Assembly: GCA_026399015.1 (NCBI GenBank)
Contig: JAPLRS010000016.1
Span: forward strand, 1 to 64,000
Length of the DNA stretch: 64,000 bases
Source of the DNA: Methylococcales bacterium
Lineage (GTDB): Bacteria; Pseudomonadota; Gammaproteobacteria; Methylococcales; Methylomonadaceae
Direction of reading: 5' to 3'
Numbering within the stretch: position 1 is the first letter of the stretch; every line of letters begins with the position of its first letter. A program made the translations under genes and the position numbers. The notes below the pieces were generated by a model. It did not search any database. It worked only from the letters and a program-made list of their open reading frames with translations, and was not told the DNA's origin. Shown here one piece after another: positions 1-64,000 of the stretch.

Positions 1-775
1 ATATAAAGTCTCTTGATGTTGAGTAATACGTTTTCCAGACAAGGCAGGCACTCCACACAGTGAAATCCTCCTTGTCTTACATATCGTTCAACCGGTCAAG
101 ATAATTGACGTCGACCGGACAAGTTAATTGTCGCCGAACAAATAATCAAAACCATATCTTAATATATCAAAAATTATAGTTTTATCGCTATTGTTACAGT
201 GCACGTAATTACCTTCTGTGTTTACTTCTTAACCATAAAACTCTATTAAAAGACACATTGAAGACGTTCCTCACTATTGGATTATCATAAACTTTACAGT
301 TGCCTGCTATTCATATGTCTATAACCACGAATCCTGCACCGTGTATATTGATTTAAATACCTCAAGACCCATCTTAATACGTGTTAGATACAGATTTCTT
401 CTTTCCGTATCAGAATTGTTACACTCATTATTCCTTCGCCAATGTTACTTTTAAGCATGATTTATTATATATCTATGAAAATCAGATAGTTATTTATATT
501 GGCTTAGCATTTGCTAATTGCTATATAACTAATATTGCAGTTTATCCAGATCATACTTAATTCTACTTAAGAAGTTTTTAGATAAAGTGAAGGGTTAAGC
601 ATCTCATACATTTTTAAATTGCACTATTAGTTGCTGTACAAGACATCTGCATGACTCATTAAATATGCCAAAAACCTATTTTTATGCAGTACCACCCAAT
701 GTCACGCTTGGATCAGGTTTATTTCAGTCTAATCACCGTGTGATGATAATTACCTTACGTTGAAAGGAAATTGTG
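1..775. other. Gene-free AT-rich stretch
   Basis: I see no credible coding region on either strand before the first gene. The stretch is AT-rich with many stops in all frames. The only structure I can point to is a set of degenerate ~20-bp repeats at 92-150 (listed separately). It presumably also holds the promoter of the downstream copper/haem gene cluster, but I could not pick a convincing -35/-10 pair. Confidence 0.6.
92..150. repeat. Three degenerate ~20-bp direct repeats
   Basis: Units begin at 92, 115 and 134. The first two share the pattern CCGGwCAAGwTAATTGwCG with only a few differences and a 23-bp period. The third keeps CCGAACAAATAAT before diverging. Each unit has a TAATTG core with partial dyad symmetry. 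Such arrays are binding sites either for a regulator or for a Tn7/Tn5053-type transposase at an element end. No transposase gene is visible, so the role is open. Confidence 0.5.
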
Positions 776-3100
776 ATGATATCTAAATCAAAAAACAGTA
801 AGAGAGCTTGGCAGTTGCCGGCAGTCTTTACACTAGCACTTAGTCCGCTCCTTGTTATGGGAGCACAACCTCAAACCACTCCGGCACAATTTGATATGAC
901 CGGCATTATAGAGAACTTTACACTAGATGCAGGATGTCCTGCCCCCCATTCGGCTTTGAATGACAAGAATAATTACTTAGCTGACTTGGGATCCTCCGGC
1001 GCTCCAGCTTTAGCATGTACTGCAACTGTGGTTATCAATGGTCAAGCTGTTAAATTGCCAGCCAACACAGTTATTACTTTACCGGCGTCTTTTTTAACGC
1101 CTTATGAGATGTTTGCATTTAATCCACTCTGTACAGGTGGAATTCTGTGTACGGAAACTGGCTTAGCCGTCCAGGATACCAATCGCTTGCCATTAAACAG
1201 TCAACCTGCAACGTATGAAGCCATGATCCAAGGTAATATTGTTTATGATGCAGATGGAACGGCTAATTACATCGCAGGATTAATTAAAGTATCTCAAGAA
1301 GATTTTAATTCTGGAGATGGTTATATTAATGCTATCGACTATGCCACAGGTACTTTATATGTGGGTGGAGATATTGGGATTGGCTTTGCAAAACCAGATG
1401 GAACATCCAACGGCACGCGTATTAAGCTAAATGATCCTGTAGGTCGTTTTGGCCGTGTTACTGGTCCACAAGGTGTTAATGGTGGCGATACTCAAGATAT
1501 TCGATTTGCAGTGGATGATGGCAACCCAACTATTTCTGCAGAAACAGGTTATCCATTGTGTATTCCCCGTACTGACCCAGCGGTTAGTATTGACGCACTC
1601 TGCCCAGAAACTAACCGTCCGGTAGGTGGTTTGCCCGTCAATGGTGTAACGATGCACACGGGCCCATTTTATATGCCACCTGCTGTTGGAAGGCCAGATC
1701 CAAATTTAATTGCTAAACCCGTTGGTTTTCCAGCTATGAATATCTTGGGTGATCCTAGCAAACAAGCTCCTCTTGAGGTTGGGGATTTTATTCATTTTAA
1801 AGGTACACAGGCGATAGATGCTGGGGGTAAGTATGTTTCTGCACATACTATTTCTGCTAATCTAGGAATTTATACTACTCCTGGCGCGGATCCAGCGTAT
1901 ATGGTTCAAGAGGTGAATATTGTCGGTGTGGCCTCATCTGCAGGATTTGGCGGTCCACAAGAAGGCAGGGAACTGTTTAAAATAGTTGGTTTTACCACCG
2001 ATGTGGCAAGAATGGTTGACACGGGTAAAGTGATTACCGATCCTTGTGACGGTACTGAGGCTTTTGTCAATATTACCTCCCAATGGCCTAATGGTTCTAG
2101 CTTAGATCAAACAGGTAATGCACTGGCCAACGTTCCACTGGGGCGATTCCGCAGTCAATTCCTGAAAGGCATTAACTTGGGCGTATCAATGATTCCAGCT
2201 ACAAAGGAAATCAGAACCCAAATTCGTGGATCGAATCCTGGTCTACTGTTAACCGCTGCTAATGGTATAACTTATGGTCAATATCAGGCACCAGTAGGTG
2301 AATATATTTTCCCAGAAAACCTAGGTTTTGGTACGCTTCCGATTGTGCCCAACAATTTTGAGAATTTGCAATTCTTGTCTTTGGGCCATGGCCCTTGGGA
2401 TCTTTATGATCCATACGGCATAATTTTTGGTAATGTTAATCCTAGTCCCCTTCAAGGTCAGTTAGCACCTTGGCCAGGCGCGCCTATACCAGCAACTGTA
2501 AGTTGTGCAGCAGGTGGAGCTGCGCCACCTGTAATACAAGTTGCTAATGTTACTGCCGGAATAAATTCGCCAGTTAGCTTGAATGCAACCACTACTTTCA
2601 GTCCAGGTGGAACAGTTATTGGAACCTTTAGCTTTGAACAGCTATCTGGTCCCAATGTTATGCCAGTAGCAGGTGCCGCCTTATCTTCATCTACTCTAAC
2701 CTTTACGGCTCCAAATACAGCACAGACACTTACCTTTAATTTAACGGTTTGCGATGTGCTGGCTAATTGTTCTGTCAAATTAGTCACAGTGACCGTAACC
2801 GCAGCCACCGATAGCCTTACTATACCTGTTGCGCCTACCTATAAGGTAAAGGATGGATCTTGGACGCTTACTGTTAACGGAACGAATAATACTGCCAAAG
2901 TTACAGCGCATGTTTTTAATCAAGCAAACGTTGAGGTCTTAACCTTAACAACCCCACCATTAATACAAACACCAGGACAAGCCGTCTGGACCTTTAATAC
3001 TAGATCAACAATCATTTCTCCAGCACCCGCAAGCCTTACCATGCGAGTCACCTCTGACAAAGGTGGATCGGTCGGGCCTATCGCTGTAGTACTGAAATGA
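776..3100 (+). CDS. Large secreted protein of unknown family (paralogue 1)
   Basis: I do not recognise this family. The product is about 774 residues with an N-terminal signal peptide: a basic start, then a hydrophobic stretch ending near VMG-AQ. ATG 776 is preferred over the in-frame GTG at 773 because AGGA at 765-768 is 7 bases from the ATG but only 4 from the GTG. It is a paralogue of the product of 11227-13521. Both contain an IQGNIV motif, an IAGL segment, a GRFG segment and a CIPR...LCP..NRP block with conserved cysteines. Residues about 580-680 look like a PKD/Ig-like beta-sandwich. It opens a same-strand run of eight genes for exported copper and haem proteins, so a periplasmic or surface role beside the multicopper oxidases is likely, perhaps as a scaffold or substrate-binding partner. 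That role is inference. Confidence 0.85.
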   Translation: MISKSKNSKRAWQLPAVFTLALSPLLVMGAQPQTTPAQFDMTGIIENFTLDAGCPAPHSALNDKNNYLADLGSSGAPALACTATVVINGQAVKLPANTVITLPASFLTPYEMFAFNPLCTGGILCTETGLAVQDTNRLPLNSQPATYEAMIQGNIVYDADGTANYIAGLIKVSQEDFNSGDGYINAIDYATGTLYVGGDIGIGFAKPDGTSNGTRIKLNDPVGRFGRVTGPQGVNGGDTQDIRFAVDDGNPTISAETGYPLCIPRTDPAVSIDALCPETNRPVGGLPVNGVTMHTGPFYMPPAVGRPDPNLIAKPVGFPAMNILGDPSKQAPLEVGDFIHFKGTQAIDAGGKYVSAHTISANLGIYTTPGADPAYMVQEVNIVGVASSAGFGGPQEGRELFKIVGFTTDVARMVDTGKVITDPCDGTEAFVNITSQWPNGSSLDQTGNALANVPLGRFRSQFLKGINLGVSMIPATKEIRTQIRGSNPGLLLTAANGITYGQYQAPVGEYIFPENLGFGTLPIVPNNFENLQFLSLGHGPWDLYDPYGIIFGNVNPSPLQGQLAPWPGAPIPATVSCAAGGAAPPVIQVANVTAGINSPVSLNATTTFSPGGTVIGTFSFEQLSGPNVMPVAGAALSSSTLTFTAPNTAQTLTFNLTVCDVLANCSVKLVTVTVTAATDSLTIPVAPTYKVKDGSWTLTVNGTNNTAKVTAHVFNQANVEVLTLTTPPLIQTPGQAVWTFNTRSTIISPAPASLTMRVTSDKGGSVGPIAVVLK

Positions 3101-3151
3101 TCCTTTAGCTTAATAAGCAAGTGAATAAAGAAAGTACTTAGAAATAAAAAC

Positions 3152-3197
3152 AACCCCAGAAATACTTAATCATAAGTCACTTTTTGGGGTTGGTTTT
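3152..3197 (+). terminator. Hairpin after first gene of the cluster
   Basis: An 11-bp stem with one mismatch (AACCCCAGAAA at 3152-3162 with TTTTTGGGGTT at 3181-3191) encloses an 18-base loop and is followed by GGTTTT. It is a weak intrinsic terminator or an attenuating/processing hairpin between the first two genes. Confidence 0.45.
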
Positions 3198-3269
3198 ACA
3201 TCAGTCTGAAAACATGCATCACAACTGCAATTATCTGATGCTTATACAATAAAAACAAGGGGTTCCATC

Positions 3270-4451
3270 ATGTCAAAACAAACTATTAATATGCAGAAAC
3301 CATTAAATTTGATCTCAAAAGCACCAATAACTAAAGCAAAGTTGTTTGGCACAACTGTTACATCAATGTTACTCACTTTTATTTCGATGCCTACGATTGC
3401 AGCCATCCCGGCCTATACATTGAGAGAGATACCGTTCCCCGAAATCGCTGTTCCATCAGGGGCGACAGCTCGTCCAGTCTGTCTAGGTATAAATGAGACT
3501 GGACAAGTAGCTTGCAACCTGGAAATAATCCAAACACTAGCTCGGTCTCCGATTGACCGTTTGGCACCTAACCCTGACATATTAGCGAGTTATGCTTATG
3601 TATGGGACATTAAAACTAACGCTATAACGCTATTAAGCTCCCGTTCACCCAATACATTTGATCGTGTCTATACCATCTCTGATACATTTGTTGGAGGATC
3701 AATTGCTAGTGTCGGCAAGCCGTCACAAGGTGTTACTTGGTCGCTGTTTGCATTAGATACGCCCCCTAAGCCTTCAATCAAGGGACCCGGGGTAATATCA
3801 GATATTAATAACAATGGTGATTATGTTTTTAATAGTCAGTTATATAGTAGCGACATACCCGTGAACTTTCCTGGTAAAAACAACAAAGTTCAAGCGATAA
3901 ATAATCCATCTGATACTTCTGCATTAAAAGCAGCGGGTAGGCAAAATTTATTATCACCAATAAAAACATCAGGTCTGGGGCTTTTATATTCTGACGCTCC
4001 CACAAAGCCACTTTATGCTTTAACCAGTAATCTCAGTAGTTATTCCATTAGCGATTTAAGCGATGATGGCAAACGCTTGGTTATTAATGGCGCACCTAAC
4101 ACTTTGAGCGCTGCTATTGCCTTAAATTGTATTGCACCACAAAACTGCCAAATTCAACTTGCAACAGTTAATTTTTCAGGGAGAGCTCGGCCTTATATTC
4201 GTCTAAATTCTGTGAACAATAATGGGAAAGTAATAGGTACAGATGGTGGAATTGCAATTTTGATAAATCCACCCTTAACACCTAAATCAAATAGCAATCG
4301 AGTAGATCTTAATAGTCAAATTCCATCAACTAGTTTTAGTGATTTCGGCTGGTTTTTAAATGAAGCTATCGGCATTAATAATGATGGAAATATCGTAGGG
4401 GTTGGTCTCAAAGGCGGAAAGAACGTAGCTTTTTTGTTAAGTCCAATTTAA
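3270..4451 (+). CDS. Secreted HAF-like repeat protein
   Basis: The product has 393 residues. The N-terminus is a long basic region followed by a hydrophobic segment ending in a signal-like site near TIAAIPA (about residue 46). The body contains recurrent motifs of the type (I/V)N(N/D)xGxVxG, for example GINETGQV, DINNNGDYV, VNNNGKVIG and GINNDGNIVG. This is the pattern of HAF-type extracellular repeats, which form propeller-like secreted domains. AAGGGG at 3257-3262 supports the start. It lies between paralogue 1 and the long multicopper oxidase on the same strand, so I infer an exported accessory protein of the same cluster. No catalytic residue is recognisable. Confidence 0.75.
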   Translation: MSKQTINMQKPLNLISKAPITKAKLFGTTVTSMLLTFISMPTIAAIPAYTLREIPFPEIAVPSGATARPVCLGINETGQVACNLEIIQTLARSPIDRLAPNPDILASYAYVWDIKTNAITLLSSRSPNTFDRVYTISDTFVGGSIASVGKPSQGVTWSLFALDTPPKPSIKGPGVISDINNNGDYVFNSQLYSSDIPVNFPGKNNKVQAINNPSDTSALKAAGRQNLLSPIKTSGLGLLYSDAPTKPLYALTSNLSSYSISDLSDDGKRLVINGAPNTLSAAIALNCIAPQNCQIQLATVNFSGRARPYIRLNSVNNNGKVIGTDGGIAILINPPLTPKSNSNRVDLNSQIPSTSFSDFGWFLNEAIGINNDGNIVGVGLKGGKNVAFLLSPI

Positions 4452-4583
4452 TGATTAACCAATATTAACTAGATTGTAGTTAGGGAGGTATCAATGCAGA
4501 TAAACAAAGGTCCCTCCCTGTCAATGCCAAGTGAATCAAATCTAGAAATGGTGTTAATACATACCTAATGTGAGGAACGAATC

Positions 4584-7358
4584 ATGAAAAAAATAATAAT
4601 TGCTTATAAACAAATCAGAATCGTGATCAGCCAAGTACAAAAAAATAAATTTAAGCTAGTTCCAAAAATTTTGGAATCTGTAATTGTTGCCTCAACTATT
4701 TCTGCCAGCAAAACTAACTCAACTTTAGCTGTAGGTATAGCACTTGTAACAAGTAGTTTATTTGTTGTAACACAGGCAGAGGCAGGTTTTAATATTCCTA
4801 CTGCGACGGTAAACAAAATTACCGGTTTATTTACTCCAGTACCGAGTCCGTTGTGTATCGCTGGTTCTTGTGCAACTGAATTTACCGCTAAGATCCTGTT
4901 ATTCGATGAGTTCGGAACTAAAAATCTATCATCAACCAACTCGACTGTAACATTACCACCCGTATTAGGTGATTGTAGCAGTATGCCCGATGGCGCTGCA
5001 CTCGATACGTTTCTCAAAGAGGATCTAAACTCAACACCTAGTCGCCTTGCAAATATTAGTGCAGCAAATGCTTGGGAAGTAAAAATTAAAGACTGTGTGC
5101 CTGGGGTAACATCTACGGTTGCTGAAGGGCGACCCTCTGGTGAAGAGTTTGCACATCAACGTTGGGATGAATTTCCTGCTCAAAAATACTTTCAAAGTGC
5201 TCAGACCGGTGCTAGAGATAATGGCGGTTTGCGTGATAACAGACAGATGCATGGTTATAAGACCGGCGAGTTTGCTAAAGGTGGTTTGTATTACATTGAT
5301 GTGGATGGAGATGGAAATCCTGGTACCCAAGGTTTAAAAATTAGGCTACATCCGGCTTTACCTGTCCAAGATAAAAATTCAGTTTGGACTTTTGATGGTA
5401 CTTTACCGCCTAAATTACTGATGGCTAAATATGGGGAAGCACTTATCTTTAGACATTGGAATGCTCTGCCTATTGATGTGTCAGCTAACAATGGTTTTGG
5501 TCGACATACTATCAGTACCCATGAGCATAATGGCCATAACGGTGCCGAGAGTGATGGTTTTATGCATGCCTATTCGTATCCGGGGCAATTTTATGACTAT
5601 CATTGGCCGATGGTACTAGCCGGTCATGACAGTATAAATGTGGGGGCTTTAAGTGTTAAAACTGGGGCGCCCGATGGAAATGGTGGTATTACACAGGTGC
5701 CTGGTGATTGGCATGAAACCATGAGTACGCATTGGTTTCATGATCATATGATGGATTACACGGCACAAAATGTCTATAAAGGTAATGCTGCGATGATGAA
5801 TTATTACAGTGCTATAGACAGAGGTAGAGAGCCTGCAAACCTTGCTGAAGCTTCGGGTAGTTCTGATAAGCCAGGTTACGGCTGCAATTATGCTGACAAT
5901 AATCCGATTTCTAATCCAAGTTCATTTAACGTAAATCTCTGTTTACCCAGTGGTTCTGGTTTAGATTGGGGCAACCGTGATTATGATGTTAATTTGGTGT
6001 TAGCTGATAAAGCTTGGGACACATCGGGCCAACTTAAATTTAATATCTTTAACTTGGATGGATTTTTGGGTGACCGCATGACCGTTAATTGGGAATATAA
6101 ACCCTATATGGATGTTCGGGCTCGTCGATATCGTTTCCGTCTGTTAAATGGGGCTGTATCTCGTAATTTTAAGGTTGCAGTTGTGCAAGCATTGACTGAT
6201 TCAAAAGGCACAATTACCTCCTATAAATCAATACCATTTTACATGATTGCTAACGACGGAAATTTGATGCAACATGCTATTCCTTTCCCAATTAAGACAC
6301 AACCCATTGATCCAGTAACAAAAAAACCGGATCCAACGTGGATATTGTCAGAGGGTTTGCCAGAACAAGGCATAGCTGAACGCTATGACATTATTGTTGA
6401 TTTTGCCCAAGTACCCGTAGGTGGCAAAGTGTATTTGGTTAACTTGTTGGAGCATCAAAATGGAACGGGTCCATCTAGTATTCGTAAACTTGTTGACGTA
6501 ATCGGTGTTCCTGCCATTAAAGGCGTTGCTGCTACTAAAACTTCGCCTGCTATCGCTGCGGTTCCTGCTGTCACGGTGGACGGACTGACAACTAATGCAA
6601 CTTATGTTGCTGATGGGATTAGTGGCGATCCTGTGGTTGGGAAGTTTTTGGAGTTCAGGGTGCAAACATACTCAGGTACTGATCTAAGCATGAACCCTGT
6701 TGATTATATGGAAACGGTTACAGTTGCCGGTAAGCAAGTCCCCGGTAGGCAAATGATTCCAGTCAATAAACCGACCCCTGCGGAATTAAAAGCTGCCGTG
6801 CAAAGAACCTTTGCATTTGGCCAATCCAATGGCACAGATACAACCCCATGGACGGTTAAAACCGATGATATATCAGGTGGCGGTTTAGCAGCTGATGAAC
6901 ATCGAGTTTCAGCAGCACCTGAGCTTCCAATCTTGCCGAATGACTTGGGTAAAGTTGAAATTTGGCATATTCAGGGGGCAGGTGGATGGACTCATCCAGT
7001 ACATGTTCACTTTGAAGAAGGACAAATTTTGAAACGTGGCGGTGTCGCTCCACCTATCTGGGAAAAATATGCGCGTAAAGATGTCTATCGCGTAGGTCCA
7101 ATGTTAGATAGTACAACCAGTATTGATATGGCCATTCGCTTTAGAGAATTTGCTGGAACCTATATGGAGCATTGTCACAATACTCAGCATGAAGATCATT
7201 CTATGTTAGTTCGTTGGGATATTGAACGCCCCGGTCAAACATTGCGTATGCCTGTTCCTATGCCTGATTGGAATGGCACGACATATGATCAGTCTATCAG
7301 TTTACCAACCGTTAAGTTTGGAGATTTGTCTGCCAAGAAAAGTTTCAAATTCCCATAA
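4584..7358 (+). CDS. Multicopper oxidase, long form
   Basis: This is a 924-residue multicopper oxidase of the CotA/bilirubin-oxidase-like type. All four copper-binding motifs are present: HEH at 313-315, HWFHDH at 383-388, HPVHVH at 804-809 and HCHxxxHxxxxM at 863-874. The type 1 site therefore has a methionine axial ligand (M874). The N-terminus is a long basic leader followed by a hydrophobic stretch ending in AEA-GF (about residue 68), an extended Sec-type signal. It is much longer than the usual ~500 residues, with added N-terminal sequence and inserts between the copper motifs. GAGGA 8 bases upstream supports the ATG. The enzyme should couple one-electron substrate oxidation to oxygen reduction in the periplasm or at the surface. 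The substrate (Mn(II), Fe(II), Cu(I) or organics) cannot be told from sequence. Confidence 0.93.
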   Translation: MKKIIIAYKQIRIVISQVQKNKFKLVPKILESVIVASTISASKTNSTLAVGIALVTSSLFVVTQAEAGFNIPTATVNKITGLFTPVPSPLCIAGSCATEFTAKILLFDEFGTKNLSSTNSTVTLPPVLGDCSSMPDGAALDTFLKEDLNSTPSRLANISAANAWEVKIKDCVPGVTSTVAEGRPSGEEFAHQRWDEFPAQKYFQSAQTGARDNGGLRDNRQMHGYKTGEFAKGGLYYIDVDGDGNPGTQGLKIRLHPALPVQDKNSVWTFDGTLPPKLLMAKYGEALIFRHWNALPIDVSANNGFGRHTISTHEHNGHNGAESDGFMHAYSYPGQFYDYHWPMVLAGHDSINVGALSVKTGAPDGNGGITQVPGDWHETMSTHWFHDHMMDYTAQNVYKGNAAMMNYYSAIDRGREPANLAEASGSSDKPGYGCNYADNNPISNPSSFNVNLCLPSGSGLDWGNRDYDVNLVLADKAWDTSGQLKFNIFNLDGFLGDRMTVNWEYKPYMDVRARRYRFRLLNGAVSRNFKVAVVQALTDSKGTITSYKSIPFYMIANDGNLMQHAIPFPIKTQPIDPVTKKPDPTWILSEGLPEQGIAERYDIIVDFAQVPVGGKVYLVNLLEHQNGTGPSSIRKLVDVIGVPAIKGVAATKTSPAIAAVPAVTVDGLTTNATYVADGISGDPVVGKFLEFRVQTYSGTDLSMNPVDYMETVTVAGKQVPGRQMIPVNKPTPAELKAAVQRTFAFGQSNGTDTTPWTVKTDDISGGGLAADEHRVSAAPELPILPNDLGKVEIWHIQGAGGWTHPVHVHFEEGQILKRGGVAPPIWEKYARKDVYRVGPMLDSTTSIDMAIRFREFAGTYMEHCHNTQHEDHSMLVRWDIERPGQTLRMPVPMPDWNGTTYDQSISLPTVKFGDLSAKKSFKFP

Positions 7359-7424
7359 ATAGCTATGTAGATTTGGAGTAATAGCTTTCGTTATTAACCC
7401 AATTATTGAAGAAATCTTATTGGG

Positions 7425-7461
7425 CAAGATCGTGCTAATAAATGAAATTAACACGATCTTG
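7425..7461 (+). other. Intercistronic perfect hairpin
   Basis: CAAGATCGTG (7425-7434) pairs perfectly with CACGATCTTG (7452-7461) around a 17-base loop, between the long multicopper oxidase and the SCO-cytochrome fusion. No U-tract follows. An mRNA-stabilising or partial-termination element is more likely than a full terminator. Confidence 0.5.
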
Positions 7462-7492
7462 TTAAGATTAAAATCTACTGGAGTATCGGAAC

Positions 7493-8419
7493 ATGAAACT
7501 ACATGATGTTTTTGCTAGATTTAAAATAACATTGATTATTAGCGTCATGTTTATTTTTAGCATTAATCCTATTTATGCCGCACCAGAGAACTCCCCATGG
7601 GGAAAAGATTATTTTCCAAATCTTGAATTAGTTAATCAAGAGGGTAAAAAAGTTCGGTTTTATGACGACCTGATTAAAAACAAGATTGTCGCGATTAATT
7701 TTATCTTCACTCACTGTGGCGATAGTTGTCCAGCTGAGACAGCTAATTTACGGCAAGTGCAAAAAATATTAGCCGATAGAATGGGAAAAGATATTTTCTT
7801 TTATTCAATTAGTATTGATCCAGAACAAGATACTCCAGAAGTACTTCAAGCCTATGCAAAAAGATTTAATGTTGGACCAGGTTGGAGTTTTCTGACCGGT
7901 AATCAAAATGACGTAACTATGTTACGTATGTTGTTGGGTTTATACAGAGAAGAAATTAAGTCTGTTAGTTTAGCTGAACATACTACTAGCTTTATGATTG
8001 GTAACGAAGCGACTGGGCAATGGGTTAAACGTTCTCCGTTTGATGAGCCTAAAGCTTTAGCTAGGCAATTGGGACGTGTTCTAAGTACATTCAATGCTTA
8101 TCATAATTCGGATTTACGAACTTATGATGAGGCCAAAAAAATTCCCGAAATGCGTAAAGGTGAAGAGAAGTTTCGTTTTCGCTGTGCTTCTTGTCACAGT
8201 TTGGGTAAAGAAGATGGAATTGGTCCAGGTTTGCAGGATGTAACAAAACTGCGTAATAAAGCTTGGTTATTTCGTTGGTTAAAAGCTCCTGATTTGGTTT
8301 TGGCTGAAAAAGATCCTATTGCTGTCGAGTTATACGAACGCTACAACAAAGTTTTAATGCCAAATTACAAGTTAGATGATGCTGAAGTGGAGAGTCTAAT
8401 TCAGTATATGGCTAACTGA
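7493..8419 (+). CDS. SCO/SenC protein fused to a c-type cytochrome domain
   Basis: The product has 308 residues: a signal peptide (about 1-30, ending IYA-AP), a thioredoxin-like SCO1/SenC domain (about 35-200) and a C-terminal cytochrome c domain (about 220-308). The SCO copper/redox motif is C75-GDS-C79-P, and the conserved distal histidine is probably that of AEHTTS. The haem motif is C231-AS-CH235, with a likely methionine ligand in VLMPNY. SCO proteins deliver copper to, or keep reduced the thiols of, copper oxidases. The fused haem suggests electron transfer to or from the copper site. It sits between two multicopper oxidase genes, which points to their maturation or electron supply rather than to cytochrome oxidase assembly; no cox genes are nearby. 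Confidence 0.9.
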   Translation: MKLHDVFARFKITLIISVMFIFSINPIYAAPENSPWGKDYFPNLELVNQEGKKVRFYDDLIKNKIVAINFIFTHCGDSCPAETANLRQVQKILADRMGKDIFFYSISIDPEQDTPEVLQAYAKRFNVGPGWSFLTGNQNDVTMLRMLLGLYREEIKSVSLAEHTTSFMIGNEATGQWVKRSPFDEPKALARQLGRVLSTFNAYHNSDLRTYDEAKKIPEMRKGEEKFRFRCASCHSLGKEDGIGPGLQDVTKLRNKAWLFRWLKAPDLVLAEKDPIAVELYERYNKVLMPNYKLDDAEVESLIQYMAN

Positions 8420-8475
8420 TGGGCGTTTATTTAAAGCATTAAAACAATCTAATTTATTGAACGTAGGTAATTATC

Positions 8476-10449
8476 ATGTATAAAAAAATAATAAGAATAA
8501 CTGGCTTAGAAAAGCAAGAAGCGGATGTTGCACGTTATTTAAAAGAAGTTAGAGATATAGAGTCGGCTGAGTTAACGCGTCGAGATTTATTTAAATTGGG
8601 GTTGACTGCTGGAGTAGGTGGGCTAACTGCTATTGGGGCGGGGAGTTTTGTACCCAATCTAGCTAAAGCAGCTTCAGTATCGGGCCTAATTAGTCCTCCC
8701 TGCAATAAGCCGTGGACGGAACCTTTACCCATTCCGAAAACAGCAGTGGCAGTTGGTAATTTTACCGGGCCGGTGGCCGACAAAAGCCAATGTAAGGAAA
8801 CGCAAAATTTATATAACCCCGGTAATGGACCAATTGGTAGTTACGAAGATTTTACTGAAGCCCGAACTGAAGATCATCAACGCTGGGACGAGTTGGGTGG
8901 TATTTCTGCTTGTACCAAATATGAATTGATGGCTAAGGAAATAGACTGGAATTTTTACTCGGCAACAGATTATCCAGCGTTTAATTCTAAGGTATGGACT
9001 TATGTTGATATGAATCCTAATACGAAGGGTGAATATGCAACAGGCGTATTACGCTTAAAAGCACAGTATGGCGCCCCTGTTTTAATGCGGATGTACAATG
9101 GTTTACCAAAAAACGGTAGAGATACGCAAGGCTTTGGTATTAATCAATGTTCACCTCATCTGCATAACGCTCATAATCCACCCGAATCCGATGGCGGGCC
9201 CATGCGGTTTTGGGACTCTGGAAAGTGGTATGACTTTTGGTATCCTAATATACGTGCAGGCTTTGCAAGTACGCATAAAACCGGAACCTATCATCCTAAC
9301 GGTAAATGGTGTCCAGGAGATTGGCAGGAAACTCAAAGTACCTTGTGGTTTCATGACCACCGGATGGATTTTACTTCTCAAAATGTGTATAAAGGCTTAG
9401 CGTCTTTTTACACCGTATTTAGTAAGGATATCAATCTAGACACGGATGATGAAACTACAGGTTTAAGATTACCCAGTGGTCAATATGATATACCTTTGAT
9501 GTTTACTGATAAGGTATTTGATCAGACAGGCCAGATGTTTTTCGATATTTTCAATATTGAGGGCATTCTTGGTGATCAGCAAACTGTTAACTTTAAGATT
9601 AAACCTTATTTAACGGTTGATCGACGTAAATACCGATTTCGATTTCTTGATGCAGGTCCATCTCGTTTTATAGAGTTATTTTTAAGTAGCACTAATACCA
9701 CTGTGCCAACCACGATGACCCGCATTGCAAATTGCGGAAATCTATTACCCAAAGCACAAGTTGTATCCAGCATACGATTAGGTGTAGCTGAACGAGCTGA
9801 CGTTATTATAGATTTTAGTAACTATAAGCCGGGCGATGTTATTTACCTTGAAAACCGTCTTGAACAACTTAACGGCAAAGGCACTACTGGTAAGATTTTA
9901 GCTTCTAGTAGCAAAACACAATTGCTTAAGTTTATTGTCTCAAGTGTTGCTGTTGTTGATAACAGTGCTTCATTAGCAACCCTGCAAACTCAGCTAATGG
10001 TGCCGTTTCCTGATCGAACTAAAAACCCAATAAAAATTAAACGTAAATTTGATTTTGGTACCAGCAATGGTGCTTGGGTAGTTAATGGAAAGTTTTTTAA
10101 TCCAACCATTGTTAGTGCCTATCCCATAGAGGGTACTCAGGAAGAATGGACTTTAACTTCGCCAGGTGGTTGGTCACATCCTGTACATATTCATCATGAA
10201 GAATTTCAAATTACTAAGCGTAATGGAAACACTCCAACGGCACTTGATGATTTATCCAGAAAAGATGTAGTAAGAATTGGTGACGCAGCTCAAGGAACAA
10301 CTGGGTCAACGAGTATTACTTTTAATATGCAGTTCCGTGATTGGTATGGCGATTATCCCATGCATTGTCATAACGTTGTGCATGAAGATCATGCCATGAT
10401 GATTCGCTGGAAAATTGTACCTCCAACAGATCCAAATGCCGGTAAGTAG
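8476..10449 (+). CDS. Tat-exported multicopper oxidase
   Basis: A 657-residue multicopper oxidase related to the gene at 4584 but shorter. Copper motifs are HLH at 228-230, HDH at 293-295, HPVHIH at 568-573 and HCHxxxHxxxxM at 630-641, so all ligands for the trinuclear and type 1 centres are present. A twin-arginine motif TRRDLFKLG (R35-R36), preceded by an unusually long polar leader and followed by a hydrophobic stretch, indicates export in folded, possibly copper-loaded form. Having one Sec-type and one Tat-type paralogue in one cluster is notable. Like its neighbour it resembles the CotA/bilirubin oxidase group. The likely role is oxygen-dependent oxidation of a metal ion or phenolic substrate in the periplasm. 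Confidence 0.93.
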   Translation: MYKKIIRITGLEKQEADVARYLKEVRDIESAELTRRDLFKLGLTAGVGGLTAIGAGSFVPNLAKAASVSGLISPPCNKPWTEPLPIPKTAVAVGNFTGPVADKSQCKETQNLYNPGNGPIGSYEDFTEARTEDHQRWDELGGISACTKYELMAKEIDWNFYSATDYPAFNSKVWTYVDMNPNTKGEYATGVLRLKAQYGAPVLMRMYNGLPKNGRDTQGFGINQCSPHLHNAHNPPESDGGPMRFWDSGKWYDFWYPNIRAGFASTHKTGTYHPNGKWCPGDWQETQSTLWFHDHRMDFTSQNVYKGLASFYTVFSKDINLDTDDETTGLRLPSGQYDIPLMFTDKVFDQTGQMFFDIFNIEGILGDQQTVNFKIKPYLTVDRRKYRFRFLDAGPSRFIELFLSSTNTTVPTTMTRIANCGNLLPKAQVVSSIRLGVAERADVIIDFSNYKPGDVIYLENRLEQLNGKGTTGKILASSSKTQLLKFIVSSVAVVDNSASLATLQTQLMVPFPDRTKNPIKIKRKFDFGTSNGAWVVNGKFFNPTIVSAYPIEGTQEEWTLTSPGGWSHPVHIHHEEFQITKRNGNTPTALDDLSRKDVVRIGDAAQGTTGSTSITFNMQFRDWYGDYPMHCHNVVHEDHAMMIRWKIVPPTDPNAGK

Positions 10450-10483
10450 AACATCTAACTTAATTATTAAAGAGTAAATAGCT

Positions 10484-11134
10484 ATGAATAAAAGAGACTT
10501 TTTTAAAAATATAACCGGTGCTTATTTGGGTGTTGCGACTTTAGCTTATATTCCAGAAAGTATTGCTATCCCCTTGATTCCAATTGTTGGTAACAAGACC
10601 AGTCGAAGTAAACTCGCATTTCCAAATGTACCTGTCATGACGCACGAAGGTAAGGTTGTGCATTTTTATGATGATTTAATTAAGGACAAAATCGTGATGA
10701 TTAACTTCACCTACACTACTTGTGATGGTATTTGTCCGGGAATGACCGAAAACTTAAAACAGGTTTATAAAGAATTTGGTGAGCGCATGGGTAAGGATAT
10801 TTTTATGTATTCAATTAGTTTAAAACCTGATCTTGATACGCCAAAGGTTTTAAAAGCCTATACAGAATTGCATAAAATTAAATCAGGTTGGACATTTTTA
10901 ACCGGCACTAACGCGAATATTGAGTTATTGAGGCAACATTTGGGGTACAAGTTTTCAGATCCTAATTTGGATAGAGATAAAAGTGAACATTTGGGTGTGG
11001 TTAAGTTTGGGATTGAATCTCTAGAGCGATGGGGTATGGCACCAGCTTTGGGGAACCCAAAGTATCTTGCCGAATATGTTCGCTGGATGGAGCCTAACGG
11101 CACTAGGCCTCTGTTATCAGACATGATGGGGTAA
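10484..11134 (+). CDS. SCO1/SenC family protein
   Basis: A 216-residue SCO domain protein with the copper/thiol motif C80-DGI-C84-P and a distal histidine in SEHLG. The N-terminus has a KRDFFK segment followed by a hydrophobic region, resembling a degenerate twin-arginine signal with K in place of the first R; it may also be a Sec signal or an uncleaved anchor. Unlike the SCO at 7493 it carries no cytochrome domain. It follows the Tat multicopper oxidase by 34 bases and is probably co-transcribed, so the cluster has one SCO protein after each oxidase. Inference: each serves the preceding oxidase in copper loading. Confidence 0.88.
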   Translation: MNKRDFFKNITGAYLGVATLAYIPESIAIPLIPIVGNKTSRSKLAFPNVPVMTHEGKVVHFYDDLIKDKIVMINFTYTTCDGICPGMTENLKQVYKEFGERMGKDIFMYSISLKPDLDTPKVLKAYTELHKIKSGWTFLTGTNANIELLRQHLGYKFSDPNLDRDKSEHLGVVKFGIESLERWGMAPALGNPKYLAEYVRWMEPNGTRPLLSDMMG

Positions 11135-11162
11135 TCATTGATTGATCAGCAATAAACTCCAA

Positions 11163-11194
11163 GTGCCTAATTAAAATTAAGAAATATTAGGCAC
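11163..11194 (+). other. Intercistronic perfect hairpin
   Basis: GTGCCTAAT (11163-11171) pairs with ATTAGGCAC (11186-11194) around a 14-base loop, between the second SCO gene and paralogue 2. It is followed by CTTATC rather than a U-run, so it resembles the hairpin at 7425-7461 and may mark mRNA processing or partial termination inside the cluster. Confidence 0.5.
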
Positions 11195-11226
11195 CTTATC
11201 GGTATACAACTATTGAAGGCAATCCT

Positions 11227-13521
11227 ATGAAAATTAAATATTTTACTTTTGCGGTCAGCTTTTTATATGTCATAGCAGTTACTCATCAAGTTTTTGCCCA
11301 GGGTGGCAATCAGAATCCATTTAAACCAGCTGTATTTCCTATCAGCCCGACGACGCCACCGCCGGCAGTACCGACCCAGTTTGATATAAATGGCCACATT
11401 CAAAATGCTGTACTTGATCATAGTGTTTGCCCAAATTCAGCGGCTCTAGATAAACGACTATGGGGGGGTAGGGTAACTGTTAATGGCGTTGAGATTATTA
11501 TTCCCTGTAATACCATTTTGCAGATGCCAGCCACTTCACTCACTTGGGCTGAGCTTTTTATACTGGCTCCAGTTTCAGTAGACACTTGGCCCGGTTCATC
11601 AGGACTTGCGCTTGATGACATTATTATGAAATCAAGTTTGTTGCCTATCCCAGCTTATGAAATACATATACAAGGAAATATTGTTAATGATTCTGCCACG
11701 GGTACTACGAAACATATTGCTGGGCTGGTTTTCATATCTCAACAAGCTCTTAATCTAGGGCAGGGTTATATTAAGTCCATCGATTATAACAGTGGGGAAC
11801 TCTGTGTTTCTTCAGGGTTACCCAACACAGGTCTTCAAGGTCAAGCAACGCCAAATCCTCCATGTTTGTCTCCAGATTCAAGGGTTAGGATAAATGATGC
11901 CATTGGTCGATTTGGGCTTATACATGGTGGTCCTGGTTGTAAATCTCAAGGTACTTGTGATGTTGAAGAAAGCCATTATGATCAGAGATTTACTGCCGAT
12001 ACAGATAACCCAACTATCCATGCCGCTACTGGTTTCCCTATGTGTATTCCCAGAGCTTATCCGTTTGGTGCAACTGGAGATACTGATGCACTGTGTCCAC
12101 AGCAAAACCGCCCCAAACAGGGTGGTAGTGCCAAATGTACAAATATACCGGTTGCTAATGGCGTCATTTTTCCCGCTTTTCCTGCACAAAAAGATGGCTA
12201 TTGTCACAGCTTTGTCATGGATCCATTACCAACCAATCCTATGGCTCCTCCGGGAACGTGTGGAACACTTCCAGACCCAAATGGTGGTTACATTTTAAAT
12301 CCATGTGTTACTCGAGCTGATTTGCAAGCTCCTTTTGAAATTGGAGATTATATTGATTATTCGGGTACTTTATTGGTGGATGCAAATGCTTTGCTAACTA
12401 ATACAAACGCCGCTCCGTATTATGTTTCTGCTCATACTATCAATGCTCATGTAGGTATTTATACTTACCCAGGTACTAAGCCCGTCTATGTAATGATTGA
12501 ATCCTTACTTGCAGGTACCAATGCATTACCCATACAAAATATACCTCAAGAAGTGACTTCGCGGATAAAAGTAGAAGGTTTTACAACGGATCCTAGCACA
12601 CCAGTTGATATTTTTGCTATGGATGTAGATAAGACTAATGGACTGGTTACGGAGCGCTTATTAACCAGCGGGGTAAATCCATCTGGTCCACCAGTCATCG
12701 GCCGTGTGCGTTTTGTTCCCGCTGCAGGTAACTTTACGCCACCCACTAGAAATATGCGCATAGTAAGCAGGACACTCTGTAATAGCAGAACTATGCCTTG
12801 TTTTATGCCTCAAGCCTATCTGGATCCGAAGAATCCAGCTGGAAAGTATGCAAATGGCCTAGTCGCAGGACAATATAATGCGCCTAACTTTGAGTATATT
12901 TTCCCTGAGAATTTGTTCTTGGGCGACCCGGTATTACCCAATAATTTTCAGGATTTAGCATTTTTGGCTTGTGGTTCAGGGCCGCTTACCACAATAACTG
13001 CAGGCACCAACTCTCCTATTGTCGATGTGCTGGATCCACCGCCTTGGGCTCAACCAATGCCAGCATCCAGTCAATGTGCAGGTGCATTAGCAAATCATTT
13101 GAGCATACCAGCAACTCAAACACCTGATACAGCTCTTGTAGCATCTGCAACCTGGGATAACAAGCAGAACAAAGGCAAGTTGACTGTTATTGCGTCGTCA
13201 TCATTGCCAAATACAACACCCAATCTGCAACTTTATGTTCAAGCAACTGCGGCTTCTGGAGCACTCATGGCCAATGATCCACAGCCCATGCAACTTATAT
13301 CTAATCCTTTATGTCCGCTTGCCAATAATCCTTGTTGGCAATATGTTGCGTCTGGAACCGTAGTTGATCCACTTCATCCACGAGGGAATCCCTCTTTACC
13401 AACTAATATCTATAGTTTACCCGTCTCTGTAACTGTTTATTCGAGTCGAGGTGGCATAGGAACAAGGGCTCCGACATTAATATGCGGAATAGTGAATGGC
13501 ATAAATACGTGTCAATTTTAA
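11227..13521 (+). CDS. Large secreted protein of unknown family (paralogue 2)
   Basis: The product has 764 residues with a clear signal peptide (hydrophobic stretch ending VFA-QG, about residue 25) and a proline-rich linker. It is a paralogue of the product of 776-3100. They share QFDINGHI-type and IQGNIV motifs, IAGL, GYIxxIDY, a GRFG segment, a DNPTI segment and a cysteine-bearing CIPR...ALCPxxNRP block. This copy has more cysteines and lacks the PKD-like tail; its last ~130 residues are a separate beta-rich segment. I do not recognise the family and see no enzyme motif. Placement between the copper proteins and the di-haem peroxidase suggests a structural or substrate-handling role in the same exported pathway. 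Confidence 0.85.
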   Translation: MKIKYFTFAVSFLYVIAVTHQVFAQGGNQNPFKPAVFPISPTTPPPAVPTQFDINGHIQNAVLDHSVCPNSAALDKRLWGGRVTVNGVEIIIPCNTILQMPATSLTWAELFILAPVSVDTWPGSSGLALDDIIMKSSLLPIPAYEIHIQGNIVNDSATGTTKHIAGLVFISQQALNLGQGYIKSIDYNSGELCVSSGLPNTGLQGQATPNPPCLSPDSRVRINDAIGRFGLIHGGPGCKSQGTCDVEESHYDQRFTADTDNPTIHAATGFPMCIPRAYPFGATGDTDALCPQQNRPKQGGSAKCTNIPVANGVIFPAFPAQKDGYCHSFVMDPLPTNPMAPPGTCGTLPDPNGGYILNPCVTRADLQAPFEIGDYIDYSGTLLVDANALLTNTNAAPYYVSAHTINAHVGIYTYPGTKPVYVMIESLLAGTNALPIQNIPQEVTSRIKVEGFTTDPSTPVDIFAMDVDKTNGLVTERLLTSGVNPSGPPVIGRVRFVPAAGNFTPPTRNMRIVSRTLCNSRTMPCFMPQAYLDPKNPAGKYANGLVAGQYNAPNFEYIFPENLFLGDPVLPNNFQDLAFLACGSGPLTTITAGTNSPIVDVLDPPPWAQPMPASSQCAGALANHLSIPATQTPDTALVASATWDNKQNKGKLTVIASSSLPNTTPNLQLYVQATAASGALMANDPQPMQLISNPLCPLANNPCWQYVASGTVVDPLHPRGNPSLPTNIYSLPVSVTVYSSRGGIGTRAPTLICGIVNGINTCQF

Positions 13522-13539
13522 TTTTAGAGGGATCTGATA

Positions 13540-15987
13540 ATGCAAATTTCAATTCAATTAAATAAAAAACATTTGTTTGATACGTTTAGCCTTTTTGTTA
13601 TTTTTATGGGTCTTATCTTAATATTGAGTTTTACAAAACCGGTAGTGGCTGCACTCCCATCTTATTGTGATATTAATGCTTTGCGTGCATTTCCAGAAAT
13701 GCCAAGCTCTCTTAAATGCACGCCTCCACCAGAACCCTACATATTGGATAACAATGGTAATCAAATTTCTGTGTTCCCAAGCATCATAAAAAATAAGGCT
13801 GCTGCTATAGCACTTGGCAAGATGTTGTTTTGGGATAGTCAAGTAGGTAGTGATGGTATCGCCTGTGCCAGTTGTCATTTTCATGCAGGGGCGGATAATC
13901 GTATTAAAAATCAGATAGATCCAGGTCTAAGAAATGCGAGCGGTCAGTTTGCCAGTGATGCTAAAACACCTATTGGTAGTGTATTTGATTTTATGGCTTC
14001 AAATCCAAATACCTCTAACCTAGATCCATTATTGGCCGCGTCAGGAAAAGGCCCTAATTACACATTAAAAAAGCAGGATTTTCCTTTGCTACAATATCAA
14101 GAACCTCAGAGTCCTATGGCTGGTCAACCGTTACAAGCGGACCGAAATGCGCCTGTAATTTACAATATTGACGATGTTATTTCTTCACAGGGTGTATACC
14201 ATTCAACATTTAATGGCTTGACCCCTTCAGGTAAAAAGGAGCTGTGTAAAAAACGTTTTCCTACTTCAGGTCCTAATGTGCCATTATTTAATGTAGGAGG
14301 TAACTCAGTCAGACAAGTTGAACCGCGTAATACTCCTACCATTATTAATGCAGTTTATAATTTTCGTAATTTTTGGGATGGGCGAGCTAATAACGTTTTT
14401 AATGGTCTCGACCCCTTTGGACTCAGGCGTTTTGCAAATACGGCCACGACTGCTACTAATGAGATATATATAAAAGATGCGAAAGGTAATCTTATAAAGA
14501 ATCGGGTGGCTATCTATAATTCTAGTCTCGCATCACAAGCTGTTGGTCCTGCGTTAAGTGATTTTGAAATGTCTTGCGGTGGTAAAGACTTTGCCGAGTT
14601 AGGAAAAAAAATATTAGCAGTCAAACCTTTAGGTAAACAAAAGGTAGATGTGACCGATAGCGTATTGGGCGTATATACTAATCCATCCGGTGATATTAAA
14701 CCGGCAAATACTTATAGGCTTTTAGTACAAAATGCATTTAATAATACCTATTGGGATGTGCCCGATACAAAAACTGTAGAGGGTTATAAATTAATTGAGA
14801 ACAATTTTTCATTATTTTGGGGATTAGCCGTTCAAGCTTATGAATCAACATTGGTTTCAAATGACTCTCGCTTTGACCAAGCTCAAGAGGACTTAATTAA
14901 TGGCCGCAATAAACTAACTGCTCAAGAAGAAAATGGTCTTAATTTGTTTTTTAATCAGGGTAAATGTATAGCTTGTCATTTGGGTGCAGAATTTACCGCT
15001 GCATCAACGACTCATGTTTTAAACCTAACAAATATGCCTAACACTGATAAGTTCATTGAACGAATGCTCATGGGGGATGGTGGTACTGCACTATACGATA
15101 CTGGCTTTTATAATATTGGTGTGCGTCCATCTGCAGAAGACTTAGGTGTTGGTGGTAATGATGCCTATGGTTTTCCCTTGTCTTTTACAAGAAACGCAAA
15201 GCAACATGCAAATAATCCAAATGATTACTCAATTGTAAATCCAAATATTTCACCTTTATCACCCGATCCATTTCAAACTGATTCACTCTTGTATGCAGGA
15301 AATTTAGGATGCATCAGTTGGAGTCCTAGTACAACGGCTTATGGTTATCTTTGTGGAACTGATCCAGTTGTTAGTGACGAAAGAGACGCAATTGACGGTG
15401 CATTTAAAACATCTACCCTTCGTAATGTTGAATTAACTGGTCCTTATTTTCATAATGGAGGTCAAGCAACCCTAGAGCAAGTTATTCAATTCTATAATCG
15501 TGGAGGAGACCGTAAAGACTTGTTTCCTATAGATCCAAACTGTGGTGGAGCACAATTTACTTTTGACCTTTACGGTAATTATGTAGTTTCTGCTGACCCG
15601 GCAACTGGATTAATTGACAATTCGGGGTTTCTATCAGGATACGGCGTTGCTAGTAATATTGCTCCGGATATGGCTGGCACCAAAGAATTATTGGTTAGTG
15701 TTTGTAACCCATGGCAGGTACCTCAAGAATCATTAGGTTTGAGCAGTTCTGACGTTGATGATTTAGTCGCATTTTTAAAGACACTAACCGATGATCGAAT
15801 TCGTTGGGAAAAAGCCCCCTTCGATCATCCATCCCTAACAATACCCAATGGGCATGTAGGGGACGAAAATAAAGTTAAATCAAACCCTGCAACTGAACAA
15901 ACATTACTAGTGCCTGCTATTGGAGCAGCCGGTCGACAAGCTAAAAATTTACCAGTACTACAAACATTTGATAGTGGACTTAAATAA
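13540..15987 (+). CDS. Oversized di-haem cytochrome c peroxidase/MauG-like protein
   Basis: An 815-residue periplasmic di-haem protein with an N-terminal hydrophobic signal (about 18-37). The two haem motifs are C109-AS-CH113 and C476-IA-CH480, with family landmarks GKMLFWDSQVGSDG before the first and TSTLRNVELTGPYFHNG downstream of the second. Typical bacterial cytochrome c peroxidases are about 330-370 residues; here ~360 residues separate the haems, so a large insert is present. AGAGGG upstream supports the start, and the gene begins 18 bases after paralogue 2. Members of this family reduce H2O2 or perform long-range radical oxidations of partner proteins (MauG, MbnH). In this cluster it could modify one of the secreted partners or remove peroxide formed by the oxidases. 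That role is inference. Confidence 0.92.
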   Translation: MQISIQLNKKHLFDTFSLFVIFMGLILILSFTKPVVAALPSYCDINALRAFPEMPSSLKCTPPPEPYILDNNGNQISVFPSIIKNKAAAIALGKMLFWDSQVGSDGIACASCHFHAGADNRIKNQIDPGLRNASGQFASDAKTPIGSVFDFMASNPNTSNLDPLLAASGKGPNYTLKKQDFPLLQYQEPQSPMAGQPLQADRNAPVIYNIDDVISSQGVYHSTFNGLTPSGKKELCKKRFPTSGPNVPLFNVGGNSVRQVEPRNTPTIINAVYNFRNFWDGRANNVFNGLDPFGLRRFANTATTATNEIYIKDAKGNLIKNRVAIYNSSLASQAVGPALSDFEMSCGGKDFAELGKKILAVKPLGKQKVDVTDSVLGVYTNPSGDIKPANTYRLLVQNAFNNTYWDVPDTKTVEGYKLIENNFSLFWGLAVQAYESTLVSNDSRFDQAQEDLINGRNKLTAQEENGLNLFFNQGKCIACHLGAEFTAASTTHVLNLTNMPNTDKFIERMLMGDGGTALYDTGFYNIGVRPSAEDLGVGGNDAYGFPLSFTRNAKQHANNPNDYSIVNPNISPLSPDPFQTDSLLYAGNLGCISWSPSTTAYGYLCGTDPVVSDERDAIDGAFKTSTLRNVELTGPYFHNGGQATLEQVIQFYNRGGDRKDLFPIDPNCGGAQFTFDLYGNYVVSADPATGLIDNSGFLSGYGVASNIAPDMAGTKELLVSVCNPWQVPQESLGLSSSDVDDLVAFLKTLTDDRIRWEKAPFDHPSLTIPNGHVGDENKVKSNPATEQTLLVPAIGAAGRQAKNLPVLQTFDSGLK

Positions 15988-16032
15988 GAAAAATACAATA
16001 CTTAATACTGCCATATAAAAATAATTGTATGT

Positions 16033-16069
16033 AAAATCCACGATTGCATTATTGAAATTGTGGATTTTT
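16033..16069. terminator. Bidirectional terminator between convergent genes
   Basis: AAAATCCAC (16033-16041) pairs with GTGGATTTT (16060-16068), with T-runs on both sides. It lies between the end of the di-haem peroxidase gene and the convergent gene at 16078. It would end the copper/haem transcription unit and, read in reverse, the ATPase unit. Confidence 0.7.
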
Positions 16070-16077
16070 ACTTGGGT

Positions 16078-16416
16078 TCACTTAAAGTACAAAAAACCAA
16101 CACCGATCCATGTTGCCACCAACAAAGCCCATGGTAACCCATGTTGTCGATAGATTATAATATGCTCTACCTCATTATCATGATTATCTGACTCAATCTG
16201 AGTAGTTTTTTGATTATTAACTTTCCTTAGTTTTCTATTTAATTCTCTCGCTTTTTCTTTTTGTTGCTTCTTGTAGAGATCTATACCCTTCTGAATACCT
16301 TGAGCAATTAACTTGGTTTGCTCTTTAGTTTGAGCCGGGCGTTGAATACCTTTTGCTATTTTTAAAGCTTCGTCTTGAGTTTGCTGCGAAGGTTTTTGAT
16401 AGGTGTTTTTTGTCAT
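16078..16416 (-). CDS. Small tail-anchored protein, function unknown
   Basis: The product has 112 residues. The first ~75 are charged and rich in K, Q and E, probably coiled-coil. The last ~20 form one hydrophobic segment (WALLVATWIGVGFLYF), so it looks like a tail-anchored inner-membrane protein. It starts 9 bases after the stop of the DUF815 ATPase gene on the same strand, so the two are probably one operon. I do not recognise a family. Confidence 0.7.
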   Translation of the reverse strand: MTKNTYQKPSQQTQDEALKIAKGIQRPAQTKEQTKLIAQGIQKGIDLYKKQQKEKARELNRKLRKVNNQKTTQIESDNHDNEVEHIIIYRQHGLPWALLVATWIGVGFLYFK

Positions 16417-16425
16417 GATAGCGCG

Positions 16426-17199
16426 CTAATTAGAGGGACTATGTTTACTACCAAAGGCATTATAAAACTGCTTAGCCGTTCTACCATTCTTAGAGGCATT
16501 TTGATGGGCAAAATCTAAGGCCTGTTTATGTAAATCATCCCTACTTCCTGCATAATCAACAAAATAGCTGTCGATAATATCCAGATAAGTCTGGGTATGT
16601 TGAGGATAAAATGCGAGTCTTAAACCAAAACGATCAGATAAAGATATTTGTTCTTCAACCGTATCAGAATAATGCACTTCATCATCGATCAACTGGGTAG
16701 CTAAGTTATCACGCATTTTTTCAGGTAATAAATGCCGGCGATTTGAAGTAGCATAAAACAATACATTATCTGGCGGAAGTTCAATAGAGCCTTCAAGCAC
16801 ACTCTTTAGCGGTTTATATAAGTTATCAGTGGTATCAAATGACAAGTCGTCACAATAAATCACAAACCGTTTAGTCAGTTCTCTTATGCCATCTACTATC
16901 TCTGGTAGATAAATCAAATCTTGTTTATCCACCTCAATCAATCTTAAATTACGACTTTTATATTCGTTTAAAATGGCTTTAACTAATGATGATTTACCTG
17001 TGCCACGCGCGCCCCACAATAACGCATTATTTGCGGGCTGACCTGAGATAAATCTTAAAGTGTTATCACACAATTGCTGTTTTTGTTTTTCAATACCCAA
17101 TAACTGATCGAGACTTATTGGATCAATCTGCTTAACGGGTCTTAAATATTCCTTTCTCTGACGCCATATAGCAGCATACGTTTTATTCCAATCTATCAT
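16426..17199 (-). CDS. DUF815 family AAA+ ATPase
   Basis: The product has 257 residues. Walker A is GARGTGKS at 63-70 and the Walker B-like segment is FVIYCDD at 112-118, followed by an arginine-rich ATSNRRHL sensor region. The LLGIEKQK segment upstream of the P-loop is characteristic of DUF815. Length agrees with the family, whose precise function is not established. It is followed closely by the tail-anchored protein at 16078, so the ATPase may act at the membrane through that partner (inference). Confidence 0.88.
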   Translation of the reverse strand: MIDWNKTYAAIWRQRKEYLRPVKQIDPISLDQLLGIEKQKQQLCDNTLRFISGQPANNALLWGARGTGKSSLVKAILNEYKSRNLRLIEVDKQDLIYLPEIVDGIRELTKRFVIYCDDLSFDTTDNLYKPLKSVLEGSIELPPDNVLFYATSNRRHLLPEKMRDNLATQLIDDEVHYSDTVEEQISLSDRFGLRLAFYPQHTQTYLDIIDSYFVDYAGSRDDLHKQALDFAHQNASKNGRTAKQFYNAFGSKHSPSN

Positions 17200-17447
17200 C
17201 TGCGTTTATCCTTACAATTAAGTCCTATAAATTATTCCATACTCTTACCTAATAACACCAGAGCATAATGCCGTTGTCACAGTAATAGATAACCCTATCC
17301 AAATATAGCGTTTTGTTTTAATGAATTAACAATCTAGGATATTACAACCAACTGATTAAAAGCCATGTCTTTAATTGATGTACGTTTTATAACAAATTCA
17401 ACACTATATTTGTGGAATTGATCGAATAATGACATGCCAATGTATTA

Positions 17448-17476
17448 TTGTTTAAGTTGTCTATCAGAAATAATAA
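17448..17476 (+). promoter_or_regulatory. Candidate sigma70-type promoter
   Basis: TTGTTT (17448-17453) and TAATAA (17471-17476) are separated by 17 bases, about 100 bases before the small gene at 17580. The rest of the 17200-17579 interval is AT-rich with no ORF; it must also hold the divergent promoter for the DUF815 gene. Assigned by eye only. Confidence 0.35.
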
Positions 17477-17579
17477 GGCTAAATGAAATGGTATATAAAG
17501 TGCTATAGTGATATGTGATACTGCTTAATGTATCGATTTTTTTGATGTTTGTTTTTTAATTGTGCTTTGGAGAGTTTGT

Positions 17580-17816
17580 ATGGAAGAAATAATATTGTTG
17601 TTTGCATTAATTTTTGTCGCTTATATTTTTAGATCTAATTTATTATCTATCCCTTTAGTTTCCAAGTTAACTGGAAATATTTTCTCACCACATTCAGCTG
17701 CTCTAGCTAATATTGTTGTACCTGAAGACTCTACTTTAAGAAGACATTTTTTAACCCAATTAAGCACAGAAAATGCCTTAGTTGCTGCTGAACTTCAAAA
17801 ACGTTTATCGCTATAA
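17580..17816 (+). CDS. Small membrane protein, function unknown
   Basis: The product has 78 residues, beginning MEEIILLFALIFVAYIF, with one N-terminal transmembrane segment (about 3-19) and a short soluble tail. ATG 17580 is preferred over an upstream GTG at 17562 because GGAGAG at 17569-17574 sits 5 bases before it. No family recognised. It stands alone between the DUF815 unit and the next small gene. Confidence 0.6.
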   Translation: MEEIILLFALIFVAYIFRSNLLSIPLVSKLTGNIFSPHSAALANIVVPEDSTLRRHFLTQLSTENALVAAELQKRLSL

Positions 17817-18046
17817 GTGTTTATTTCTGAATTGTTTTCACAGTCCAATGGGTGAACTCTTTAAAAGTCACCCATTCTGTTAACTGTTCAATTTAGTTCC
17901 ATAATTTATAATGTGAACTAGTTCGCATCCTGATTAATCTACTTATGCAAATCTAATATTTTGAGTGACTCATATCAACAGGTCTATCGTTGTATAAGTT
18001 TAGATTATTCAGGTGCGCAATCACCCACCTCAACCCAAAAAGGTTT

Positions 18047-18346
18047 ATGAATATTTGGGCGCTTAAAAAAGATATCCCACTTAGAGCGCTGTTATTAGAA
18101 TTACAGCAACGATACAGTGAAATTAATTGGGAATTAAATTCACAAGAACAAAACGCTCAGGCTATTGAATTATTTTTACCCGAAGCCCCTACTCTCTCAG
18201 CTTATGTTTATACCTTTGGCCAAAATCCGAATAGTTATGGTATTGATTTGAGGTATCCTATCCCAGCACATAACAGCGTCGGTGAAAATGAAAATCTAAA
18301 TTTAGACCGCGCTATAGAGATTATTGCTATCCATCTATTTTATTGA
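18047..18346 (+). CDS. Hypothetical protein
   Basis: About 99 residues from ATG 18047 (MNIWALKK...). The open frame extends 19 codons upstream to a TTG at 17990, but the ATG is the more natural start. The protein is soluble and mixed alpha/beta, ending in a helical DRAIEIIAIHLFY segment. No family recognised. It sits 75 bases before the RND efflux genes, but nothing ties it to them. Confidence 0.55.
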   Translation: MNIWALKKDIPLRALLLELQQRYSEINWELNSQEQNAQAIELFLPEAPTLSAYVYTFGQNPNSYGIDLRYPIPAHNSVGENENLNLDRAIEIIAIHLFY

Positions 18347-18421
18347 AAAATTAATTCAACGATTTACAGATACACTTGTGAATAAAGGACAACTCACGCT
18401 TTAGCGCTAAACACATTGTTT

Positions 18422-19894
18422 ATGAATTATAAAACCCGCATATTTTTCCATTTTATTCTTTTACCTTTAGCACTTTCAGCCTGTACTTCTCGAGGTTTAT
18501 TTACAACCGTAGGGCCAGACTATCAATCAGTTTCTATACCAGCCCCCACCAATTGGCAAACAGATCATAATGTTAAATTAGATGCGTCATTACCAATTTT
18601 GGCACATGAAGGTAATCAAACTGAATTATTACATTGGTGGGAGGGCTTTCAAGACCCCGTTTTAACGCGATTATTAACGGCAGCTGAACAAGTTAATGCT
18701 AGTCTCAGTGACGCCAAAGCACGCATCGCAGAAGCCAGAGCCAATATTGTTAGCGCCGACTCAGCTATTATGCCCACGCTAGATTTTACTGGCGGGGCCA
18801 GACGATCGTCCTCTTCTTTTGGTGGCAGTCCATTTATCTGGACACAATATTCTGTTGGATTACAATCCAGTTGGGAGCTTGATTTATTTGGTGGCCTAGC
18901 CCGCCAACATGAAGCTGCACATAGCCAATTAGAATCCAGAAATGCGGCGTGGCATGATGCAAGAGTCGCTGTCGCCATAGAAGTAGCCGATGCTTATTTG
19001 GGTTATCGTTTTTGTGAAGCTCGCAAACAACTCTTACAAACAGATAGCAATTCACGACAAGAATCATCGCGTTTAAGTAATATCACAAGAGCACAAGGCT
19101 TTAGTTCTGTTAGTGAAACTGCGTTGGCAAATGCCAGTGCCGCAGATAGTAAAAAAGCTGTTTTACAACAAATAGCCCAGTGCGAACGTCATCTAAAAGG
19201 CATCGTGTCTTTAACAGGTATTCAGGAATCTGATCTACGCACTCTCTTAAATCAACACGCTGAACAAATCGCTAAACTCCCTACTCCGCCAGAATTTAAA
19301 ATTGCTGCAATTCCTGCCAAAGTCTTATTACAACGTCCTGATATATCAGGTGCTGAGCGCGATGTAGCTGAAGCTTGCGCAAATATAGGGGTAGAACGCG
19401 CTAAACAATTCCCTAAATTAAGCTTATCCGGCAACATTACCCCTACCTTGCAAAATATGAATGGCGCCGCTCTTATGTTGGCACAGACTTGGGCCATAGG
19501 ACCAACACTCAGCTTACCACTGTTTGATGCGGGCAAACGCGCTGCCGATGTTGAAACAGCTAAAGCGAAATACCAAGCTGCAAGTAGCCGATTTAACAGC
19601 ATAGTGCGTATAGCCGTAAAAGAAGTCGAAGAAGCCTTGGTGCGCTTAGATAGCGCGCATAAAAGTCTACCTGAAGCACTAAGCGCCGAAAATGGCTATA
19701 AAACCAACTTTAATGCTATGCAAACACTCTATACAAACGGTTTAGGTAACTTACTGGATGTAGAAACAGCACGACGCAATATGCTCTCTGCAGAACTAGC
19801 CACAAAAGACCTAAAACGCGAACAAGTCAGTGCTTGGATTGCACTATATAGAGCTACAGGCGGAAACTGGTCTAACGATAAACAATTGCATTAA
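18422..19894 (+). CDS. Outer-membrane efflux lipoprotein (NodT/OprM type)
   Basis: About 490 residues from ATG 18422 (a TTG lies two codons upstream). The signal peptide ends in a lipobox LSAC, so the mature protein should be lipidated in the outer membrane. The remainder has the two-fold repeated TolC/OEP architecture, including the segment LLQRPDISGAERDVAEACANIG diagnostic of NodT-family factors; the second half ends in a long helix. It is the first gene of a three-gene set with the adaptor and RND pump, so it should be the exit duct of that tripartite exporter. Confidence 0.92.
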   Translation: MNYKTRIFFHFILLPLALSACTSRGLFTTVGPDYQSVSIPAPTNWQTDHNVKLDASLPILAHEGNQTELLHWWEGFQDPVLTRLLTAAEQVNASLSDAKARIAEARANIVSADSAIMPTLDFTGGARRSSSSFGGSPFIWTQYSVGLQSSWELDLFGGLARQHEAAHSQLESRNAAWHDARVAVAIEVADAYLGYRFCEARKQLLQTDSNSRQESSRLSNITRAQGFSSVSETALANASAADSKKAVLQQIAQCERHLKGIVSLTGIQESDLRTLLNQHAEQIAKLPTPPEFKIAAIPAKVLLQRPDISGAERDVAEACANIGVERAKQFPKLSLSGNITPTLQNMNGAALMLAQTWAIGPTLSLPLFDAGKRAADVETAKAKYQAASSRFNSIVRIAVKEVEEALVRLDSAHKSLPEALSAENGYKTNFNAMQTLYTNGLGNLLDVETARRNMLSAELATKDLKREQVSAWIALYRATGGNWSNDKQLH

Positions 19895-19933
19895 TAATCA
19901 AAGCTACATGACACACTCATCAACAGGAATATC

Positions 19934-21055
19934 ATGACGAATCGCAACATAGGTTTAATTGTACTCGCCTGCGCTGTATTAATAGGTATAGGCGTATTTA
20001 TAACACACGACAATAAAGCCAGTGACAGCCAAAATGCAGTGATATCAGCACCGGCTAATCCAGCACTTAGCGTATCAGTTATTCAACCCGAATCCGATAA
20101 CATTCCTATCAGCCTAACGGCTAACGGTGCTATTGCCCCTTGGCAAGAAGCCATTATCGGCGCAGAGGTTGGAGATTTGCGCCTTAACGCCATTAATGTA
20201 CAAGTGGGTGATAAAGTTAAAAAAGGTCAGGTTCTTGCCACTTTTATAGATGAAAGTGTCTTAATTGATATTGCTCAAAGTAAAGCCACCTTACTAGAAG
20301 CAGAGGCAAATCAAAGTGAGGCACAAATTAACGCCGAGCGCGCTGCAAATGTTTCTGCTTCTGGCGCCTTAAGTGCACAACAAATCAATCAATACCAAAC
20401 TCTGGCTAAAACAGCACAGGCAAAAGTAGCGCTAGCTAAAGCCCAACTTGACGCACAATTACTGCGTTTAAAACATACACAGGTCTTAGCCAGCGACGAC
20501 GGCATCATATCTTCAAGTACTGCCACCCTAGGCGCAGTCGCTAACAGAGGTCAGGAGTTGTTTAAATTAATCCGCCAAAATCGCCTAGAATGGCGGGGCG
20601 AAGTGACCGCAACTGATATTAAATTACTAAAAGCAGGCATTAAAGTCACCGTTGTAGCGCCTAATGTTGGCAGTATTAACGGCACTGTAAGGCATATTGC
20701 CCCAATCCTTAACTTACAAAACCGCAATGGTCTGGTTTATGTTGACATTCCCAATGCCGAAAACAGCGGCTTACGCGCCGGTATGTTTGCTCAGGGGGAA
20801 TTTAATTTAGGTCACTCTACAGCCTTAACAGTACCCCAAGATGCTTTGTCACTGCGTGAAGGTTTTAGTTACGTCTTTGTGTTATCTGATCAAACCGATG
20901 ATAGAGCTCGAGTCAAACAAGTTAAAGTAGAGTTAGGGCGCAGATTTGGTAATAAATTAGAAATATTAACTGGAATTAAAGCCAACGACCGCTTAGTTGC
21001 CAATGGTGCAGCATTTTTAACAGATGGCGATAGTATCAGGGTTGTTACACAATGA
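19934..21055 (+). CDS. RND efflux periplasmic adaptor (HlyD/MFP family)
   Basis: 373 residues: an N-terminal membrane segment (about 6-23), a barrel-sandwich/lipoyl half (VGDKVKKGQVLATF, about 90-105), a coiled-coil hairpin (about 115-180) and beta-barrel and membrane-proximal domains. It overlaps the pump gene by 4 bases (ATGA), indicating translational coupling. It bridges the inner-membrane pump and the outer-membrane factor. The substrate is not readable from sequence; the group includes both drug and solvent exporters. Confidence 0.92.
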   Translation: MTNRNIGLIVLACAVLIGIGVFITHDNKASDSQNAVISAPANPALSVSVIQPESDNIPISLTANGAIAPWQEAIIGAEVGDLRLNAINVQVGDKVKKGQVLATFIDESVLIDIAQSKATLLEAEANQSEAQINAERAANVSASGALSAQQINQYQTLAKTAQAKVALAKAQLDAQLLRLKHTQVLASDDGIISSSTATLGAVANRGQELFKLIRQNRLEWRGEVTATDIKLLKAGIKVTVVAPNVGSINGTVRHIAPILNLQNRNGLVYVDIPNAENSGLRAGMFAQGEFNLGHSTALTVPQDALSLREGFSYVFVLSDQTDDRARVKQVKVELGRRFGNKLEILTGIKANDRLVANGAAFLTDGDSIRVVTQ

Positions 21056-24000
21056 ATGTCTCAACTTGGTGTATAAAGAACCCAATACCTGCCATCATGC
21101 TGTTTGTGATGCTAAGTTTTGCTGGCTTAATTAGTTTCAAAGCCATGAAGATTCAGAACTTTCCGGATCTTGACCTACCTACTATTACTGTTTCTGCCGC
21201 CTTACCTGGTGCCTCACCCTCGCAATTAGAAACGGAAGTTGCCCGTAAAATTGAAAATGCCATCGCGACCTTGCAAGGTTTAAAACACATCACTTCAAAA
21301 GTTCAGGATGGCAGCGTCATTATTACGAGTGAATTTCGTTTAGAAAAACCAGTGCAAGAAGCGTTGGACGATGTACGTTCAGCCGTGTCAAAAGTTCGTA
21401 CTGATTTACCGGGGGATTTACGTGACCCCATCGTTAGTAAATTAGATTTAGCAGCAGCCCCTATCTTAGCGATAACAGTGCGTTCTGCAAATCGTGATGA
21501 CGAAGCATTGTCTTGGTTTGTGGATGATGTGATTACCAAAAAACTATTAGCCGTCCGCGGTGTGGGAGCCATCACTCGTGTTGGCGGCGTTAGCCGAGAA
21601 ATTAGCATTGCCCTTGACCCCATAAAACTACAAGCCTTAGGCACAACTGCGACAGATATTTCTCGCCAACTTCGCGTCATACAACGCGAAAGTGCGGGGG
21701 GCAGAATGAACTTAGGTATCGGCGAACAACCTGTAAGAACTTTAGCAAATGTAGCCTCGGTTGCAGAAATTCGTGCTTTGCAAATATCTTTAGCAGATGG
21801 AAGACATATTCAGCTCGATCAAGTCGCTGATATAAAAGATAGCATTGCCGAACCAAGAGCGCTTGCGCTCTTAAATGGTAAACCGGTCATTGGTTTTGAA
21901 GTAACTCGTAGCCGAGGTGCTAGTGAAATTGAAGTAGGTGCTGGCGTTCAAAAAGTTCTAGCTGACTTGCACCTTGCTAATCCAGATATTGAATTCACCG
22001 AAGCCTTTAACTTTGTTACCCCTGTAGAAGAAGAGTTTCAGGGCTCGATGACCATGCTATACGAAGGTGCTTTACTAGCTATCTTAGTGGTTTGGTTGTT
22101 TTTACGAGATTGGCGCGCCACTTTTGTTTCGGCTATTGCCTTACCGCTCTCTGTTATACCGGCTTTTATAGGTATGGAGTATTTGGGTTTTTCATTAAAT
22201 GTCATCACCCTGCTTGCATTATCCCTAGTGATAGGCATTTTAGTGGATGATGCTATCGTGGAAGTTGAGAATATTGTCCGACACTTAAGAATGGGTAAAA
22301 CACCTCTGCAAGCAGCAAAAGAAGCGGCAGACGAAATTGGTTTAGCAGTGGTGGCTACTACCCTGGCCTTGGCCGCTGTATTTTTACCCACCGCTTTTAT
22401 GAGTGGTATTGCCGGCCGATTTTTTAAACAATTTGGCTGGACGGCTGCTTTAGCTATTATGGCGTCACTTGTCGTTGCCAGAATGCTAACGCCAATGATG
22501 GCCGCTTATATTTTAAAAGCCAATACCCAGCATACTGTAAAAGAAGGCATTATCATGCAACGGTATATGCGTCTAGCTACTTGGTGTTTACAGCATAGAC
22601 TAACAACCATTTGCGGAGCAGCTGCCTTTTTTATTGGATCAATATTCTTAATTCCCTTGTTGCCCCAAGGCTTTATCCCTGCTGATGACAATCCACAAAC
22701 CCAAGTTTTTGTAGAATTACCCCCCGGTGCGAGCTTAGCGCAAACTAAAACTGCCGCAGAGACCGCAAGAAAGCTACTAGCTAACATCAATTATGTCAAT
22801 AATATATACACCACAATCGGTAGCGGTTCTGCGGGAAGTGACCCCATGGCAGGAGCACAAGGCGCGGGTGAAGTCCGCAAAGCTACCTTAACAATTACCT
22901 TAGCAAATCGCCAAGATAGACCCATTCGCAAACAAGTTATCGAAAAAGAAATCCGCCTAGCACTACAACAATTGCCCGGTGTTAGAACTAAAGTGGGTTT
23001 AGGTGCCTCAGGGGAAAAATACATCTTAGTATTAAGCGGTGATGAACCCCAGTCTTTAATGGCGGCCGCTAGACATTTAGAACTCGATTTAAGAAGTATT
23101 CCTGGTTTGGGTAGCATTGCTTCCAGTGCCGCCTTGGTAAGACCTGAAATTGCGGTAAGACCTGATTTTGCACGCGCTGCCGATCTAGGTGTTACAACCA
23201 CAGCACTCGCAGAAACATTAAGAATTGCTACTTTAGGTGATTATGAATGGTCTTTATCAAAATTAGACTTAGCACAACGTCAAATACCGATAGTCGTTAA
23301 ACTAACAAAAGACAGTCGGCATGATTTATCTGTTTTAGAACGCTTAACAGTGCCATCTACCAAACCAAATACAGGGGCAGTCATGGTTGGACAAGTCGCT
23401 AAACTTGAATTATCAAGTGGCCCGGCAATCATTGACCGATACGACCGTTCGCGTAACATCAATTTTGAGATTGAACTCTCAGGCATGCCACTGGGCGAAG
23501 TCACTACGGCCGTAGAAAACTTACCCAGCATTAAAAATCTACCTGCAGGTGTAAAGCGTATCAATATTGGTGATGCCGAAATGATGGGCGAACTCTTTGC
23601 TAGTTTTGGCTTTGCTATGCTGACGGGCGTATTGTGTATTTTTATTGTCTTAATTTTATTATTCAAAGACTTTATACAACCGATTACCATTCTAGCGGCC
23701 CTACCCTTATCGTTTGGCGGTGGGTTTGTGGCTTTATTACTGACTGGAAAGGCTTTTTCTATGCCGTCTTTAATTGGTTTAATCATGTTAATGGGCATAG
23801 CAACCAAAAACTCTATTTTGCTAGTAGAGTATGCCATCGTGGCAAGACGAGAACACCACATGAGCAGAGTAGATGCTTTATTAGATGCCTGTCATAAACG
23901 CGCCAGACCCATTGTCATGACCACCATTGCAATGGGTGCTGGCATGTTACCCATTGCAATTGGCATGGGTAACTCAGATTCGTCTTTCCGTAGCCCAATG

Positions 24001-24138
24001 GCCGTAGCCGTGATTGGTGGCTTAGTCACATCTACATTGCTTAGCCTATTGGTTATACCCGTTGCTTATACCTATCTAGATGACTTTAAACAATGGTGTA
24101 AAACACTTTGGTACAATTTAAGCGTTAAGAAAATATAG
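21052..24138 (+). CDS. RND efflux pump (HAE1-like)
   Basis: 1028 residues, the normal length for an AcrB-type proton-driven pump. The sequence shows the family start (CIKNPIPAIMLFVML), the first large periplasmic loop, a second set of membrane segments from about 335 with LVDDAIVEVENI in the proton-relay region, the second periplasmic loop and C-terminal membrane helices containing LIGLIMLMGIATKNSILLVEYA. With the two upstream genes it makes a full tripartite exporter. No local regulator is present, so expression may be constitutive or controlled in trans. Confidence 0.94.
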   Translation: MNVSTWCIKNPIPAIMLFVMLSFAGLISFKAMKIQNFPDLDLPTITVSAALPGASPSQLETEVARKIENAIATLQGLKHITSKVQDGSVIITSEFRLEKPVQEALDDVRSAVSKVRTDLPGDLRDPIVSKLDLAAAPILAITVRSANRDDEALSWFVDDVITKKLLAVRGVGAITRVGGVSREISIALDPIKLQALGTTATDISRQLRVIQRESAGGRMNLGIGEQPVRTLANVASVAEIRALQISLADGRHIQLDQVADIKDSIAEPRALALLNGKPVIGFEVTRSRGASEIEVGAGVQKVLADLHLANPDIEFTEAFNFVTPVEEEFQGSMTMLYEGALLAILVVWLFLRDWRATFVSAIALPLSVIPAFIGMEYLGFSLNVITLLALSLVIGILVDDAIVEVENIVRHLRMGKTPLQAAKEAADEIGLAVVATTLALAAVFLPTAFMSGIAGRFFKQFGWTAALAIMASLVVARMLTPMMAAYILKANTQHTVKEGIIMQRYMRLATWCLQHRLTTICGAAAFFIGSIFLIPLLPQGFIPADDNPQTQVFVELPPGASLAQTKTAAETARKLLANINYVNNIYTTIGSGSAGSDPMAGAQGAGEVRKATLTITLANRQDRPIRKQVIEKEIRLALQQLPGVRTKVGLGASGEKYILVLSGDEPQSLMAAARHLELDLRSIPGLGSIASSAALVRPEIAVRPDFARAADLGVTTTALAETLRIATLGDYEWSLSKLDLAQRQIPIVVKLTKDSRHDLSVLERLTVPSTKPNTGAVMVGQVAKLELSSGPAIIDRYDRSRNINFEIELSGMPLGEVTTAVENLPSIKNLPAGVKRINIGDAEMMGELFASFGFAMLTGVLCIFIVLILLFKDFIQPITILAALPLSFGGGFVALLLTGKAFSMPSLIGLIMLMGIATKNSILLVEYAIVARREHHMSRVDALLDACHKRARPIVMTTIAMGAGMLPIAIGMGNSDSSFRSPMAVAVIGGLVTSTLLSLLVIPVAYTYLDDFKQWCKTLWYNLSVKKI

Positions 24139-24230
24139 GTATATTATGTTGTTATTATTCACATTTACCGCACTATAATAAATTCTAGTAGTAGAGTCTT
24201 AGCCTATAACGTAATAATTTTTCATAAAGT

Positions 24231-24260
24231 TTGCTTGCCATATACATATCGTCTTAAAAT
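24231..24260 (+). promoter_or_regulatory. Candidate promoter of the cytochrome gene
   Basis: TTGCTT (24231-24236) and TAAAAT (24255-24260) with an 18-base spacer lie about 40 bases upstream of ATG 24299, with AAGGA (24286-24290) as ribosome-binding site. Assigned by eye. Confidence 0.4.
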
Positions 24261-24298
24261 TAATCGTGCTCTCCACATTACTAATAAGGATCAACACT

Positions 24299-24631
24299 AT
24301 GAAAACTATAATTACAATACTTGCCTTAACTCTGCTAGGCGTTTCAAACTTAAGTGTAGCGGTAGCTGCAGATGTCGCTAAAGGCGAAGAAATATTTACT
24401 GCAAACTGCGCGGGCTGTCATGCAGGTGGTAAAAACTTTATGTCCCCTCACAAATCTTTAAGCAAAGAAGATTTAGAAAAAAATCAAGTTAACACGGCAG
24501 CCGCTATTATTGATAAAGTCACCAACGGTAAATCACCGATGCCTGGCTTTGGCAAGCTGGGTATTCTCAGTGCTGCAGACATTGAAAATGTTGCGGCTTA
24601 TGTGTTAAAAAAATCAGATGCCGGCTGGTAA
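24299..24631 (+). CDS. Cytochrome c6/c553-like monohaem protein
   Basis: 110 residues from ATG 24299, chosen because AAGGA lies 8 bases upstream; an earlier in-frame start at 24266 would precede the signal peptide. A signal peptide ends at VAA-AD. The mature ~88 residues begin DVAKGEEIFTANCAGCH (haem motif CAGCH), carry the methionine ligand in SPMPGFG and end VAAYVLKKSDAGW. That layout, including the C-terminal YVLxxxxxGW, closely matches cytochrome c6 of phototrophs and its proteobacterial relatives. It should be a soluble periplasmic electron carrier. It is monocistronic, and a weak hairpin (24651-24674) follows. Confidence 0.88.
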   Translation: MKTIITILALTLLGVSNLSVAVAADVAKGEEIFTANCAGCHAGGKNFMSPHKSLSKEDLEKNQVNTAAAIIDKVTNGKSPMPGFGKLGILSAADIENVAAYVLKKSDAGW

Positions 24632-24921
24632 ATCTCTGATTAATATCGATAGACTTTGCTGAAAGGTAAAGTCTATTCATATCCTTCAAAACCCAAATGA
24701 CAAAGCACTAAAAGTAAAATTTCATTTGTAATATTCAATCAATGGTTGGCTTTAAATTTTAAATACTCAAACCTTAAATAAGCTCAATAATTAAAAGAGT
24801 GCTTTTAATTGGCCTTTCATTTACACTGCCACCATATAAATCAAGTATTAAGATTCAAATTCGCATAACACAAGATTTATCCCCAGTTACTCTACCCCCC
24901 AGCTAACACAATTTTAATTAC

Positions 24922-25788
24922 ATGAAACAACTTACACCTGACGGCCAGCAAATAATCAACAATATTGCCCAAAGATATAATTTTAGTTCAGATGCTGTAT
25001 TCAGCATGTTGCAATCAGTCATTAATGGCAATGGTTCAATGGCACAGTTCAGCCACCCCGAGTTTGGTGGCTCAGGACAATGGATGCGTGGAGGCATGAT
25101 CATGTTGGGCGATATGTTCAATAATGGCCTAAAAAATACCGTCGGCAATCTATGCCAAGAACTATCTAACTTAATTGCCAATCAACCCGGCTTAATTCAA
25201 ACAGGTAGCTTTCAGTCCCAGAATCAAGGCACTCAACAACAAAGTCACTTTAACGATAATTTTGCGGGCAATAATCAACAACAAAATAGCTTCGGACCTA
25301 CTGGTCCGGTAAGTTTATTTGTGCCACCACCCGCGGGAAGTTCTGGAAACTGGTGGCCAGCGGGCTTGCAATTTCCGACTAGCACCGGCTCACAAAATAA
25401 TATGCGTTATGCCTATTTTGCGAGCATTCAGAGACTTGCGATTGATGTTAATGGACATGTGTCACTTTATGACACCTTAGATCATCAAATTGGCGGATTT
25501 TCGCAACAACAATCTGGCGGCAGTTCTGTGACTTTTTCGAGTCAATACGGATTGATAGACATTAATACATTGCCTCTCATTTCTGTTGATAACATACCCG
25601 TTCAGGCTACATTTCAACCACAACCCACAGCGCCCTTTATTCCAGAAACACCCCTTTATATTGCTGAGCCTACTCAAGTAGGTGATATTTTTGAAACAAT
25701 TGAAAAATTAGCAACGCTTAAAGAAAGAGGCATCATAACGGAATCTGAGTTTTTATCTAAGAAAGCAGAGCTTCTAGGTAGATTATAA
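24922..25788 (+). CDS. SHOCT-domain protein
   Basis: 288 residues. The N-terminal third is helical (EFGGSGQWMRGGMIM...), the middle is rich in Q, N, S and G and probably disordered (about 90-135), then comes a beta-rich segment. The last ~30 residues match a SHOCT short C-terminal domain (LATLKERGIITESEFLSKKAELL), a module of unclear role often found at the ends of membrane or oligomeric proteins. No signal peptide or membrane helix. No clear operon partner. Confidence 0.75.
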   Translation: MKQLTPDGQQIINNIAQRYNFSSDAVFSMLQSVINGNGSMAQFSHPEFGGSGQWMRGGMIMLGDMFNNGLKNTVGNLCQELSNLIANQPGLIQTGSFQSQNQGTQQQSHFNDNFAGNNQQQNSFGPTGPVSLFVPPPAGSSGNWWPAGLQFPTSTGSQNNMRYAYFASIQRLAIDVNGHVSLYDTLDHQIGGFSQQQSGGSSVTFSSQYGLIDINTLPLISVDNIPVQATFQPQPTAPFIPETPLYIAEPTQVGDIFETIEKLATLKERGIITESEFLSKKAELLGRL

Positions 25789-26033
25789 AAACTGAATGAC
25801 AATCTACTATAAATAACTAAAATCGCCGATAAATATTTCTCCGATTTAAGACTATTATTCATTGCCTAATATTACAACGCTTACCCAATCTTTAACCCTC
25901 AGCTGCCTTTTTTCAAGTAGTTGAGGTTCTGAGGGCTTATGATCTGTAAACTCATAAAACAAGGCTGTTACAGTGAATACTAGTAAGTCGTATGGTAAAA
26001 TACTGTTATTCAAATGAATTATTAATTAACAAT

Positions 26034-26750
26034 ATGTTTTTAAAAGATTTTTACAGCATTAAAAATGGCAGTGTGAGTATTGCCGCCGAACAAGCTAGCA
26101 TGTTTGCTAAAGAAATAGCTCATGATTTCAACCCATTACACGATGTAGATGCCAAACGATTTTGTGTACCAGGGGATTTGTTATTTTCTTTGGCTTTAGA
26201 AAAATATGGCCTCAGCCAACAGATGCATTTTACTTTCGCTGGCATGGTTGGACATGATGTCTTATTAAATTTTCCTGAGACTGATGACAGCCAAATTGAT
26301 ATTAACGACAACCAAGATAAAACCTATTTACAAGTAGAACGCTCTGGTGCTGTTAGTCGTGATGCAGGATTAATAGATAGTTTTATTCGTGATTATGTAG
26401 CGTTTTCTGGCCAAAACTTCCCTTATGTATTAGTGCCCTTGTTAGAACAAGAAAATGTCATGTTTAATTTAAGTCGCCCACTGGTTATCTATGAAAGCAT
26501 GACTTTAAGTTTTGAACATCTTGATTTTAAAGAAGCGTCTGTAGAAATGTTAGAGCCTAAAATCGAAGTGGATGGTAAAAGAGCCACCGCTTTTTTACAT
26601 TTTAAAATGACAGCAGATGGAAACACTGTAGGTACCGGCTTTAAGAAACTTGCCATCAGTGTACCGAGTGCTTATGAAGCAGAGCCCATGCAAGCATTTG
26701 TGGATGAATATCTAGCTAGAAAAAATACTTATTTAGGGAATTTAAACTAA
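26034..26750 (+). CDS. DUF3581 family protein
   Basis: About 238 residues from ATG 26034 (MFLKDFYS...); 14 upstream codons are open but non-conserved in character. The AHDFNPLHDVDAKRFCVPGD segment is the hallmark of DUF3581. It resembles the D-x-NP-x-H active-site loop of MaoC-type hot-dog hydratases, so a hot-dog fold is plausible, but no activity is established. Its 3' end overlaps the convergent YkgJ gene by 9 bases. Confidence 0.8.
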   Translation: MFLKDFYSIKNGSVSIAAEQASMFAKEIAHDFNPLHDVDAKRFCVPGDLLFSLALEKYGLSQQMHFTFAGMVGHDVLLNFPETDDSQIDINDNQDKTYLQVERSGAVSRDAGLIDSFIRDYVAFSGQNFPYVLVPLLEQENVMFNLSRPLVIYESMTLSFEHLDFKEASVEMLEPKIEVDGKRATAFLHFKMTADGNTVGTGFKKLAISVPSAYEAEPMQAFVDEYLARKNTYLGNLN

Positions 26751-27233
26751 TTCTTTAAACCACTCGGTTAAATCACGCGTGTCGCCTAATGCATTTAGGC
26801 GACGATCAATTGTATCGTGATTACCCCAAACCACATCCGCTAAAGCTCCCTGCTCTACCTGTGCTTTAATCTCGTTACAATATAAGCCTAAATCTCTTTG
26901 CACATAAAATCCATAAGTGCGACAAGCAACAGGCCTAAACTCATAAAGACTACAGGCACCCAAGCTTTGATCTAATAAAGGACAAACCACAGGACGACTC
27001 GTTTGCGCTGCCAATGCTTCCATTTTTTGACTAAGGCTGGCAAACTGTTCTGTAGAGAGTGTCTTGATGCCTTCTTTAAGCAAAGCCCATTCTGCAGAGG
27101 TTAGACTAGGTATTTCTGCTAGGCGTTTACAACATAAATCACACCCCATGCGACATAACCAATCCTGATGATTGTCGCGGATATTGGCAACACGCTCATC
27201 AATATCAATATGAAGCTGAGTAAGTGCAGTCAT
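26742..27233 (-). CDS. YkgJ-family cysteine-cluster protein
   Basis: 163 residues. Cysteines fall in the family pattern: CRMGCDLCC near residue 28, a later CPLL, then GACSLYEFRPVACR, consistent with a metal or iron-sulphur site. The function of this family is not firmly established. Its start is directly coupled to the end of the ABC permease gene (single-base overlap at 27233), so it is the last gene of the three-gene exporter unit. Confidence 0.85.
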   Translation of the reverse strand: MTALTQLHIDIDERVANIRDNHQDWLCRMGCDLCCKRLAEIPSLTSAEWALLKEGIKTLSTEQFASLSQKMEALAAQTSRPVVCPLLDQSLGACSLYEFRPVACRTYGFYVQRDLGLYCNEIKAQVEQGALADVVWGNHDTIDRRLNALGDTRDLTEWFKELV

Positions 27234-27997
27234 TAGTTTTTAATGCCCACACCCTTGTGTAACATGAATAAACTAGAACTTGCCAAGATAACAATAAAGC
27301 CACTGGTAATAAGGTAAGCCAATTCTATATTGACATCTGAAACCCCAATTAAGCCATAACGAAAGGTGTTGACCATATATAAAATAGGATTACCTTTAGA
27401 CAGTGTTTGCCATATGTTTGTTAGCATATCTACTGAAAAAAACACACCACCCAAATAACTTAATGGCGTTAAAACGAAATTAGGAATGATAGAAATATCA
27501 TCGAAACTTTCTGCCAAAATAGCATTAATAAATCCTGCTAAAGCAAAGACGATAGACGTTAAAAAAGCGATGCTCAAAGCAATTGCAATATTATTAACTT
27601 GGATATCAGTAAATAACAAGGATATCAATGCCACCACTGAGCCGACTAATAAACCTCGGATCACACCACCAGTCACATAGCCAAACAAAATGACCCAATT
27701 TGGCACAGGTGCAACTAACAATTCTTCTATATTTCTTTGGAACTTAGTTGAATAAAAAGAAGAAACTACATTGGCATAAGAATGACTGATCACCGACATA
27801 ATAACAACGCCGGGTACTATATAGTTCATATAACTAGCACCATCAACCATACCTATTCTAGAGCCAATTAATTCTCCAAAAATCAAAAAATACAAAGCTG
27901 TAGTGATAGCGGGAGGCAATAAGGTTTGTGGCCAAATGCGCACAAATCTAACAATTTCTTTTACGATAATGGTTCTTAGAGGGATTAAAACATTCAT
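27233..27997 (-). CDS. yadH: ABC-2 type transporter permease (YadH-like)
   Basis: 254 residues with about six transmembrane segments and the ABC-2 signature region (GYVTGGVIRGLLVGSVVALI). Length matches YadH. The start overlaps the stop of the ATPase gene at 27997. Together they form a two-component exporter with unknown substrate. Confidence 0.88.
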   Translation of the reverse strand: MNVLIPLRTIIVKEIVRFVRIWPQTLLPPAITTALYFLIFGELIGSRIGMVDGASYMNYIVPGVVIMSVISHSYANVVSSFYSTKFQRNIEELLVAPVPNWVILFGYVTGGVIRGLLVGSVVALISLLFTDIQVNNIAIALSIAFLTSIVFALAGFINAILAESFDDISIIPNFVLTPLSYLGGVFFSVDMLTNIWQTLSKGNPILYMVNTFRYGLIGVSDVNIELAYLITSGFIVILASSSLFMLHKGVGIKN

Positions 27998-28923
27998 TAA
28001 ACTGCCCCTTCGGAAGATGAGCCAATCAAATCCATAAATAACTGCTCCAAGCGATTACTTTTATTTTTTAAACTTAGCACTCGAATATTTAACTGACTTA
28101 ACTCATTAAAAAGCGCATTTAAGCCTATTTCTTTAGGCACAATCACATTTAAAACCTTATCTGACACCAACTCGATTTTATAGCCAGGAATACTTGGAAT
28201 ATTTTGCAAAGACTCAGCCAAATCCAAAACAAAATGGTCCACATGTAATCTTGCCAATAAACTGCTCATATCAGAATGCTCAACGATATGACCTTGATCA
28301 ATAATGGCAATATTACGACACAAACTTTCAGCTTCTTCTAGATAATGCGTGGTCAAAATAATGGTAGTCCCACTGTCATTCAGGGCTTGCATCATTTTCC
28401 ACATTGAGCGTCTGATTTCGATATCAACACCGGCGGTTGGTTCATCCAATATTAATAACTTAGGTTCGTGTACCATTGCACGCGCAATCATAACCCGTCT
28501 TTTCATCCCACCTGATAAGCGCCGTGACACAGTGTCACGCTTATCCCACAAATCCATTTGTTTTAATACGACTTCAGTTCTTTCCAAAGCGCGTTTACGC
28601 GGAATACCATAGTAACCCGCTTGATTAAACACGATCGTTTTAACGGTATCAAATTGATTAAAGTTAATCTCTTGCGGCACTACTCCCAAACAACTTTTAG
28701 CCTTATCACGATCAAGTTGTAAATCATGACCAAAAATACTAACCGAACCACTTGTACTATTAACCAAAGAACTAATGATGCCTATCGCAGTCGATTTACC
28801 AGCGCCATTTGGGCCTAACAAAGCAAAAAAATCGCCTTGCTCAACGTCTAGGTTGATTCCTTTTAATGCTTCAAAACCATTATTATAAGTTTTTCGCAAA
28901 TTACGTATAGATAATGCATTCAT
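27997..28923 (-). CDS. yadG: ABC transporter ATP-binding protein (YadG-like)
   Basis: 308 residues, the same length as YadG. Walker A GPNGAGKST at 37-45, signature LSGGMKRR at 136-143, Walker B LLILDEP at 156-162 and an H-loop in TTHYLEEAE. The C-terminal ~80 residues are the accessory domain common to DrrA/NodI-like exporters. It is the first gene of a three-gene unit with permease and YkgJ, transcribed divergently from the Ppx/GppA gene. Confidence 0.92.
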   Translation of the reverse strand: MNALSIRNLRKTYNNGFEALKGINLDVEQGDFFALLGPNGAGKSTAIGIISSLVNSTSGSVSIFGHDLQLDRDKAKSCLGVVPQEINFNQFDTVKTIVFNQAGYYGIPRKRALERTEVVLKQMDLWDKRDTVSRRLSGGMKRRVMIARAMVHEPKLLILDEPTAGVDIEIRRSMWKMMQALNDSGTTIILTTHYLEEAESLCRNIAIIDQGHIVEHSDMSSLLARLHVDHFVLDLAESLQNIPSIPGYKIELVSDKVLNVIVPKEIGLNALFNELSQLNIRVLSLKNKSNRLEQLFMDLIGSSSEGAV

Positions 28924-28970
28924 ATTGAAACTAACACTTAACGGGAGCCAATAAATAAGTTAAATTAGAG

Positions 28971-29004
28971 GTGTCGCGCATAAGCAATACTTATCGTGCG
29001 CCAC
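28971..29004. promoter_or_regulatory. Quasi-palindrome in divergent promoter region
   Basis: GTGTCGCGC..ATAAG pairs imperfectly with CTTAT..GTGCGCCAC across a short loop. It lies between the divergent exporter and Ppx/GppA genes. It could be an operator or a leader hairpin for the phosphatase gene. No factor can be named. Confidence 0.35.
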
Positions 29005-29062
29005 TAAAACCAATGGATTTTAACAGATATTATTACGCTTAGTAGACAAAACTGGATAACAC

Positions 29063-30562
29063 GTGCCTAAAAACCCACCTGAAATGGTTGCTGCTGTAGA
29101 CCTTGGTTCAAACAGCTTTCACATGATTGTATGTAGTCTTAAAGATGGAACACCCCAAACAATCGATCGTTTAAGAGAAATGGTTAGACTCGCTTCCGGC
29201 CTTGATGAACATAAAACTTTAGATGAAAAAACTCAGCTCAGAGCCTTAGCTTGTCTGGAGCGTTTTGGCCAAAGAATTAAACACTTCCCTGCTGGGAGTG
29301 TACGTATTGTAGGGACCAACACTCTGCGTACAGCTACTAATTCCAAAGAATTTTTAATTAAAGCAGAGCAAGCTTTAAATCACCCTATCGATATTATTTC
29401 TGGTATCGAAGAAGCACGTTTAATCTATTTAGGCGTGGCCTACAGCCTAAGTAGCAATGCAAACTTACGCCTAGTGATGGATATAGGCGGTGGAAGTACT
29501 GAATATATTATAGGCACCGGCGACACTCCCCAAGAAAAAGAAAGCCTGCACATGGGTTGCGTGACGGTAAGCAATATTTTCTTTAAAGATGGACGCCTAT
29601 CTAAAAGTGCATTTAATCAAGCAACGCTTTATGCAGAACAAAAACTTGAGCCTTTTCAGAGAAAGTTTCATCAAAAAAACTGGGATGAAGCAATCGGAGC
29701 ATCGGGCAGTTTAAGATCAATTGCGAAAGTTTTAAAAGCCAAAAATTGGAGTAACAATGGCATTACTCGCCAAGGACTTGAAAAATTAGTTGCCCATCTT
29801 AACCAATGCAATCATATCAACGAACTTAACTTACCTGATTTAGATCTAGAACGCTTACCGGTATTTCCTGGCGGGGTTGCTATTGTCTATGCGACATTTA
29901 AAAGCCTAGGTATTGAGCAAATGACTGTTGCAGATGGAGCCTTAAGAGAAGGTCTTATTCTTGATTTATTAGGTAGAATTCAAGATGAGGATATGCGCTC
30001 TACCACAGTTAAATCGGTTGTTGAGCGTTATCATACTGATAAAAAACATGCTGCTAGAATTAAACATACCATTCATTATTTATTAGACCAATTAAAAGAA
30101 AATTGGCATTGGGCACTTAATGAAAGTTGTATTCAGTTTTTAAACTGGGCAGCAGACTTACATGAAATAGGCATCGATATTGCGCACAGTCAGTATCATA
30201 AGCACAGTGCTTATATTATTGAGAATGGTGATTTAGCGGGATTTTCAAATCAAGATCAACGTATATTATCTACATTGGTAAGATATCACCGAAGAAAACT
30301 AACCCCAGTTGCCTTTGTTGATTTACCCGCACCTTGGTCTGAGTTATCACCTTATCTGACTGTGATTTTAAGAATTGCAGTGTTATTACATCGTAATCGC
30401 TTGGAGCAAAACTTACCTGACTTTAAGCTCTGTCTATCAAGAACTAAAGTTTCGCTAGAATTTCCAGAGGCATTTTTAGAGCAATCTCCGCTGACACGAG
30501 CAGACTTAAAATTAGAGGCTGATTATTTAAAAATACTTGGTTTTAAATTAGAGTTTATTTAG
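29063..30562 (+). CDS. Ppx/GppA family exopolyphosphatase
   Basis: 499 residues starting at GTG 29063. The actin-like ATPase core shows VDLGSNSFH at 12-20, the catalytic region GIEEAR at 114-119 and D140-IGGGST. The second half has the HD-like helical domain (KHAARIKHT, ADLHEIGIDI, SQYHKHSAYI). Length fits bacterial Ppx/GppA proteins, which hydrolyse polyphosphate and/or pppGpp; the two activities cannot be separated by eye. It is 12 bases from the next gene and probably co-transcribed. Confidence 0.9.
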   Translation: MPKNPPEMVAAVDLGSNSFHMIVCSLKDGTPQTIDRLREMVRLASGLDEHKTLDEKTQLRALACLERFGQRIKHFPAGSVRIVGTNTLRTATNSKEFLIKAEQALNHPIDIISGIEEARLIYLGVAYSLSSNANLRLVMDIGGGSTEYIIGTGDTPQEKESLHMGCVTVSNIFFKDGRLSKSAFNQATLYAEQKLEPFQRKFHQKNWDEAIGASGSLRSIAKVLKAKNWSNNGITRQGLEKLVAHLNQCNHINELNLPDLDLERLPVFPGGVAIVYATFKSLGIEQMTVADGALREGLILDLLGRIQDEDMRSTTVKSVVERYHTDKKHAARIKHTIHYLLDQLKENWHWALNESCIQFLNWAADLHEIGIDIAHSQYHKHSAYIIENGDLAGFSNQDQRILSTLVRYHRRKLTPVAFVDLPAPWSELSPYLTVILRIAVLLHRNRLEQNLPDFKLCLSRTKVSLEFPEAFLEQSPLTRADLKLEADYLKILGFKLEFI

Positions 30563-30574
30563 AGCAGTACTAGA

Positions 30575-31843
30575 ATGAAAAGCTTACTAAGGATTGTTTT
30601 ATATACGCTGAGCGCCTTAGTTCTGTGCTGTTTAATAGTAGTTTTTTTTGGTGTCAGTAATGAACCCGATATAGTTGTCGGATGGACTCTAAATACCAAC
30701 GATATAACTAGAGCTAAAAAACTTTTACATGAAGGTGCCAAAACAAAACCTGATGAAGTTGGCACCATTGAACTCAGTCAAGCAGATTTAAATCTAGCCG
30801 CAAATTACTTATTAAATCGTTATACCCAAAGTGCTGTAAAAATTGAACTAAAAAATAAAGCCATCCGCTTTACAGTAACGATTTCTTTACCTAATAAAAG
30901 CTTATTTGGGCAACAATATATCAATATCAGCTTTAAATTAGGTAACGATAATCCTACTGAGCGCCCTAAACTCACCAAATTTAAAGCGGGGGCCCTATTA
31001 CTCCCTGCAAAACTTGCAGCGCTAGTCATTGATACCATTATTCAAAATACGCATTTGAATAATTACTTTATTTTAGCGACTCGCCCCTTAAAGTCTGTTG
31101 ATATCAATGAGCAAAGAGTTATTATTTCTTATTATTCTAGCCATGAAACTAGAATGCATGCTGGAAATATGCTGACCCACAGCACAGAAGCCCCCAACTT
31201 AAGTCTTTATCAACAAAAAATAAACGAAATTATTGATCAACACGATCCCGCGTGGCGGCTTTCTCTTGCTGACTTATTAAAAGCCACCTTTAAACTTGCT
31301 TTAGAAAGGTCTTCAGTTGAAACGGCTATTAATGAAAACAAATTAGCAATTATGGCGGTTAATAATTATGTTAACCATAAAGAGGTAAAAGCCTTTTTAA
31401 CTCCTTCAAACACAAAATCTGTTCACAAACAGTATTACCCAACATTTTTATATAAACGAACTGATTTAGCGCAACACTTTATGGGCTCAGCAGCTATTAC
31501 GGCCTCATTAAATGGGGAAGTGGCAAAAGTAATGGGCGAAGAAAAAGAATTAAGCGACGCCCAAGGGGGCTCTGGTTTTAGCTTTATTGATTTAACGGCC
31601 GACAAAGCCGGTACTAAGTTTGGTGAAATGGCGATATCTTCACCTGAAAATGCTCGCAAGACTCAAAAGATAATGGCAGACATCAAAGACTATAGCGAAT
31701 TTATGCCTGACCCAAGAGATCTACCTGAACACATGGATGAGGCACAATTTAAATCAAAATATCAATCTTTGGAAAGTCCCGTTTATAAAGAATTATCAAA
31801 AGAAATTGATCAACGCTTTACAAAAATTCCGCTCTATCAATAA
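30575..31843 (+). CDS. Membrane-anchored protein of unknown function
   Basis: 422 residues with one N-terminal transmembrane segment (about 5-27) and a long, probably periplasmic, domain. An early section (about 60-190) has the alternating polar/hydrophobic pattern of lipid- or ligand-binding beta domains; the rest is mixed. No motif or family recognised. It follows the Ppx/GppA gene by 12 bases and converges on the pilus locus (20-base gap). Confidence 0.7.
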   Translation: MKSLLRIVLYTLSALVLCCLIVVFFGVSNEPDIVVGWTLNTNDITRAKKLLHEGAKTKPDEVGTIELSQADLNLAANYLLNRYTQSAVKIELKNKAIRFTVTISLPNKSLFGQQYINISFKLGNDNPTERPKLTKFKAGALLLPAKLAALVIDTIIQNTHLNNYFILATRPLKSVDINEQRVIISYYSSHETRMHAGNMLTHSTEAPNLSLYQQKINEIIDQHDPAWRLSLADLLKATFKLALERSSVETAINENKLAIMAVNNYVNHKEVKAFLTPSNTKSVHKQYYPTFLYKRTDLAQHFMGSAAITASLNGEVAKVMGEEKELSDAQGGSGFSFIDLTADKAGTKFGEMAISSPENARKTQKIMADIKDYSEFMPDPRDLPEHMDEAQFKSKYQSLESPVYKELSKEIDQRFTKIPLYQ

Positions 31844-31863
31844 TTGCTAATCTTATACTGTGT

Positions 31864-32856
31864 TTATTGCACTAGTTTAGCGGGCTTATAAACCCCGTAA
31901 TTAGGACCACTGCCACCTAAATCTGATGTAGCACAACCATCCGTTAAATTGAATCTAACTGTTTTTTCATCACGATTTATATAAGTTATAACCGCACAAT
32001 TAAAGCCAGTCACTTTTTGAGTAGTACCCTTAGTTATTTTGTTTGCAGTGGGACATATAACTTTTTGATTCTTTTTAAGGCCAATGGCATTAAATAAATT
32101 ATCATCTAATTTTGGACTCTTAACAATTTTAACGACACCTTTAGTTACATCATCACTAATTTCCATCTGATGCTGTTTATCATCACCTTTTGAAATTCTA
32201 TACAGTTCGTTATCATCGTCTTCTTCTCTGTTATGCCCCCACCTTACTCCTGGACATGGATTTTCACCGTCATCTGCGTCAAACTTAACAGTGATATATG
32301 GATAAGAACGGTTGATACTTGGGTTAAATACACAGTCTTGAAAGACAAAAGGAACGGGAGCTACTCCTTCGTCAATTTTACCAGGCGAATAAATATAGGC
32401 GATTGATGAAGCTTGGTAAGAAAAAGCACCACTCCCCACCAAGCCACTTAAAAAGGACAAAATATTCGATTTTTTCGTAACAACCTGTAAACCTAACGAT
32501 CTAGAGTTACTAACGCTCTGAGTTGAATATATTTTTTTATCTGTAAAATCATAATATTGCCCAGTGACTACAATATCTGCATCCGTTAAATTTGCACCAT
32601 TAACAACATTTGCCTTAGCGGCATTTTTAGCGGCAGTGATTGCTTTTGTAAGATTAGGAGTACCCACTTGTGCTGGGTCAAAATAATTATTTGCTCCTCG
32701 CAAGGCCGCGGCATCTGCTGCATTTTGCAACTCTTGTTTAACAACATTGTAATTTGCAATATCAATAACAAAAGCACTTATTTGTAGCAATATAGGTAAG
32801 CAAATTGCAGCAAGTAAAGCAATGGCACCTTTTTGTTTAAAAGTTATATCGTACAT
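31864..32856 (-). CDS. tadG: TadG-like pilus assembly protein
   Basis: 330 residues. The N-terminus (KQKGAIALLAAICLPILLQI...) followed by the NAADAAALRGANNYFD segment is the TadG/Tad N-terminal module, a pseudopilin-like hydrophobic anchor. The remaining ~250 residues are an extracytoplasmic domain with an acidic patch near residue 200. It is the last gene of the Tad operon, 9 bases after TadE. Confidence 0.85.
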   Translation of the reverse strand: MYDITFKQKGAIALLAAICLPILLQISAFVIDIANYNVVKQELQNAADAAALRGANNYFDPAQVGTPNLTKAITAAKNAAKANVVNGANLTDADIVVTGQYYDFTDKKIYSTQSVSNSRSLGLQVVTKKSNILSFLSGLVGSGAFSYQASSIAYIYSPGKIDEGVAPVPFVFQDCVFNPSINRSYPYITVKFDADDGENPCPGVRWGHNREEDDDNELYRISKGDDKQHQMEISDDVTKGVVKIVKSPKLDDNLFNAIGLKKNQKVICPTANKITKGTTQKVTGFNCAVITYINRDEKTVRFNLTDGCATSDLGGSGPNYGVYKPAKLVQ

Positions 32857-32865
32857 AATGTAGTC

Positions 32866-33324
32866 TCATTCATTATACATAGTCACTACTGCTGTCATAT
32901 TTAACACATTGCTTAATGGCGTGCCACTCACTAAAGAACTGAGATTACCGATAAACAAGCCAGTGTAGGTATAACTAACCTGTATGGTGACTGGTGAATC
33001 TTGAGTAATAGCATTAGTATTTAAAAACGTAGTACTGCAAGCCTGGGAACTGGGTAAATTACTTAAGGAAATTAAATTTTGCGTGCAATACAAAGTTACC
33101 TTATCAATCCCTGCTTGTTTTGCAGTAGCTAAGGTTTTTGTATTTGAAGCGATAATAGCCGATCTAGCGCCATTACGCGCCGCATTAGTAATTACACCTT
33201 TATCATAAAGCGCAAACCCAAACTCTATAGGTACAAAAATAAGAAACACAAATAGCGGTAACACGATGGCAAATTCAACCATTGCTGCGCCAGTTTGTGT
33301 AACAAATTTTGTTGGCAATATCAT
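32866..33324 (-). CDS. tadE: TadE-like pseudopilin
   Basis: 152 residues. The TadE-like motif GAAMVEFAIVLPLFVFLIF at about 12-30 carries the conserved E/F after a glycine, as in prepilin-peptidase-processed pseudopilins. NAARNGARSAI follows, as in the family. A minor pseudopilin of the Flp pilus machine. Confidence 0.87.
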   Translation of the reverse strand: MILPTKFVTQTGAAMVEFAIVLPLFVFLIFVPIEFGFALYDKGVITNAARNGARSAIIASNTKTLATAKQAGIDKVTLYCTQNLISLSNLPSSQACSTTFLNTNAITQDSPVTIQVSYTYTGLFIGNLSSLVSGTPLSNVLNMTAVVTMYNE

Positions 33325-33355
33325 AAGCTGTTGAATGTTATTTAATGTCTATAAA

Positions 33356-34246
33356 TTAATGTGTACTAAGTGCTCGTAAGCTTTTTAAATTTTCATTGGC
33401 TTTAAGAAAATAAACTGGCGATTGATTAATAGCCATTTGTAAATATTTTTCAGCGTATTCGTATTTCTTATTTAACAAGCACAGATACCCAATATTGTTA
33501 TAAGACTCATAATTAGGCATGATGCGATTAAATAAAGTGAGCGCTCTGTCATAATGTCCTTCCGAGACCTCAATTAACGCCAGATTATTAATTGCCCTTT
33601 GAAAGCCATTATCTAGCTTTAAAGCCTCTTCCAAATATTGCCTAGCAGCTATTTTGTCACCCGCAAGATAAAATGAATACCCGATATTATTCATGAGTAA
33701 TGGACTAGATGACTCCTGATTTAAGGCCAACTCATAATGTTTGATAGCTTCTGGGTAACGCTTTTCAATATCAGAAATTACACCCAGAGCATTTTCTACA
33801 CGCCAGGTACATCTATTTGATAAAACAGCCTTTTCAAGCAAATGTTTAGCTTTAAGCCGCTGACCCAAATCAACAAAATAAAGCCCTAAATATTCATTGG
33901 CTATTGGATTTTTGTCATCCAACTTAAGAATATCGCTATAGACTCTAACTGCCAAAACTATATTTTTATTTTGCTCATGTATTGCTGCAATTTTTTCAAG
34001 GGTATTTATATTTTTATGGTTAAACTGAAGAGCTTTAATAAAATAAAACAAGGCATTATCAGTTCTACCTTCATCTAATTCCTGTTGACCTTTTAGCAAA
34101 GCTTGTTTCTCTGTATTAATGTCAGGATCTAACAAATTAAACAAACTAGCCGAATTTTTATCCGAATTAGTCTCTTTAGAAATATTAATTGACTGGCAAG
34201 CAGACAGCAAAAAAGCATAAGTTAATAAAAGAAATAATTTTTTCAT
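33356..34246 (-). CDS. tadD: TadD-like TPR lipoprotein
   Basis: 296 residues with a lipobox LLSAC near residue 17, so an exported lipoprotein, followed by about six tetratricopeptide repeats (residues 45-290). TadD proteins are needed for pilus assembly and may help secretin placement. Six bases separate it from tadC. Confidence 0.85.
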   Translation of the reverse strand: MKKLFLLLTYAFLLSACQSINISKETNSDKNSASLFNLLDPDINTEKQALLKGQQELDEGRTDNALFYFIKALQFNHKNINTLEKIAAIHEQNKNIVLAVRVYSDILKLDDKNPIANEYLGLYFVDLGQRLKAKHLLEKAVLSNRCTWRVENALGVISDIEKRYPEAIKHYELALNQESSSPLLMNNIGYSFYLAGDKIAARQYLEEALKLDNGFQRAINNLALIEVSEGHYDRALTLFNRIMPNYESYNNIGYLCLLNKKYEYAEKYLQMAINQSPVYFLKANENLKSLRALSTH

Positions 34247-34252
34247 CGATTA

Positions 34253-35188
34253 TCAACCCATATTTTTCATAACAGAAATAATTGCTGGACCTAAAATCAC
34301 AATAAATATCCCCGGGAAAAAACACAACGCTAAAGGCAACATCATTTTAACGGCTAATTTAGCAGCCTGTTCTTCAGCAAATTGCAAATGCTTATCGCGC
34401 ATATCTTCTGAATAAATTCTTAAAGTTTCAGAAATACTTGTACCAAAGCGAATACTTTGGGTAACCGCACTAGAAAAACCTTTAATATCTTCTACACCGG
34501 TTCTTTCTAACAAATGTTTAAAGGCTTTTTCAATATCAAGTCCTGTTCTTAATTCTGCAATAACGATGCCTAATTCATACGCCATAATCTCATTATTAAC
34601 TTCCGCATCAACAACAATTCGCTGTAAACCCGCTTCAAAACTAAGACCGGCTTCACTACACACAACCAATTGATCAATAATATCCGGAAAACCCATTCGA
34701 ATAGCTTTCTGTCTTTTGGCAATTTTACTGTCTAAATAAAAACTTGGAAAAATATAACCCAAACTTAAGGAGACTACCATAAACATAAGTATATTATCTT
34801 TTACCACTGATAAAACAGAACTCGCTAACAAAACTAAAAAAACAAACAAAAATATTAATACAATTTTAAAACCATAAAATATGGGTAAACTAATTTTGCT
34901 GTTGTACCCTGCATTTATTAAGCGTTTTAAATCCACAGACAGATTTTCTTGATCTGGGTTACGTAAAAATAAACTATTACCTAAATCAGTGGAAATTTTA
35001 ACGAGAAAATTTTTCTTATTTTTTTTATTTAGTTGATAAACCTTATTTTTAATGGCTCTAGAATCATTATTCGTTAAATTTAGAATATAGATGACTAAAA
35101 GTAAAACTACAGTAAAAATTAAAACTAATACCAACCACTTTAGATTTAAATTAGCCAAATTTAAAGATGATAAAAAACTTAAATCCAT
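34253..35188 (-). CDS. tadC: TadC inner-membrane platform protein
   Basis: 311 residues with an N-terminal membrane segment, two central membrane segments and a C-terminal one. The cytoplasmic T2SSF-type domain contains PDIIDQLVVCSEAGLSFEAGL and later FGTSISETL...RAKQAE-like sequence (here EEQAAKLAVKMM). It forms the membrane platform together with TadB. Confidence 0.9.
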   Translation of the reverse strand: MDLSFLSSLNLANLNLKWLVLVLIFTVVLLLVIYILNLTNNDSRAIKNKVYQLNKKNKKNFLVKISTDLGNSLFLRNPDQENLSVDLKRLINAGYNSKISLPIFYGFKIVLIFLFVFLVLLASSVLSVVKDNILMFMVVSLSLGYIFPSFYLDSKIAKRQKAIRMGFPDIIDQLVVCSEAGLSFEAGLQRIVVDAEVNNEIMAYELGIVIAELRTGLDIEKAFKHLLERTGVEDIKGFSSAVTQSIRFGTSISETLRIYSEDMRDKHLQFAEEQAAKLAVKMMLPLALCFFPGIFIVILGPAIISVMKNMG

Positions 35189-35196
35189 TCTGAGAC

Positions 35197-36165
35197 CTAT
35201 AGATCAAAATCAATTTGTTTTCGCACCCACAATACCCCTACAATTTGTAAAAATAAACCAAATTCTAATAATAAATGACCAAGTTCTGTATCAAATAATG
35301 GCTGTATAAATAAAGGGGAGCTGATTGAAATGGCTACAAATATGATGACAGGTAATAAGGCCAACACAATGGCGGACATTCGTGCCTCAGCCGTTAAAGT
35401 CATTAATTTTCTTTGAAACTTAACTTTTTTACGCATCACAGTAGTGATTTTATTTAATAATTCAGCCAAATTCCCCCCCGTTTCTCTCTGTATTAATACA
35501 GCACTCACCAAAGTCACTAAATTTTTACTAGGCACCCGAATGAGTAAATAATTAAATGCGGTTCTAATATCTTGACCATAATTAATTTCATCAAAAACAG
35601 TTCTAAATTCATAACCAATAGGATCTGACATTTCATTACCCACAAAATGTAATGCCTCATTAAAAGGAAAACCCGATCTTAAAGCCCTAATAATTGAATC
35701 AATGGCTTCGGGTAATTGATCTTCAAAAGCAACTAATCTTTTTTTTCTATCGGAATTTAATTTTAATAAAGGCAATACACTAAATAAAAAAAAAGCAGCC
35801 AGGCAAAACACTATATTAGAAAACACCAAGCCGACAATAGTTGCGCCAATGCTACCAAGGGCAATCATCAAAATGATGATTCTATAAGCGGGATAATATT
35901 TACCTGTTTGTTCAATTAAATCATCGATAGGTTTTACAATTGGCAGTGATTCTAACCACACTTCTGCGGGTGACAGATGCCTTAAGTATTTTTGTCTTAC
36001 TAAAGAATATTCTGGTTGATGAGTTAACTCACCTAATGATAATAAACGCGTTCTTATTTTTTTTGCGTCTTTTTCATTATTACCAATCACAGGGACTAAA
36101 ATTAATCTTAAGATTAAAAATCCAGCGACAGCCACCAACAATACAATAAATGAAATGCTATTCAT
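35197..36165 (-). CDS. tadB: TadB inner-membrane platform protein
   Basis: 322 residues. T2SSF domain with FEDQLPEAIDSIIRALRSGF and a second helical half containing RETGGNLAELL. Membrane segments at the N-terminus, about 95-130, and the C-terminus. Eight bases upstream of tadC in the usual tadA-tadB-tadC order. Confidence 0.9.
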   Translation of the reverse strand: MNSISFIVLLVAVAGFLILRLILVPVIGNNEKDAKKIRTRLLSLGELTHQPEYSLVRQKYLRHLSPAEVWLESLPIVKPIDDLIEQTGKYYPAYRIIILMIALGSIGATIVGLVFSNIVFCLAAFFLFSVLPLLKLNSDRKKRLVAFEDQLPEAIDSIIRALRSGFPFNEALHFVGNEMSDPIGYEFRTVFDEINYGQDIRTAFNYLLIRVPSKNLVTLVSAVLIQRETGGNLAELLNKITTVMRKKVKFQRKLMTLTAEARMSAIVLALLPVIIFVAISISSPLFIQPLFDTELGHLLLEFGLFLQIVGVLWVRKQIDFDL

Positions 36166-36171
36166 AGATGG

Positions 36172-37584
36172 CTATCCAGTTGTTTTACTTTCGCTATAAA
36201 GGTCGTAATTAACGATAATACCGCGCTTTTTCATGCGTTCGTTAAACCTTGGTACAATGCCTGTTGTAACAAAATTACCCACTACATTTCCAAATTCATC
36301 CACACCCTTTCTATCAAATTTAAATATTTCAGACATAGTAATAATGTCGCCTTCCATACCCGTCACTTCACAAACACTCACCACCCTTCGACTGCCATCT
36401 TCCATACGTTCTAATTGCATAACAACATTAATAGCAGAAGCAATTTGAGTACGGATGGTTTTAATTGGTAGATCAAATCCCGACATGGTGACCATACTTT
36501 CAACTCTGCCGATCGCATCTCGCGGAGTATTAGCGTGAATAGTCGCTAATGAACCATCATGTCCGGTATTCATTGCCTGTAACATGTCAAAGGCTTCTTG
36601 GCCTCGCACCTCGCCGATAATAACTCTATCAGGACGCATTCTGAGTGCATTACGCACTAAATCACGCTGAGTTACTTCACCATTACCTTCAATATTTGGA
36701 ATTCTTGTTTCCAATCTTACTAAGTTATCTAAATAAATTTGTAATTCAGCAGAGTCCTCGATGGTAACAACTCGCTCTGTTTCAGGTATGTTATTTGCCA
36801 AAGCATTTAACATAGTGGTTTTACCCGACCCCGTTCCGCCAGATACTAAGATGTTTAACCGCGCCTTTAGCATATAAGCAAAAATTTCGGCCATCTCAGG
36901 ACTGATGCTCCCAAACTTAACCATATCCTTCAATTCTTTCTTATTTTTAGAAAAACGTCGAATAGACATTGACGGGCCGTCTAAAGATAACGGCGGGATT
37001 ATAGCATTAACCCGTGAACCATCTAGTAAGCGTGCATCCGCATAAGGACAAGATTCATCAATTCTACGACCAACTTGCGCAACAATCCGATGAATAATTT
37101 TTAATAGATGCTCATCATCTCTAAAGGTCACAGGCGTTCTTTCTAAAATCCCAAACCGCTCTACAAAGATTTTTTTCGCACCATTAACTAAAATATCAGA
37201 GATAGTTTGATCGTATAACAAATGCTCTAAAGGCCCTAAACCCAGAATATCATTTAATAATTCACTAACGATAAGTTGTCGACTTTTGGGTGATATGGGT
37301 AAGCCATCTTCTTCAAGAATTCGCCGCGCAATCATACTAATTTGCTTTCTAGCTTCATCTTCTCCTAACTTAACAACTTGAGATAACTCAAGTAATTGCA
37401 TTAGTTTTTCGTAAACAACGTCTTTGTACAAAAGCTCTTGATCTGTTAATAATTCAAAATGTAAAGACTCATATTGTTTGACTGGCTCTTTAACTTCTAA
37501 CGGAGCAGTTTCGATAGCAGTTTCAGAGGGTTTTAAATCCGAACTTGATAAAGAGAATTTTTGAATTCTAGATTTTAAGGTCAA
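36172..37584 (-). CDS. tadA: TadA/CpaF secretion ATPase
   Basis: 470 residues. Walker A GGTGSGKTT at 249-257 (K255), Asp box and Walker B in RVIIGEVRGQEAFDMLQ, followed by HDGSLATIHANT, the His box. The N-terminal ~110 residues are helical, as in CpaF. This hexameric ATPase powers Flp pilus assembly. It sits between tadZ and tadB. Confidence 0.94.
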   Translation of the reverse strand: MTLKSRIQKFSLSSSDLKPSETAIETAPLEVKEPVKQYESLHFELLTDQELLYKDVVYEKLMQLLELSQVVKLGEDEARKQISMIARRILEEDGLPISPKSRQLIVSELLNDILGLGPLEHLLYDQTISDILVNGAKKIFVERFGILERTPVTFRDDEHLLKIIHRIVAQVGRRIDESCPYADARLLDGSRVNAIIPPLSLDGPSMSIRRFSKNKKELKDMVKFGSISPEMAEIFAYMLKARLNILVSGGTGSGKTTMLNALANNIPETERVVTIEDSAELQIYLDNLVRLETRIPNIEGNGEVTQRDLVRNALRMRPDRVIIGEVRGQEAFDMLQAMNTGHDGSLATIHANTPRDAIGRVESMVTMSGFDLPIKTIRTQIASAINVVMQLERMEDGSRRVVSVCEVTGMEGDIITMSEIFKFDRKGVDEFGNVVGNFVTTGIVPRFNERMKKRGIIVNYDLYSESKTTG

Positions 37585-37607
37585 GGCAGTAGTCCAAAAT
37601 AATCATA

Positions 37608-38795
37608 TTAATTTTTACCAAATAATTTAGTCAAAATATTAGTGGTTTGAGCTTTCTTATCAAATTTAATATCTAAACTGCTTGTGAGTTTAAGTAAATG
37701 CTCTGTCACTTTTGATTTTTCTGCTATCTCAAACATCGGCTTACCTAAATCCAATGATTTTGAAACTAAATTATCGTCTCTGGGGATAACCACTATGTTT
37801 TTAAACTGTAAAAAATCTGAGATAAATTTGATATTTAAAGTAGAGTTGTCTTGATATTTATTAATAACAAAGCGAATTTTATTACCTGAGATTTCTAAAT
37901 CCTTTTTGAGGGTATTTAGCAACACCTTTGCATGATGAACATCAGCAACAGTTTGGGACATGACAATAATAATAGTATCTGATTTATCTAAAACTACGGC
38001 TGAATCTATGTTTAATTGGCGAGGCAAATCAATAAATATGTGATCATAAAAATTTAAAATTAACCCCATCATTTGTTTAATTGACGTGGTTAACGCTTCA
38101 TCAGGAATATACAAATGATCACTGGTGATATTAGTTAATAGTTTTAAATTACTCTTGTGCTGAGCTAAATAAGACTCAAATCCTGAAATATCAAGTGTTG
38201 AAACTTTTTCTAAAATATCAATAATCGCATATTCTGGTTGAATATCTAAATACAAAGACTGCGTCGGACATTGAAAATCAAAATCCAATAACAAGGTATT
38301 ATTTGTAGAGTGAGTAGCGCAAATATGGGCTAAACTACACGCAATGAAACTTGCCCCATCACCACCTCTTACACCAATAACACTGGTTATTTTACTGATC
38401 TTAGCTTGACTATTTCTTATTTCATAAATAATTCTATTTAAAGTGATCGTCAGATCATTTAAGTTAATCGGCTCACATATATAATCTTTAGCCCCTGCTT
38501 TCATAGCAAGCCGCATTAACAAACTATTTTCTTCTTTGGCTATAACTAATAAATTTGTATTTTCTACAATAGGTTTTATAGATAATTTTTTTAAAATAGG
38601 TGCGGTATCAGCATCTAAAATTAATACCATTAATACCGATTCAGTTTTCTCATTAAACTCCAATTCGTATTGTGCGGAATCAACAAAATGACTACTAACT
38701 TCAATATTAATTAAAGAATTAACCAATGAGCTGAACTTTTTTACTTCTTCTGGAATTTTCCCAACAACCTTAATCTTTAATTCCTTTTCTTGCAT
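37608..38795 (-). CDS. tadZ: TadZ/CpaE localisation ATPase
   Basis: 395 residues: an N-terminal receiver-like domain (about 1-125) and a ParA/MinD-type ATPase domain. The deviant Walker A is GVRGGDGAS near residue 146, so the usual lysines are replaced, as in many TadZ proteins that act mainly as polar hubs. LLDFDFQCP and HIFIDLPRQ are the following ATPase motifs. It probably positions the pilus machine at a pole. Confidence 0.88.
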   Translation of the reverse strand: MQEKELKIKVVGKIPEEVKKFSSLVNSLINIEVSSHFVDSAQYELEFNEKTESVLMVLILDADTAPILKKLSIKPIVENTNLLVIAKEENSLLMRLAMKAGAKDYICEPINLNDLTITLNRIIYEIRNSQAKISKITSVIGVRGGDGASFIACSLAHICATHSTNNTLLLDFDFQCPTQSLYLDIQPEYAIIDILEKVSTLDISGFESYLAQHKSNLKLLTNITSDHLYIPDEALTTSIKQMMGLILNFYDHIFIDLPRQLNIDSAVVLDKSDTIIIVMSQTVADVHHAKVLLNTLKKDLEISGNKIRFVINKYQDNSTLNIKFISDFLQFKNIVVIPRDDNLVSKSLDLGKPMFEIAEKSKVTEHLLKLTSSLDIKFDKKAQTTNILTKLFGKN

Positions 38796-38831
38796 ACCCG
38801 CCTTTTACTCTTCTTAAAACTGTATAAGGTA

Positions 38832-39158
38832 TTATTGGCCACCAGTAGAACTACTATTTCCACTTAAATTATTCAAATTACTTGATGTGGAGGAGTTTTC
38901 TGTTACACCAGATGGTTTAGTGAAGCTACTTCTATAACCATTTAATACTTGATTAGCTGAATAACCTTCCATTCCATTCGAGTACGAGCTCGAAGGAATA
39001 GTTGAGGCATTAGGATTTGCAATCTGACTTTGAACAGAGTTTCTTACTGCATCACCAATGTTATTATAATTATCAGTGTACTGTGCTTTAGATAAAGCAC
39101 AGCCTATAATATTTATAGCTAAAAAAATTATTGCTATAAGCAGTATTTTAGATCTCAT
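38832..39158 (-). CDS. Small lipoprotein in the CpaD/RcpB position
   Basis: 108 residues with a signal peptide ending in lipobox IIGC near residue 19; the mature part is rich in S, N and G and looks disordered. It lies between secretin and TadZ, where CpaD/RcpB lipoproteins usually are, but it is far shorter and I see no CpaD fold. It may be a minimal or replacement pilotin-like partner (inference). Confidence 0.7.
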   Translation of the reverse strand: MRSKILLIAIIFLAINIIGCALSKAQYTDNYNNIGDAVRNSVQSQIANPNASTIPSSSYSNGMEGYSANQVLNGYRSSFTKPSGVTENSSTSSNLNNLSGNSSSTGGQ

Positions 39159-39160
39159 GA

Positions 39161-40720
39161 TTAGTTTCCACTATTAATTTGATGCCCAAAGCGTTTTGTG
39201 GTTCCACCTAAACCTGCATTATAGTTTTTTGATTTATTAGTGGTGTTTTTTCCAGTCATTCTCCCTAACAAATAAAAATCAATTTCATCAGGTGCTACGA
39301 AAGCATCAACGGGGAGCTTTATTTGATCTTGTGACATCGGCTTTGCTAAATGCGGAGTAATCATAATCAATAATTCTTTCTTTTCATTAGAAGAATCACG
39401 ATTTCTAAATAATCCACCTACTAAAGGAATATCAGCTAAGCCAGGGGTTTGCTGTTGATTATTAGTGTTTTGTTCACTAATTAAACCCGCAATAGATAAG
39501 GTTTGTCCATCCCCTAATTCCAAAGTTGAATCAGCTTCTCGAGTTGTTAAACTGGGCGTAATTGATTTAACCCCTGTTACTTTTGCAGCATCTGTAGATA
39601 ACTGACTCACCACCACATGGGTTTTTAAATTAATTCGGTTACCATTAATAACGACTGGCGTAAATTCAATACCTACACCATATTGTTTAAACTGCACATT
39701 ACACGGATTCTGAATAGTGGCGCCATTTTCACAGACTGAATAGGGAAACTGTCCACCAGATAGAAAAGAGGCTTTTTTACCACTTAAAGTTGTCAGGTTA
39801 GGTTCTGCTAAGATAGTGACTAAATCGATATCACGCTGCAAATTTAATGACCAATCCATTAAAGTATCCCCCATTACATAAGCCGCGCCAAAAGTTGCTC
39901 CACCTAAAGCTGCTGTGGTAGCAGTAGAAATAATTGACCAATCAAATGATCCGTTAGCGCCTTTATTTATTCCTTTATGTTGAATACTAAACTTTCTAGC
40001 GAATGTTCTAGAGACTTCTGCAATTTTTACTTCCAGCATAACTTGTTGCTCACCACCTATATGCATCATATTAACGATCAAATTAGTTGAACCATTACTA
40101 GCTGTTGCACTAACATTATCACAACCAAGATTTTTAGTGCTTGAGGATCCAGCACCTGCACTAGCATTAGCCTCTGTAGGCATGGTAGTTTGTGGGTTAT
40201 ATATTGCACTAGCTCCAGCCACTCTATTGCTGGATTGTAATGCTGAAGAAGCAAAACCTTGGGCAATTCTAATCGCATAATCCATTTTCTCAAGACTTGA
40301 AACTTCACCACTTAAAATAATACAACTTTGAGAACTACGAACTTCGATAACTTCTTCTGGTAAAGTTTCGAACAGCTTTTGCTTTAACAGTTCTAAATTA
40401 TGGGTCGTTTCAACATCCAAAACCATCGTAGGACTACCATTATCATCCGTTAAGATAGCCTGAGTGGTGCCTAATGACCGACCTCTGATGAGTAATTGAT
40501 TAGGAGGGAATAAATTAAAATCAGCAATTGAATCATTGCCCAGATTGATATGATTAAAAGGCTTGTCTAAAACAACGACTAAGGACTTGTTTAAAGGCAC
40601 TTGCACATTAACCGGCGTAACGCTGGCACTAGTCCTTAATTCTGCACTAGCCCTATTAAAACAACTAAAGATTCCTATAACACATAGGATTAATAAGGTG
40701 GAGTGTCTCTTAATCGCCAT
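39161..40720 (-). CDS. rcpA: Tad pilus secretin (RcpA/CpaC)
   Basis: 519 residues with a signal peptide (ending ASA-EL), an N-terminal pilus-formation domain (about 35-110 including NDSIADF...), a BON-like segment and a C-terminal secretin domain from about 220 (VMLEVKIAEVSR ... LLIMITPHL). It forms the outer-membrane channel of the Flp pilus. The start of the lipoprotein gene is 2 bases downstream of its stop. Confidence 0.92.
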   Translation of the reverse strand: MAIKRHSTLLILCVIGIFSCFNRASAELRTSASVTPVNVQVPLNKSLVVVLDKPFNHINLGNDSIADFNLFPPNQLLIRGRSLGTTQAILTDDNGSPTMVLDVETTHNLELLKQKLFETLPEEVIEVRSSQSCIILSGEVSSLEKMDYAIRIAQGFASSALQSSNRVAGASAIYNPQTTMPTEANASAGAGSSSTKNLGCDNVSATASNGSTNLIVNMMHIGGEQQVMLEVKIAEVSRTFARKFSIQHKGINKGANGSFDWSIISTATTAALGGATFGAAYVMGDTLMDWSLNLQRDIDLVTILAEPNLTTLSGKKASFLSGGQFPYSVCENGATIQNPCNVQFKQYGVGIEFTPVVINGNRINLKTHVVVSQLSTDAAKVTGVKSITPSLTTREADSTLELGDGQTLSIAGLISEQNTNNQQQTPGLADIPLVGGLFRNRDSSNEKKELLIMITPHLAKPMSQDQIKLPVDAFVAPDEIDFYLLGRMTGKNTTNKSKNYNAGLGGTTKRFGHQINSGN

Positions 40721-40764
40721 TTAAAGTCCTTTGCTTTAGCGGTATGCATAATAGAGTAAAAAAA

Positions 40765-41538
40765 CTACCAATTTAATACTGTAATGTTATTTTTATTTAC
40801 ATGTTGGGTATTATGCTTAATGGTTGGGGTTTTATTAACAACTTTTTCTGGTTTTGGATCCACGGGCACGGTTATTGGCTCTGCAGTACCGTCATTATCA
40901 AGAGGATTTCTTAGCGTAAACTGTAAAGATGATTTTTTTAAGGCTTTAACTAATAACTCCGCTTGTTTAGGAGTCACTTCAACTGTTAAAGTTCTAACAA
41001 CTGCCGGCTTCTCAGTATTAGCCGTTGATTGTTGGTCTATAGCTAATACTTTAATATTTTTCAAGAGTGTTTCTGTAACCCCATCATCTTGGACGGCAAT
41101 AATATCCACCTTATTACCGGGTAACACAAAACCCGCTACCCCCATTACATCGTCAACTCTAACGCTAACAGCACGCATGTCCGTAGTGATTAAAGCAGAC
41201 AAATTACTTCCACCCAGAGAATCTTTAACTTGTGATTTTAAAATAATTTCGCCGACCACAAATTCGCGCTGTACGACTTTACCTATTACACCGTCTAAAT
41301 TGGTACTTGAATCGACAGGAATTGACTCCTTAGGCCAAGACACTATTTTTACTTGATTTTCTTGAATTTTAGATCCAAATGGTATTAAAACCGATGCAAC
41401 AACAACTGGAGTTAGATTAGACTCTTGTTTATCAACATGTGAAGCGGATTGAGATTCTAGCCAATTATTAGCCACCCAAGCAGCACAAGCAGCTAGTAGT
41501 AGTGCCAAGACTAAAGTAATAGGTAATTGCCTAAACAT
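40765..41538 (-). CDS. cpaB: Pilus assembly protein CpaB/RcpC
   Basis: 257 residues. N-terminal membrane segment (about 6-25), an SAF domain (about 45-110) and the RcpC/CpaB domain with VSVRVDDVMGVAGFVLPGNKVDII, a family signature. It is periplasmic and probably interacts with the secretin. First gene after flp. Confidence 0.9.
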   Translation of the reverse strand: MFRQLPITLVLALLLAACAAWVANNWLESQSASHVDKQESNLTPVVVASVLIPFGSKIQENQVKIVSWPKESIPVDSSTNLDGVIGKVVQREFVVGEIILKSQVKDSLGGSNLSALITTDMRAVSVRVDDVMGVAGFVLPGNKVDIIAVQDDGVTETLLKNIKVLAIDQQSTANTEKPAVVRTLTVEVTPKQAELLVKALKKSSLQFTLRNPLDNDGTAEPITVPVDPKPEKVVNKTPTIKHNTQHVNKNNITVLNW

Positions 41539-41593
41539 TATAAGTATGCAGCCATATAATTTATGGCTGCTAAATAAAAGTTAATATAACTAT

Positions 41594-41761
41594 TTATTTT
41601 AATTTGTCGCCAATTGCGGCGAACTTAGCAGTTACATTTTCTCCTAATGTTGTTACTGCAGTAATTGCTACTACAGCAATCAAAGCCACCATGATTGCAT
41701 ATTCAACCATCGTTGCGCCACGTTGTTTATTTTTTGATACCATTTTTTTATTCTCACTCAT
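41594..41761 (-). CDS. flp: Flp-type major pilin
   Basis: 55 residues. The Flp motif lies at RG|ATMVEYAIMVALIAVVA: cleavage after G15 gives a mature pilin with Glu at +5 and Tyr at +6, then a hydrophobic helix and a short tail. AGGTGA sits 5 bases before the ATG at 41761. It is the first gene of the Tad operon. The processing peptidase (TadV/CpaA) is not in this window. The 41762-42037 interval upstream has no ORF and should carry the operon promoter and the end of the RTX transcript. Confidence 0.92.
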   Translation of the reverse strand: MSENKKMVSKNKQRGATMVEYAIMVALIAVVAITAVTTLGENVTAKFAAIGDKLK

Positions 41762-42037
41762 AAAAATCACCTATACAATTAGATCACTTAAAATCAACTT
41801 CGCTTCAAAAGCCCTAAAAAAATATATCTTTAAATAATTTTTTCAGGATTCTACTACAATGAATAAGTTTTTTAAACTTATTTTGTAAAAAAAGATTAAA
41901 TATAATCAATCATTCCAATTAATTATAAAAAATAGTAAGACACCTGTTCATAAGGACTAATTGAGTCTACTGACATAATGAACTTATGCGAATTATTATT
42001 TTTAAATATTATAACAATTAACTAATTAAAGTTTCTA

Positions 42038-45000
42038 TTAAACAACCCAAATATCACTAGCTACAAGATTTGGATGCGTTGTAATGCCTAATACTTCAAA
42101 AACAATAACCCCACCATGCGCATCGCCGTTTGTATCATAAGATAACTCACCCGTAGTTGAGTTATATATAATACGATCAGTGGAATCATGTGCGACTCCA
42201 GATGGATCTGACCAAAACCGCGCATCGTTTACACCAAATTGGCCATTAACTCCACCCAACTGAGAAAAAGCACTCGCACTAATCTGCAATTTATCAGTAC
42301 CCGAGACAAAATCTAAAATCAAATCTTTATTAACAGCCGGATTAGGCAAACTATCAAACCAAAAGGTATCTGCATCAGCGCCCCCGGTTAAGGTATCGTT
42401 ACCCAAACCACCTACTAAAAGATCATTACCACTACCGCCATTTAATACATCATTATTAGCGTAGCCAAAAAGAGTATCCGCACCCACATTGCCATTAATA
42501 ACATTGGCTATAGAATTGCCCGTTAGAATATTATCCAAATCATTACCTATAGCAGTGGTTGCCACATTTCCTGTTAATGATAGATTTTCGGCGTTAAGTC
42601 CATTAATTGACATATCAAAATTAACCGAACTTTTTAAAGAGTCAGTCCCTTGATTCGGTAACTCAATCACCGTATCTAAACTATTATCGATAATGTAAGT
42701 ATCATTCCCTAAGCCACCCTGTAAGGTGTCAGCACCACTTTTACCATCGATAAGATTATTAGCGTTATTGCCAATAAGAATATTCGCACTCGCATTGCCT
42801 GAAAGATTAAACAATGCTGTTAAAGTACCAGAAATATCATAGTTTTCTATATTCATAGGCACTAAAACCGTCTTATATGCGCCCGTATAAACTCCTGTTA
42901 CTTGCACAGTATCTATACCAGCACCAGCGATAATATTATCTTCAACTTTACCGATATTATTGATAGTTACAACAAAGGTATCATTTCCACCACCACCAAT
43001 AAGCTTGTCAACTCCTAAACCACCTACTAATGTGTTATTACCAGAGTTACCGGTAATAATATTTTTGGCATCATTACCAACACCCAAAATATTAGCAGTT
43101 CCTGTTAAAGTAAGATTTTCAATATTACTACTTAAGGCAAAATCAACAGAGCTATTAACTATGTCTATTCCTTCATTATTATTTTCGAATACAGCAGTAC
43201 CTAAGGTATTAACACTGTAATTATCATTGCCTGAACCACCGACAAGAAAATCTTGACCGCCATTGCCATTTAAGGTGTCGTTTCCTGCACCACCTAATAA
43301 AATATCTACACCCGCAGTTCCACCTAAATTATTAAAACTTGCATCACCTTTAATGACAGTAAAATTTGTTACAGATTGAGCAATACCAACATTTTGATCA
43401 TCAGTTAGCACAGTTATGGTATCAACTTTGGTTGATGCGGTAGATATAGAAGCATTTGAAGGGATTGTAAAAGTATATTTCCAATCAACATTTATAGTGC
43501 CCAACGCCTCAGTACTATTACTTAAGATTGCTTGTCCTCCAGCATTACCAACTAAACTTATTGAGGAGAAATGGGTGTCTTTAACATTTGCGTCTTTAAA
43601 AACCGAATGACCCTTAATGGAAATAATCGGATATAAAACAGTGTCTGGCGTTAAAGCAACTGAATCTAAAACAGGAGGATACGGCAACTGTATTACCTCA
43701 ATAGCCACTTGCACAGGTGTTAAAGATTCTGCTCCTATATTATCTTTTGCCACTGCAGTAAAAGCATTAACAATACCTAAGGCATTTAAATCTGGTGTCC
43801 AAAATGCCTGATTTCCAGAAGAAACTGTGTTGTTAGTAGTGGCATCCCATGGCGTTGCCGTATCTGCAGTAGCACCAATAAGTAAGGTGCCTGAGGATAG
43901 CGATTTAATAACAAAACTAACAACAGAGCCATCACTATCCGCCGCGTTACTTTGGGCAAGCAAATCTGCATAAGTGATTAAAATTTGACTCTGCTCAATG
44001 CCACTAGTGAGTGGTGATGAGAAACTAGATAAAGTGGGTATTAAATTTGAGAAAACTGAATAGTCAAAGTTTGCAGGAACTAAGTTTGATGCAATTACAT
44101 TTTGTAAACGTACAGCCGTTATAAGAGCATAACTATTACCCGCCGCACCGTCTAAATCAAACTTTAATAAAGTATCAGGACCTGATTGCTCAAGTGATAA
44201 GAACCCCTTAGTAAAAGGATTAGATCCATCATAGTTTATGGCGGCGTTTCTTAAAAGATCAGAATAATCTAGTAAATCGCCCGTTGCACCTGATGCAAAA
44301 TCAGTAATGACCGTAGGATCCGCACTGACTAAAATATTTGTATTATCTGATATTTTAATATTTCGAGTACCTTCTTGTAGGGTTCGAAATTGTTGAGCAG
44401 TAAGATTAAAAATATCTCGGCCGGCACCCCCAGTTAAAAATAAGTGCAGTACACCACTAGCCGTTAATTCATCATTACCGTCACCACCCTCTAAAGAAGC
44501 CGTAGCAATACCGTAATTATGTCCATCACTTAATAACTTTCCTGCAGACTTATCGATAACAGTAAGAATATCGTCCCCGGCTCCACCCAACAATGTGGCA
44601 TTAGTCTGGCCAAATATTGTATTACTATCACCAAAAATGCTTAGATTATCGTTGTCAGAACCCCCATCCAAAAGGTAGGATTTAACAACTTTATAGGTAT
44701 CTTCTTCTGCACTATTAAAATTACCATCAAAATAAACTGATAATTTATCAACCCCTGCCCCACCTGATAAAGTAGCGGCTCTAACCCAATTTGCGCTTAA
44801 GGTATCTGCACCATCACCACCATTTAAGTCAGCAGAGCTAAAGTAACTGGCGCTTAAATAATCAGAGCCAGCACCACCCAGTAATGTGGCTGTAGAATTC
44901 TTTTCAAAATTTGAATGCCCCTCAGCTGCTATTTTACCTGTTGCATATAACTTATCGTCTTGATCACCGCCATCGAGAATAACCGATGTTCCAGCCGCGG

Positions 45001-45355
45001 TTAGTACATCATTTCCTAATCCGCCTAATAGTGTCTCAGATCCGGCTGAAGCTGTAGCGGTTAAAACATCATTATCAGCGCCACCATCTAGTAAGTTTGA
45101 ACCTTTATTATCAATTAAAATGTCATTACCGATACCGCCATAAAGCGTGTCATTTCCTTCCCCACCCAATAACGAGTCATCGCCTGCGTCACCATAAAGC
45201 AAATCATTACCTTCTAAACCACTTAAGGTATCGTTACCACCTAAACCGTGAAGAGTATCGTTGTAATGAGTACCTAACAGGTTATCAGCTAGCTCAGAGC
45301 CATTGATTAAGGTATTAATCGGTAACGAAGCAGTACTTTGACTATCTTGGAGCAT
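42038..45355 (-). CDS. Large RTX repeat protein, probably type I secreted
   Basis: About 1105 residues; ATG 45355 is chosen over a TTG two codons upstream, and neither has a clear ribosome site. Residues ~20-340 and ~700-1050 are dense in calcium-binding nonapeptides of the form GGxGxDxLx. Between them is a cadherin/Ig-like region (about 460-690). The C-terminus (LILDFVSGTDKLQI...GELSYDTNG) is the serralysin-like end typical of type I secretion substrates. No protease motif is seen, so an adhesin or surface-layer/biofilm protein is more likely than an enzyme. No type I exporter genes are nearby. It lies directly upstream of the pilus operon on the same strand, so both could serve attachment. 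Confidence 0.9.
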   Translation of the reverse strand: MLQDSQSTASLPINTLINGSELADNLLGTHYNDTLHGLGGNDTLSGLEGNDLLYGDAGDDSLLGGEGNDTLYGGIGNDILIDNKGSNLLDGGADNDVLTATASAGSETLLGGLGNDVLTAAGTSVILDGGDQDDKLYATGKIAAEGHSNFEKNSTATLLGGAGSDYLSASYFSSADLNGGDGADTLSANWVRAATLSGGAGVDKLSVYFDGNFNSAEEDTYKVVKSYLLDGGSDNDNLSIFGDSNTIFGQTNATLLGGAGDDILTVIDKSAGKLLSDGHNYGIATASLEGGDGNDELTASGVLHLFLTGGAGRDIFNLTAQQFRTLQEGTRNIKISDNTNILVSADPTVITDFASGATGDLLDYSDLLRNAAINYDGSNPFTKGFLSLEQSGPDTLLKFDLDGAAGNSYALITAVRLQNVIASNLVPANFDYSVFSNLIPTLSSFSSPLTSGIEQSQILITYADLLAQSNAADSDGSVVSFVIKSLSSGTLLIGATADTATPWDATTNNTVSSGNQAFWTPDLNALGIVNAFTAVAKDNIGAESLTPVQVAIEVIQLPYPPVLDSVALTPDTVLYPIISIKGHSVFKDANVKDTHFSSISLVGNAGGQAILSNSTEALGTINVDWKYTFTIPSNASISTASTKVDTITVLTDDQNVGIAQSVTNFTVIKGDASFNNLGGTAGVDILLGGAGNDTLNGNGGQDFLVGGSGNDNYSVNTLGTAVFENNNEGIDIVNSSVDFALSSNIENLTLTGTANILGVGNDAKNIITGNSGNNTLVGGLGVDKLIGGGGNDTFVVTINNIGKVEDNIIAGAGIDTVQVTGVYTGAYKTVLVPMNIENYDISGTLTALFNLSGNASANILIGNNANNLIDGKSGADTLQGGLGNDTYIIDNSLDTVIELPNQGTDSLKSSVNFDMSINGLNAENLSLTGNVATTAIGNDLDNILTGNSIANVINGNVGADTLFGYANNDVLNGGSGNDLLVGGLGNDTLTGGADADTFWFDSLPNPAVNKDLILDFVSGTDKLQISASAFSQLGGVNGQFGVNDARFWSDPSGVAHDSTDRIIYNSTTGELSYDTNGDAHGGVIVFEVLGITTHPNLVASDIWVV

Positions 45356-45483
45356 CAGCAAGAACCATTTAAAGTTAATTTAAATCTAGTAAAAACGCAT
45401 ATTTATCTGATAATAGCCAAGATTTAAGAAACCCGTCAATATAAAAATTGTTAAGTTTTTATTACATGTAATACGATTAAAGA

Positions 45484-45996
45484 TTAAATGAAATAATCAG
45501 CGATAAACTCTGCAAAATCAGCTTGATCATCACTCTTGATTGAACTTTGAAGTTTTTTAGCGGTTAAGTCATCTATATTTTCTAGATAGTCTTCTCTAAA
45601 CTCTTCTCTTAGATACCTAGACCAGTCACTTTTGCCTTTACAAAGGTTATTAAATGAACCTATAAATTGAAGATGCAACTGAATTTCAGTTAAAAAGTCA
45701 TTTAAAGCAGTGATTAAATAATCCTCCTCAACGGGGGCAACCTTTACGCTTTGTATTAGCTTTGCAATTTCAGTTTTAGCTATGTCTTTATCGTCAGAGG
45801 AGCCATCAGAAAAGGCATCAATCAGATCATTTTGTATCGCTTGATGCATTTCTAGCTCAGTTTTATACCAAAAAAAACTGCCACCGGCAGTTTCATCATC
45901 ATAATCATCTTCTAAGAAAAACCCGAAAGGATACTCTAAGGGATTTCTACCCTGAGCGACTTCAAATGATTTTATTAATGCAGATTGCTTATCCAT
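45484..45996 (-). CDS. Hypothetical acidic protein
   Basis: About 170 residues from ATG 45996 (MDKQSALIK...). A GTG at 46005 overlaps the AAGG ribosome site and is less likely. Acidic, soluble, mostly helical, with aromatic-rich FGFFLEDDYDDE near the N-terminus. No family recognised. It lies upstream of the RTX gene on the same strand with a ~120-base gap. Confidence 0.65.
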   Translation of the reverse strand: MDKQSALIKSFEVAQGRNPLEYPFGFFLEDDYDDETAGGSFFWYKTELEMHQAIQNDLIDAFSDGSSDDKDIAKTEIAKLIQSVKVAPVEEDYLITALNDFLTEIQLHLQFIGSFNNLCKGKSDWSRYLREEFREDYLENIDDLTAKKLQSSIKSDDQADFAEFIADYFI

Positions 45997-46205
45997 TAAA
46001 TTCACCTTAGTTAATTTATTAAAATGTTACCTTTATATATTAAATGAAAAGAGCTTTAAGCATTGCACTTAAAGTTCTTTAGGTACAACCACTAAACTAA
46101 AATCTTAGCGAAAAACCCAAATTATCAGATGGTTAATGTAATAATAAATGTGATAAGGTAAGTTTTTATGAATTTCTGCATAACTTTACTAACACCTCAC
46201 GCCTT

Positions 46206-46793
46206 ATGGACAAACTAACCATCGACACTTATAACCTTGAGGCAGAACAAGTCGCAAAGTTACATGCTGGTTTAACGCCGACACGGCTTTACGCACTTGT
46301 AACCGAGTACTTTACAAAAAATATTCTAACACTTGACGTGGGTTGCGGTATTGGTCGAGATACAAATTGGTTAAATCAACAAGGTTATCCCGCAATAGGA
46401 ATTGATGCTTCTGAGGGCATGTTAAACCAAGCAAAACAACTTTATCCAGACGTAAAGTTTATAAAAGATACCCTACCCGATCTTAAAACGCTTAACGAAC
46501 AATGCTTTAAGAATATATTGTGTTCTGCTGTGTTAATGCATTTAAACCAGGAAACACTATACGCAGCCTGCCTAAGATTAATAACACTATTAGAACCTGC
46601 AGGGCATTTAATCATCTCAATTCGTAACACCAAAGCAGACAATCATCGAGAAAATGGCAAGCTGTATGAAGACATTGATATTGCAGAATTTAAAGATTTC
46701 TTTATGCAACAGCACTGCCAAATACTCATCGCCGAACAAGAAACCGAATCCGCCCGGCAACTGACTTGGTATAACTTTGTTATTAAAAAATAA
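46206..46793 (+). CDS. SAM-dependent methyltransferase (small, class I)
   Basis: 195 residues. The SAM-binding motif I is LDVGCGIG at 43-50, followed by GIDASEGML, and a post-motif ILCSAVLMHL segment. It resembles UbiE/Tam-type small-molecule methyltransferases; there is no DNA-methyltransferase catalytic motif (no DPPY/NPPF). The last codons (LTWYNFVIKK) recur as a DNA fragment just upstream of the helicase gene at 49455. It marks the left edge of the accessory region. Confidence 0.85.
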   Translation: MDKLTIDTYNLEAEQVAKLHAGLTPTRLYALVTEYFTKNILTLDVGCGIGRDTNWLNQQGYPAIGIDASEGMLNQAKQLYPDVKFIKDTLPDLKTLNEQCFKNILCSAVLMHLNQETLYAACLRLITLLEPAGHLIISIRNTKADNHRENGKLYEDIDIAEFKDFFMQQHCQILIAEQETESARQLTWYNFVIKK

Positions 46794-46819
46794 ACTGTAG
46801 ATTTAAAATCAATGATTTT

Positions 46820-47128
46820 TTAGATAAGTTCTATGTAAACTTTCAACGCAGATACTGTTTGCGGTAATTGTTGTTTTTGTAATATCGCTAAAAACTCATC
46901 TTTAGATTTTGGTGGGTTCTTTAATGATTCCCGCTGTCTTTTAATTGCGCCACAGGCAATAGCCGGAGCTAAGTCAATTTGGCTATAAATAAACTCATCA
47001 GGATGAATCGCCTCAATGTCGTATTTTGATAACTCAGCATAGGGGAAATCTTTTAAATTAAACGTAATGATAGCATCCATACCTGATTTAATAGCCGAAG
47101 CATCATAGATAACAGAATACTTTGCCAC
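46820..47128 (-). pseudogene. Internally deleted PIN-domain toxin
   Basis: The 102-residue frame begins like a PIN toxin (MAKYSVIYDAS) and jumps directly to the C-terminal half (AIKSGMDAIITFNLKDFP ... HPDEFIYSQIDLAP ... LPQTVSALKVY). Full-length relatives I know are about 180-190 residues, so roughly 80-90 residues, carrying most acidic active-site residues, are missing in frame. Only the first aspartate remains. The GTG start overlaps the antitoxin stop by one base, so it is still coupled. It is probably inactive as a nuclease. Had this been a naturally short family, the abrupt N-terminal join would be unexpected. Confidence 0.7.
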
Positions 47129-47580
47129 TATTCGTAACCCATGCCCAAATCTTGGGCTTGGGCAGCTAAGTCATCAAGTGCCTTGAATCGGGCTTCATCA
47201 ATACGTTGCTTATACTCAAATACATCATTTACCAAAATCCGTCGGTGCGAACCCACTTTTCTAAACGGAATTTTACCTTGCTCCAATAAGTCCACTATAT
47301 GTGGCCGACTTACATTTAACAACTCTGCCGTTTCCTGAGTAGACAATTCTGCATGAATTGGCATCACAGTTATCGCATTACCTTTAGACATTTCTGTCAA
47401 CATAGCGAGTAATAAATTTATTGCATAACCCGGTAAAATTAAATCCTCCGATTCATTATTACTGGCTATCTTTAAATGTAACCTTTCACTTTGGGCATAT
47501 TTTGATAAAGCTCGACTGGTTATTTTTGCTTCTTCTGCTTCTTGCACTGTGGGCAAATGAACCACATTAGATAAAGTCAC
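47128..47580 (-). CDS. Excisionase-type HTH antitoxin
   Basis: 150 residues starting at GTG 47580 with GGAG 9 bases upstream. A helix-turn-helix of the excisionase/MerR-like type spans about 85-135 (LSTQETAELLNVSRPHIVDLLEQGKIPFRKVGSHRRI). It is the partner of the PIN gene immediately downstream, in the typical antitoxin-first order, and likely autoregulates the pair. The antitoxin appears intact while its toxin is not. Confidence 0.82.
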   Translation of the reverse strand: MTLSNVVHLPTVQEAEEAKITSRALSKYAQSERLHLKIASNNESEDLILPGYAINLLLAMLTEMSKGNAITVMPIHAELSTQETAELLNVSRPHIVDLLEQGKIPFRKVGSHRRILVNDVFEYKQRIDEARFKALDDLAAQAQDLGMGYE

Positions 47581-47658
47581 ACTATATACTCCAAATTAAT
47601 ATTTGTCTGACACAAGATAAACGAAATAAACGAAAATGACAACGCGGATTTTTTAACC

Positions 47659-48121
47659 ATGAATACTGACACCCTCACTAGAATTTATTCGCTTGATTGC
47701 CAGTGATAAACAACAGACAATAAGCCAAGCTAAAGCTTTAGCAGAACGGCTTGATAAAATAGACTTAGATGGTTTGGATCTTATTGAAACAATATTGGTT
47801 TATAAGTTACCGCACTTAAACCGCGAGGAGATTAAAAAGATGTTATCAGTATACGAAATCAAATTACAAGATACCCGTTTTTATCAAGAAGTATCTGCAG
47901 AAGGCGAGTTAATTGGCGTACAAAAAGGTTTGCAAAAAGAATGCATTAAATTAGTTAGTCGCCAACTAAGACGCAAATTCGGCGTACAACCAGAACTTGA
48001 AACCATATTACAAAGCTTACCGACCCACCCTTTAGAAAAACTAGAAGACTTAGCCGATGCCTTACTAGACTTTAAGGCAATGAGCGATTTAGAAACCTGG
48101 TTAGCAGATAATACAGGCTAA
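47659..48121 (+). pseudogene. Rpn-like nuclease gene, 5' truncated (copy 1)
   Basis: ATG 47659 begins MNTDTL like copy 2 (48581), but after ACCCT the sequence jumps to what is codon ~137 of copy 2 and is out of frame, stopping at codon 16. The original frame then runs open from about 47690 to 48121 (SDKQQTISQAKALAERL...), with the DUF4351-like tail (LRRKFGVQPELETILQ... DLETWL) intact. CACCCT occurs at both sides of the deleted segment in copy 2, pointing to a microhomology deletion of about 400 bp. The family is PD-(D/E)xK, 'recombination-promoting nuclease/putative transposase'. Confidence 0.75.
47671..48110 (+). repeat. Direct repeat, copy 1 (Rpn-like 3' part)
   Basis: Matches 48991-49372. 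The first ~220 bases differ at about two positions; after that copy 2 lacks 55 bases and has some substitutions, then identity resumes to ACCTGGTTAGC. Near-identity implies recent duplication or ongoing gene conversion. Confidence 0.85.
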
Positions 48122-48144
48122 AACGCTTGGATTCATATTTACAA

Positions 48145-48372
48145 CTATAACGATAGAGCATCATCTTTATCTAAGCGATCAAGTATGGCTAGGGCTTTAT
48201 TAATATCACCTTGCTCAGCTAAAGAGCGAAAACGAATTTCAGTGTCCCAGGCCGCCAGAGCTTGAGCACTCATTTCTTCAACCAATTTATTGACACTCTG
48301 TCCACGACTGCGCGCATAAGATTTAAGACGTTGAGCCGTATTATCTGGCAATCTAATTGTTAATGTACTCAT
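48145..48372 (-). CDS. Ribbon-helix-helix antitoxin-like protein (orphan)
   Basis: 75 residues. The N-terminus STLTIRLPDNTAQRLKSYARSRGQSVNKLVEEMS is a ribbon-helix-helix DNA-binding fold of the CopG/HicB-antitoxin type. The tail (SLAEQGDINKALAILDRLDKDDAL) would be the toxin-binding part. No toxin gene adjoins it: both flanks are broken Rpn-like copies on the other strand. It may be an orphan antitoxin or regulator. Confidence 0.75.
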   Translation of the reverse strand: MSTLTIRLPDNTAQRLKSYARSRGQSVNKLVEEMSAQALAAWDTEIRFRSLAEQGDINKALAILDRLDKDDALSL

Positions 48373-48580
48373 CTAATTGTCTCCAAAAAATCAGCAGGAT
48401 TTTGTATCTTAATATTACACCATTACGATAACTTTACTAAAAATAATAACTTAAATACACCAAACAACCAATATAGTAAACATGCTGACAATAGAACGCT
48501 TAATCAGACCTACTTCACTTTAGGTAATGATAGTGTGTTAAGGTAGTTACGCCACATCACTCTTAATTGATTTTGTAATC

Positions 48581-49383
48581 ATGAAAACGGACACCCTGTT
48601 TTACCGCTTATTTCTGCGTCAGCCGAAACTAGCGCTGGAGTTATTAGGGCTAGATTATCCTAATGATAGTTATCAATTTAGCTCAGAAGAAATAAAGCAA
48701 ACAGCGTTTAGAATCGACGGTTTATTTAAACCTGTTACCGATAATCCAAATCAGCCACTCATCTTTGTTGAAGTTCAATATCAAGCGGACAATGATTTTT
48801 ATGGGCGCTTATTCAGTGAGATGACCTTATATCTTTATCAAAATAAGCCAAAACGAGATTGGTTAGTATTAGTCATTTATCCACACCGGACAATTGAAAA
48901 AAAGCCCAGCATAGAGTTCTTACCTTTCTTAAACTTACCCCAAATACACCGCATTTACTTAGAAGATTATCAAAATCGGTCTGACTTATCACCCTCACTA
49001 GAATTTATTCGCTTGATTGCCAGTGATAAACAACAGACAATAAGCCAAGCTAAAGCTTTAGCAGAACGACTTGATAAAATAGACTTAGATGGTTTGGATC
49101 TTATTGAAACAATATTGGTTTATAAGTTACCGCACTTAAACCGCGAGGAGATTAGAAAGATGTTATCAGTATACGAAATCAAATTACAAGATACCCGTTT
49201 TTATCAAGAATTAAATTACTAGGACGTTTATTAAGACGCAAATTCGGCGTACAACCAGAACTTGAAACCATTTTACAAAGCTTACCGACCCACCCTTTAG
49301 AAAAACTAGAAGACTTAGCCGATGCTTTACTAGACTTTAAGGCAATGAGCGATTTAGAAACCTGGTTAGCCGAAAACACTTAA
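48581..49383 (+). pseudogene. Rpn-like nuclease gene, frameshifted (copy 2)
   Basis: The first 213 codons (48581-49222) are intact: MKTDTLFYRLFLRQPKLALELL..., with the PD-(D/E)xK-like region RIDGLFKP...IFVEVQYQ (residues ~47-70). Relative to copy 1 a 55-base deletion after TATCAAGAA shifts the frame and causes a TAG at 49220. The lost DUF4351-like tail continues in another frame to the TAA at about 49381. The nuclease domain might still be made, but the gene is damaged. Copies 1 and 2 are damaged at opposite ends. Confidence 0.75.
48991..49372 (+). repeat. Direct repeat, copy 2 (Rpn-like 3' part)
   Basis: Second copy of the repeat at 47671-48110, offset 1320 bases at the start and 1265 after the 55-base deletion. 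Confidence 0.85.
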
Positions 49384-49401
49384 ACCTAACCCACTCCACA
49401 C

Positions 49402-49434
49402 CTGACTTGGTATAATTTTGTTATTAATAACTAA
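49402..49434 (+). pseudogene. Fragment of the methyltransferase 3' end
   Basis: 33 bases matching 46761-46793 at 30 positions. They would encode LTWYNFVINN and a stop, versus LTWYNFVIKK and a stop at the end of the methyltransferase gene. The fragment ends 20 bases before the GTG of the helicase gene. It looks like the relic of an earlier methyltransferase-helicase junction. Confidence 0.65.
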
Positions 49435-49454
49435 CCCGTACCAGGAATTAATCT

Positions 49455-52400
49455 GTGACAGAGCGGCCACTCATTTACAACAAACTCGTTAGAGATTTAA
49501 TCCCCGATCAAATCACACAATCTGGTAAATACGCAAAGACAGATACGCTTAATCAAGCCGAGTTTACCCACGCCTTAAAACTCAAACTACTAGAAGAAGC
49601 GCATGAGCTATTCCATGCCGATAATAGAGACGCGGTTATCAATGAATCGGCAGACTTACTAGAACTGATAGAAACCCTACTCAAGCAACACAACATTAGC
49701 CTTACCGAAGTACAGGATAAACAAAAGCAAAAACGCGACAAAGTGGGTAGTTTTGATAAACGCCTGATGCTATATGCCACAGCGACCGACCCTGACCTGC
49801 TTAATAACCCAATTAATAACCAAATTAAAGAGCCCCGCTTACCGCAATTACTGACCTTTAACTCAGTTACTGGCTTAGTGGATGTTATCAAACGCGAACT
49901 AGAAGATGCTGATGCCCTTTATATCGCCTCGGCATTTTATTCAAGAAGCATGCTTAACCTGCTCTTAGATCCGTTCTTAAAATTTATAAAACGCGGAGGA
50001 GAACTTAAACTCCTTACTTCCATCATGGGTAACTTTAACAACCCCAATGACCTCAAACATTTAAGCACCCAACTAGCCGACATTAAAGTAAAAATCTTCT
50101 ACCCACTTGATGAATTTGGCCAAGCAGACTTTAGCCAAACACCACCACCCTTTCATGTAAAAAGCTTTCTATTTACCAAAGCCACCGGCCAACATGCCTT
50201 AATCGTGGGATCCACTAACCTTACGGAATCTGGCTTATCTAGAAACCATGAATGGAATTACTTTTCTAATAGTGAACCTAACCTCGTACTAAAAGATAAA
50301 GTCTCTGCCTTTCAGTATGCCCAACAAGAATACCAACACTACTGGGAGCAAGCCTCCATTCCAGTTGATGATGACTTTATAGCCGCCTACTTACCGCGTT
50401 GGCAAAAAGCGCACGAATTACGCACAAAAGTAAGCCAAGAAATGGCCGTTGCTTTTAAAACGACATTAGCACCCAGACCGGCACAAATCCAAGCCTTATC
50501 TGCATTGGCAGATCGTCGTGCAAAAGGCATTAATAAAACTACCGTGATTGCCGCTACTGGCTTAGGTAAAACCTATCTGGCCGCTTTTGACTACAAAGCA
50601 AGCGGCATGAAAAGCTTGTTATTTATCGCGCATCGAGAAAACATACTGATTAAAGCTTTAGAAACCTTTAGAGAAGTAACCCAAGATGCAAACTTTGGCA
50701 GTGTTTTATCAGGCAATCAAAAAACCAGCACCGCTAGCCCATGCTTATTTGCTATGGTGCAAACACTTTCGCAAACTGACACCTTAGCGCAATACGCAGA
50801 CACCGCGTTTGACTATATCGTGATTGATGAATTTCACCATGCCGATGCCAGCTCTTACCAACGCCTACTGGCTAAATTTAAACCTAAATTTTTATTGGGA
50901 TTAACCGCTACACCAGAACGCATGGATGGCCGTGATGTCTTAAAAATCTGTGATTACGATATCGCCTTTGAAACCCGCTTATTTGATGCCATTAATAACC
51001 GCTGGCTAGTGCCCTTTCAGTATTTTGCAATACATGACCCTAGCGACTATAAGACATTACGCTGGACAAGTCGGGGCTACATAGAAGCCGAACTGGATGC
51101 ACTATTAATTAATGACACCCGCGCCGAATTAATCTTTAACAACCTGATTAAATTCTTACCCGCCACCGGCAAAATAAAAGCCCTCGCCTTTTGTGCCTCA
51201 AAAACACATGCCGACTACATGAACAAACAATTTAATCATCTAGGTGCCAAACGAGGGATTAAATCTGTGTGTTTATTGGGTAAAGACAGCATCGAAAACC
51301 GAACTACGGCCATACAACAATTACAAGATGAACAACACGCCTTACAAATCATCTGCTCAGTCGACATCTTTGGCGAAGGCATTGATATACCTGCTGTATC
51401 GCATGTGTTATTTTTAAGACCCACCCAATCCTTTACGGTATTTTTACAACAACTGGGTCGCGGTTTAAGACAAGTACCTGATAAAGATTACCTAGTAGCG
51501 TTAGACTTTGTTGGCAACTTTAAAAACTCTTATGTCGCCCAACTAGCCATTAACGGCTACACCAGCACCCTAGAATACAAACAACACAAAAACGCTAACA
51601 CCCCAGAAAAATCACTACCCAATGCTTGCTACATCAGTGCCGATACTCAGGTACAACGCATCTGGGATAAAGATATTAAAGATATCTTAAATAAATTTGA
51701 AGCCTTACAAGATATGTACCGCGACATGCGCAGTAATCTAGAAGACTCACCCGCACTCATGGACTTTTTTGCTAACCCAGCCACCCATGACCCTAGCGTA
51801 TATATAAAAGAGAAAAAATTCGGTGGCAACTGGTTACGCGTAAAAGCCACCATGGAAGACTTAACATCCTATGAGGCCAGCTTATTAGATACGCCCGCAG
51901 AGAGATTCTTACAACACATAGAATCAGAACTAAACCCAAACAAGTCATACAAAATGGTGGTGTTAAAAACACTCCTTGCGCTAAATGACACACATTGGCC
52001 AGTAGCCAACATTGCCGAAGGGTTCTTAAACTACTACCTAAGCAATCAAGACCGACTAGCAGATTGGGATGAATTGGCTAAAGCAACAGACCCTAAGCAA
52101 TTTGCACTGAGCAAGGTTATTACGCATTTACTAAAAATGCCTTTAGATAAAATGACTAACACCGGTGGCGAGTTTTTTACTCTTGATAAAACCAAGCAAA
52201 CCTTCAGCATACAAGCCTCTTATCAAGCCTATTGGCAACAGCCAGAATTTAAAATCCTAGTAGCCGATCGAGTCAACTTTGCTTTAACCAAGTATTTTTA
52301 TCGTAAAGATAAAGAGGGGGCTCTAGCTGATAATTTAAAAGGATTCGCAGTAGAAATCCCCTATGTCAGTAATCCAGAGACTGGCTTTACTAACGAAATT

Positions 52401-52667
52401 AGAAAAGTTATTGCAGCAAACCCCAAAGCAACCGAGTGGACTTTTAGTTTTGATAAAGCCGGCTACAACGGCACTATGGAATTAGAAATTCTAGAAGGAG
52501 AAAAGTTTATTGCATGGACCCATACCCAATACAAAGACATTACCCGCTTTCCGGCACGGATTAAGGCGGCGGCTAGTGCTTTGTATTTTGAGGGTTATAG
52601 AGGCGAGCTAAATGTTGTGGTTGAAGGGATTAGAATATCACTTCTTTGCGAAAAAATTTATAAGTAG
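49455..52667 (+). CDS. MazG-PLD-superfamily II helicase fusion protein
   Basis: 1070 residues from GTG 49455, with AGGA 8 bases upstream. (1) Residues ~1-110: an all-alpha NTP pyrophosphatase (MazG-like) domain with EExxE at 47-51 and ExxD at 64-67. (2) ~130-330: a phospholipase D/HKD-type nuclease domain with H234-x-K236 and GSTNLTESG. (3) ~350-700: superfamily II helicase with Walker A TGLGKT (K372), DEFH at 458-461, LTATPERMDG, a GEGIDIP motif and a QxxGRGLRQ motif VI. (4) ~720-1070: an unassigned C-terminal region. PLD-helicase proteins occur in defence and DNA-processing contexts. The added nucleotide-hydrolase domain suggests a nucleotide-linked nuclease effector. It stands alone in a toxin-antitoxin-rich accessory region, which fits antiphage defence, though that is inference. 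Confidence 0.9.
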   Translation: MTERPLIYNKLVRDLIPDQITQSGKYAKTDTLNQAEFTHALKLKLLEEAHELFHADNRDAVINESADLLELIETLLKQHNISLTEVQDKQKQKRDKVGSFDKRLMLYATATDPDLLNNPINNQIKEPRLPQLLTFNSVTGLVDVIKRELEDADALYIASAFYSRSMLNLLLDPFLKFIKRGGELKLLTSIMGNFNNPNDLKHLSTQLADIKVKIFYPLDEFGQADFSQTPPPFHVKSFLFTKATGQHALIVGSTNLTESGLSRNHEWNYFSNSEPNLVLKDKVSAFQYAQQEYQHYWEQASIPVDDDFIAAYLPRWQKAHELRTKVSQEMAVAFKTTLAPRPAQIQALSALADRRAKGINKTTVIAATGLGKTYLAAFDYKASGMKSLLFIAHRENILIKALETFREVTQDANFGSVLSGNQKTSTASPCLFAMVQTLSQTDTLAQYADTAFDYIVIDEFHHADASSYQRLLAKFKPKFLLGLTATPERMDGRDVLKICDYDIAFETRLFDAINNRWLVPFQYFAIHDPSDYKTLRWTSRGYIEAELDALLINDTRAELIFNNLIKFLPATGKIKALAFCASKTHADYMNKQFNHLGAKRGIKSVCLLGKDSIENRTTAIQQLQDEQHALQIICSVDIFGEGIDIPAVSHVLFLRPTQSFTVFLQQLGRGLRQVPDKDYLVALDFVGNFKNSYVAQLAINGYTSTLEYKQHKNANTPEKSLPNACYISADTQVQRIWDKDIKDILNKFEALQDMYRDMRSNLEDSPALMDFFANPATHDPSVYIKEKKFGGNWLRVKATMEDLTSYEASLLDTPAERFLQHIESELNPNKSYKMVVLKTLLALNDTHWPVANIAEGFLNYYLSNQDRLADWDELAKATDPKQFALSKVITHLLKMPLDKMTNTGGEFFTLDKTKQTFSIQASYQAYWQQPEFKILVADRVNFALTKYFYRKDKEGALADNLKGFAVEIPYVSNPETGFTNEIRKVIAANPKATEWTFSFDKAGYNGTMELEILEGEKFIAWTHTQYKDITRFPARIKAAASALYFEGYRGELNVVVEGIRISLLCEKIYK

Positions 52668-52700
52668 AAGAATTTATTTTAGAGGGGGATTGTGGATAGG

Positions 52701-52730
52701 TATCCTTCGATAAACTCAGGATGAACGGAG
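52701..52730. repeat. REP-like short palindromic repeat
   Basis: The sequence TATCCTTCGATAAACTCAGG and following bases recurs at 57642-57671. It matches the common dispersed proteobacterial type CCTTCGACAAGCTCAGGACGAACGG, here read from memory. ATCCT/AGGAT can form a small hairpin. It lies just beyond the stop of the TPR gene. Confidence 0.6.
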
Positions 52731-52737
52731 CAATTTT

Positions 52738-53826
52738 CTAAATCGGGCTTTCACTAAACAACCTTACCGCCTCATCATATTCAGAATGAATACTAAAGCC
52801 TGAATCAGTGCCGGGTGAGAGGTGTTGCACAGCTACATGTAAGATGCACACGACATTAAGTCCAGTGTATTTACCCGGCAAAGTATTCAGTGTGTATTTT
52901 TTTTCTGGGTTGTCTATTGATAAACCCGATTGACCGAGTGTTGCAGCTTCTATCGCTATGCCAGCTACTTCTTTATCAGATAAGCCGTGTATTTTTTGTA
53001 AGGCTTCTAAGCAAAACTTAACGGCTTCCGGTCTTAATTCTGTTTTCTTTTGGAAGGTTTCAAACGCAAACTCTCGTAGTCTATCTTTGGCTTTTTCTGC
53101 TTGCGGTGAGCCTGGGGCTAATTCAATAATTTGTTTGTAGAGTCTTTCTGCCTGTACTTTCCAGCCATCAGCACCTTCTGTTACTAAGCATTCCGCTAAG
53201 GAATACAGCGTAATGCTGTCTTGTGGATTTACTTGTGTGGCTTTGTTAAGGATACGTAAGGCATCTTTAATATTGCCTGTTTGCGCCATTAAGGTGCCGG
53301 TGGTTCTTAGTACATAGGGATCTTCATCATCCACATCAAAGGCGATATTGGCGATATCCACGGCTTTTTCTAAGTTACCCGCTCTAAGATAGGCAATCGC
53401 TAAGGCAGTCCATGCGTGCGCATGTTTGTTATTGATACGGGTCGCGGTGGACAGGCATTCTATAGCACGCTCAAAATTACCTTCATCGCTGTAGACTAAG
53501 CCTAAGTTATAGAGCGGTAGCGTATTATTAGGATAATTGAGCAGTAAGGCTTCGAGAAGGGGTTTGCCGGTGGCGTAATTGCCGTTATTTAAGGCTGTTA
53601 AGGCGGTTTCTGCTTGTTGTTTGGCGCGGGTGTCTTCGCTAATGTTGAGCGTGTCGTTTGTGATGTTAATAATGCTAAACAGTCCCGCTTTGTCGTAATC
53701 TTTTGCTAAAAAAGCCTGTAAGTTTTGTTTGAAATCAGGGTGAGTGATATCCCGTAGGTCTTCTGGTAGCTGAGACAGATCAAAATCTGCAAGGCTTGAA
53801 GTGAGGCTGATGGGTCTTTGCGTCAT
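52738..53826 (-). CDS. Tetratricopeptide repeat protein
   Basis: 362 residues. About five TPR units span residues 70-245 (e.g. PLYNLGLVYSDEGNFERAIECL). A conserved-looking C-terminal block (LPGKYTGLNVVCILHVAVQHL...SEYDEAVRLF) follows a helical linker. No signal peptide. It starts 19 bases after the upstream gene's stop on the same strand, so they form a pair. The 3' end has a decayed duplicate at 57642-57860. Probable scaffold protein; role unknown. Confidence 0.82.
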   Translation of the reverse strand: MTQRPISLTSSLADFDLSQLPEDLRDITHPDFKQNLQAFLAKDYDKAGLFSIINITNDTLNISEDTRAKQQAETALTALNNGNYATGKPLLEALLLNYPNNTLPLYNLGLVYSDEGNFERAIECLSTATRINNKHAHAWTALAIAYLRAGNLEKAVDIANIAFDVDDEDPYVLRTTGTLMAQTGNIKDALRILNKATQVNPQDSITLYSLAECLVTEGADGWKVQAERLYKQIIELAPGSPQAEKAKDRLREFAFETFQKKTELRPEAVKFCLEALQKIHGLSDKEVAGIAIEAATLGQSGLSIDNPEKKYTLNTLPGKYTGLNVVCILHVAVQHLSPGTDSGFSIHSEYDEAVRLFSESPI

Positions 53827-53845
53827 GTTTAAATCGGTTTAGCTA

Positions 53846-54589
53846 TTAGAAAGTGTTCCATTCGAAACGGTCGTTTAATTCTAAACGATTTAACCATAAG
53901 CTAACGAGTTCTGTATCGGTAGTTTCGGGTGTGCTATTAATAACGTCATCTAATAATTTGATACAAATGCCCTCTAAGCCTTTAGCTTTGTAGGGTTCAA
54001 ATAACTCATTTTGAGTAAATAAGTAGTCAGTCGCTAGGGCAAAAGCGCCGTTCATCGCTTGATGGCTATTTAATATCCATGCGGGTATTTGCGTGCTATC
54101 GACGTTTAAGCTGGGGATTGCGCTTTCTGCTTCTGTGAGTGCATACACTTTTTGGTTGTCGCGTAATTCGGGATAGTTTTTGTATATCCAAGACGAGATA
54201 GCTATTTGTGAGGGCATACCTCTGAGTTGTTTACCCAAGCCTGATTCGTAGTGTTTAGCATAGAGTTCGGCTTGTTCTGCATTGAAGCCTAATTGAATAA
54301 ATTCGTTAATGGTCTTATCGACCGAGCCAGCTTTAGAGACCAAGTGTTTAGTTTCTTTTTGGCTAAAAAAGCGCAGTGCCACAGCACATTGTGAACCCAC
54401 TAAATAGGCAATATCTTTGCGCTTTGGGTTGACGGATATTCTGAGTTGTTTGCTCCATTCCACTTCACTTAAACGCAAGATGGCGCCAAAAGTAAGTTGG
54501 TCATCCCAATCTATTCTAACTGGCAGTTTGGTTTGTTCCTCAGTGGTAGCGATTAAACGTGCAGCTGCTTTGTAGTTATCTTCGATCAT
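53846..54589 (-). CDS. Hypothetical protein paired with TPR protein
   Basis: About 247 residues from ATG 54589 (MIEDNYKAAARL...). The frame stays open to a TTG at 54631, but that extension falls inside a 105-bp repeat that recurs at 55539, so its LARFxPHPL start is probably not native. The protein is soluble and mainly helical, with YLVGSQCAVALRFF and a GLGKQLRGMPSQIAISSWIYKNYPEL segment; I recognise no family. It is upstream partner of the TPR gene. Confidence 0.68.
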   Translation of the reverse strand: MIEDNYKAAARLIATTEEQTKLPVRIDWDDQLTFGAILRLSEVEWSKQLRISVNPKRKDIAYLVGSQCAVALRFFSQKETKHLVSKAGSVDKTINEFIQLGFNAEQAELYAKHYESGLGKQLRGMPSQIAISSWIYKNYPELRDNQKVYALTEAESAIPSLNVDSTQIPAWILNSHQAMNGAFALATDYLFTQNELFEPYKAKGLEGICIKLLDDVINSTPETTDTELVSLWLNRLELNDRFEWNTF

Positions 54590-54605
54590 GTGATGGTTGA
54601 TGTAT

Positions 54606-54710
54606 AAGGGATGAGGTCTAAAACGAGCCAATCCCCGCTACGCAGAGATTAACCCATTGATGGGTATTATACGGCTAGTTTGATAAAAGCTCTGCTTGGT
54701 TTGGGGTGTT
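54606..54710. repeat. 105-bp direct repeat, left copy
   Basis: Matches 55539-55643 with 7 differences and no gaps. Contains a small hairpin ACCCAT-TG-ATGGGT. The pair brackets the convergent antitoxin/toxin genes. Confidence 0.85.
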
Positions 54711-54801
54711 GTTAAAATAGACGTGTACATTTATATAAAATTTTAGATATACTATGGCTTCTCATAATAGTCATATTTGACTTCGACTGGATAGTTTTGT
54801 C

Positions 54802-55146
54802 ATGGCATTAAAGTTTTACGATAGCCCATTCCACGTTACTCATACTGAAGAAGTAGCGAATAAAATGGTCATTAAAGTTGATCTGTCTATTATGCTCAGC
54901 AAGTTAATTGCAGATAAAAACTGGACTCAGGCAGAAGCGGCTGAATTCTTGGGCGTAAAGCAATCACGCATTTCTGATTTAATGAATGCAAAAATTGAGA
55001 AGTTTACGATTGATGCTATGTTCGATATGTTAGATAAATTAGGCTTTAAAATTACGTGGTCTATGCCGTCACAACAAAAAGCCACGATGCAGATAAAGAA
55101 GACTAAAGTAAAGGTATCGCATAATTCGGACTTAGTTACTTCTTAA
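54802..55146 (+). CDS. XRE-family antitoxin (convergent with its likely toxin)
   Basis: 114 residues. A helix-turn-helix spans about 41-63 (WTQAEAAEFLGVKQSRISDLM), followed by KFTIDAMFDMLDKLGF, as in antitoxins that partner Gp49-like RelE-type toxins. The N-terminus MALKFYDSPFHVTH is family-like. It runs toward, and overlaps by 15 bases, the toxin gene on the opposite strand, instead of the usual co-directional order. The tail is lysine-rich. Confidence 0.82.
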   Translation: MALKFYDSPFHVTHTEEVANKMVIKVDLSIMLSKLIADKNWTQAEAAEFLGVKQSRISDLMNAKIEKFTIDAMFDMLDKLGFKITWSMPSQQKATMQIKKTKVKVSHNSDLVTS

Positions 55147-55467
55147 CTCGGCTAATAACTCTTTTAAGCGTTGTTCTGCTACTTTCATAGCCTGTCTATC
55201 CACGCCATTTGTGGTTTTCGTAAAAGAATGTAACACGATCACGGTATCTAAATATTTGGTCACATAAACGCATCGAAAAGCGGGACTCCCATTCTTTTTT
55301 AATTCAATAACGCCTTGCCCTACGCTATCAAGGTAGTTGATAGGTAATGCAGGAGTCTGGCCAAATTGAATTTTTCTTAAGTCTTTACCGAACTCATCTT
55401 GAATATGCTCGGGCATTTCTTTATATTCTTTTTCTGCCGCGTCGCTAACAAATGCAAATCTTTTCAT
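55132..55467 (-). CDS. Gp49-like/RelE-superfamily toxin
   Basis: 111 residues. Features of the phage-Gp49/HigB-type toxins: KRFAFVSDAAEKEYKEMP..., a basic/aromatic core AFRCVYVTKYLDTVIVLHSFTKTTNGVD and a C-terminal helix VAEQRLKELLAEL. Appears full length. Its 3' end overlaps that of the XRE gene tail-to-tail by 15 bases, so the two mRNAs are partly complementary. Likely an mRNA interferase or translation-targeting toxin. Confidence 0.82.
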   Translation of the reverse strand: MKRFAFVSDAAEKEYKEMPEHIQDEFGKDLRKIQFGQTPALPINYLDSVGQGVIELKKNGSPAFRCVYVTKYLDTVIVLHSFTKTTNGVDRQAMKVAEQRLKELLAELRSN

Positions 55468-55538
55468 AAGGTTTAATAGTTAGATCAAGTTATTTCACTT
55501 GGGGTTAACGGATTTGCCGTCATCTTTATTTGATTTTT

Positions 55539-55643
55539 AAGGGATGAGGTGTAAAACGAGCCAACCCCCGCTACGCAGAGATTAACCCGTTGATGGGTAT
55601 TATACGGCTAGTCTGATAAAAGTTTTGCTGGGTTTGGGGTGTT
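55539..55643. repeat. 105-bp direct repeat, right copy
   Basis: Second copy of 54606-54710 (about 93 % identical). Read on the minus strand it again encodes an LARFxPHPL stub, here followed by stopless but meaningless sequence. It stands in the 294-base gap between two toxin-antitoxin modules; I see no other feature in that gap. Confidence 0.85.
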
Positions 55644-55761
55644 ATAGCGGGGTTTTAACTATTAGTTATCTGCTTTTTAAAATCAAAAACCACTCATGGT
55701 GCGCAGTTCAGACGGAATGCGTGAGGGGTGTTGTTGAGCTTATTATACACAACAAATAATC

Positions 55762-56136
55762 TTAAGCGTTTTTGTGTGATCTGATTTGATGTTTATTAGC
55801 TTTGCCAGCAGTTATTTCGTTACGCATGGATACGAGTCCTTTTAATACCACCGGTTGGCGATCAGGAAACTCGGCCACTAAGCGTAACTCACCCCCCATG
55901 GCTTTAATGTAACTGCCTAGGGTTGAGATCAATAAATCACTTCTTTTTTCAAGTCGAGAGATGCTTTCTTGTCCGACACCTAAGGTTTCGGCCATGCGTT
56001 CTTGAGTCAGTGATAAAGCTAGTCTTAAGTCACGCAGGGTTTTTTCTTCGGCAATCAATTCAGCTGTCATCAGCGCTATTTGTTGCTGTCTTTCGGGTGG
56101 TAATGCCGCTATTTTGTCTTTTAATGCGATAGCCAT
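55762..56136 (-). CDS. XRE-family antitoxin
   Basis: 124 residues. Helix-turn-helix at about 42-64 (LTQERMAETLGVGQESISRLEKR), then ISTLGSYIKAMGGELRLVAEFPDR, typical of HigA-type antitoxins encoded after their toxin. AAGGA inside the end of the upstream toxin frame serves as ribosome site, so translation is coupled. It looks intact although the toxin is not. Confidence 0.85.
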   Translation of the reverse strand: MAIALKDKIAALPPERQQQIALMTAELIAEEKTLRDLRLALSLTQERMAETLGVGQESISRLEKRSDLLISTLGSYIKAMGGELRLVAEFPDRQPVVLKGLVSMRNEITAGKANKHQIRSHKNA

Positions 56137-56139
56137 TTT

Positions 56140-56361
56140 TTATTTCCTTGCCTGTTTAAGACTTAAAATATGTTCATCAAAGCGGATTTCTTTTATGTTG
56201 GTATGTCGTGAGCCTTTTAACGTATCGACTCTCGGGCGACCTAAACTGGGACCAAATTGTTCTAATAGACCGGCATGTGCCAATAAACCGTTTTGGACGG
56301 CTTCGGGCAGTTGGTCAAATTCGCCACTAAAGGCATCGTGAAAGAGTATAGTCCAAGTCAT
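56140..56361 (-). pseudogene. Internally deleted HigB-like toxin
   Basis: 73 residues: MTWTILFHDAFSGEFDQLPEAVQ... through GRPRVDTLKGSRHTNIKEIRFD match the first ~65 % of a ~110-residue HigB-like toxin. The frame then passes straight to EHILSLKQARK, which looks like the normal C-terminus after a second RFD. The RFD joint suggests an in-frame deletion between short repeats, removing the central strands (usually WRVAFAFDP...GDKSG) that carry catalytic residues. Probably inactive, while its reading frame still supplies the antitoxin ribosome site. Confidence 0.7.
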
Positions 56362-56876
56362 GTGATGGATTATGATCTTCTAGACATATGTCGTCAAGTG
56401 CATATTTTGTGAGTACGGATTACAAAGTGGCTACTTGGGTATTGTTTTACTTTGGGTTTTGGCTACCCAAACAGGGAAGTTTGGGCGGGCTGGAAGCCCC
56501 ATTTAACGCCAGAGCGGGACACACAACATCATGCCATTTTGCATAATACAGATTATACGAGGTAGATGGGGCAGCGCTTTTCTGGCCCAGATACTTTGTA
56601 TAATGCCCCTGTGCATTATGTATATTGGCATGATGTTGTGTTTTCCCGCACCTTAGCGCAAAAGATAAAACCCGCGACACACCGACAAAAAAAAACCATG
56701 CTATTAAATTTAAGTAAATAGGTTGGCGTTATTATCTGGCAGGGATTTGCCCCTAACTTAGCGTGGTTTTTTTTAGGCAGGTGGGGGAGGCGGTGGGTAA
56801 TTTCACAGATAATTGAGAGAATCGGTCAGTTGATGAGCTTAATTAACGATATCAGATTGGTATGAGAACAGTAAAC
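56362..56876. other. Gene-free, hairpin-rich interval
   Basis: No convincing gene. It contains an inverted repeat TTTGGGT/ACCCAAA (56451-56471), a compact hairpin GGGCT/AGCCC (56487-56499) and the long fold-back element at 56514-56648. The open frame across the fold-back on the minus strand is an artefact of the palindrome. Confidence 0.6.
56514..56648. repeat. Fold-back (MITE-like) element
   Basis: The outer arms 56514-56550 and 56609-56648 are near-perfect inverted repeats (GCGGGA..ACACAACATCATGCCA against its complement, then CATAAT). A nested pair ATTATAC/GTATAAT and GGGGC/GCCC lies inside. Total about 135 bp. I see no flanking target-site duplication. It could be a miniature transposable element or a structured RNA. 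Confidence 0.65.
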
Positions 56877-57401
56877 TTACTTACCTACGTTTGAGGGGGC
56901 TTTTTTTATCCAATATGTCGCTCGATAGTCATAATTTTCGACCGTAAAGGGTAAGTAAGCAGTACTAGGTCCGTTGTATGTTGTATTGGCTAATCCACTA
57001 TATGGCGTTATTCCAGTAACTTGATTATAGACATTGCCATTCAAAATGGTTGAGGATGTTGCCGTACTCGGTAAGGTTATTGGCGTAAACCCTGATTGAG
57101 TACCCGTGTAATGACAATATAAAAGCACAACAGACGCATTCACCTCTTTGGCTTTTGTTATCGCGCCATCCTCACTGACATTACTGGCATTAAAAGCAGA
57201 ATAACCGACTAGAACATAACCATTTTCACGCATAGACCTATCATCTACATCTTGGTTTCCACCCTGTCTAACTTCAATATTATCAGTTTTGATAATTAAA
57301 CTTTTAAAGTCTATCCCAACAGACGTATCAACATAAAATTTTGAATAAGGTGATGTGCATCCCGTTACTATTATGATTAATGCCAGAGCTAAAATTTTCA
57401 T
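56877..57401 (-). CDS. Putative lipoprotein, function unknown
   Basis: 174 residues with a signal peptide ending in lipobox VTGC (C15). The mature part begins TSPYSKFYVDTS and contains NGYVLVGYSAFNASNVSEDGAITKAKEVNASVVLLYCHYTG, a pattern seen in small exported lipoproteins of unknown role, then an S/T-rich linker and ENYDYRATYWIKK at the end. Isolated, on the minus strand; probably accessory. Confidence 0.75.
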   Translation of the reverse strand: MKILALALIIIVTGCTSPYSKFYVDTSVGIDFKSLIIKTDNIEVRQGGNQDVDDRSMRENGYVLVGYSAFNASNVSEDGAITKAKEVNASVVLLYCHYTGTQSGFTPITLPSTATSSTILNGNVYNQVTGITPYSGLANTTYNGPSTAYLPFTVENYDYRATYWIKKAPSNVGK

Positions 57402-57881
57402 TTCAATTCCTTATTCGTTAATTAGGTTAGTGAGATTTCAGTATTTGTAATGATTTTTAACACAAGCCTTGTTAATCAAAATCGAATATTAACAAGTTTA
57501 TTCTAAAAAGTGAGACTATTGACCATCATAGGTAATTATCCTTCTGTTATTTATATTATTGTATAAATTTATAGACTGATAATATTAATGCTGCCTTAAA
57601 AATAAATAGATGCTGATTAATAACAGTGGCTTTAGGTGGGATATCCTTCGATAATCTCAGGATGATCGGAGCAGTTTGCTAATGCTAGATTTTATCAACC
57701 AAATACACTACCTTCCCTTCCCTGCTCTTCATATTCAGAATCTATACTAAAGCCTCATTCAGTTCTAGGGGAAAGATGTTGCACAGCGACAAGTAAGATA
57801 CATACCACGTTGAGTTCTTTGTATTTACCGAGTAGGGTATTAAGTGTGCATTTATTGGTTCTTAAATTTGTTAGCTTGCAT
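57402..57881. other. Gene-free interval with TPR-gene remnant
   Basis: No intact gene. 57402-57641 is plain AT-rich DNA; 57642-57860 is the decayed copy of the TPR gene end, listed separately. Confidence 0.6.
57642..57860 (-). pseudogene. Decayed 3' end of a TPR-gene copy
   Basis: Aligns with 52701-52900: the REP-like start, then CATATTCAGAAT, ACTAAAGCCT, GTTGCACAGC and GTATTTACC blocks in the same order with many substitutions and small gaps. It corresponds to the last ~50 codons of the TPR gene plus its downstream flank, with the frame broken. The two copies bracket about 5 kb. Confidence 0.7.
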
Positions 57882-58283
57882 CTAGACCTCCCAATCAACA
57901 ATTCTTAATCCCTTAACACGACTAAATTCGCGGGTGTTATGAGTAACTAAGGTTAAATTATTCGCCATGGCAATAGCAGCGATTTGCAAATCATAGGGTC
58001 CAATTGGTAGGCCTTGACGCTGGAGATAAGCACGAATTTCACCACAAATAAGTGCAGATTCATCATTAAATGGTAATGAATGAAAGACAGATAAAAAACA
58101 TTGCTGTTTTTCCAACGTTTTATCAGGTTGCTTGCTTTTCATTGCTCCAAAAAACAGTTCGGCTTTTACCAATGCACAAACTGCAATATCTTGTGGCTGG
58201 AAACAATGTAGTTGTTTAAAGACTCTAGATTCTGGCTGGTTTAGATACACAACACATACATTTGTATCAAGTAAGTAAATCAT
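57882..58283 (-). CDS. vapC: VapC-type PIN ribonuclease toxin
   Basis: 133 residues, full length. The PIN acidic residues are recognisable: LLDTN at the N-terminus (D6), a glutamate in ALVKAELFFG and an aspartate in GPYDLQIAA, followed by LVTHNTREFSRV. It overlaps the antitoxin by 4 bases (ATGA), the usual coupled layout. It should be an endoribonuclease held in check by the product of 58280-58537. Confidence 0.9.
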   Translation of the reverse strand: MIYLLDTNVCVVYLNQPESRVFKQLHCFQPQDIAVCALVKAELFFGAMKSKQPDKTLEKQQCFLSVFHSLPFNDESALICGEIRAYLQRQGLPIGPYDLQIAAIAMANNLTLVTHNTREFSRVKGLRIVDWEV

Positions 58284-58537
58284 TCCATTTCTAAACGTGT
58301 TTCATAATCTCCTTGTGGAGCACGTTCAATTGGATCATCAGCCAAACATCCAGATGTCGCTTCAAAAAAACCAATCGGCCAACCGTTGGAATCTGTTTCT
58401 TTAATTTCAATATCTTTATTTATATAACTATCAAGAGCTATGATGATCACTTCCACTGGTTGATTCTGTAGCTCTTCAGGAATATTAATATGAATAATAC
58501 TAGGTGTTTTTTGATAAATCTGGCGAATTGCTTGCAT
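58280..58537 (-). CDS. VapB-type antitoxin
   Basis: 85 residues. The N-terminal part (IYQKTPSIIHINIPEELQNQPVEVIII) resembles short antitoxins of VapBC modules and the acidic tail DYETRLEME would occupy the toxin active site. Coupled to vapC. The DNA-binding part is not clearly recognisable. Confidence 0.8.
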   Translation of the reverse strand: MQAIRQIYQKTPSIIHINIPEELQNQPVEVIIIALDSYINKDIEIKETDSNGWPIGFFEATSGCLADDPIERAPQGDYETRLEME

Positions 58538-58651
58538 TTATTTACCTCTTCTAATTTTCTGTATTTTAAGCACTTTAACGACTAATATCATTATTGGCAA
58601 GCTTATGAGAAGTTTAAACGATAAGCTTAGTGGATTTAAATTTATTCAACT

Positions 58652-58685
58652 AAAAAAGCCTTACATATTCATGTAAGGCATTTTT
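58652..58685. terminator. Strong bidirectional intrinsic terminator
   Basis: GCCTTACAT (58658-58666), loop ATTC, ATGTAAGGC (58671-58679), with A-run before and T-run after, so a U-tract follows in both directions. It terminates the minus-strand gene at 58706. Confidence 0.85.
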
Positions 58686-58705
58686 ATAACTAGCTATTAA
58701 TCAAT

Positions 58706-59335
58706 TTAAGACACGTACTGCTCAACAGGGTTTGAGTAGTTGTACTGGTTGCGTTTATTAGATTCTGAGCTTGTTGATGTCGCTTTAAAAATATAATCTT
58801 TTCTATGCTCTAAATCAGTAATGATACCCTTTGCACTTGACACAACTTTAGTACACCATGCCGTATCATTTTCTGGCGCTGGTACGGTAGCGTATAAAAT
58901 GATGTGCTCTGATGCTCTAGGATCAGCCTCAATAATATAATTAACCTCCCCAGGGTTGTTGCCGAAGCTTATTTTTAAATTAGGTGCGGGTAAAATACCG
59001 ATGGGGGTAGGAATAGCTGAAACATTAAATCCTGATGATTCTAATTTAACTAAGTCATTTTCTGCTGTTAGGTTAACGTAATTTGCTAATAAACTGATTG
59101 ATTCTTGCAAGTTTACCCGCGCTGCATTTTTATTGGCGGTATCAGCTTTACTGCCATCAATTGATTTTAATAACGCGGCTGAATATAGCGTTATCAACCC
59201 TTGAAAAACCGTTAAATTCGGCTTAGGGTCAGTATAAAAAGGGTTAGTTGTCATCTTAGTCACTATGTTAAATGCATAGTTAGCAAGTTCATTGTCCAGT
59301 ATGTGAGACGTGCTGCTCAGTGCTTTTTGTTTCAT
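58706..59335 (-). CDS. Hypothetical protein with fibronectin-III-like half
   Basis: About 209 residues from ATG 59335, chosen for GAGGG directly upstream; an open extension reaches 59383. The first half is helical; the second half (SFGNNPGEVNYIIEADPRASEHIILYATVPAP...WCTKVVSSAKGIITDLEHRKDYIFKATS) has the pattern of a fibronectin type III beta sandwich. No signal peptide. Function unknown. Confidence 0.7.
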   Translation of the reverse strand: MKQKALSSTSHILDNELANYAFNIVTKMTTNPFYTDPKPNLTVFQGLITLYSAALLKSIDGSKADTANKNAARVNLQESISLLANYVNLTAENDLVKLESSGFNVSAIPTPIGILPAPNLKISFGNNPGEVNYIIEADPRASEHIILYATVPAPENDTAWCTKVVSSAKGIITDLEHRKDYIFKATSTSSESNKRNQYNYSNPVEQYVS

Positions 59336-60133
59336 AAATCCCTCGATTTGCCCTAGAAGTAGGCATGATGTGTTTGAAATCAATTCAAAAGTTTGCGTAA
59401 CAGGCAGGTAAGTTTAAATGTTACGTAAGGGAGTATAGGCTCAATTGAAATAAAAACATTATAAATCGCAAAATCTAGGTAAATAGTTTTTTATTTAACT
59501 TAAAAATTTATACAAGCTATTGATTTATAATTATATTATAAATAATCTAGTTTTTAATACGCTGTTTATATTGTTGTACTAAGAGCTGATAGGGTCTTGT
59601 TTACTCTAAACGGGTTCTCTAATTGAGTTTATATGTCTGTAGTAACAGCAGATTAGTTTATAGTTGTTGTAAAGTAGCACGCGTTAGACAAATCAATTAA
59701 CACCTAAGATAGAACCACATGCTTTATACTAGATACGCTTGTCTATGCATCAAGGCGACATGCTCCAAGTGTAGATGGGTATTTACCAGCGCTTACTAAG
59801 GCAATATCTGCGCTATATACGCTTAACTCTGCAGTAAGTATGGTTATATAAACGCCAAGATAAGGCTTACTTGCGACAACTACAGTCTGATCTATTTAAT
59901 TTAGATACCCAACTACTGTACATACAAGCGTTTAAAACTCAGTTAATAACATAGGTATGCCAACACTTTGGATATGTTGGGCGTTTGCGCCTTCTTAATA
60001 GGCTAATATGGCCGAACATAATTATCAATTATATAAAACACTAAGCAAAACCATTGGGTATCACGAGAGATATCACGAAAACACTGATTTGAAATTTTTA
60101 AGATGTTACAGAAATGTAACTTATTGACTTAAT
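59336..60133. other. Gene-poor interval with a decayed ORF tail
   Basis: About 800 bases without an intact gene. On the plus strand 59838-59954 is open and codon-like, beginning with codons for VWLYKRQDK and ending in TAG, followed by a terminator-like hairpin GGCG-TTTG-CGCC-TTCTT (59980-59996). This may be the 3' relic of a lost gene. I could not assign a family. Confidence 0.4.
60105..60120 (-). terminator. Hairpin downstream of tRNA-Pro
   Basis: GTTACA-GAAA-TGTAAC, 13 bases beyond the tRNA 3' end. Few U residues follow on the minus strand, so this may be a processing signal or a weak terminator. Confidence 0.4.
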
Positions 60134-60210
60134 TGGTCGGAATGACAGGATTTGAACCTGCGACCCCTTGTCCCCCAGACAAGTGCGCTACCAAGCTGCG
60201 CTACACTCCG
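60134..60210 (-). tRNA. tRNA-Pro (GGG anticodon)
   Basis: 77 nt with encoded CCA. Acceptor stem CGGAGTG/CATTCCG, D arm GTAGCGCAGCTTGGTAGCGC, anticodon stem CTTGT/ACAAG with loop CTGGGGG (anticodon GGG) and T arm GCAGGTTCAAATCCTGT. It lies downstream of the MerR gene, as is common in gammaproteobacteria. Its 3' end faces the accessory region. Confidence 0.95.
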
Positions 60211-60272
60211 ACATACAATTAATTGTTGATAATGAATTATACTACAAATTACTTTAATCTGTTGAGACGTAA

Positions 60273-60644
60273 TTAAAGTAGTTTTAACAACTCTTCTAAT
60301 TCAGCTAGCATTTCTTTAATTAAGTCGGCTGATGATGATACTAAAGGCTCATTCGCTTGCTCACTCACCTTAATTTTATCTCGACTTAAATAAGCTTTAG
60401 CGCCACCAATTGTAAAGCCTTGATCATACAATAATTCTTTTATTTGTTTGATCAACAAGACTTCATGGGGCTGATAATACCGACGATTACCTCGCCTTTT
60501 AAGCGGGCTTAACTCTGTAAATTCTTGCTCCCAATAACGCAGCACATGTTGTTTTACATCACATAAATCGCTTACTTCACCAATGGTGAAGTAGCGTTTA
60601 TCTGGAATTACAAAGTTTTCGTTATTATTGCTCTTTTCCAGCAT
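60273..60644 (-). CDS. MerR-family transcriptional regulator
   Basis: 123 residues. N-terminal winged helix-turn-helix: [24 protein letters not shown]...[18 protein letters not shown] (about 20-65), then a helical tail. It lacks the cysteines of metal-sensing MerR proteins. This is the regulator usually encoded after ihfA; its start overlaps ihfA by 20 bases, so they are co-transcribed. The target is not known. Confidence 0.9.
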
Positions 60645-60924
60645 AGGCTTCTACGCGAGCTTTAAGCTTTTGACCAGAACGGAAAGTTACAACTCTTCTG
60701 GCTGTAATGGGAATTTCTTCCCCTGTTTTTGGATTTCTACCCGGTCTGCTTGTTTTATCACGAAGCTCAAATTTACCGAAACCCGATATTTTTACTTGTT
60801 TGCCCTGCTCTAATGAGGTTTTTATTTCTTCAAAGAAAACTTCAACTAGTTCTTTTGCTTCACGTTTATTAAGACCAATCTCATCAAATAATTGCTCAGC
60901 AAAATCAGCTTTTGTTAATGCCAT
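60625..60924 (-). CDS. ihfA: Integration host factor subunit alpha
   Basis: 99 residues, normal length for IHF-alpha. HU/IHF fold with [26 protein letters not shown] and the beta-arm containing the conserved [14 protein letters not shown]. It bends DNA as a heterodimer with IHF-beta. It starts 3 bases after the pheT stop, the typical gammaproteobacterial arrangement. Confidence 0.96.
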
Positions 60925-60927
60925 GTA

Positions 60928-63303
60928 TCAATCCCTCAGTTTTGCATTTATTTCAGTTGCTAATAGATTTAACAGTCTACCAACGATAGTTTCTATCTCA
61001 GTTTCTGTTAGTGTTTGTGTATCATCTTGTAATACAAGACTTAAAGCAATACTTTTACTGCCTTCTTCTATACCTTTGCCTCTATAAACATCAAAGATAA
61101 TGACATCTTGTAAGGCTTTTTCTGCACTACTTTTAATGCAGGTAATTATATCACCTGCTGAAACAGACTCATTAACAATCAATGCTAAATCACGCGTTAC
61201 AGATGGATATTTTGAAAGTGCGGTAAAAACGGGTACTTTTTTATTTAAGAAACTGTCTTGATCTAATTCAAATAGAAATACTTGTGAATCAAAGCCTAAT
61301 TGTTTTTCTAATTGGGGATGTAGCATACCTAACCAGCCAATTTCTTTACCATCAGCTGAAACAATCTTTGCCGTTTGGCCAGGATGTAAAGTCGATAACT
61401 CACCTTTTGTAAAACTAGCATCGCAACCTGATAACTCAAAAATAGCTTGTAAATCAGCTTTTGCATCATAAAAATCAACTTTACGCGCTTTCTCTGCCCA
61501 TTGATCACTATACACATCACCCAAAACAAGACCCGCTAACATTTTTTGTTGTTGTGTTTCGCCATCTACTTTTGTAAAACGTAAACCTGTTTCAAAGAGT
61601 CTAACGCGGCTTTGTTGTCTATTTGTATTATATAAGGCTGCTTTTAATAAGCCACACCAAAGCGTGGTGCGCATAACTGCTAATTCTGAAGATATAGGAT
61701 TTTTTAAGCGAATTGCTTCAACACCTGGCGCCACAATATTTTGTATTTCTTCATCCACAAAACTATAAGTGACAGCTTCTTGGTAGCCTCTATCAACAAA
61801 TAAATCTTTAACACGATCAATTTCTAATAAGCCTTCAGTCACTTGGCTTAGTTCTGAACGCATAAACAAGCTACTTGAAGGCAAATTGTTATAGCCAAAC
61901 ACTCTAGCTATCTCTTCAATTAAATCGGCTTCGATACTGATATCAAAACGGAAGCTTGGCGGACTAACTTGCCAACCCTCTGCATGATCAGCAACTTGCA
62001 TACCTAAGCGTTGTAAAATATCAATAACTTGCGCATCTTGTAATTCAATGGCGAGTGATTGTGCTATTTTAGATCGGCGTAAGATAACTGCGTTTCGGGC
62101 AGGTAAATGCTCGTTTGATGTGACTTCTGTAATGTCACCTACTTCACCACCCGCAATTTCAACTATTAATTGTGTAGCGCGTTCAATAGCACGATTTTGT
62201 AACTGCGCATCAACACCACGTTCAAACCTATGTGATGAATCTGTATGTAAACCAAAATTTCTAGCCTTACCTGCAATCGCTAGCGGTGTGAAAAATGCAC
62301 ATTCTAAAAATACGGTTTGTGTAGTATCAGATACAGCTGAATCACTACCGCCCATAACACCAGCAAGCGCTAAAGCTTGTTTATCATCAGCAATGATTAA
62401 TGCTTGCGCATCTAGTTTAATCTCTTCGTTGTTTAGTAACTTTAATGACTCATCGGCGTTAGCATAACGCACAGTAATGCCGCCACTTAATTTACTCGCA
62501 TCAAAGACATGCAATGGTTGACCTAATTCTAATAAAACATAATTAGTCACATCAACTAATGGGCCTAAACTTCTGATACCAGAACGACGCAAACGCTCTT
62601 GCATCCATAAAGGCGTAGGTGCTTGCGGATTTACCGCTTTAATGATGCGACCTAAATAGCGTGGACAGGCTTCTGGTGCAGTCACTTTAACTGATAATGT
62701 TTCAGTGTGAGTTACAGCAACTGTCTCTACTGCCGTTGTTGACCAATCCAATTTATTAAGTAAGGCTACTTCGCGGGCTAAACCCTCAACGCTTAAGCAA
62801 TCTGCTCGGTTTGGCGTAAGATCAACTTCGATAATACTATCGTTGAGTGATAAATAGTCTCTGATATCAACACCTACTGGGGCATCATCAGATAATTCCA
62901 TTAAGCCATGCGCTTCTGCAACTAAACCAAGTTCTTTTTCTGAGCACAGCATGCCAAATGATTCTTGGCCTCTTAACTTTGATTTTTTGATTTTAAAATC
63001 GCCAGGAAGTACGGCACCGCACAATGCTGCGGGGATTTTTAAACCAACTCTAACGTTGCTAGCACCACATACAATTTGCAAGGGTTCTGCTTCCCCGACA
63101 TTAACCTGACATACGCGTAAGCGATCAGCATCTGGGTGTTGTTCCATGGCAACGACTTGGCCTACGACTACACCACTAAATTCTGCTGCTGCAGGTTCTA
63201 CAGAATCAACTTCTAGACCTGCCATTGTTAATTGTTCTACCAGGGTATCTGTATTGATGTCAGGATTTACATAGGTCCTTAACCAGGCTTCACTAATTTG
63301 CAT
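60928..63303 (-). CDS. pheT: Phenylalanyl-tRNA synthetase beta subunit
   Basis: 791 residues, close to the usual ~795. N-terminal tRNA-binding (EMAP-like) domain (about 40-150: VVVGQVVAMEQHPDADRLRVCQVN), the B3/4 editing domain (about 210-385), B5 domain (about 400-475), a catalytic-like domain and the C-terminal anticodon-binding fold (YPSVTRDLALIV near 705). It joins PheS in the alpha2beta2 enzyme that charges tRNA-Phe. Confidence 0.97.
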   Translation of the reverse strand: MQISEAWLRTYVNPDINTDTLVEQLTMAGLEVDSVEPAAAEFSGVVVGQVVAMEQHPDADRLRVCQVNVGEAEPLQIVCGASNVRVGLKIPAALCGAVLPGDFKIKKSKLRGQESFGMLCSEKELGLVAEAHGLMELSDDAPVGVDIRDYLSLNDSIIEVDLTPNRADCLSVEGLAREVALLNKLDWSTTAVETVAVTHTETLSVKVTAPEACPRYLGRIIKAVNPQAPTPLWMQERLRRSGIRSLGPLVDVTNYVLLELGQPLHVFDASKLSGGITVRYANADESLKLLNNEEIKLDAQALIIADDKQALALAGVMGGSDSAVSDTTQTVFLECAFFTPLAIAGKARNFGLHTDSSHRFERGVDAQLQNRAIERATQLIVEIAGGEVGDITEVTSNEHLPARNAVILRRSKIAQSLAIELQDAQVIDILQRLGMQVADHAEGWQVSPPSFRFDISIEADLIEEIARVFGYNNLPSSSLFMRSELSQVTEGLLEIDRVKDLFVDRGYQEAVTYSFVDEEIQNIVAPGVEAIRLKNPISSELAVMRTTLWCGLLKAALYNTNRQQSRVRLFETGLRFTKVDGETQQQKMLAGLVLGDVYSDQWAEKARKVDFYDAKADLQAIFELSGCDASFTKGELSTLHPGQTAKIVSADGKEIGWLGMLHPQLEKQLGFDSQVFLFELDQDSFLNKKVPVFTALSKYPSVTRDLALIVNESVSAGDIITCIKSSAEKALQDVIIFDVYRGKGIEEGSKSIALSLVLQDDTQTLTETEIETIVGRLLNLLATEINAKLRD

Positions 63304-63330
63304 TCTTTAAATATCCTTTATTTAGACCGT

Positions 63331-64000
<670 letters not shown>

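Follow-up and report, generated by a model that had tools for sequence, protein, structure and literature searches.

The gene at the centre of this analysis lies in a 64,000-nucleotide stretch of DNA from a methane-oxidizing Methylococcales bacterium (the window) and encodes one polypeptide in which a MazG-type pyrophosphatase domain precedes a PLD nuclease and an SF2 helicase-like ATPase. We tentatively favor, at somewhat less than an even chance, the reading that this protein is a type IV-like restriction enzyme carrying its own sanitizer of the nucleotide pool, in which the nuclease would cut modified foreign DNA and the MazG domain, acting on a predicted modified-nucleotide substrate, would avert attack on the host's own DNA. 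This reading rests on homology to SauUSI, invariant MazG residues, purifying selection, and the recurrence of partner genes beside relatives.

Table 1. Features of the fusion gene and its upstream region (window coordinates).
Feature	Position	Strand	Evidence
Class I SAM methyltransferase (orthologous fusion genes have it as partner)	46206..46793	+	Pfam Methyltransf_25/11; 93% identical to L048 copy
Insertion carrying genes of the types HTH_17, RHH (antitoxin-like), and DUF2887/DUF4351 (duplicated)	46794..49398		Absent from L048
Second copy of last ~36 nt of methyltransferase gene, directly before fusion gene as in L048	49399..49434	+	L048 alignment; repeat
MazG-PLD-SF2 fusion gene	49455..52667	+	Single ORF, GTG start, 1070 aa
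MazG/COG4997-like NTP pyrophosphatase domain, residues 1-112	49455..49790	+	Pfam PRA-PH; free-standing relatives; invariant E47/E48/E51/E64/D67; dN/dS
PLD nuclease domain, residues ~129-300 (H234, K236)	49839..50354	+	7CLG alignment; Pfam PLDc_2; invariance in orthologues
SF2 ATPase, residues ~338-700 (K372, DEFH 458-461)	50466..51554	+	Pfam ResIII and Helicase_C; 7CLG
Coupler-like region, residues ~701-960	51555..52334	+	7CLG alignment, which ends at residue 785; L053 matches DUF3427 weakly
Unassigned C-terminal domain, on position alone a candidate for target recognition, residues ~961-1070	52335..52664	+	Conserved in 8 orthologues

The three-domain fusion proposed in the sequence-only reading is borne out by one open reading frame, by Pfam matches, and by the motif residues, whose positions had been given correctly. 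ResIII (residues 338-489, E 8e-34) and Helicase_C (564-672, E 1e-13) match the window protein, while PRA-PH/MazG-like (37-90, E 9e-4; 20.1 bits, cut-off 21.3) and PLDc_2 (171-274, E 7e-6; 26.3 bits, cut-off 27) both fall slightly below the curated scores; PRA-PH exceeds its cut-off in the orthologues L053 and L054. Across seven aligned orthologues (66-95% identity to the window protein), E47/E48/E51, E64/D67, H234/K236, K372, and D458/E459/F460/H461 do not vary, and N255 and E266 of the PLD domain are likewise invariant.

Residues 129-785 are homologous to SauUSI (PDB 7CLG, E 2.4e-87), and the protein matches the PADLOC model mREase_IV (E 1e-94). SauUSI is an ATP-dependent, modification-dependent type IV endonuclease of Staphylococcus aureus that, according to passages of the literature, recognizes 5mC and 5hmC. 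Two hallmarks of SauUSI-like enzymes are present: a PLD domain with the HxK motif (H234/K236) and, downstream of it, an SF2 helicase-like ATPase (Pfam, 7CLG). The glutamate of the SauUSI motif HxKx4E is kept in L051-L055 and absent from the window protein and L048 (T241) and from L050 (valine), which we count against a SauUSI-type reading. The best reading is nonetheless that the window protein is a SauUSI-like, type IV-like restriction enzyme, for which cleavage and modification dependence are predicted from homology. Pfam and profile searches gave no sequence match to an SRA domain in the window protein or its orthologues, so that modification dependence stays a prediction.

Some 350 C-terminal residues had been left unassigned, and part of them can now be placed. 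The 7CLG alignment extends into the coupler region as far as residue 785, and residues 829-960 of L053 match positions 11-127 of the 280 in DUF3427 (E 0.0019, below the cut-off); Pfam gives this weak match in L053 and L054 and none in the window protein. Residues ~829-960 thus weakly resemble the SauUSI coupler. For the last ~110 residues the earlier description stands, with no credible relative among PDB profiles, class genomes, viral contigs, or plasmids. Searches of PDB profiles were either empty or gave rows that we judge to be chance (a sum over six repeats, and two rows at E 1.1-1.2). The viral contigs and plasmids gave nothing, and the one other match in 274 class genomes (E 0.0045) lies inside an apparent carbamoyltransferase.

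Independent support for the MazG assignment comes from plasmids: residues 1-119 have a relative in 20 of 72,556 records (34-44% identity, E 7e-6 to 9e-3), 14 of them from Priestia and every one annotated as nucleoside triphosphate pyrophosphohydrolase. We take the domain and these free-standing relatives to belong to COG4997. The EExxE and ExxD residues are unvaried in eight fused and free sequences, and dN/dS of the domain is 0.08-0.35 across four pairs. We conclude from these sequence comparisons that the MazG domain is intact, of the NTP pyrophosphatase type, and evolving under purifying selection. The highest ratio, 0.35 for the L051-L052 pair, far exceeds the whole-gene value of 0.13 and counts against our preferred reading.

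An intact MazG active site is also consistent with the domain being the effector, the helicase sensing foreign DNA and MazG then draining canonical (d)NTPs so that phage replication stops (abortive infection). Defenses that work by nucleotide depletion are already known, and fusion would permit allosteric control. We consider this unlikely: the PLD and ATPase residues are also intact, so that the nuclease is probably the effector, and relatives have as partners small Nudix proteins that are free-standing and of a house-cleaning type. Among the roles suggested earlier for the MazG domain (depleting, sensing, or sanitizing nucleotides), sanitizing appears to be the best fit to these Nudix partners.

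Those partners emerged from a survey of PLD-helicase neighborhoods. A Nudix and/or methyltransferase gene lies within 150 nt of 17 of 24 short SauUSI-type genes (at most 35 residues ahead of the PLD match), of 5 of 26 long DUF3427-type genes, and of 2 of 73 other loci. Grouping at 60% identity brings the short-type figure to 10 of 15 (nine on the same strand, counted by hand). The count leaves aside L001-L047 and L056-L077 (loci with short flanking sequence, duplicate loci, or loci from other queries) and the contig-end copy L049, and the 24 do not include L055, at a contig edge; annotated regions were taken for 17 hand-chosen matches of the 70 plasmid and phage matches listed. Because the partner profiles were seeded from surveyed loci, any seed member is bound to match; independent checks of the family names cover some partners, with record annotation in addition. 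The 73 other loci are not a pure control, since they include fragments with the PLD missing or frame-broken (e.g., L088, L127-L129), and L088, one of the two with a partner, is itself a frame-broken SauUSI-like gene. In S. aureus, a Nudix gene lies 1 nt upstream of sauUSI, which is one of the 17, and the SauUSI-like genes of L. plantarum and L. fermentum have MazG-like genes downstream. Of five Nudix partners, three have a pyrimidine (d)NTP diphosphatase model as best match, though below its cut-off, and for the remaining two the best match is MutT or PRK08999, a result that we count against our preferred reading.

Genes of the Nudix, MazG, and methyltransferase families are widespread, and one could argue that the hydrolases do no more than housecleaning and simply lie in the same defense islands as the restriction enzyme, which would make the fusion incidental. 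The small, clustered sample and the profiles seeded from the same loci lend this some weight. We nevertheless think it improbable given overlaps of 1-14 nt in at least 10 short-type loci, occurrence on separate branches, the low figure in other loci, the constrained MazG sequence, and three kinds of fusion, which include a methyltransferase-PLD-helicase (L109) and a Nudix-methyltransferase (upstream of L099) besides the one described here. Counting against our preferred reading, 7 of the 24 short-type genes have no partner inside 150 nt, and the clade that is sister to the fusion clade (support 0.82), the SauUSI type, has an adjacent Nudix in only three of nine members. Nudix/MazG or methyltransferase genes beside several relatives suggest that SauUSI-like enzymes may work with a partner acting on nucleotides.

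The mechanism we favor, a restriction enzyme coupled to a sanitizer, would run as follows. Foreign, presumably modified, DNA is probably recognized through the C-terminal region, after which the SF2 motor would translocate and a PLD dimer would cut. The MazG domain would be the covalent counterpart of the Nudix (sometimes MazG) enzyme neighboring other SauUSI-like genes; it most likely hydrolyzes modified dNTPs, such as 5-methyl- or 5-hydroxymethyl-dCTP from digested phage DNA, and would thereby keep them out of host DNA that the cell's own nuclease would otherwise attack. According to passages of the literature, the MazG-family enzyme DCTPP1 hydrolyzes 5-methyl-dCTP and reduces DNA methylation, and 5-methyl-dCTP is a substrate of NudG and, weakly, of MutT; the preference of mycobacterial MazG for oxidized nucleotides, from similar passages, counts against our reading. 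The same biochemistry could operate on the phage side, with MazG or Nudix destroying modified dNTPs made by the phage, whose DNA would remain unmodified and exposed to further restriction enzymes. In the published passages SauUSI targets phages with 5hmC, which fits. This version is nonetheless distinctly unlikely, as it would strip away the very marks on which a modification-dependent enzyme relies, setting two parts of one protein against each other.

In orthologues, a class I methyltransferase gene or a HIT gene adjoins or overlaps the fusion gene, the methyltransferase lying directly upstream in L048, L051, and L052 and HIT occurring in the Geobacteraceae copies. Positions 3267-6492 of L048 align to window 49399-52615 at 96.4%, and a 59-nt repeat (46741-46799 and 49382-49440, 80% identity) brackets the intervening DNA. 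The insertion of ~2.6 kb together with the repeated methyltransferase end is a scar of partner separation, and the alignment indicates that the window methyltransferase once adjoined the fusion gene and was split off by this insertion. The suggestion of a single-gene defense factor is thus probably wrong: the scar, together with the HIT or methyltransferase genes coupled to orthologues, leads us to reject a system without a partner.

A methyltransferase so tightly coupled in these three loci and in a methyltransferase-linked clade, and fused in L109, raises the possibility of restriction-modification, in which host DNA would be protected and unmethylated DNA cut by the PLD-helicase. We regard this as very unlikely. 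In a pattern test only, with L048 standing for the window copy, none of 14 partner methyltransferases had a (D/N/S)PP(Y/F/W) or PC motif; Pfam and NCBIfam group the window methyltransferase with small-molecule-type enzymes; and the Geobacteraceae copies carry HIT in place of a methyltransferase. The PADLOC mad2 model matches the window methyltransferase (5e-9) and L096 (1e-17), and the papers listed by a literature search on a methyltransferase partner in MADS were unrelated.

The search for the same architecture and its neighbors, proposed at the outset, yielded the orthologues above. The fusion occurs in 6 of 35 same-genus genomes (counting its own, and with one copy truncated at a contig end) and in broken form in a seventh; MAGs of Geobacteraceae and Nitrosomonadales hold close relatives. 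This patchy distribution and the SauUSI homology support the defense role assigned to the gene. The repeats and tRNA cited as its setting are also present, as direct repeats just upstream, among HTH_17, RHH, and DUF2887/DUF4351 genes, and one tRNA-Pro (60134-60210). PLD-helicases without MazG are present on phage-labeled or viral contigs; a scan of viral contigs for the fusion yielded a single match, at 29% and confined to the SF2 part.

Enzymes that cut modified bases risk self-attack, and the usual answer is that the host has no such bases. A broader proposal, possible but doubtful, is that modification-dependent SauUSI-branch enzymes travel with a nucleotide-pool sanitizer, whether Nudix, MazG, or HIT and whether fused or adjacent, which excludes modified bases from host DNA, so that self and non-self would be set at the dNTP pool, with the window protein uniting the two halves in a single chain. 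Should such restriction require a dedicated pyrophosphohydrolase, this would be an unrecognized second component of it, even beside the textbook SauUSI, and would give context to the PADLOC defense candidate PDC-S07. The fusion makes the idea testable, since its two active sites can be separated and yet sit in one protein.

Several known systems resemble the window protein in part. PDC-S07 is a Nudix beside SauUSI-like genes, where the window gene has MazG; its model matches all seven Nudix tested (L079, L086, L087, L088, L089, L093, and L099; E 2e-42 to 3e-55, a comparison made without L119, L133, L135, and L142) and a further, unrelated-looking Nudix of L105 at 2e-5 only. The name is a candidate label, for which the passages of the literature at hand describe no partner. 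COG4997-type MazG pyrophosphohydrolases share the invariant residues, at 40% identity, but are free-standing, whereas the window MazG is fused to a restriction enzyme. The short N-termini of Rhodobacterales L082-L084 weakly resemble HIT, without a Pfam call. Long DUF3427-type PLD-helicases, such as L002 of the same genome, share the PLD, SF2, and coupler parts but have a full DUF3427 end (L012, L034, L119) and a helical N-terminal extension without MazG catalytic residues, which excludes L012 (match from residue 6) as a second MazG fusion; for the possibility that this extension is a decayed MazG, hhalign gives a score of 9.2 (p 0.071, probability 0.45%), in register, the best of 60 column shuffles reaching 5.4. 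Then there is SauUSI itself, which has its PLD nuclease followed in identical order by an SF2 ATPase and a partly matching coupler, with a nucleotide pyrophosphohydrolase gene (Nudix) beside it in S. aureus, and from which the window protein differs in its N-terminal MazG, T241 at the motif glutamate, its methyltransferase partner, and the lack of a recognizable SRA domain.

We confirmed the open reading frame proposed for the MazG-PLD-helicase fusion in the sequence-only reading (49455-52667, forward strand, GTG start, 1070 residues), and the signature residues named there are correctly placed and, in our alignment, invariant across seven orthologues. The MazG-like (PRA-PH) match rises above the curated Pfam score in two of these orthologues (L053 and L054). 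The closest solved chain is 7CLG, which is SauUSI, the modification-dependent endonuclease of S. aureus (window protein 129-785 against 7CLG 28-656, E 2.4e-87), and the best PADLOC model is mREase_IV (E 1e-94). Pfam gave no DUF3427 match in the window protein and matches below cut-off in the same two orthologues (a weak match to the coupler, DUF3427 positions 11-127, in L053, E 0.0019; L054, E 0.017); the profile and sequence searches run returned no credible relative of the last ~110 residues. Because SauUSI-like proteins elsewhere end in DUF3427 (L012, L034), an S24-like domain (L010, L011), or both (L106, L111), their C terminus is modular. In the four proteins with the S24-like (LexA-type) peptidase domain it follows the helicase, and all four are paired with a methyltransferase. 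The same genome encodes a second PLD-helicase on contig C34 (L002, L103), a long DUF3427-like type of 1051 residues that is 34% identical to the window protein over residues 232-734 and has neither a MazG domain nor a partner gene.

Domains of the fusion protein and the associated methyltransferase gene in the window
Feature	Position	Remark
PRA-PH/MazG-like segment	residues 37-90	Pfam; slightly below curated score in window protein
PLDc_2	residues 171-274	Pfam; slightly below curated score in window protein
ResIII	residues 338-489	Pfam
Helicase_C	residues 564-672	Pfam
Window methyltransferase	nt 46206-46793	end 2.66 kb upstream of fusion gene

Among solved structures, the MazG domain is best matched by phosphoribosyl-ATP pyrophosphatases, with a marginal E value (0.004). 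Residues 1-119 matched 20 of 72,556 plasmid records (14 from Priestia), where the matches are annotated as nucleoside triphosphate pyrophosphohydrolases, and, with a threshold of E 0.01, 9 of 398 phylum genomes, own included, mostly with marginal scores. Residues common to eight fused and free sequences include K10, R13, D14, K44, E47, E48, E51, E64, D67, E70, and F100. Purifying selection acts on the domain: dN/dS in four pairs was 0.20, 0.35, 0.08, and 0.19, compared with whole-gene values of 0.18, 0.13, 0.09, and 0.11, one pair being more relaxed in the domain than in the rest of the gene. Free-standing MazG genes of the window type adjoin an exonuclease-domain gene on plasmid L066 and lie near HNH endonuclease genes on plasmids L067 and L068. 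The ~110-residue helical N-terminal extension of long DUF3427-type proteins (e.g. L012, L019) can be aligned in register with the MazG domain, a profile comparison giving p 0.071, and has none of that domain's catalytic residues.

Within the genus, 6 of 35 genomes, own included, carry the fusion at 72-100% identity (the G020 copy is cut by a contig end), and a further genome of the genus, G012, holds the gene in broken pieces. Scanning 251 genomes of the order added one 66% piece at a contig end, from a different family; among 369 class genomes every other match reaching E 1e-40 started at residue 130 or later, and no plasmid or phage record covered 80% of the protein. A scan of genome contigs, limited to near relatives because it used two short peptide patterns, gave eight loci: five from Methylococcaceae/Methylococcales MAGs, which seem to be the copies already counted in the genus survey, two from Geobacteraceae, and one, frame-broken and at a contig edge, from a Nitrosomonadales MAG. 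This spread suggests horizontal transfer, although MAG binning errors may also have produced the scattered distribution.

A class I methyltransferase gene (195-202 residues) lies upstream of the fusion gene in three orthologous loci (L048, L051, L052), ending 20 nt before it or overlapping it by 4 nt; in L050 the gap is 907 nt and contains two small genes on the opposite strand. L053 and L054 have instead a HIT-family gene that overlaps the fusion gene by 4 nt. In the window, a second copy of the ~36 nt methyltransferase 3' end immediately precedes the fusion gene, as in L048, and a 59-nt direct repeat joins the methyltransferase end to this site. An ancestral methyltransferase-fusion operon was therefore split by an insertion carrying HTH, RHH, and DUF2887/DUF4351 genes. 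Within this insertion, at 47670-49379, two DUF2887/DUF4351 gene regions are near-identical (224 nt at 99%, 170 nt at 92%). A few genes upstream, 42038-45361 on the reverse strand encodes a 1107-residue protein whose many RTX-like repeats are rich in glycine and aspartate. Solved relatives of the window methyltransferase include phosphoethanolamine methyltransferases and unnamed methyltransferases.

Similar partners adjoin SauUSI-like genes elsewhere. We surveyed 59 loci with a PLD part and 73 without, counting as partner any Nudix or methyltransferase gene, or both, at most 150 nt away; the sample is small and clustered, and the partner profiles were seeded from the surveyed loci themselves. 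Short genes, with at most 35 residues before the PLD match, had a partner in 17 of 24 cases (16 on the same strand; L111 opposite), long DUF3427-type genes in 5 of 26 (L093, L105, L119, L135, L136; the L105 Nudix match is weak, 4e-8), and loci lacking the PLD part in 2 of 73. Seven short genes had none within this distance (L091, L095, L110, L114, L115, L116, L133), L133 having a Nudix gene 553 nt downstream. At L109 the methyltransferase is fused to the PLD-helicase. PADLOC PDC-S07, a defence candidate label, matched all seven Nudix neighbours tested (E 2e-42 to 3e-55) and an eighth, L105, only at 2e-5. Upstream of L099, overlapping the SauUSI-like gene by 4 nt, one 325-residue protein combines Nudix and the same type of methyltransferase. 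An HNH and HIT pair lies near the L079 PLD-helicase, and the short N-termini of Rhodobacterales plasmid loci L082-L084 start with CPIC...APRH and faintly resemble a shortened HIT domain, uncalled by Pfam.

For 17 of the 70 plasmid and phage PLD-helicase matches listed we took annotated regions. In Hymenobacter canadensis, L. plantarum, Latilactobacillus curvatus, L. fermentum, and S. aureus the gene immediately upstream is annotated as a (deoxy)nucleoside triphosphate pyrophosphohydrolase. L. plantarum and L. fermentum also have a nucleotide pyrophosphohydrolase gene downstream (MazG-like by Pfam in L. plantarum), and Pseudoalteromonas CuT4-3 has a neighbouring methyltransferase gene; the rest of the 17 had no such annotated neighbour or were unannotated. 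Reading frames in two of the unannotated regions gave a methyltransferase in Aeromonas (L092) and a downstream Nudix in L093. The S. aureus open piece corresponds to 7CLG residues 1-656, identical apart from the last residues, and its Nudix gene ends 1 nt before it.

A FastTree phylogeny of 55 sequences (leaving out four short pieces, L055, L089, L092, L099) places the MazG-fusion clade (support 1.00) as sister (0.82) to a clade of nine short-type genes; three of these nine, L079, L086, and L087, adjoin a Nudix gene. Short genes linked to a methyltransferase form a separate clade (0.95), and long types with Nudix are placed elsewhere. Pairing with a methyltransferase thus occurs on two branches, and with a Nudix gene on two or more.

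Of five Nudix proteins scanned, the best model was pyrimidine (d)NTP diphosphatase in three, below cut-off, MutT in one, and PRK08999 in one. According to the cited papers, 5-methyl-dCTP is a substrate of E. coli NudG and, far more weakly, of MutT (PMC3744803), the MazG-family DCTPP1 hydrolyses 5-methyl-dCTP and thereby lowers DNA methylation (PMC4491611), mycobacterial MazG prefers 5-OH-dCTP and 2-OH-dATP (PMC3855555), and SauUSI recognises 5mC and 5hmC (PMC7913695, PMC3874153). As the simplest joint reading, we postulate that the pyrophosphohydrolase would clear modified dNTPs and so keep the cell's own DNA from becoming a target of the restriction enzyme; this would account for the pyrophosphohydrolase, not for the methyltransferase. 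None of 14 partner methyltransferases carries either of the two DNA-methyltransferase patterns tested. Searches of mainly open-access literature gave no statement on a MazG-PLD-helicase fusion or a Nudix-SauUSI link; the words MutT, Nudix, operon, pyrophosph, and MazG are absent from the SauUSI structure paper (PMC7913695), passages of two papers on PDC-S07 mention no Nudix, and the matches listed for methylation-associated defense system, mad2, or MADS were unrelated.

According to that structure paper, SauUSI combines a PLD nuclease with an SF2 ATPase and adds a helical coupler and, for target recognition, an SRA domain; its PLD domains mediate the dimer, and the enzyme translocates and shreds DNA bearing methylated targets (PMC7913695). 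Compared with SauUSI, the window protein retains the HxK and ATPase residues intact, whereas the glutamate of HxKx4E is replaced by T241; at this position L048 likewise has T, L050 has V, and L051-L055 have E.
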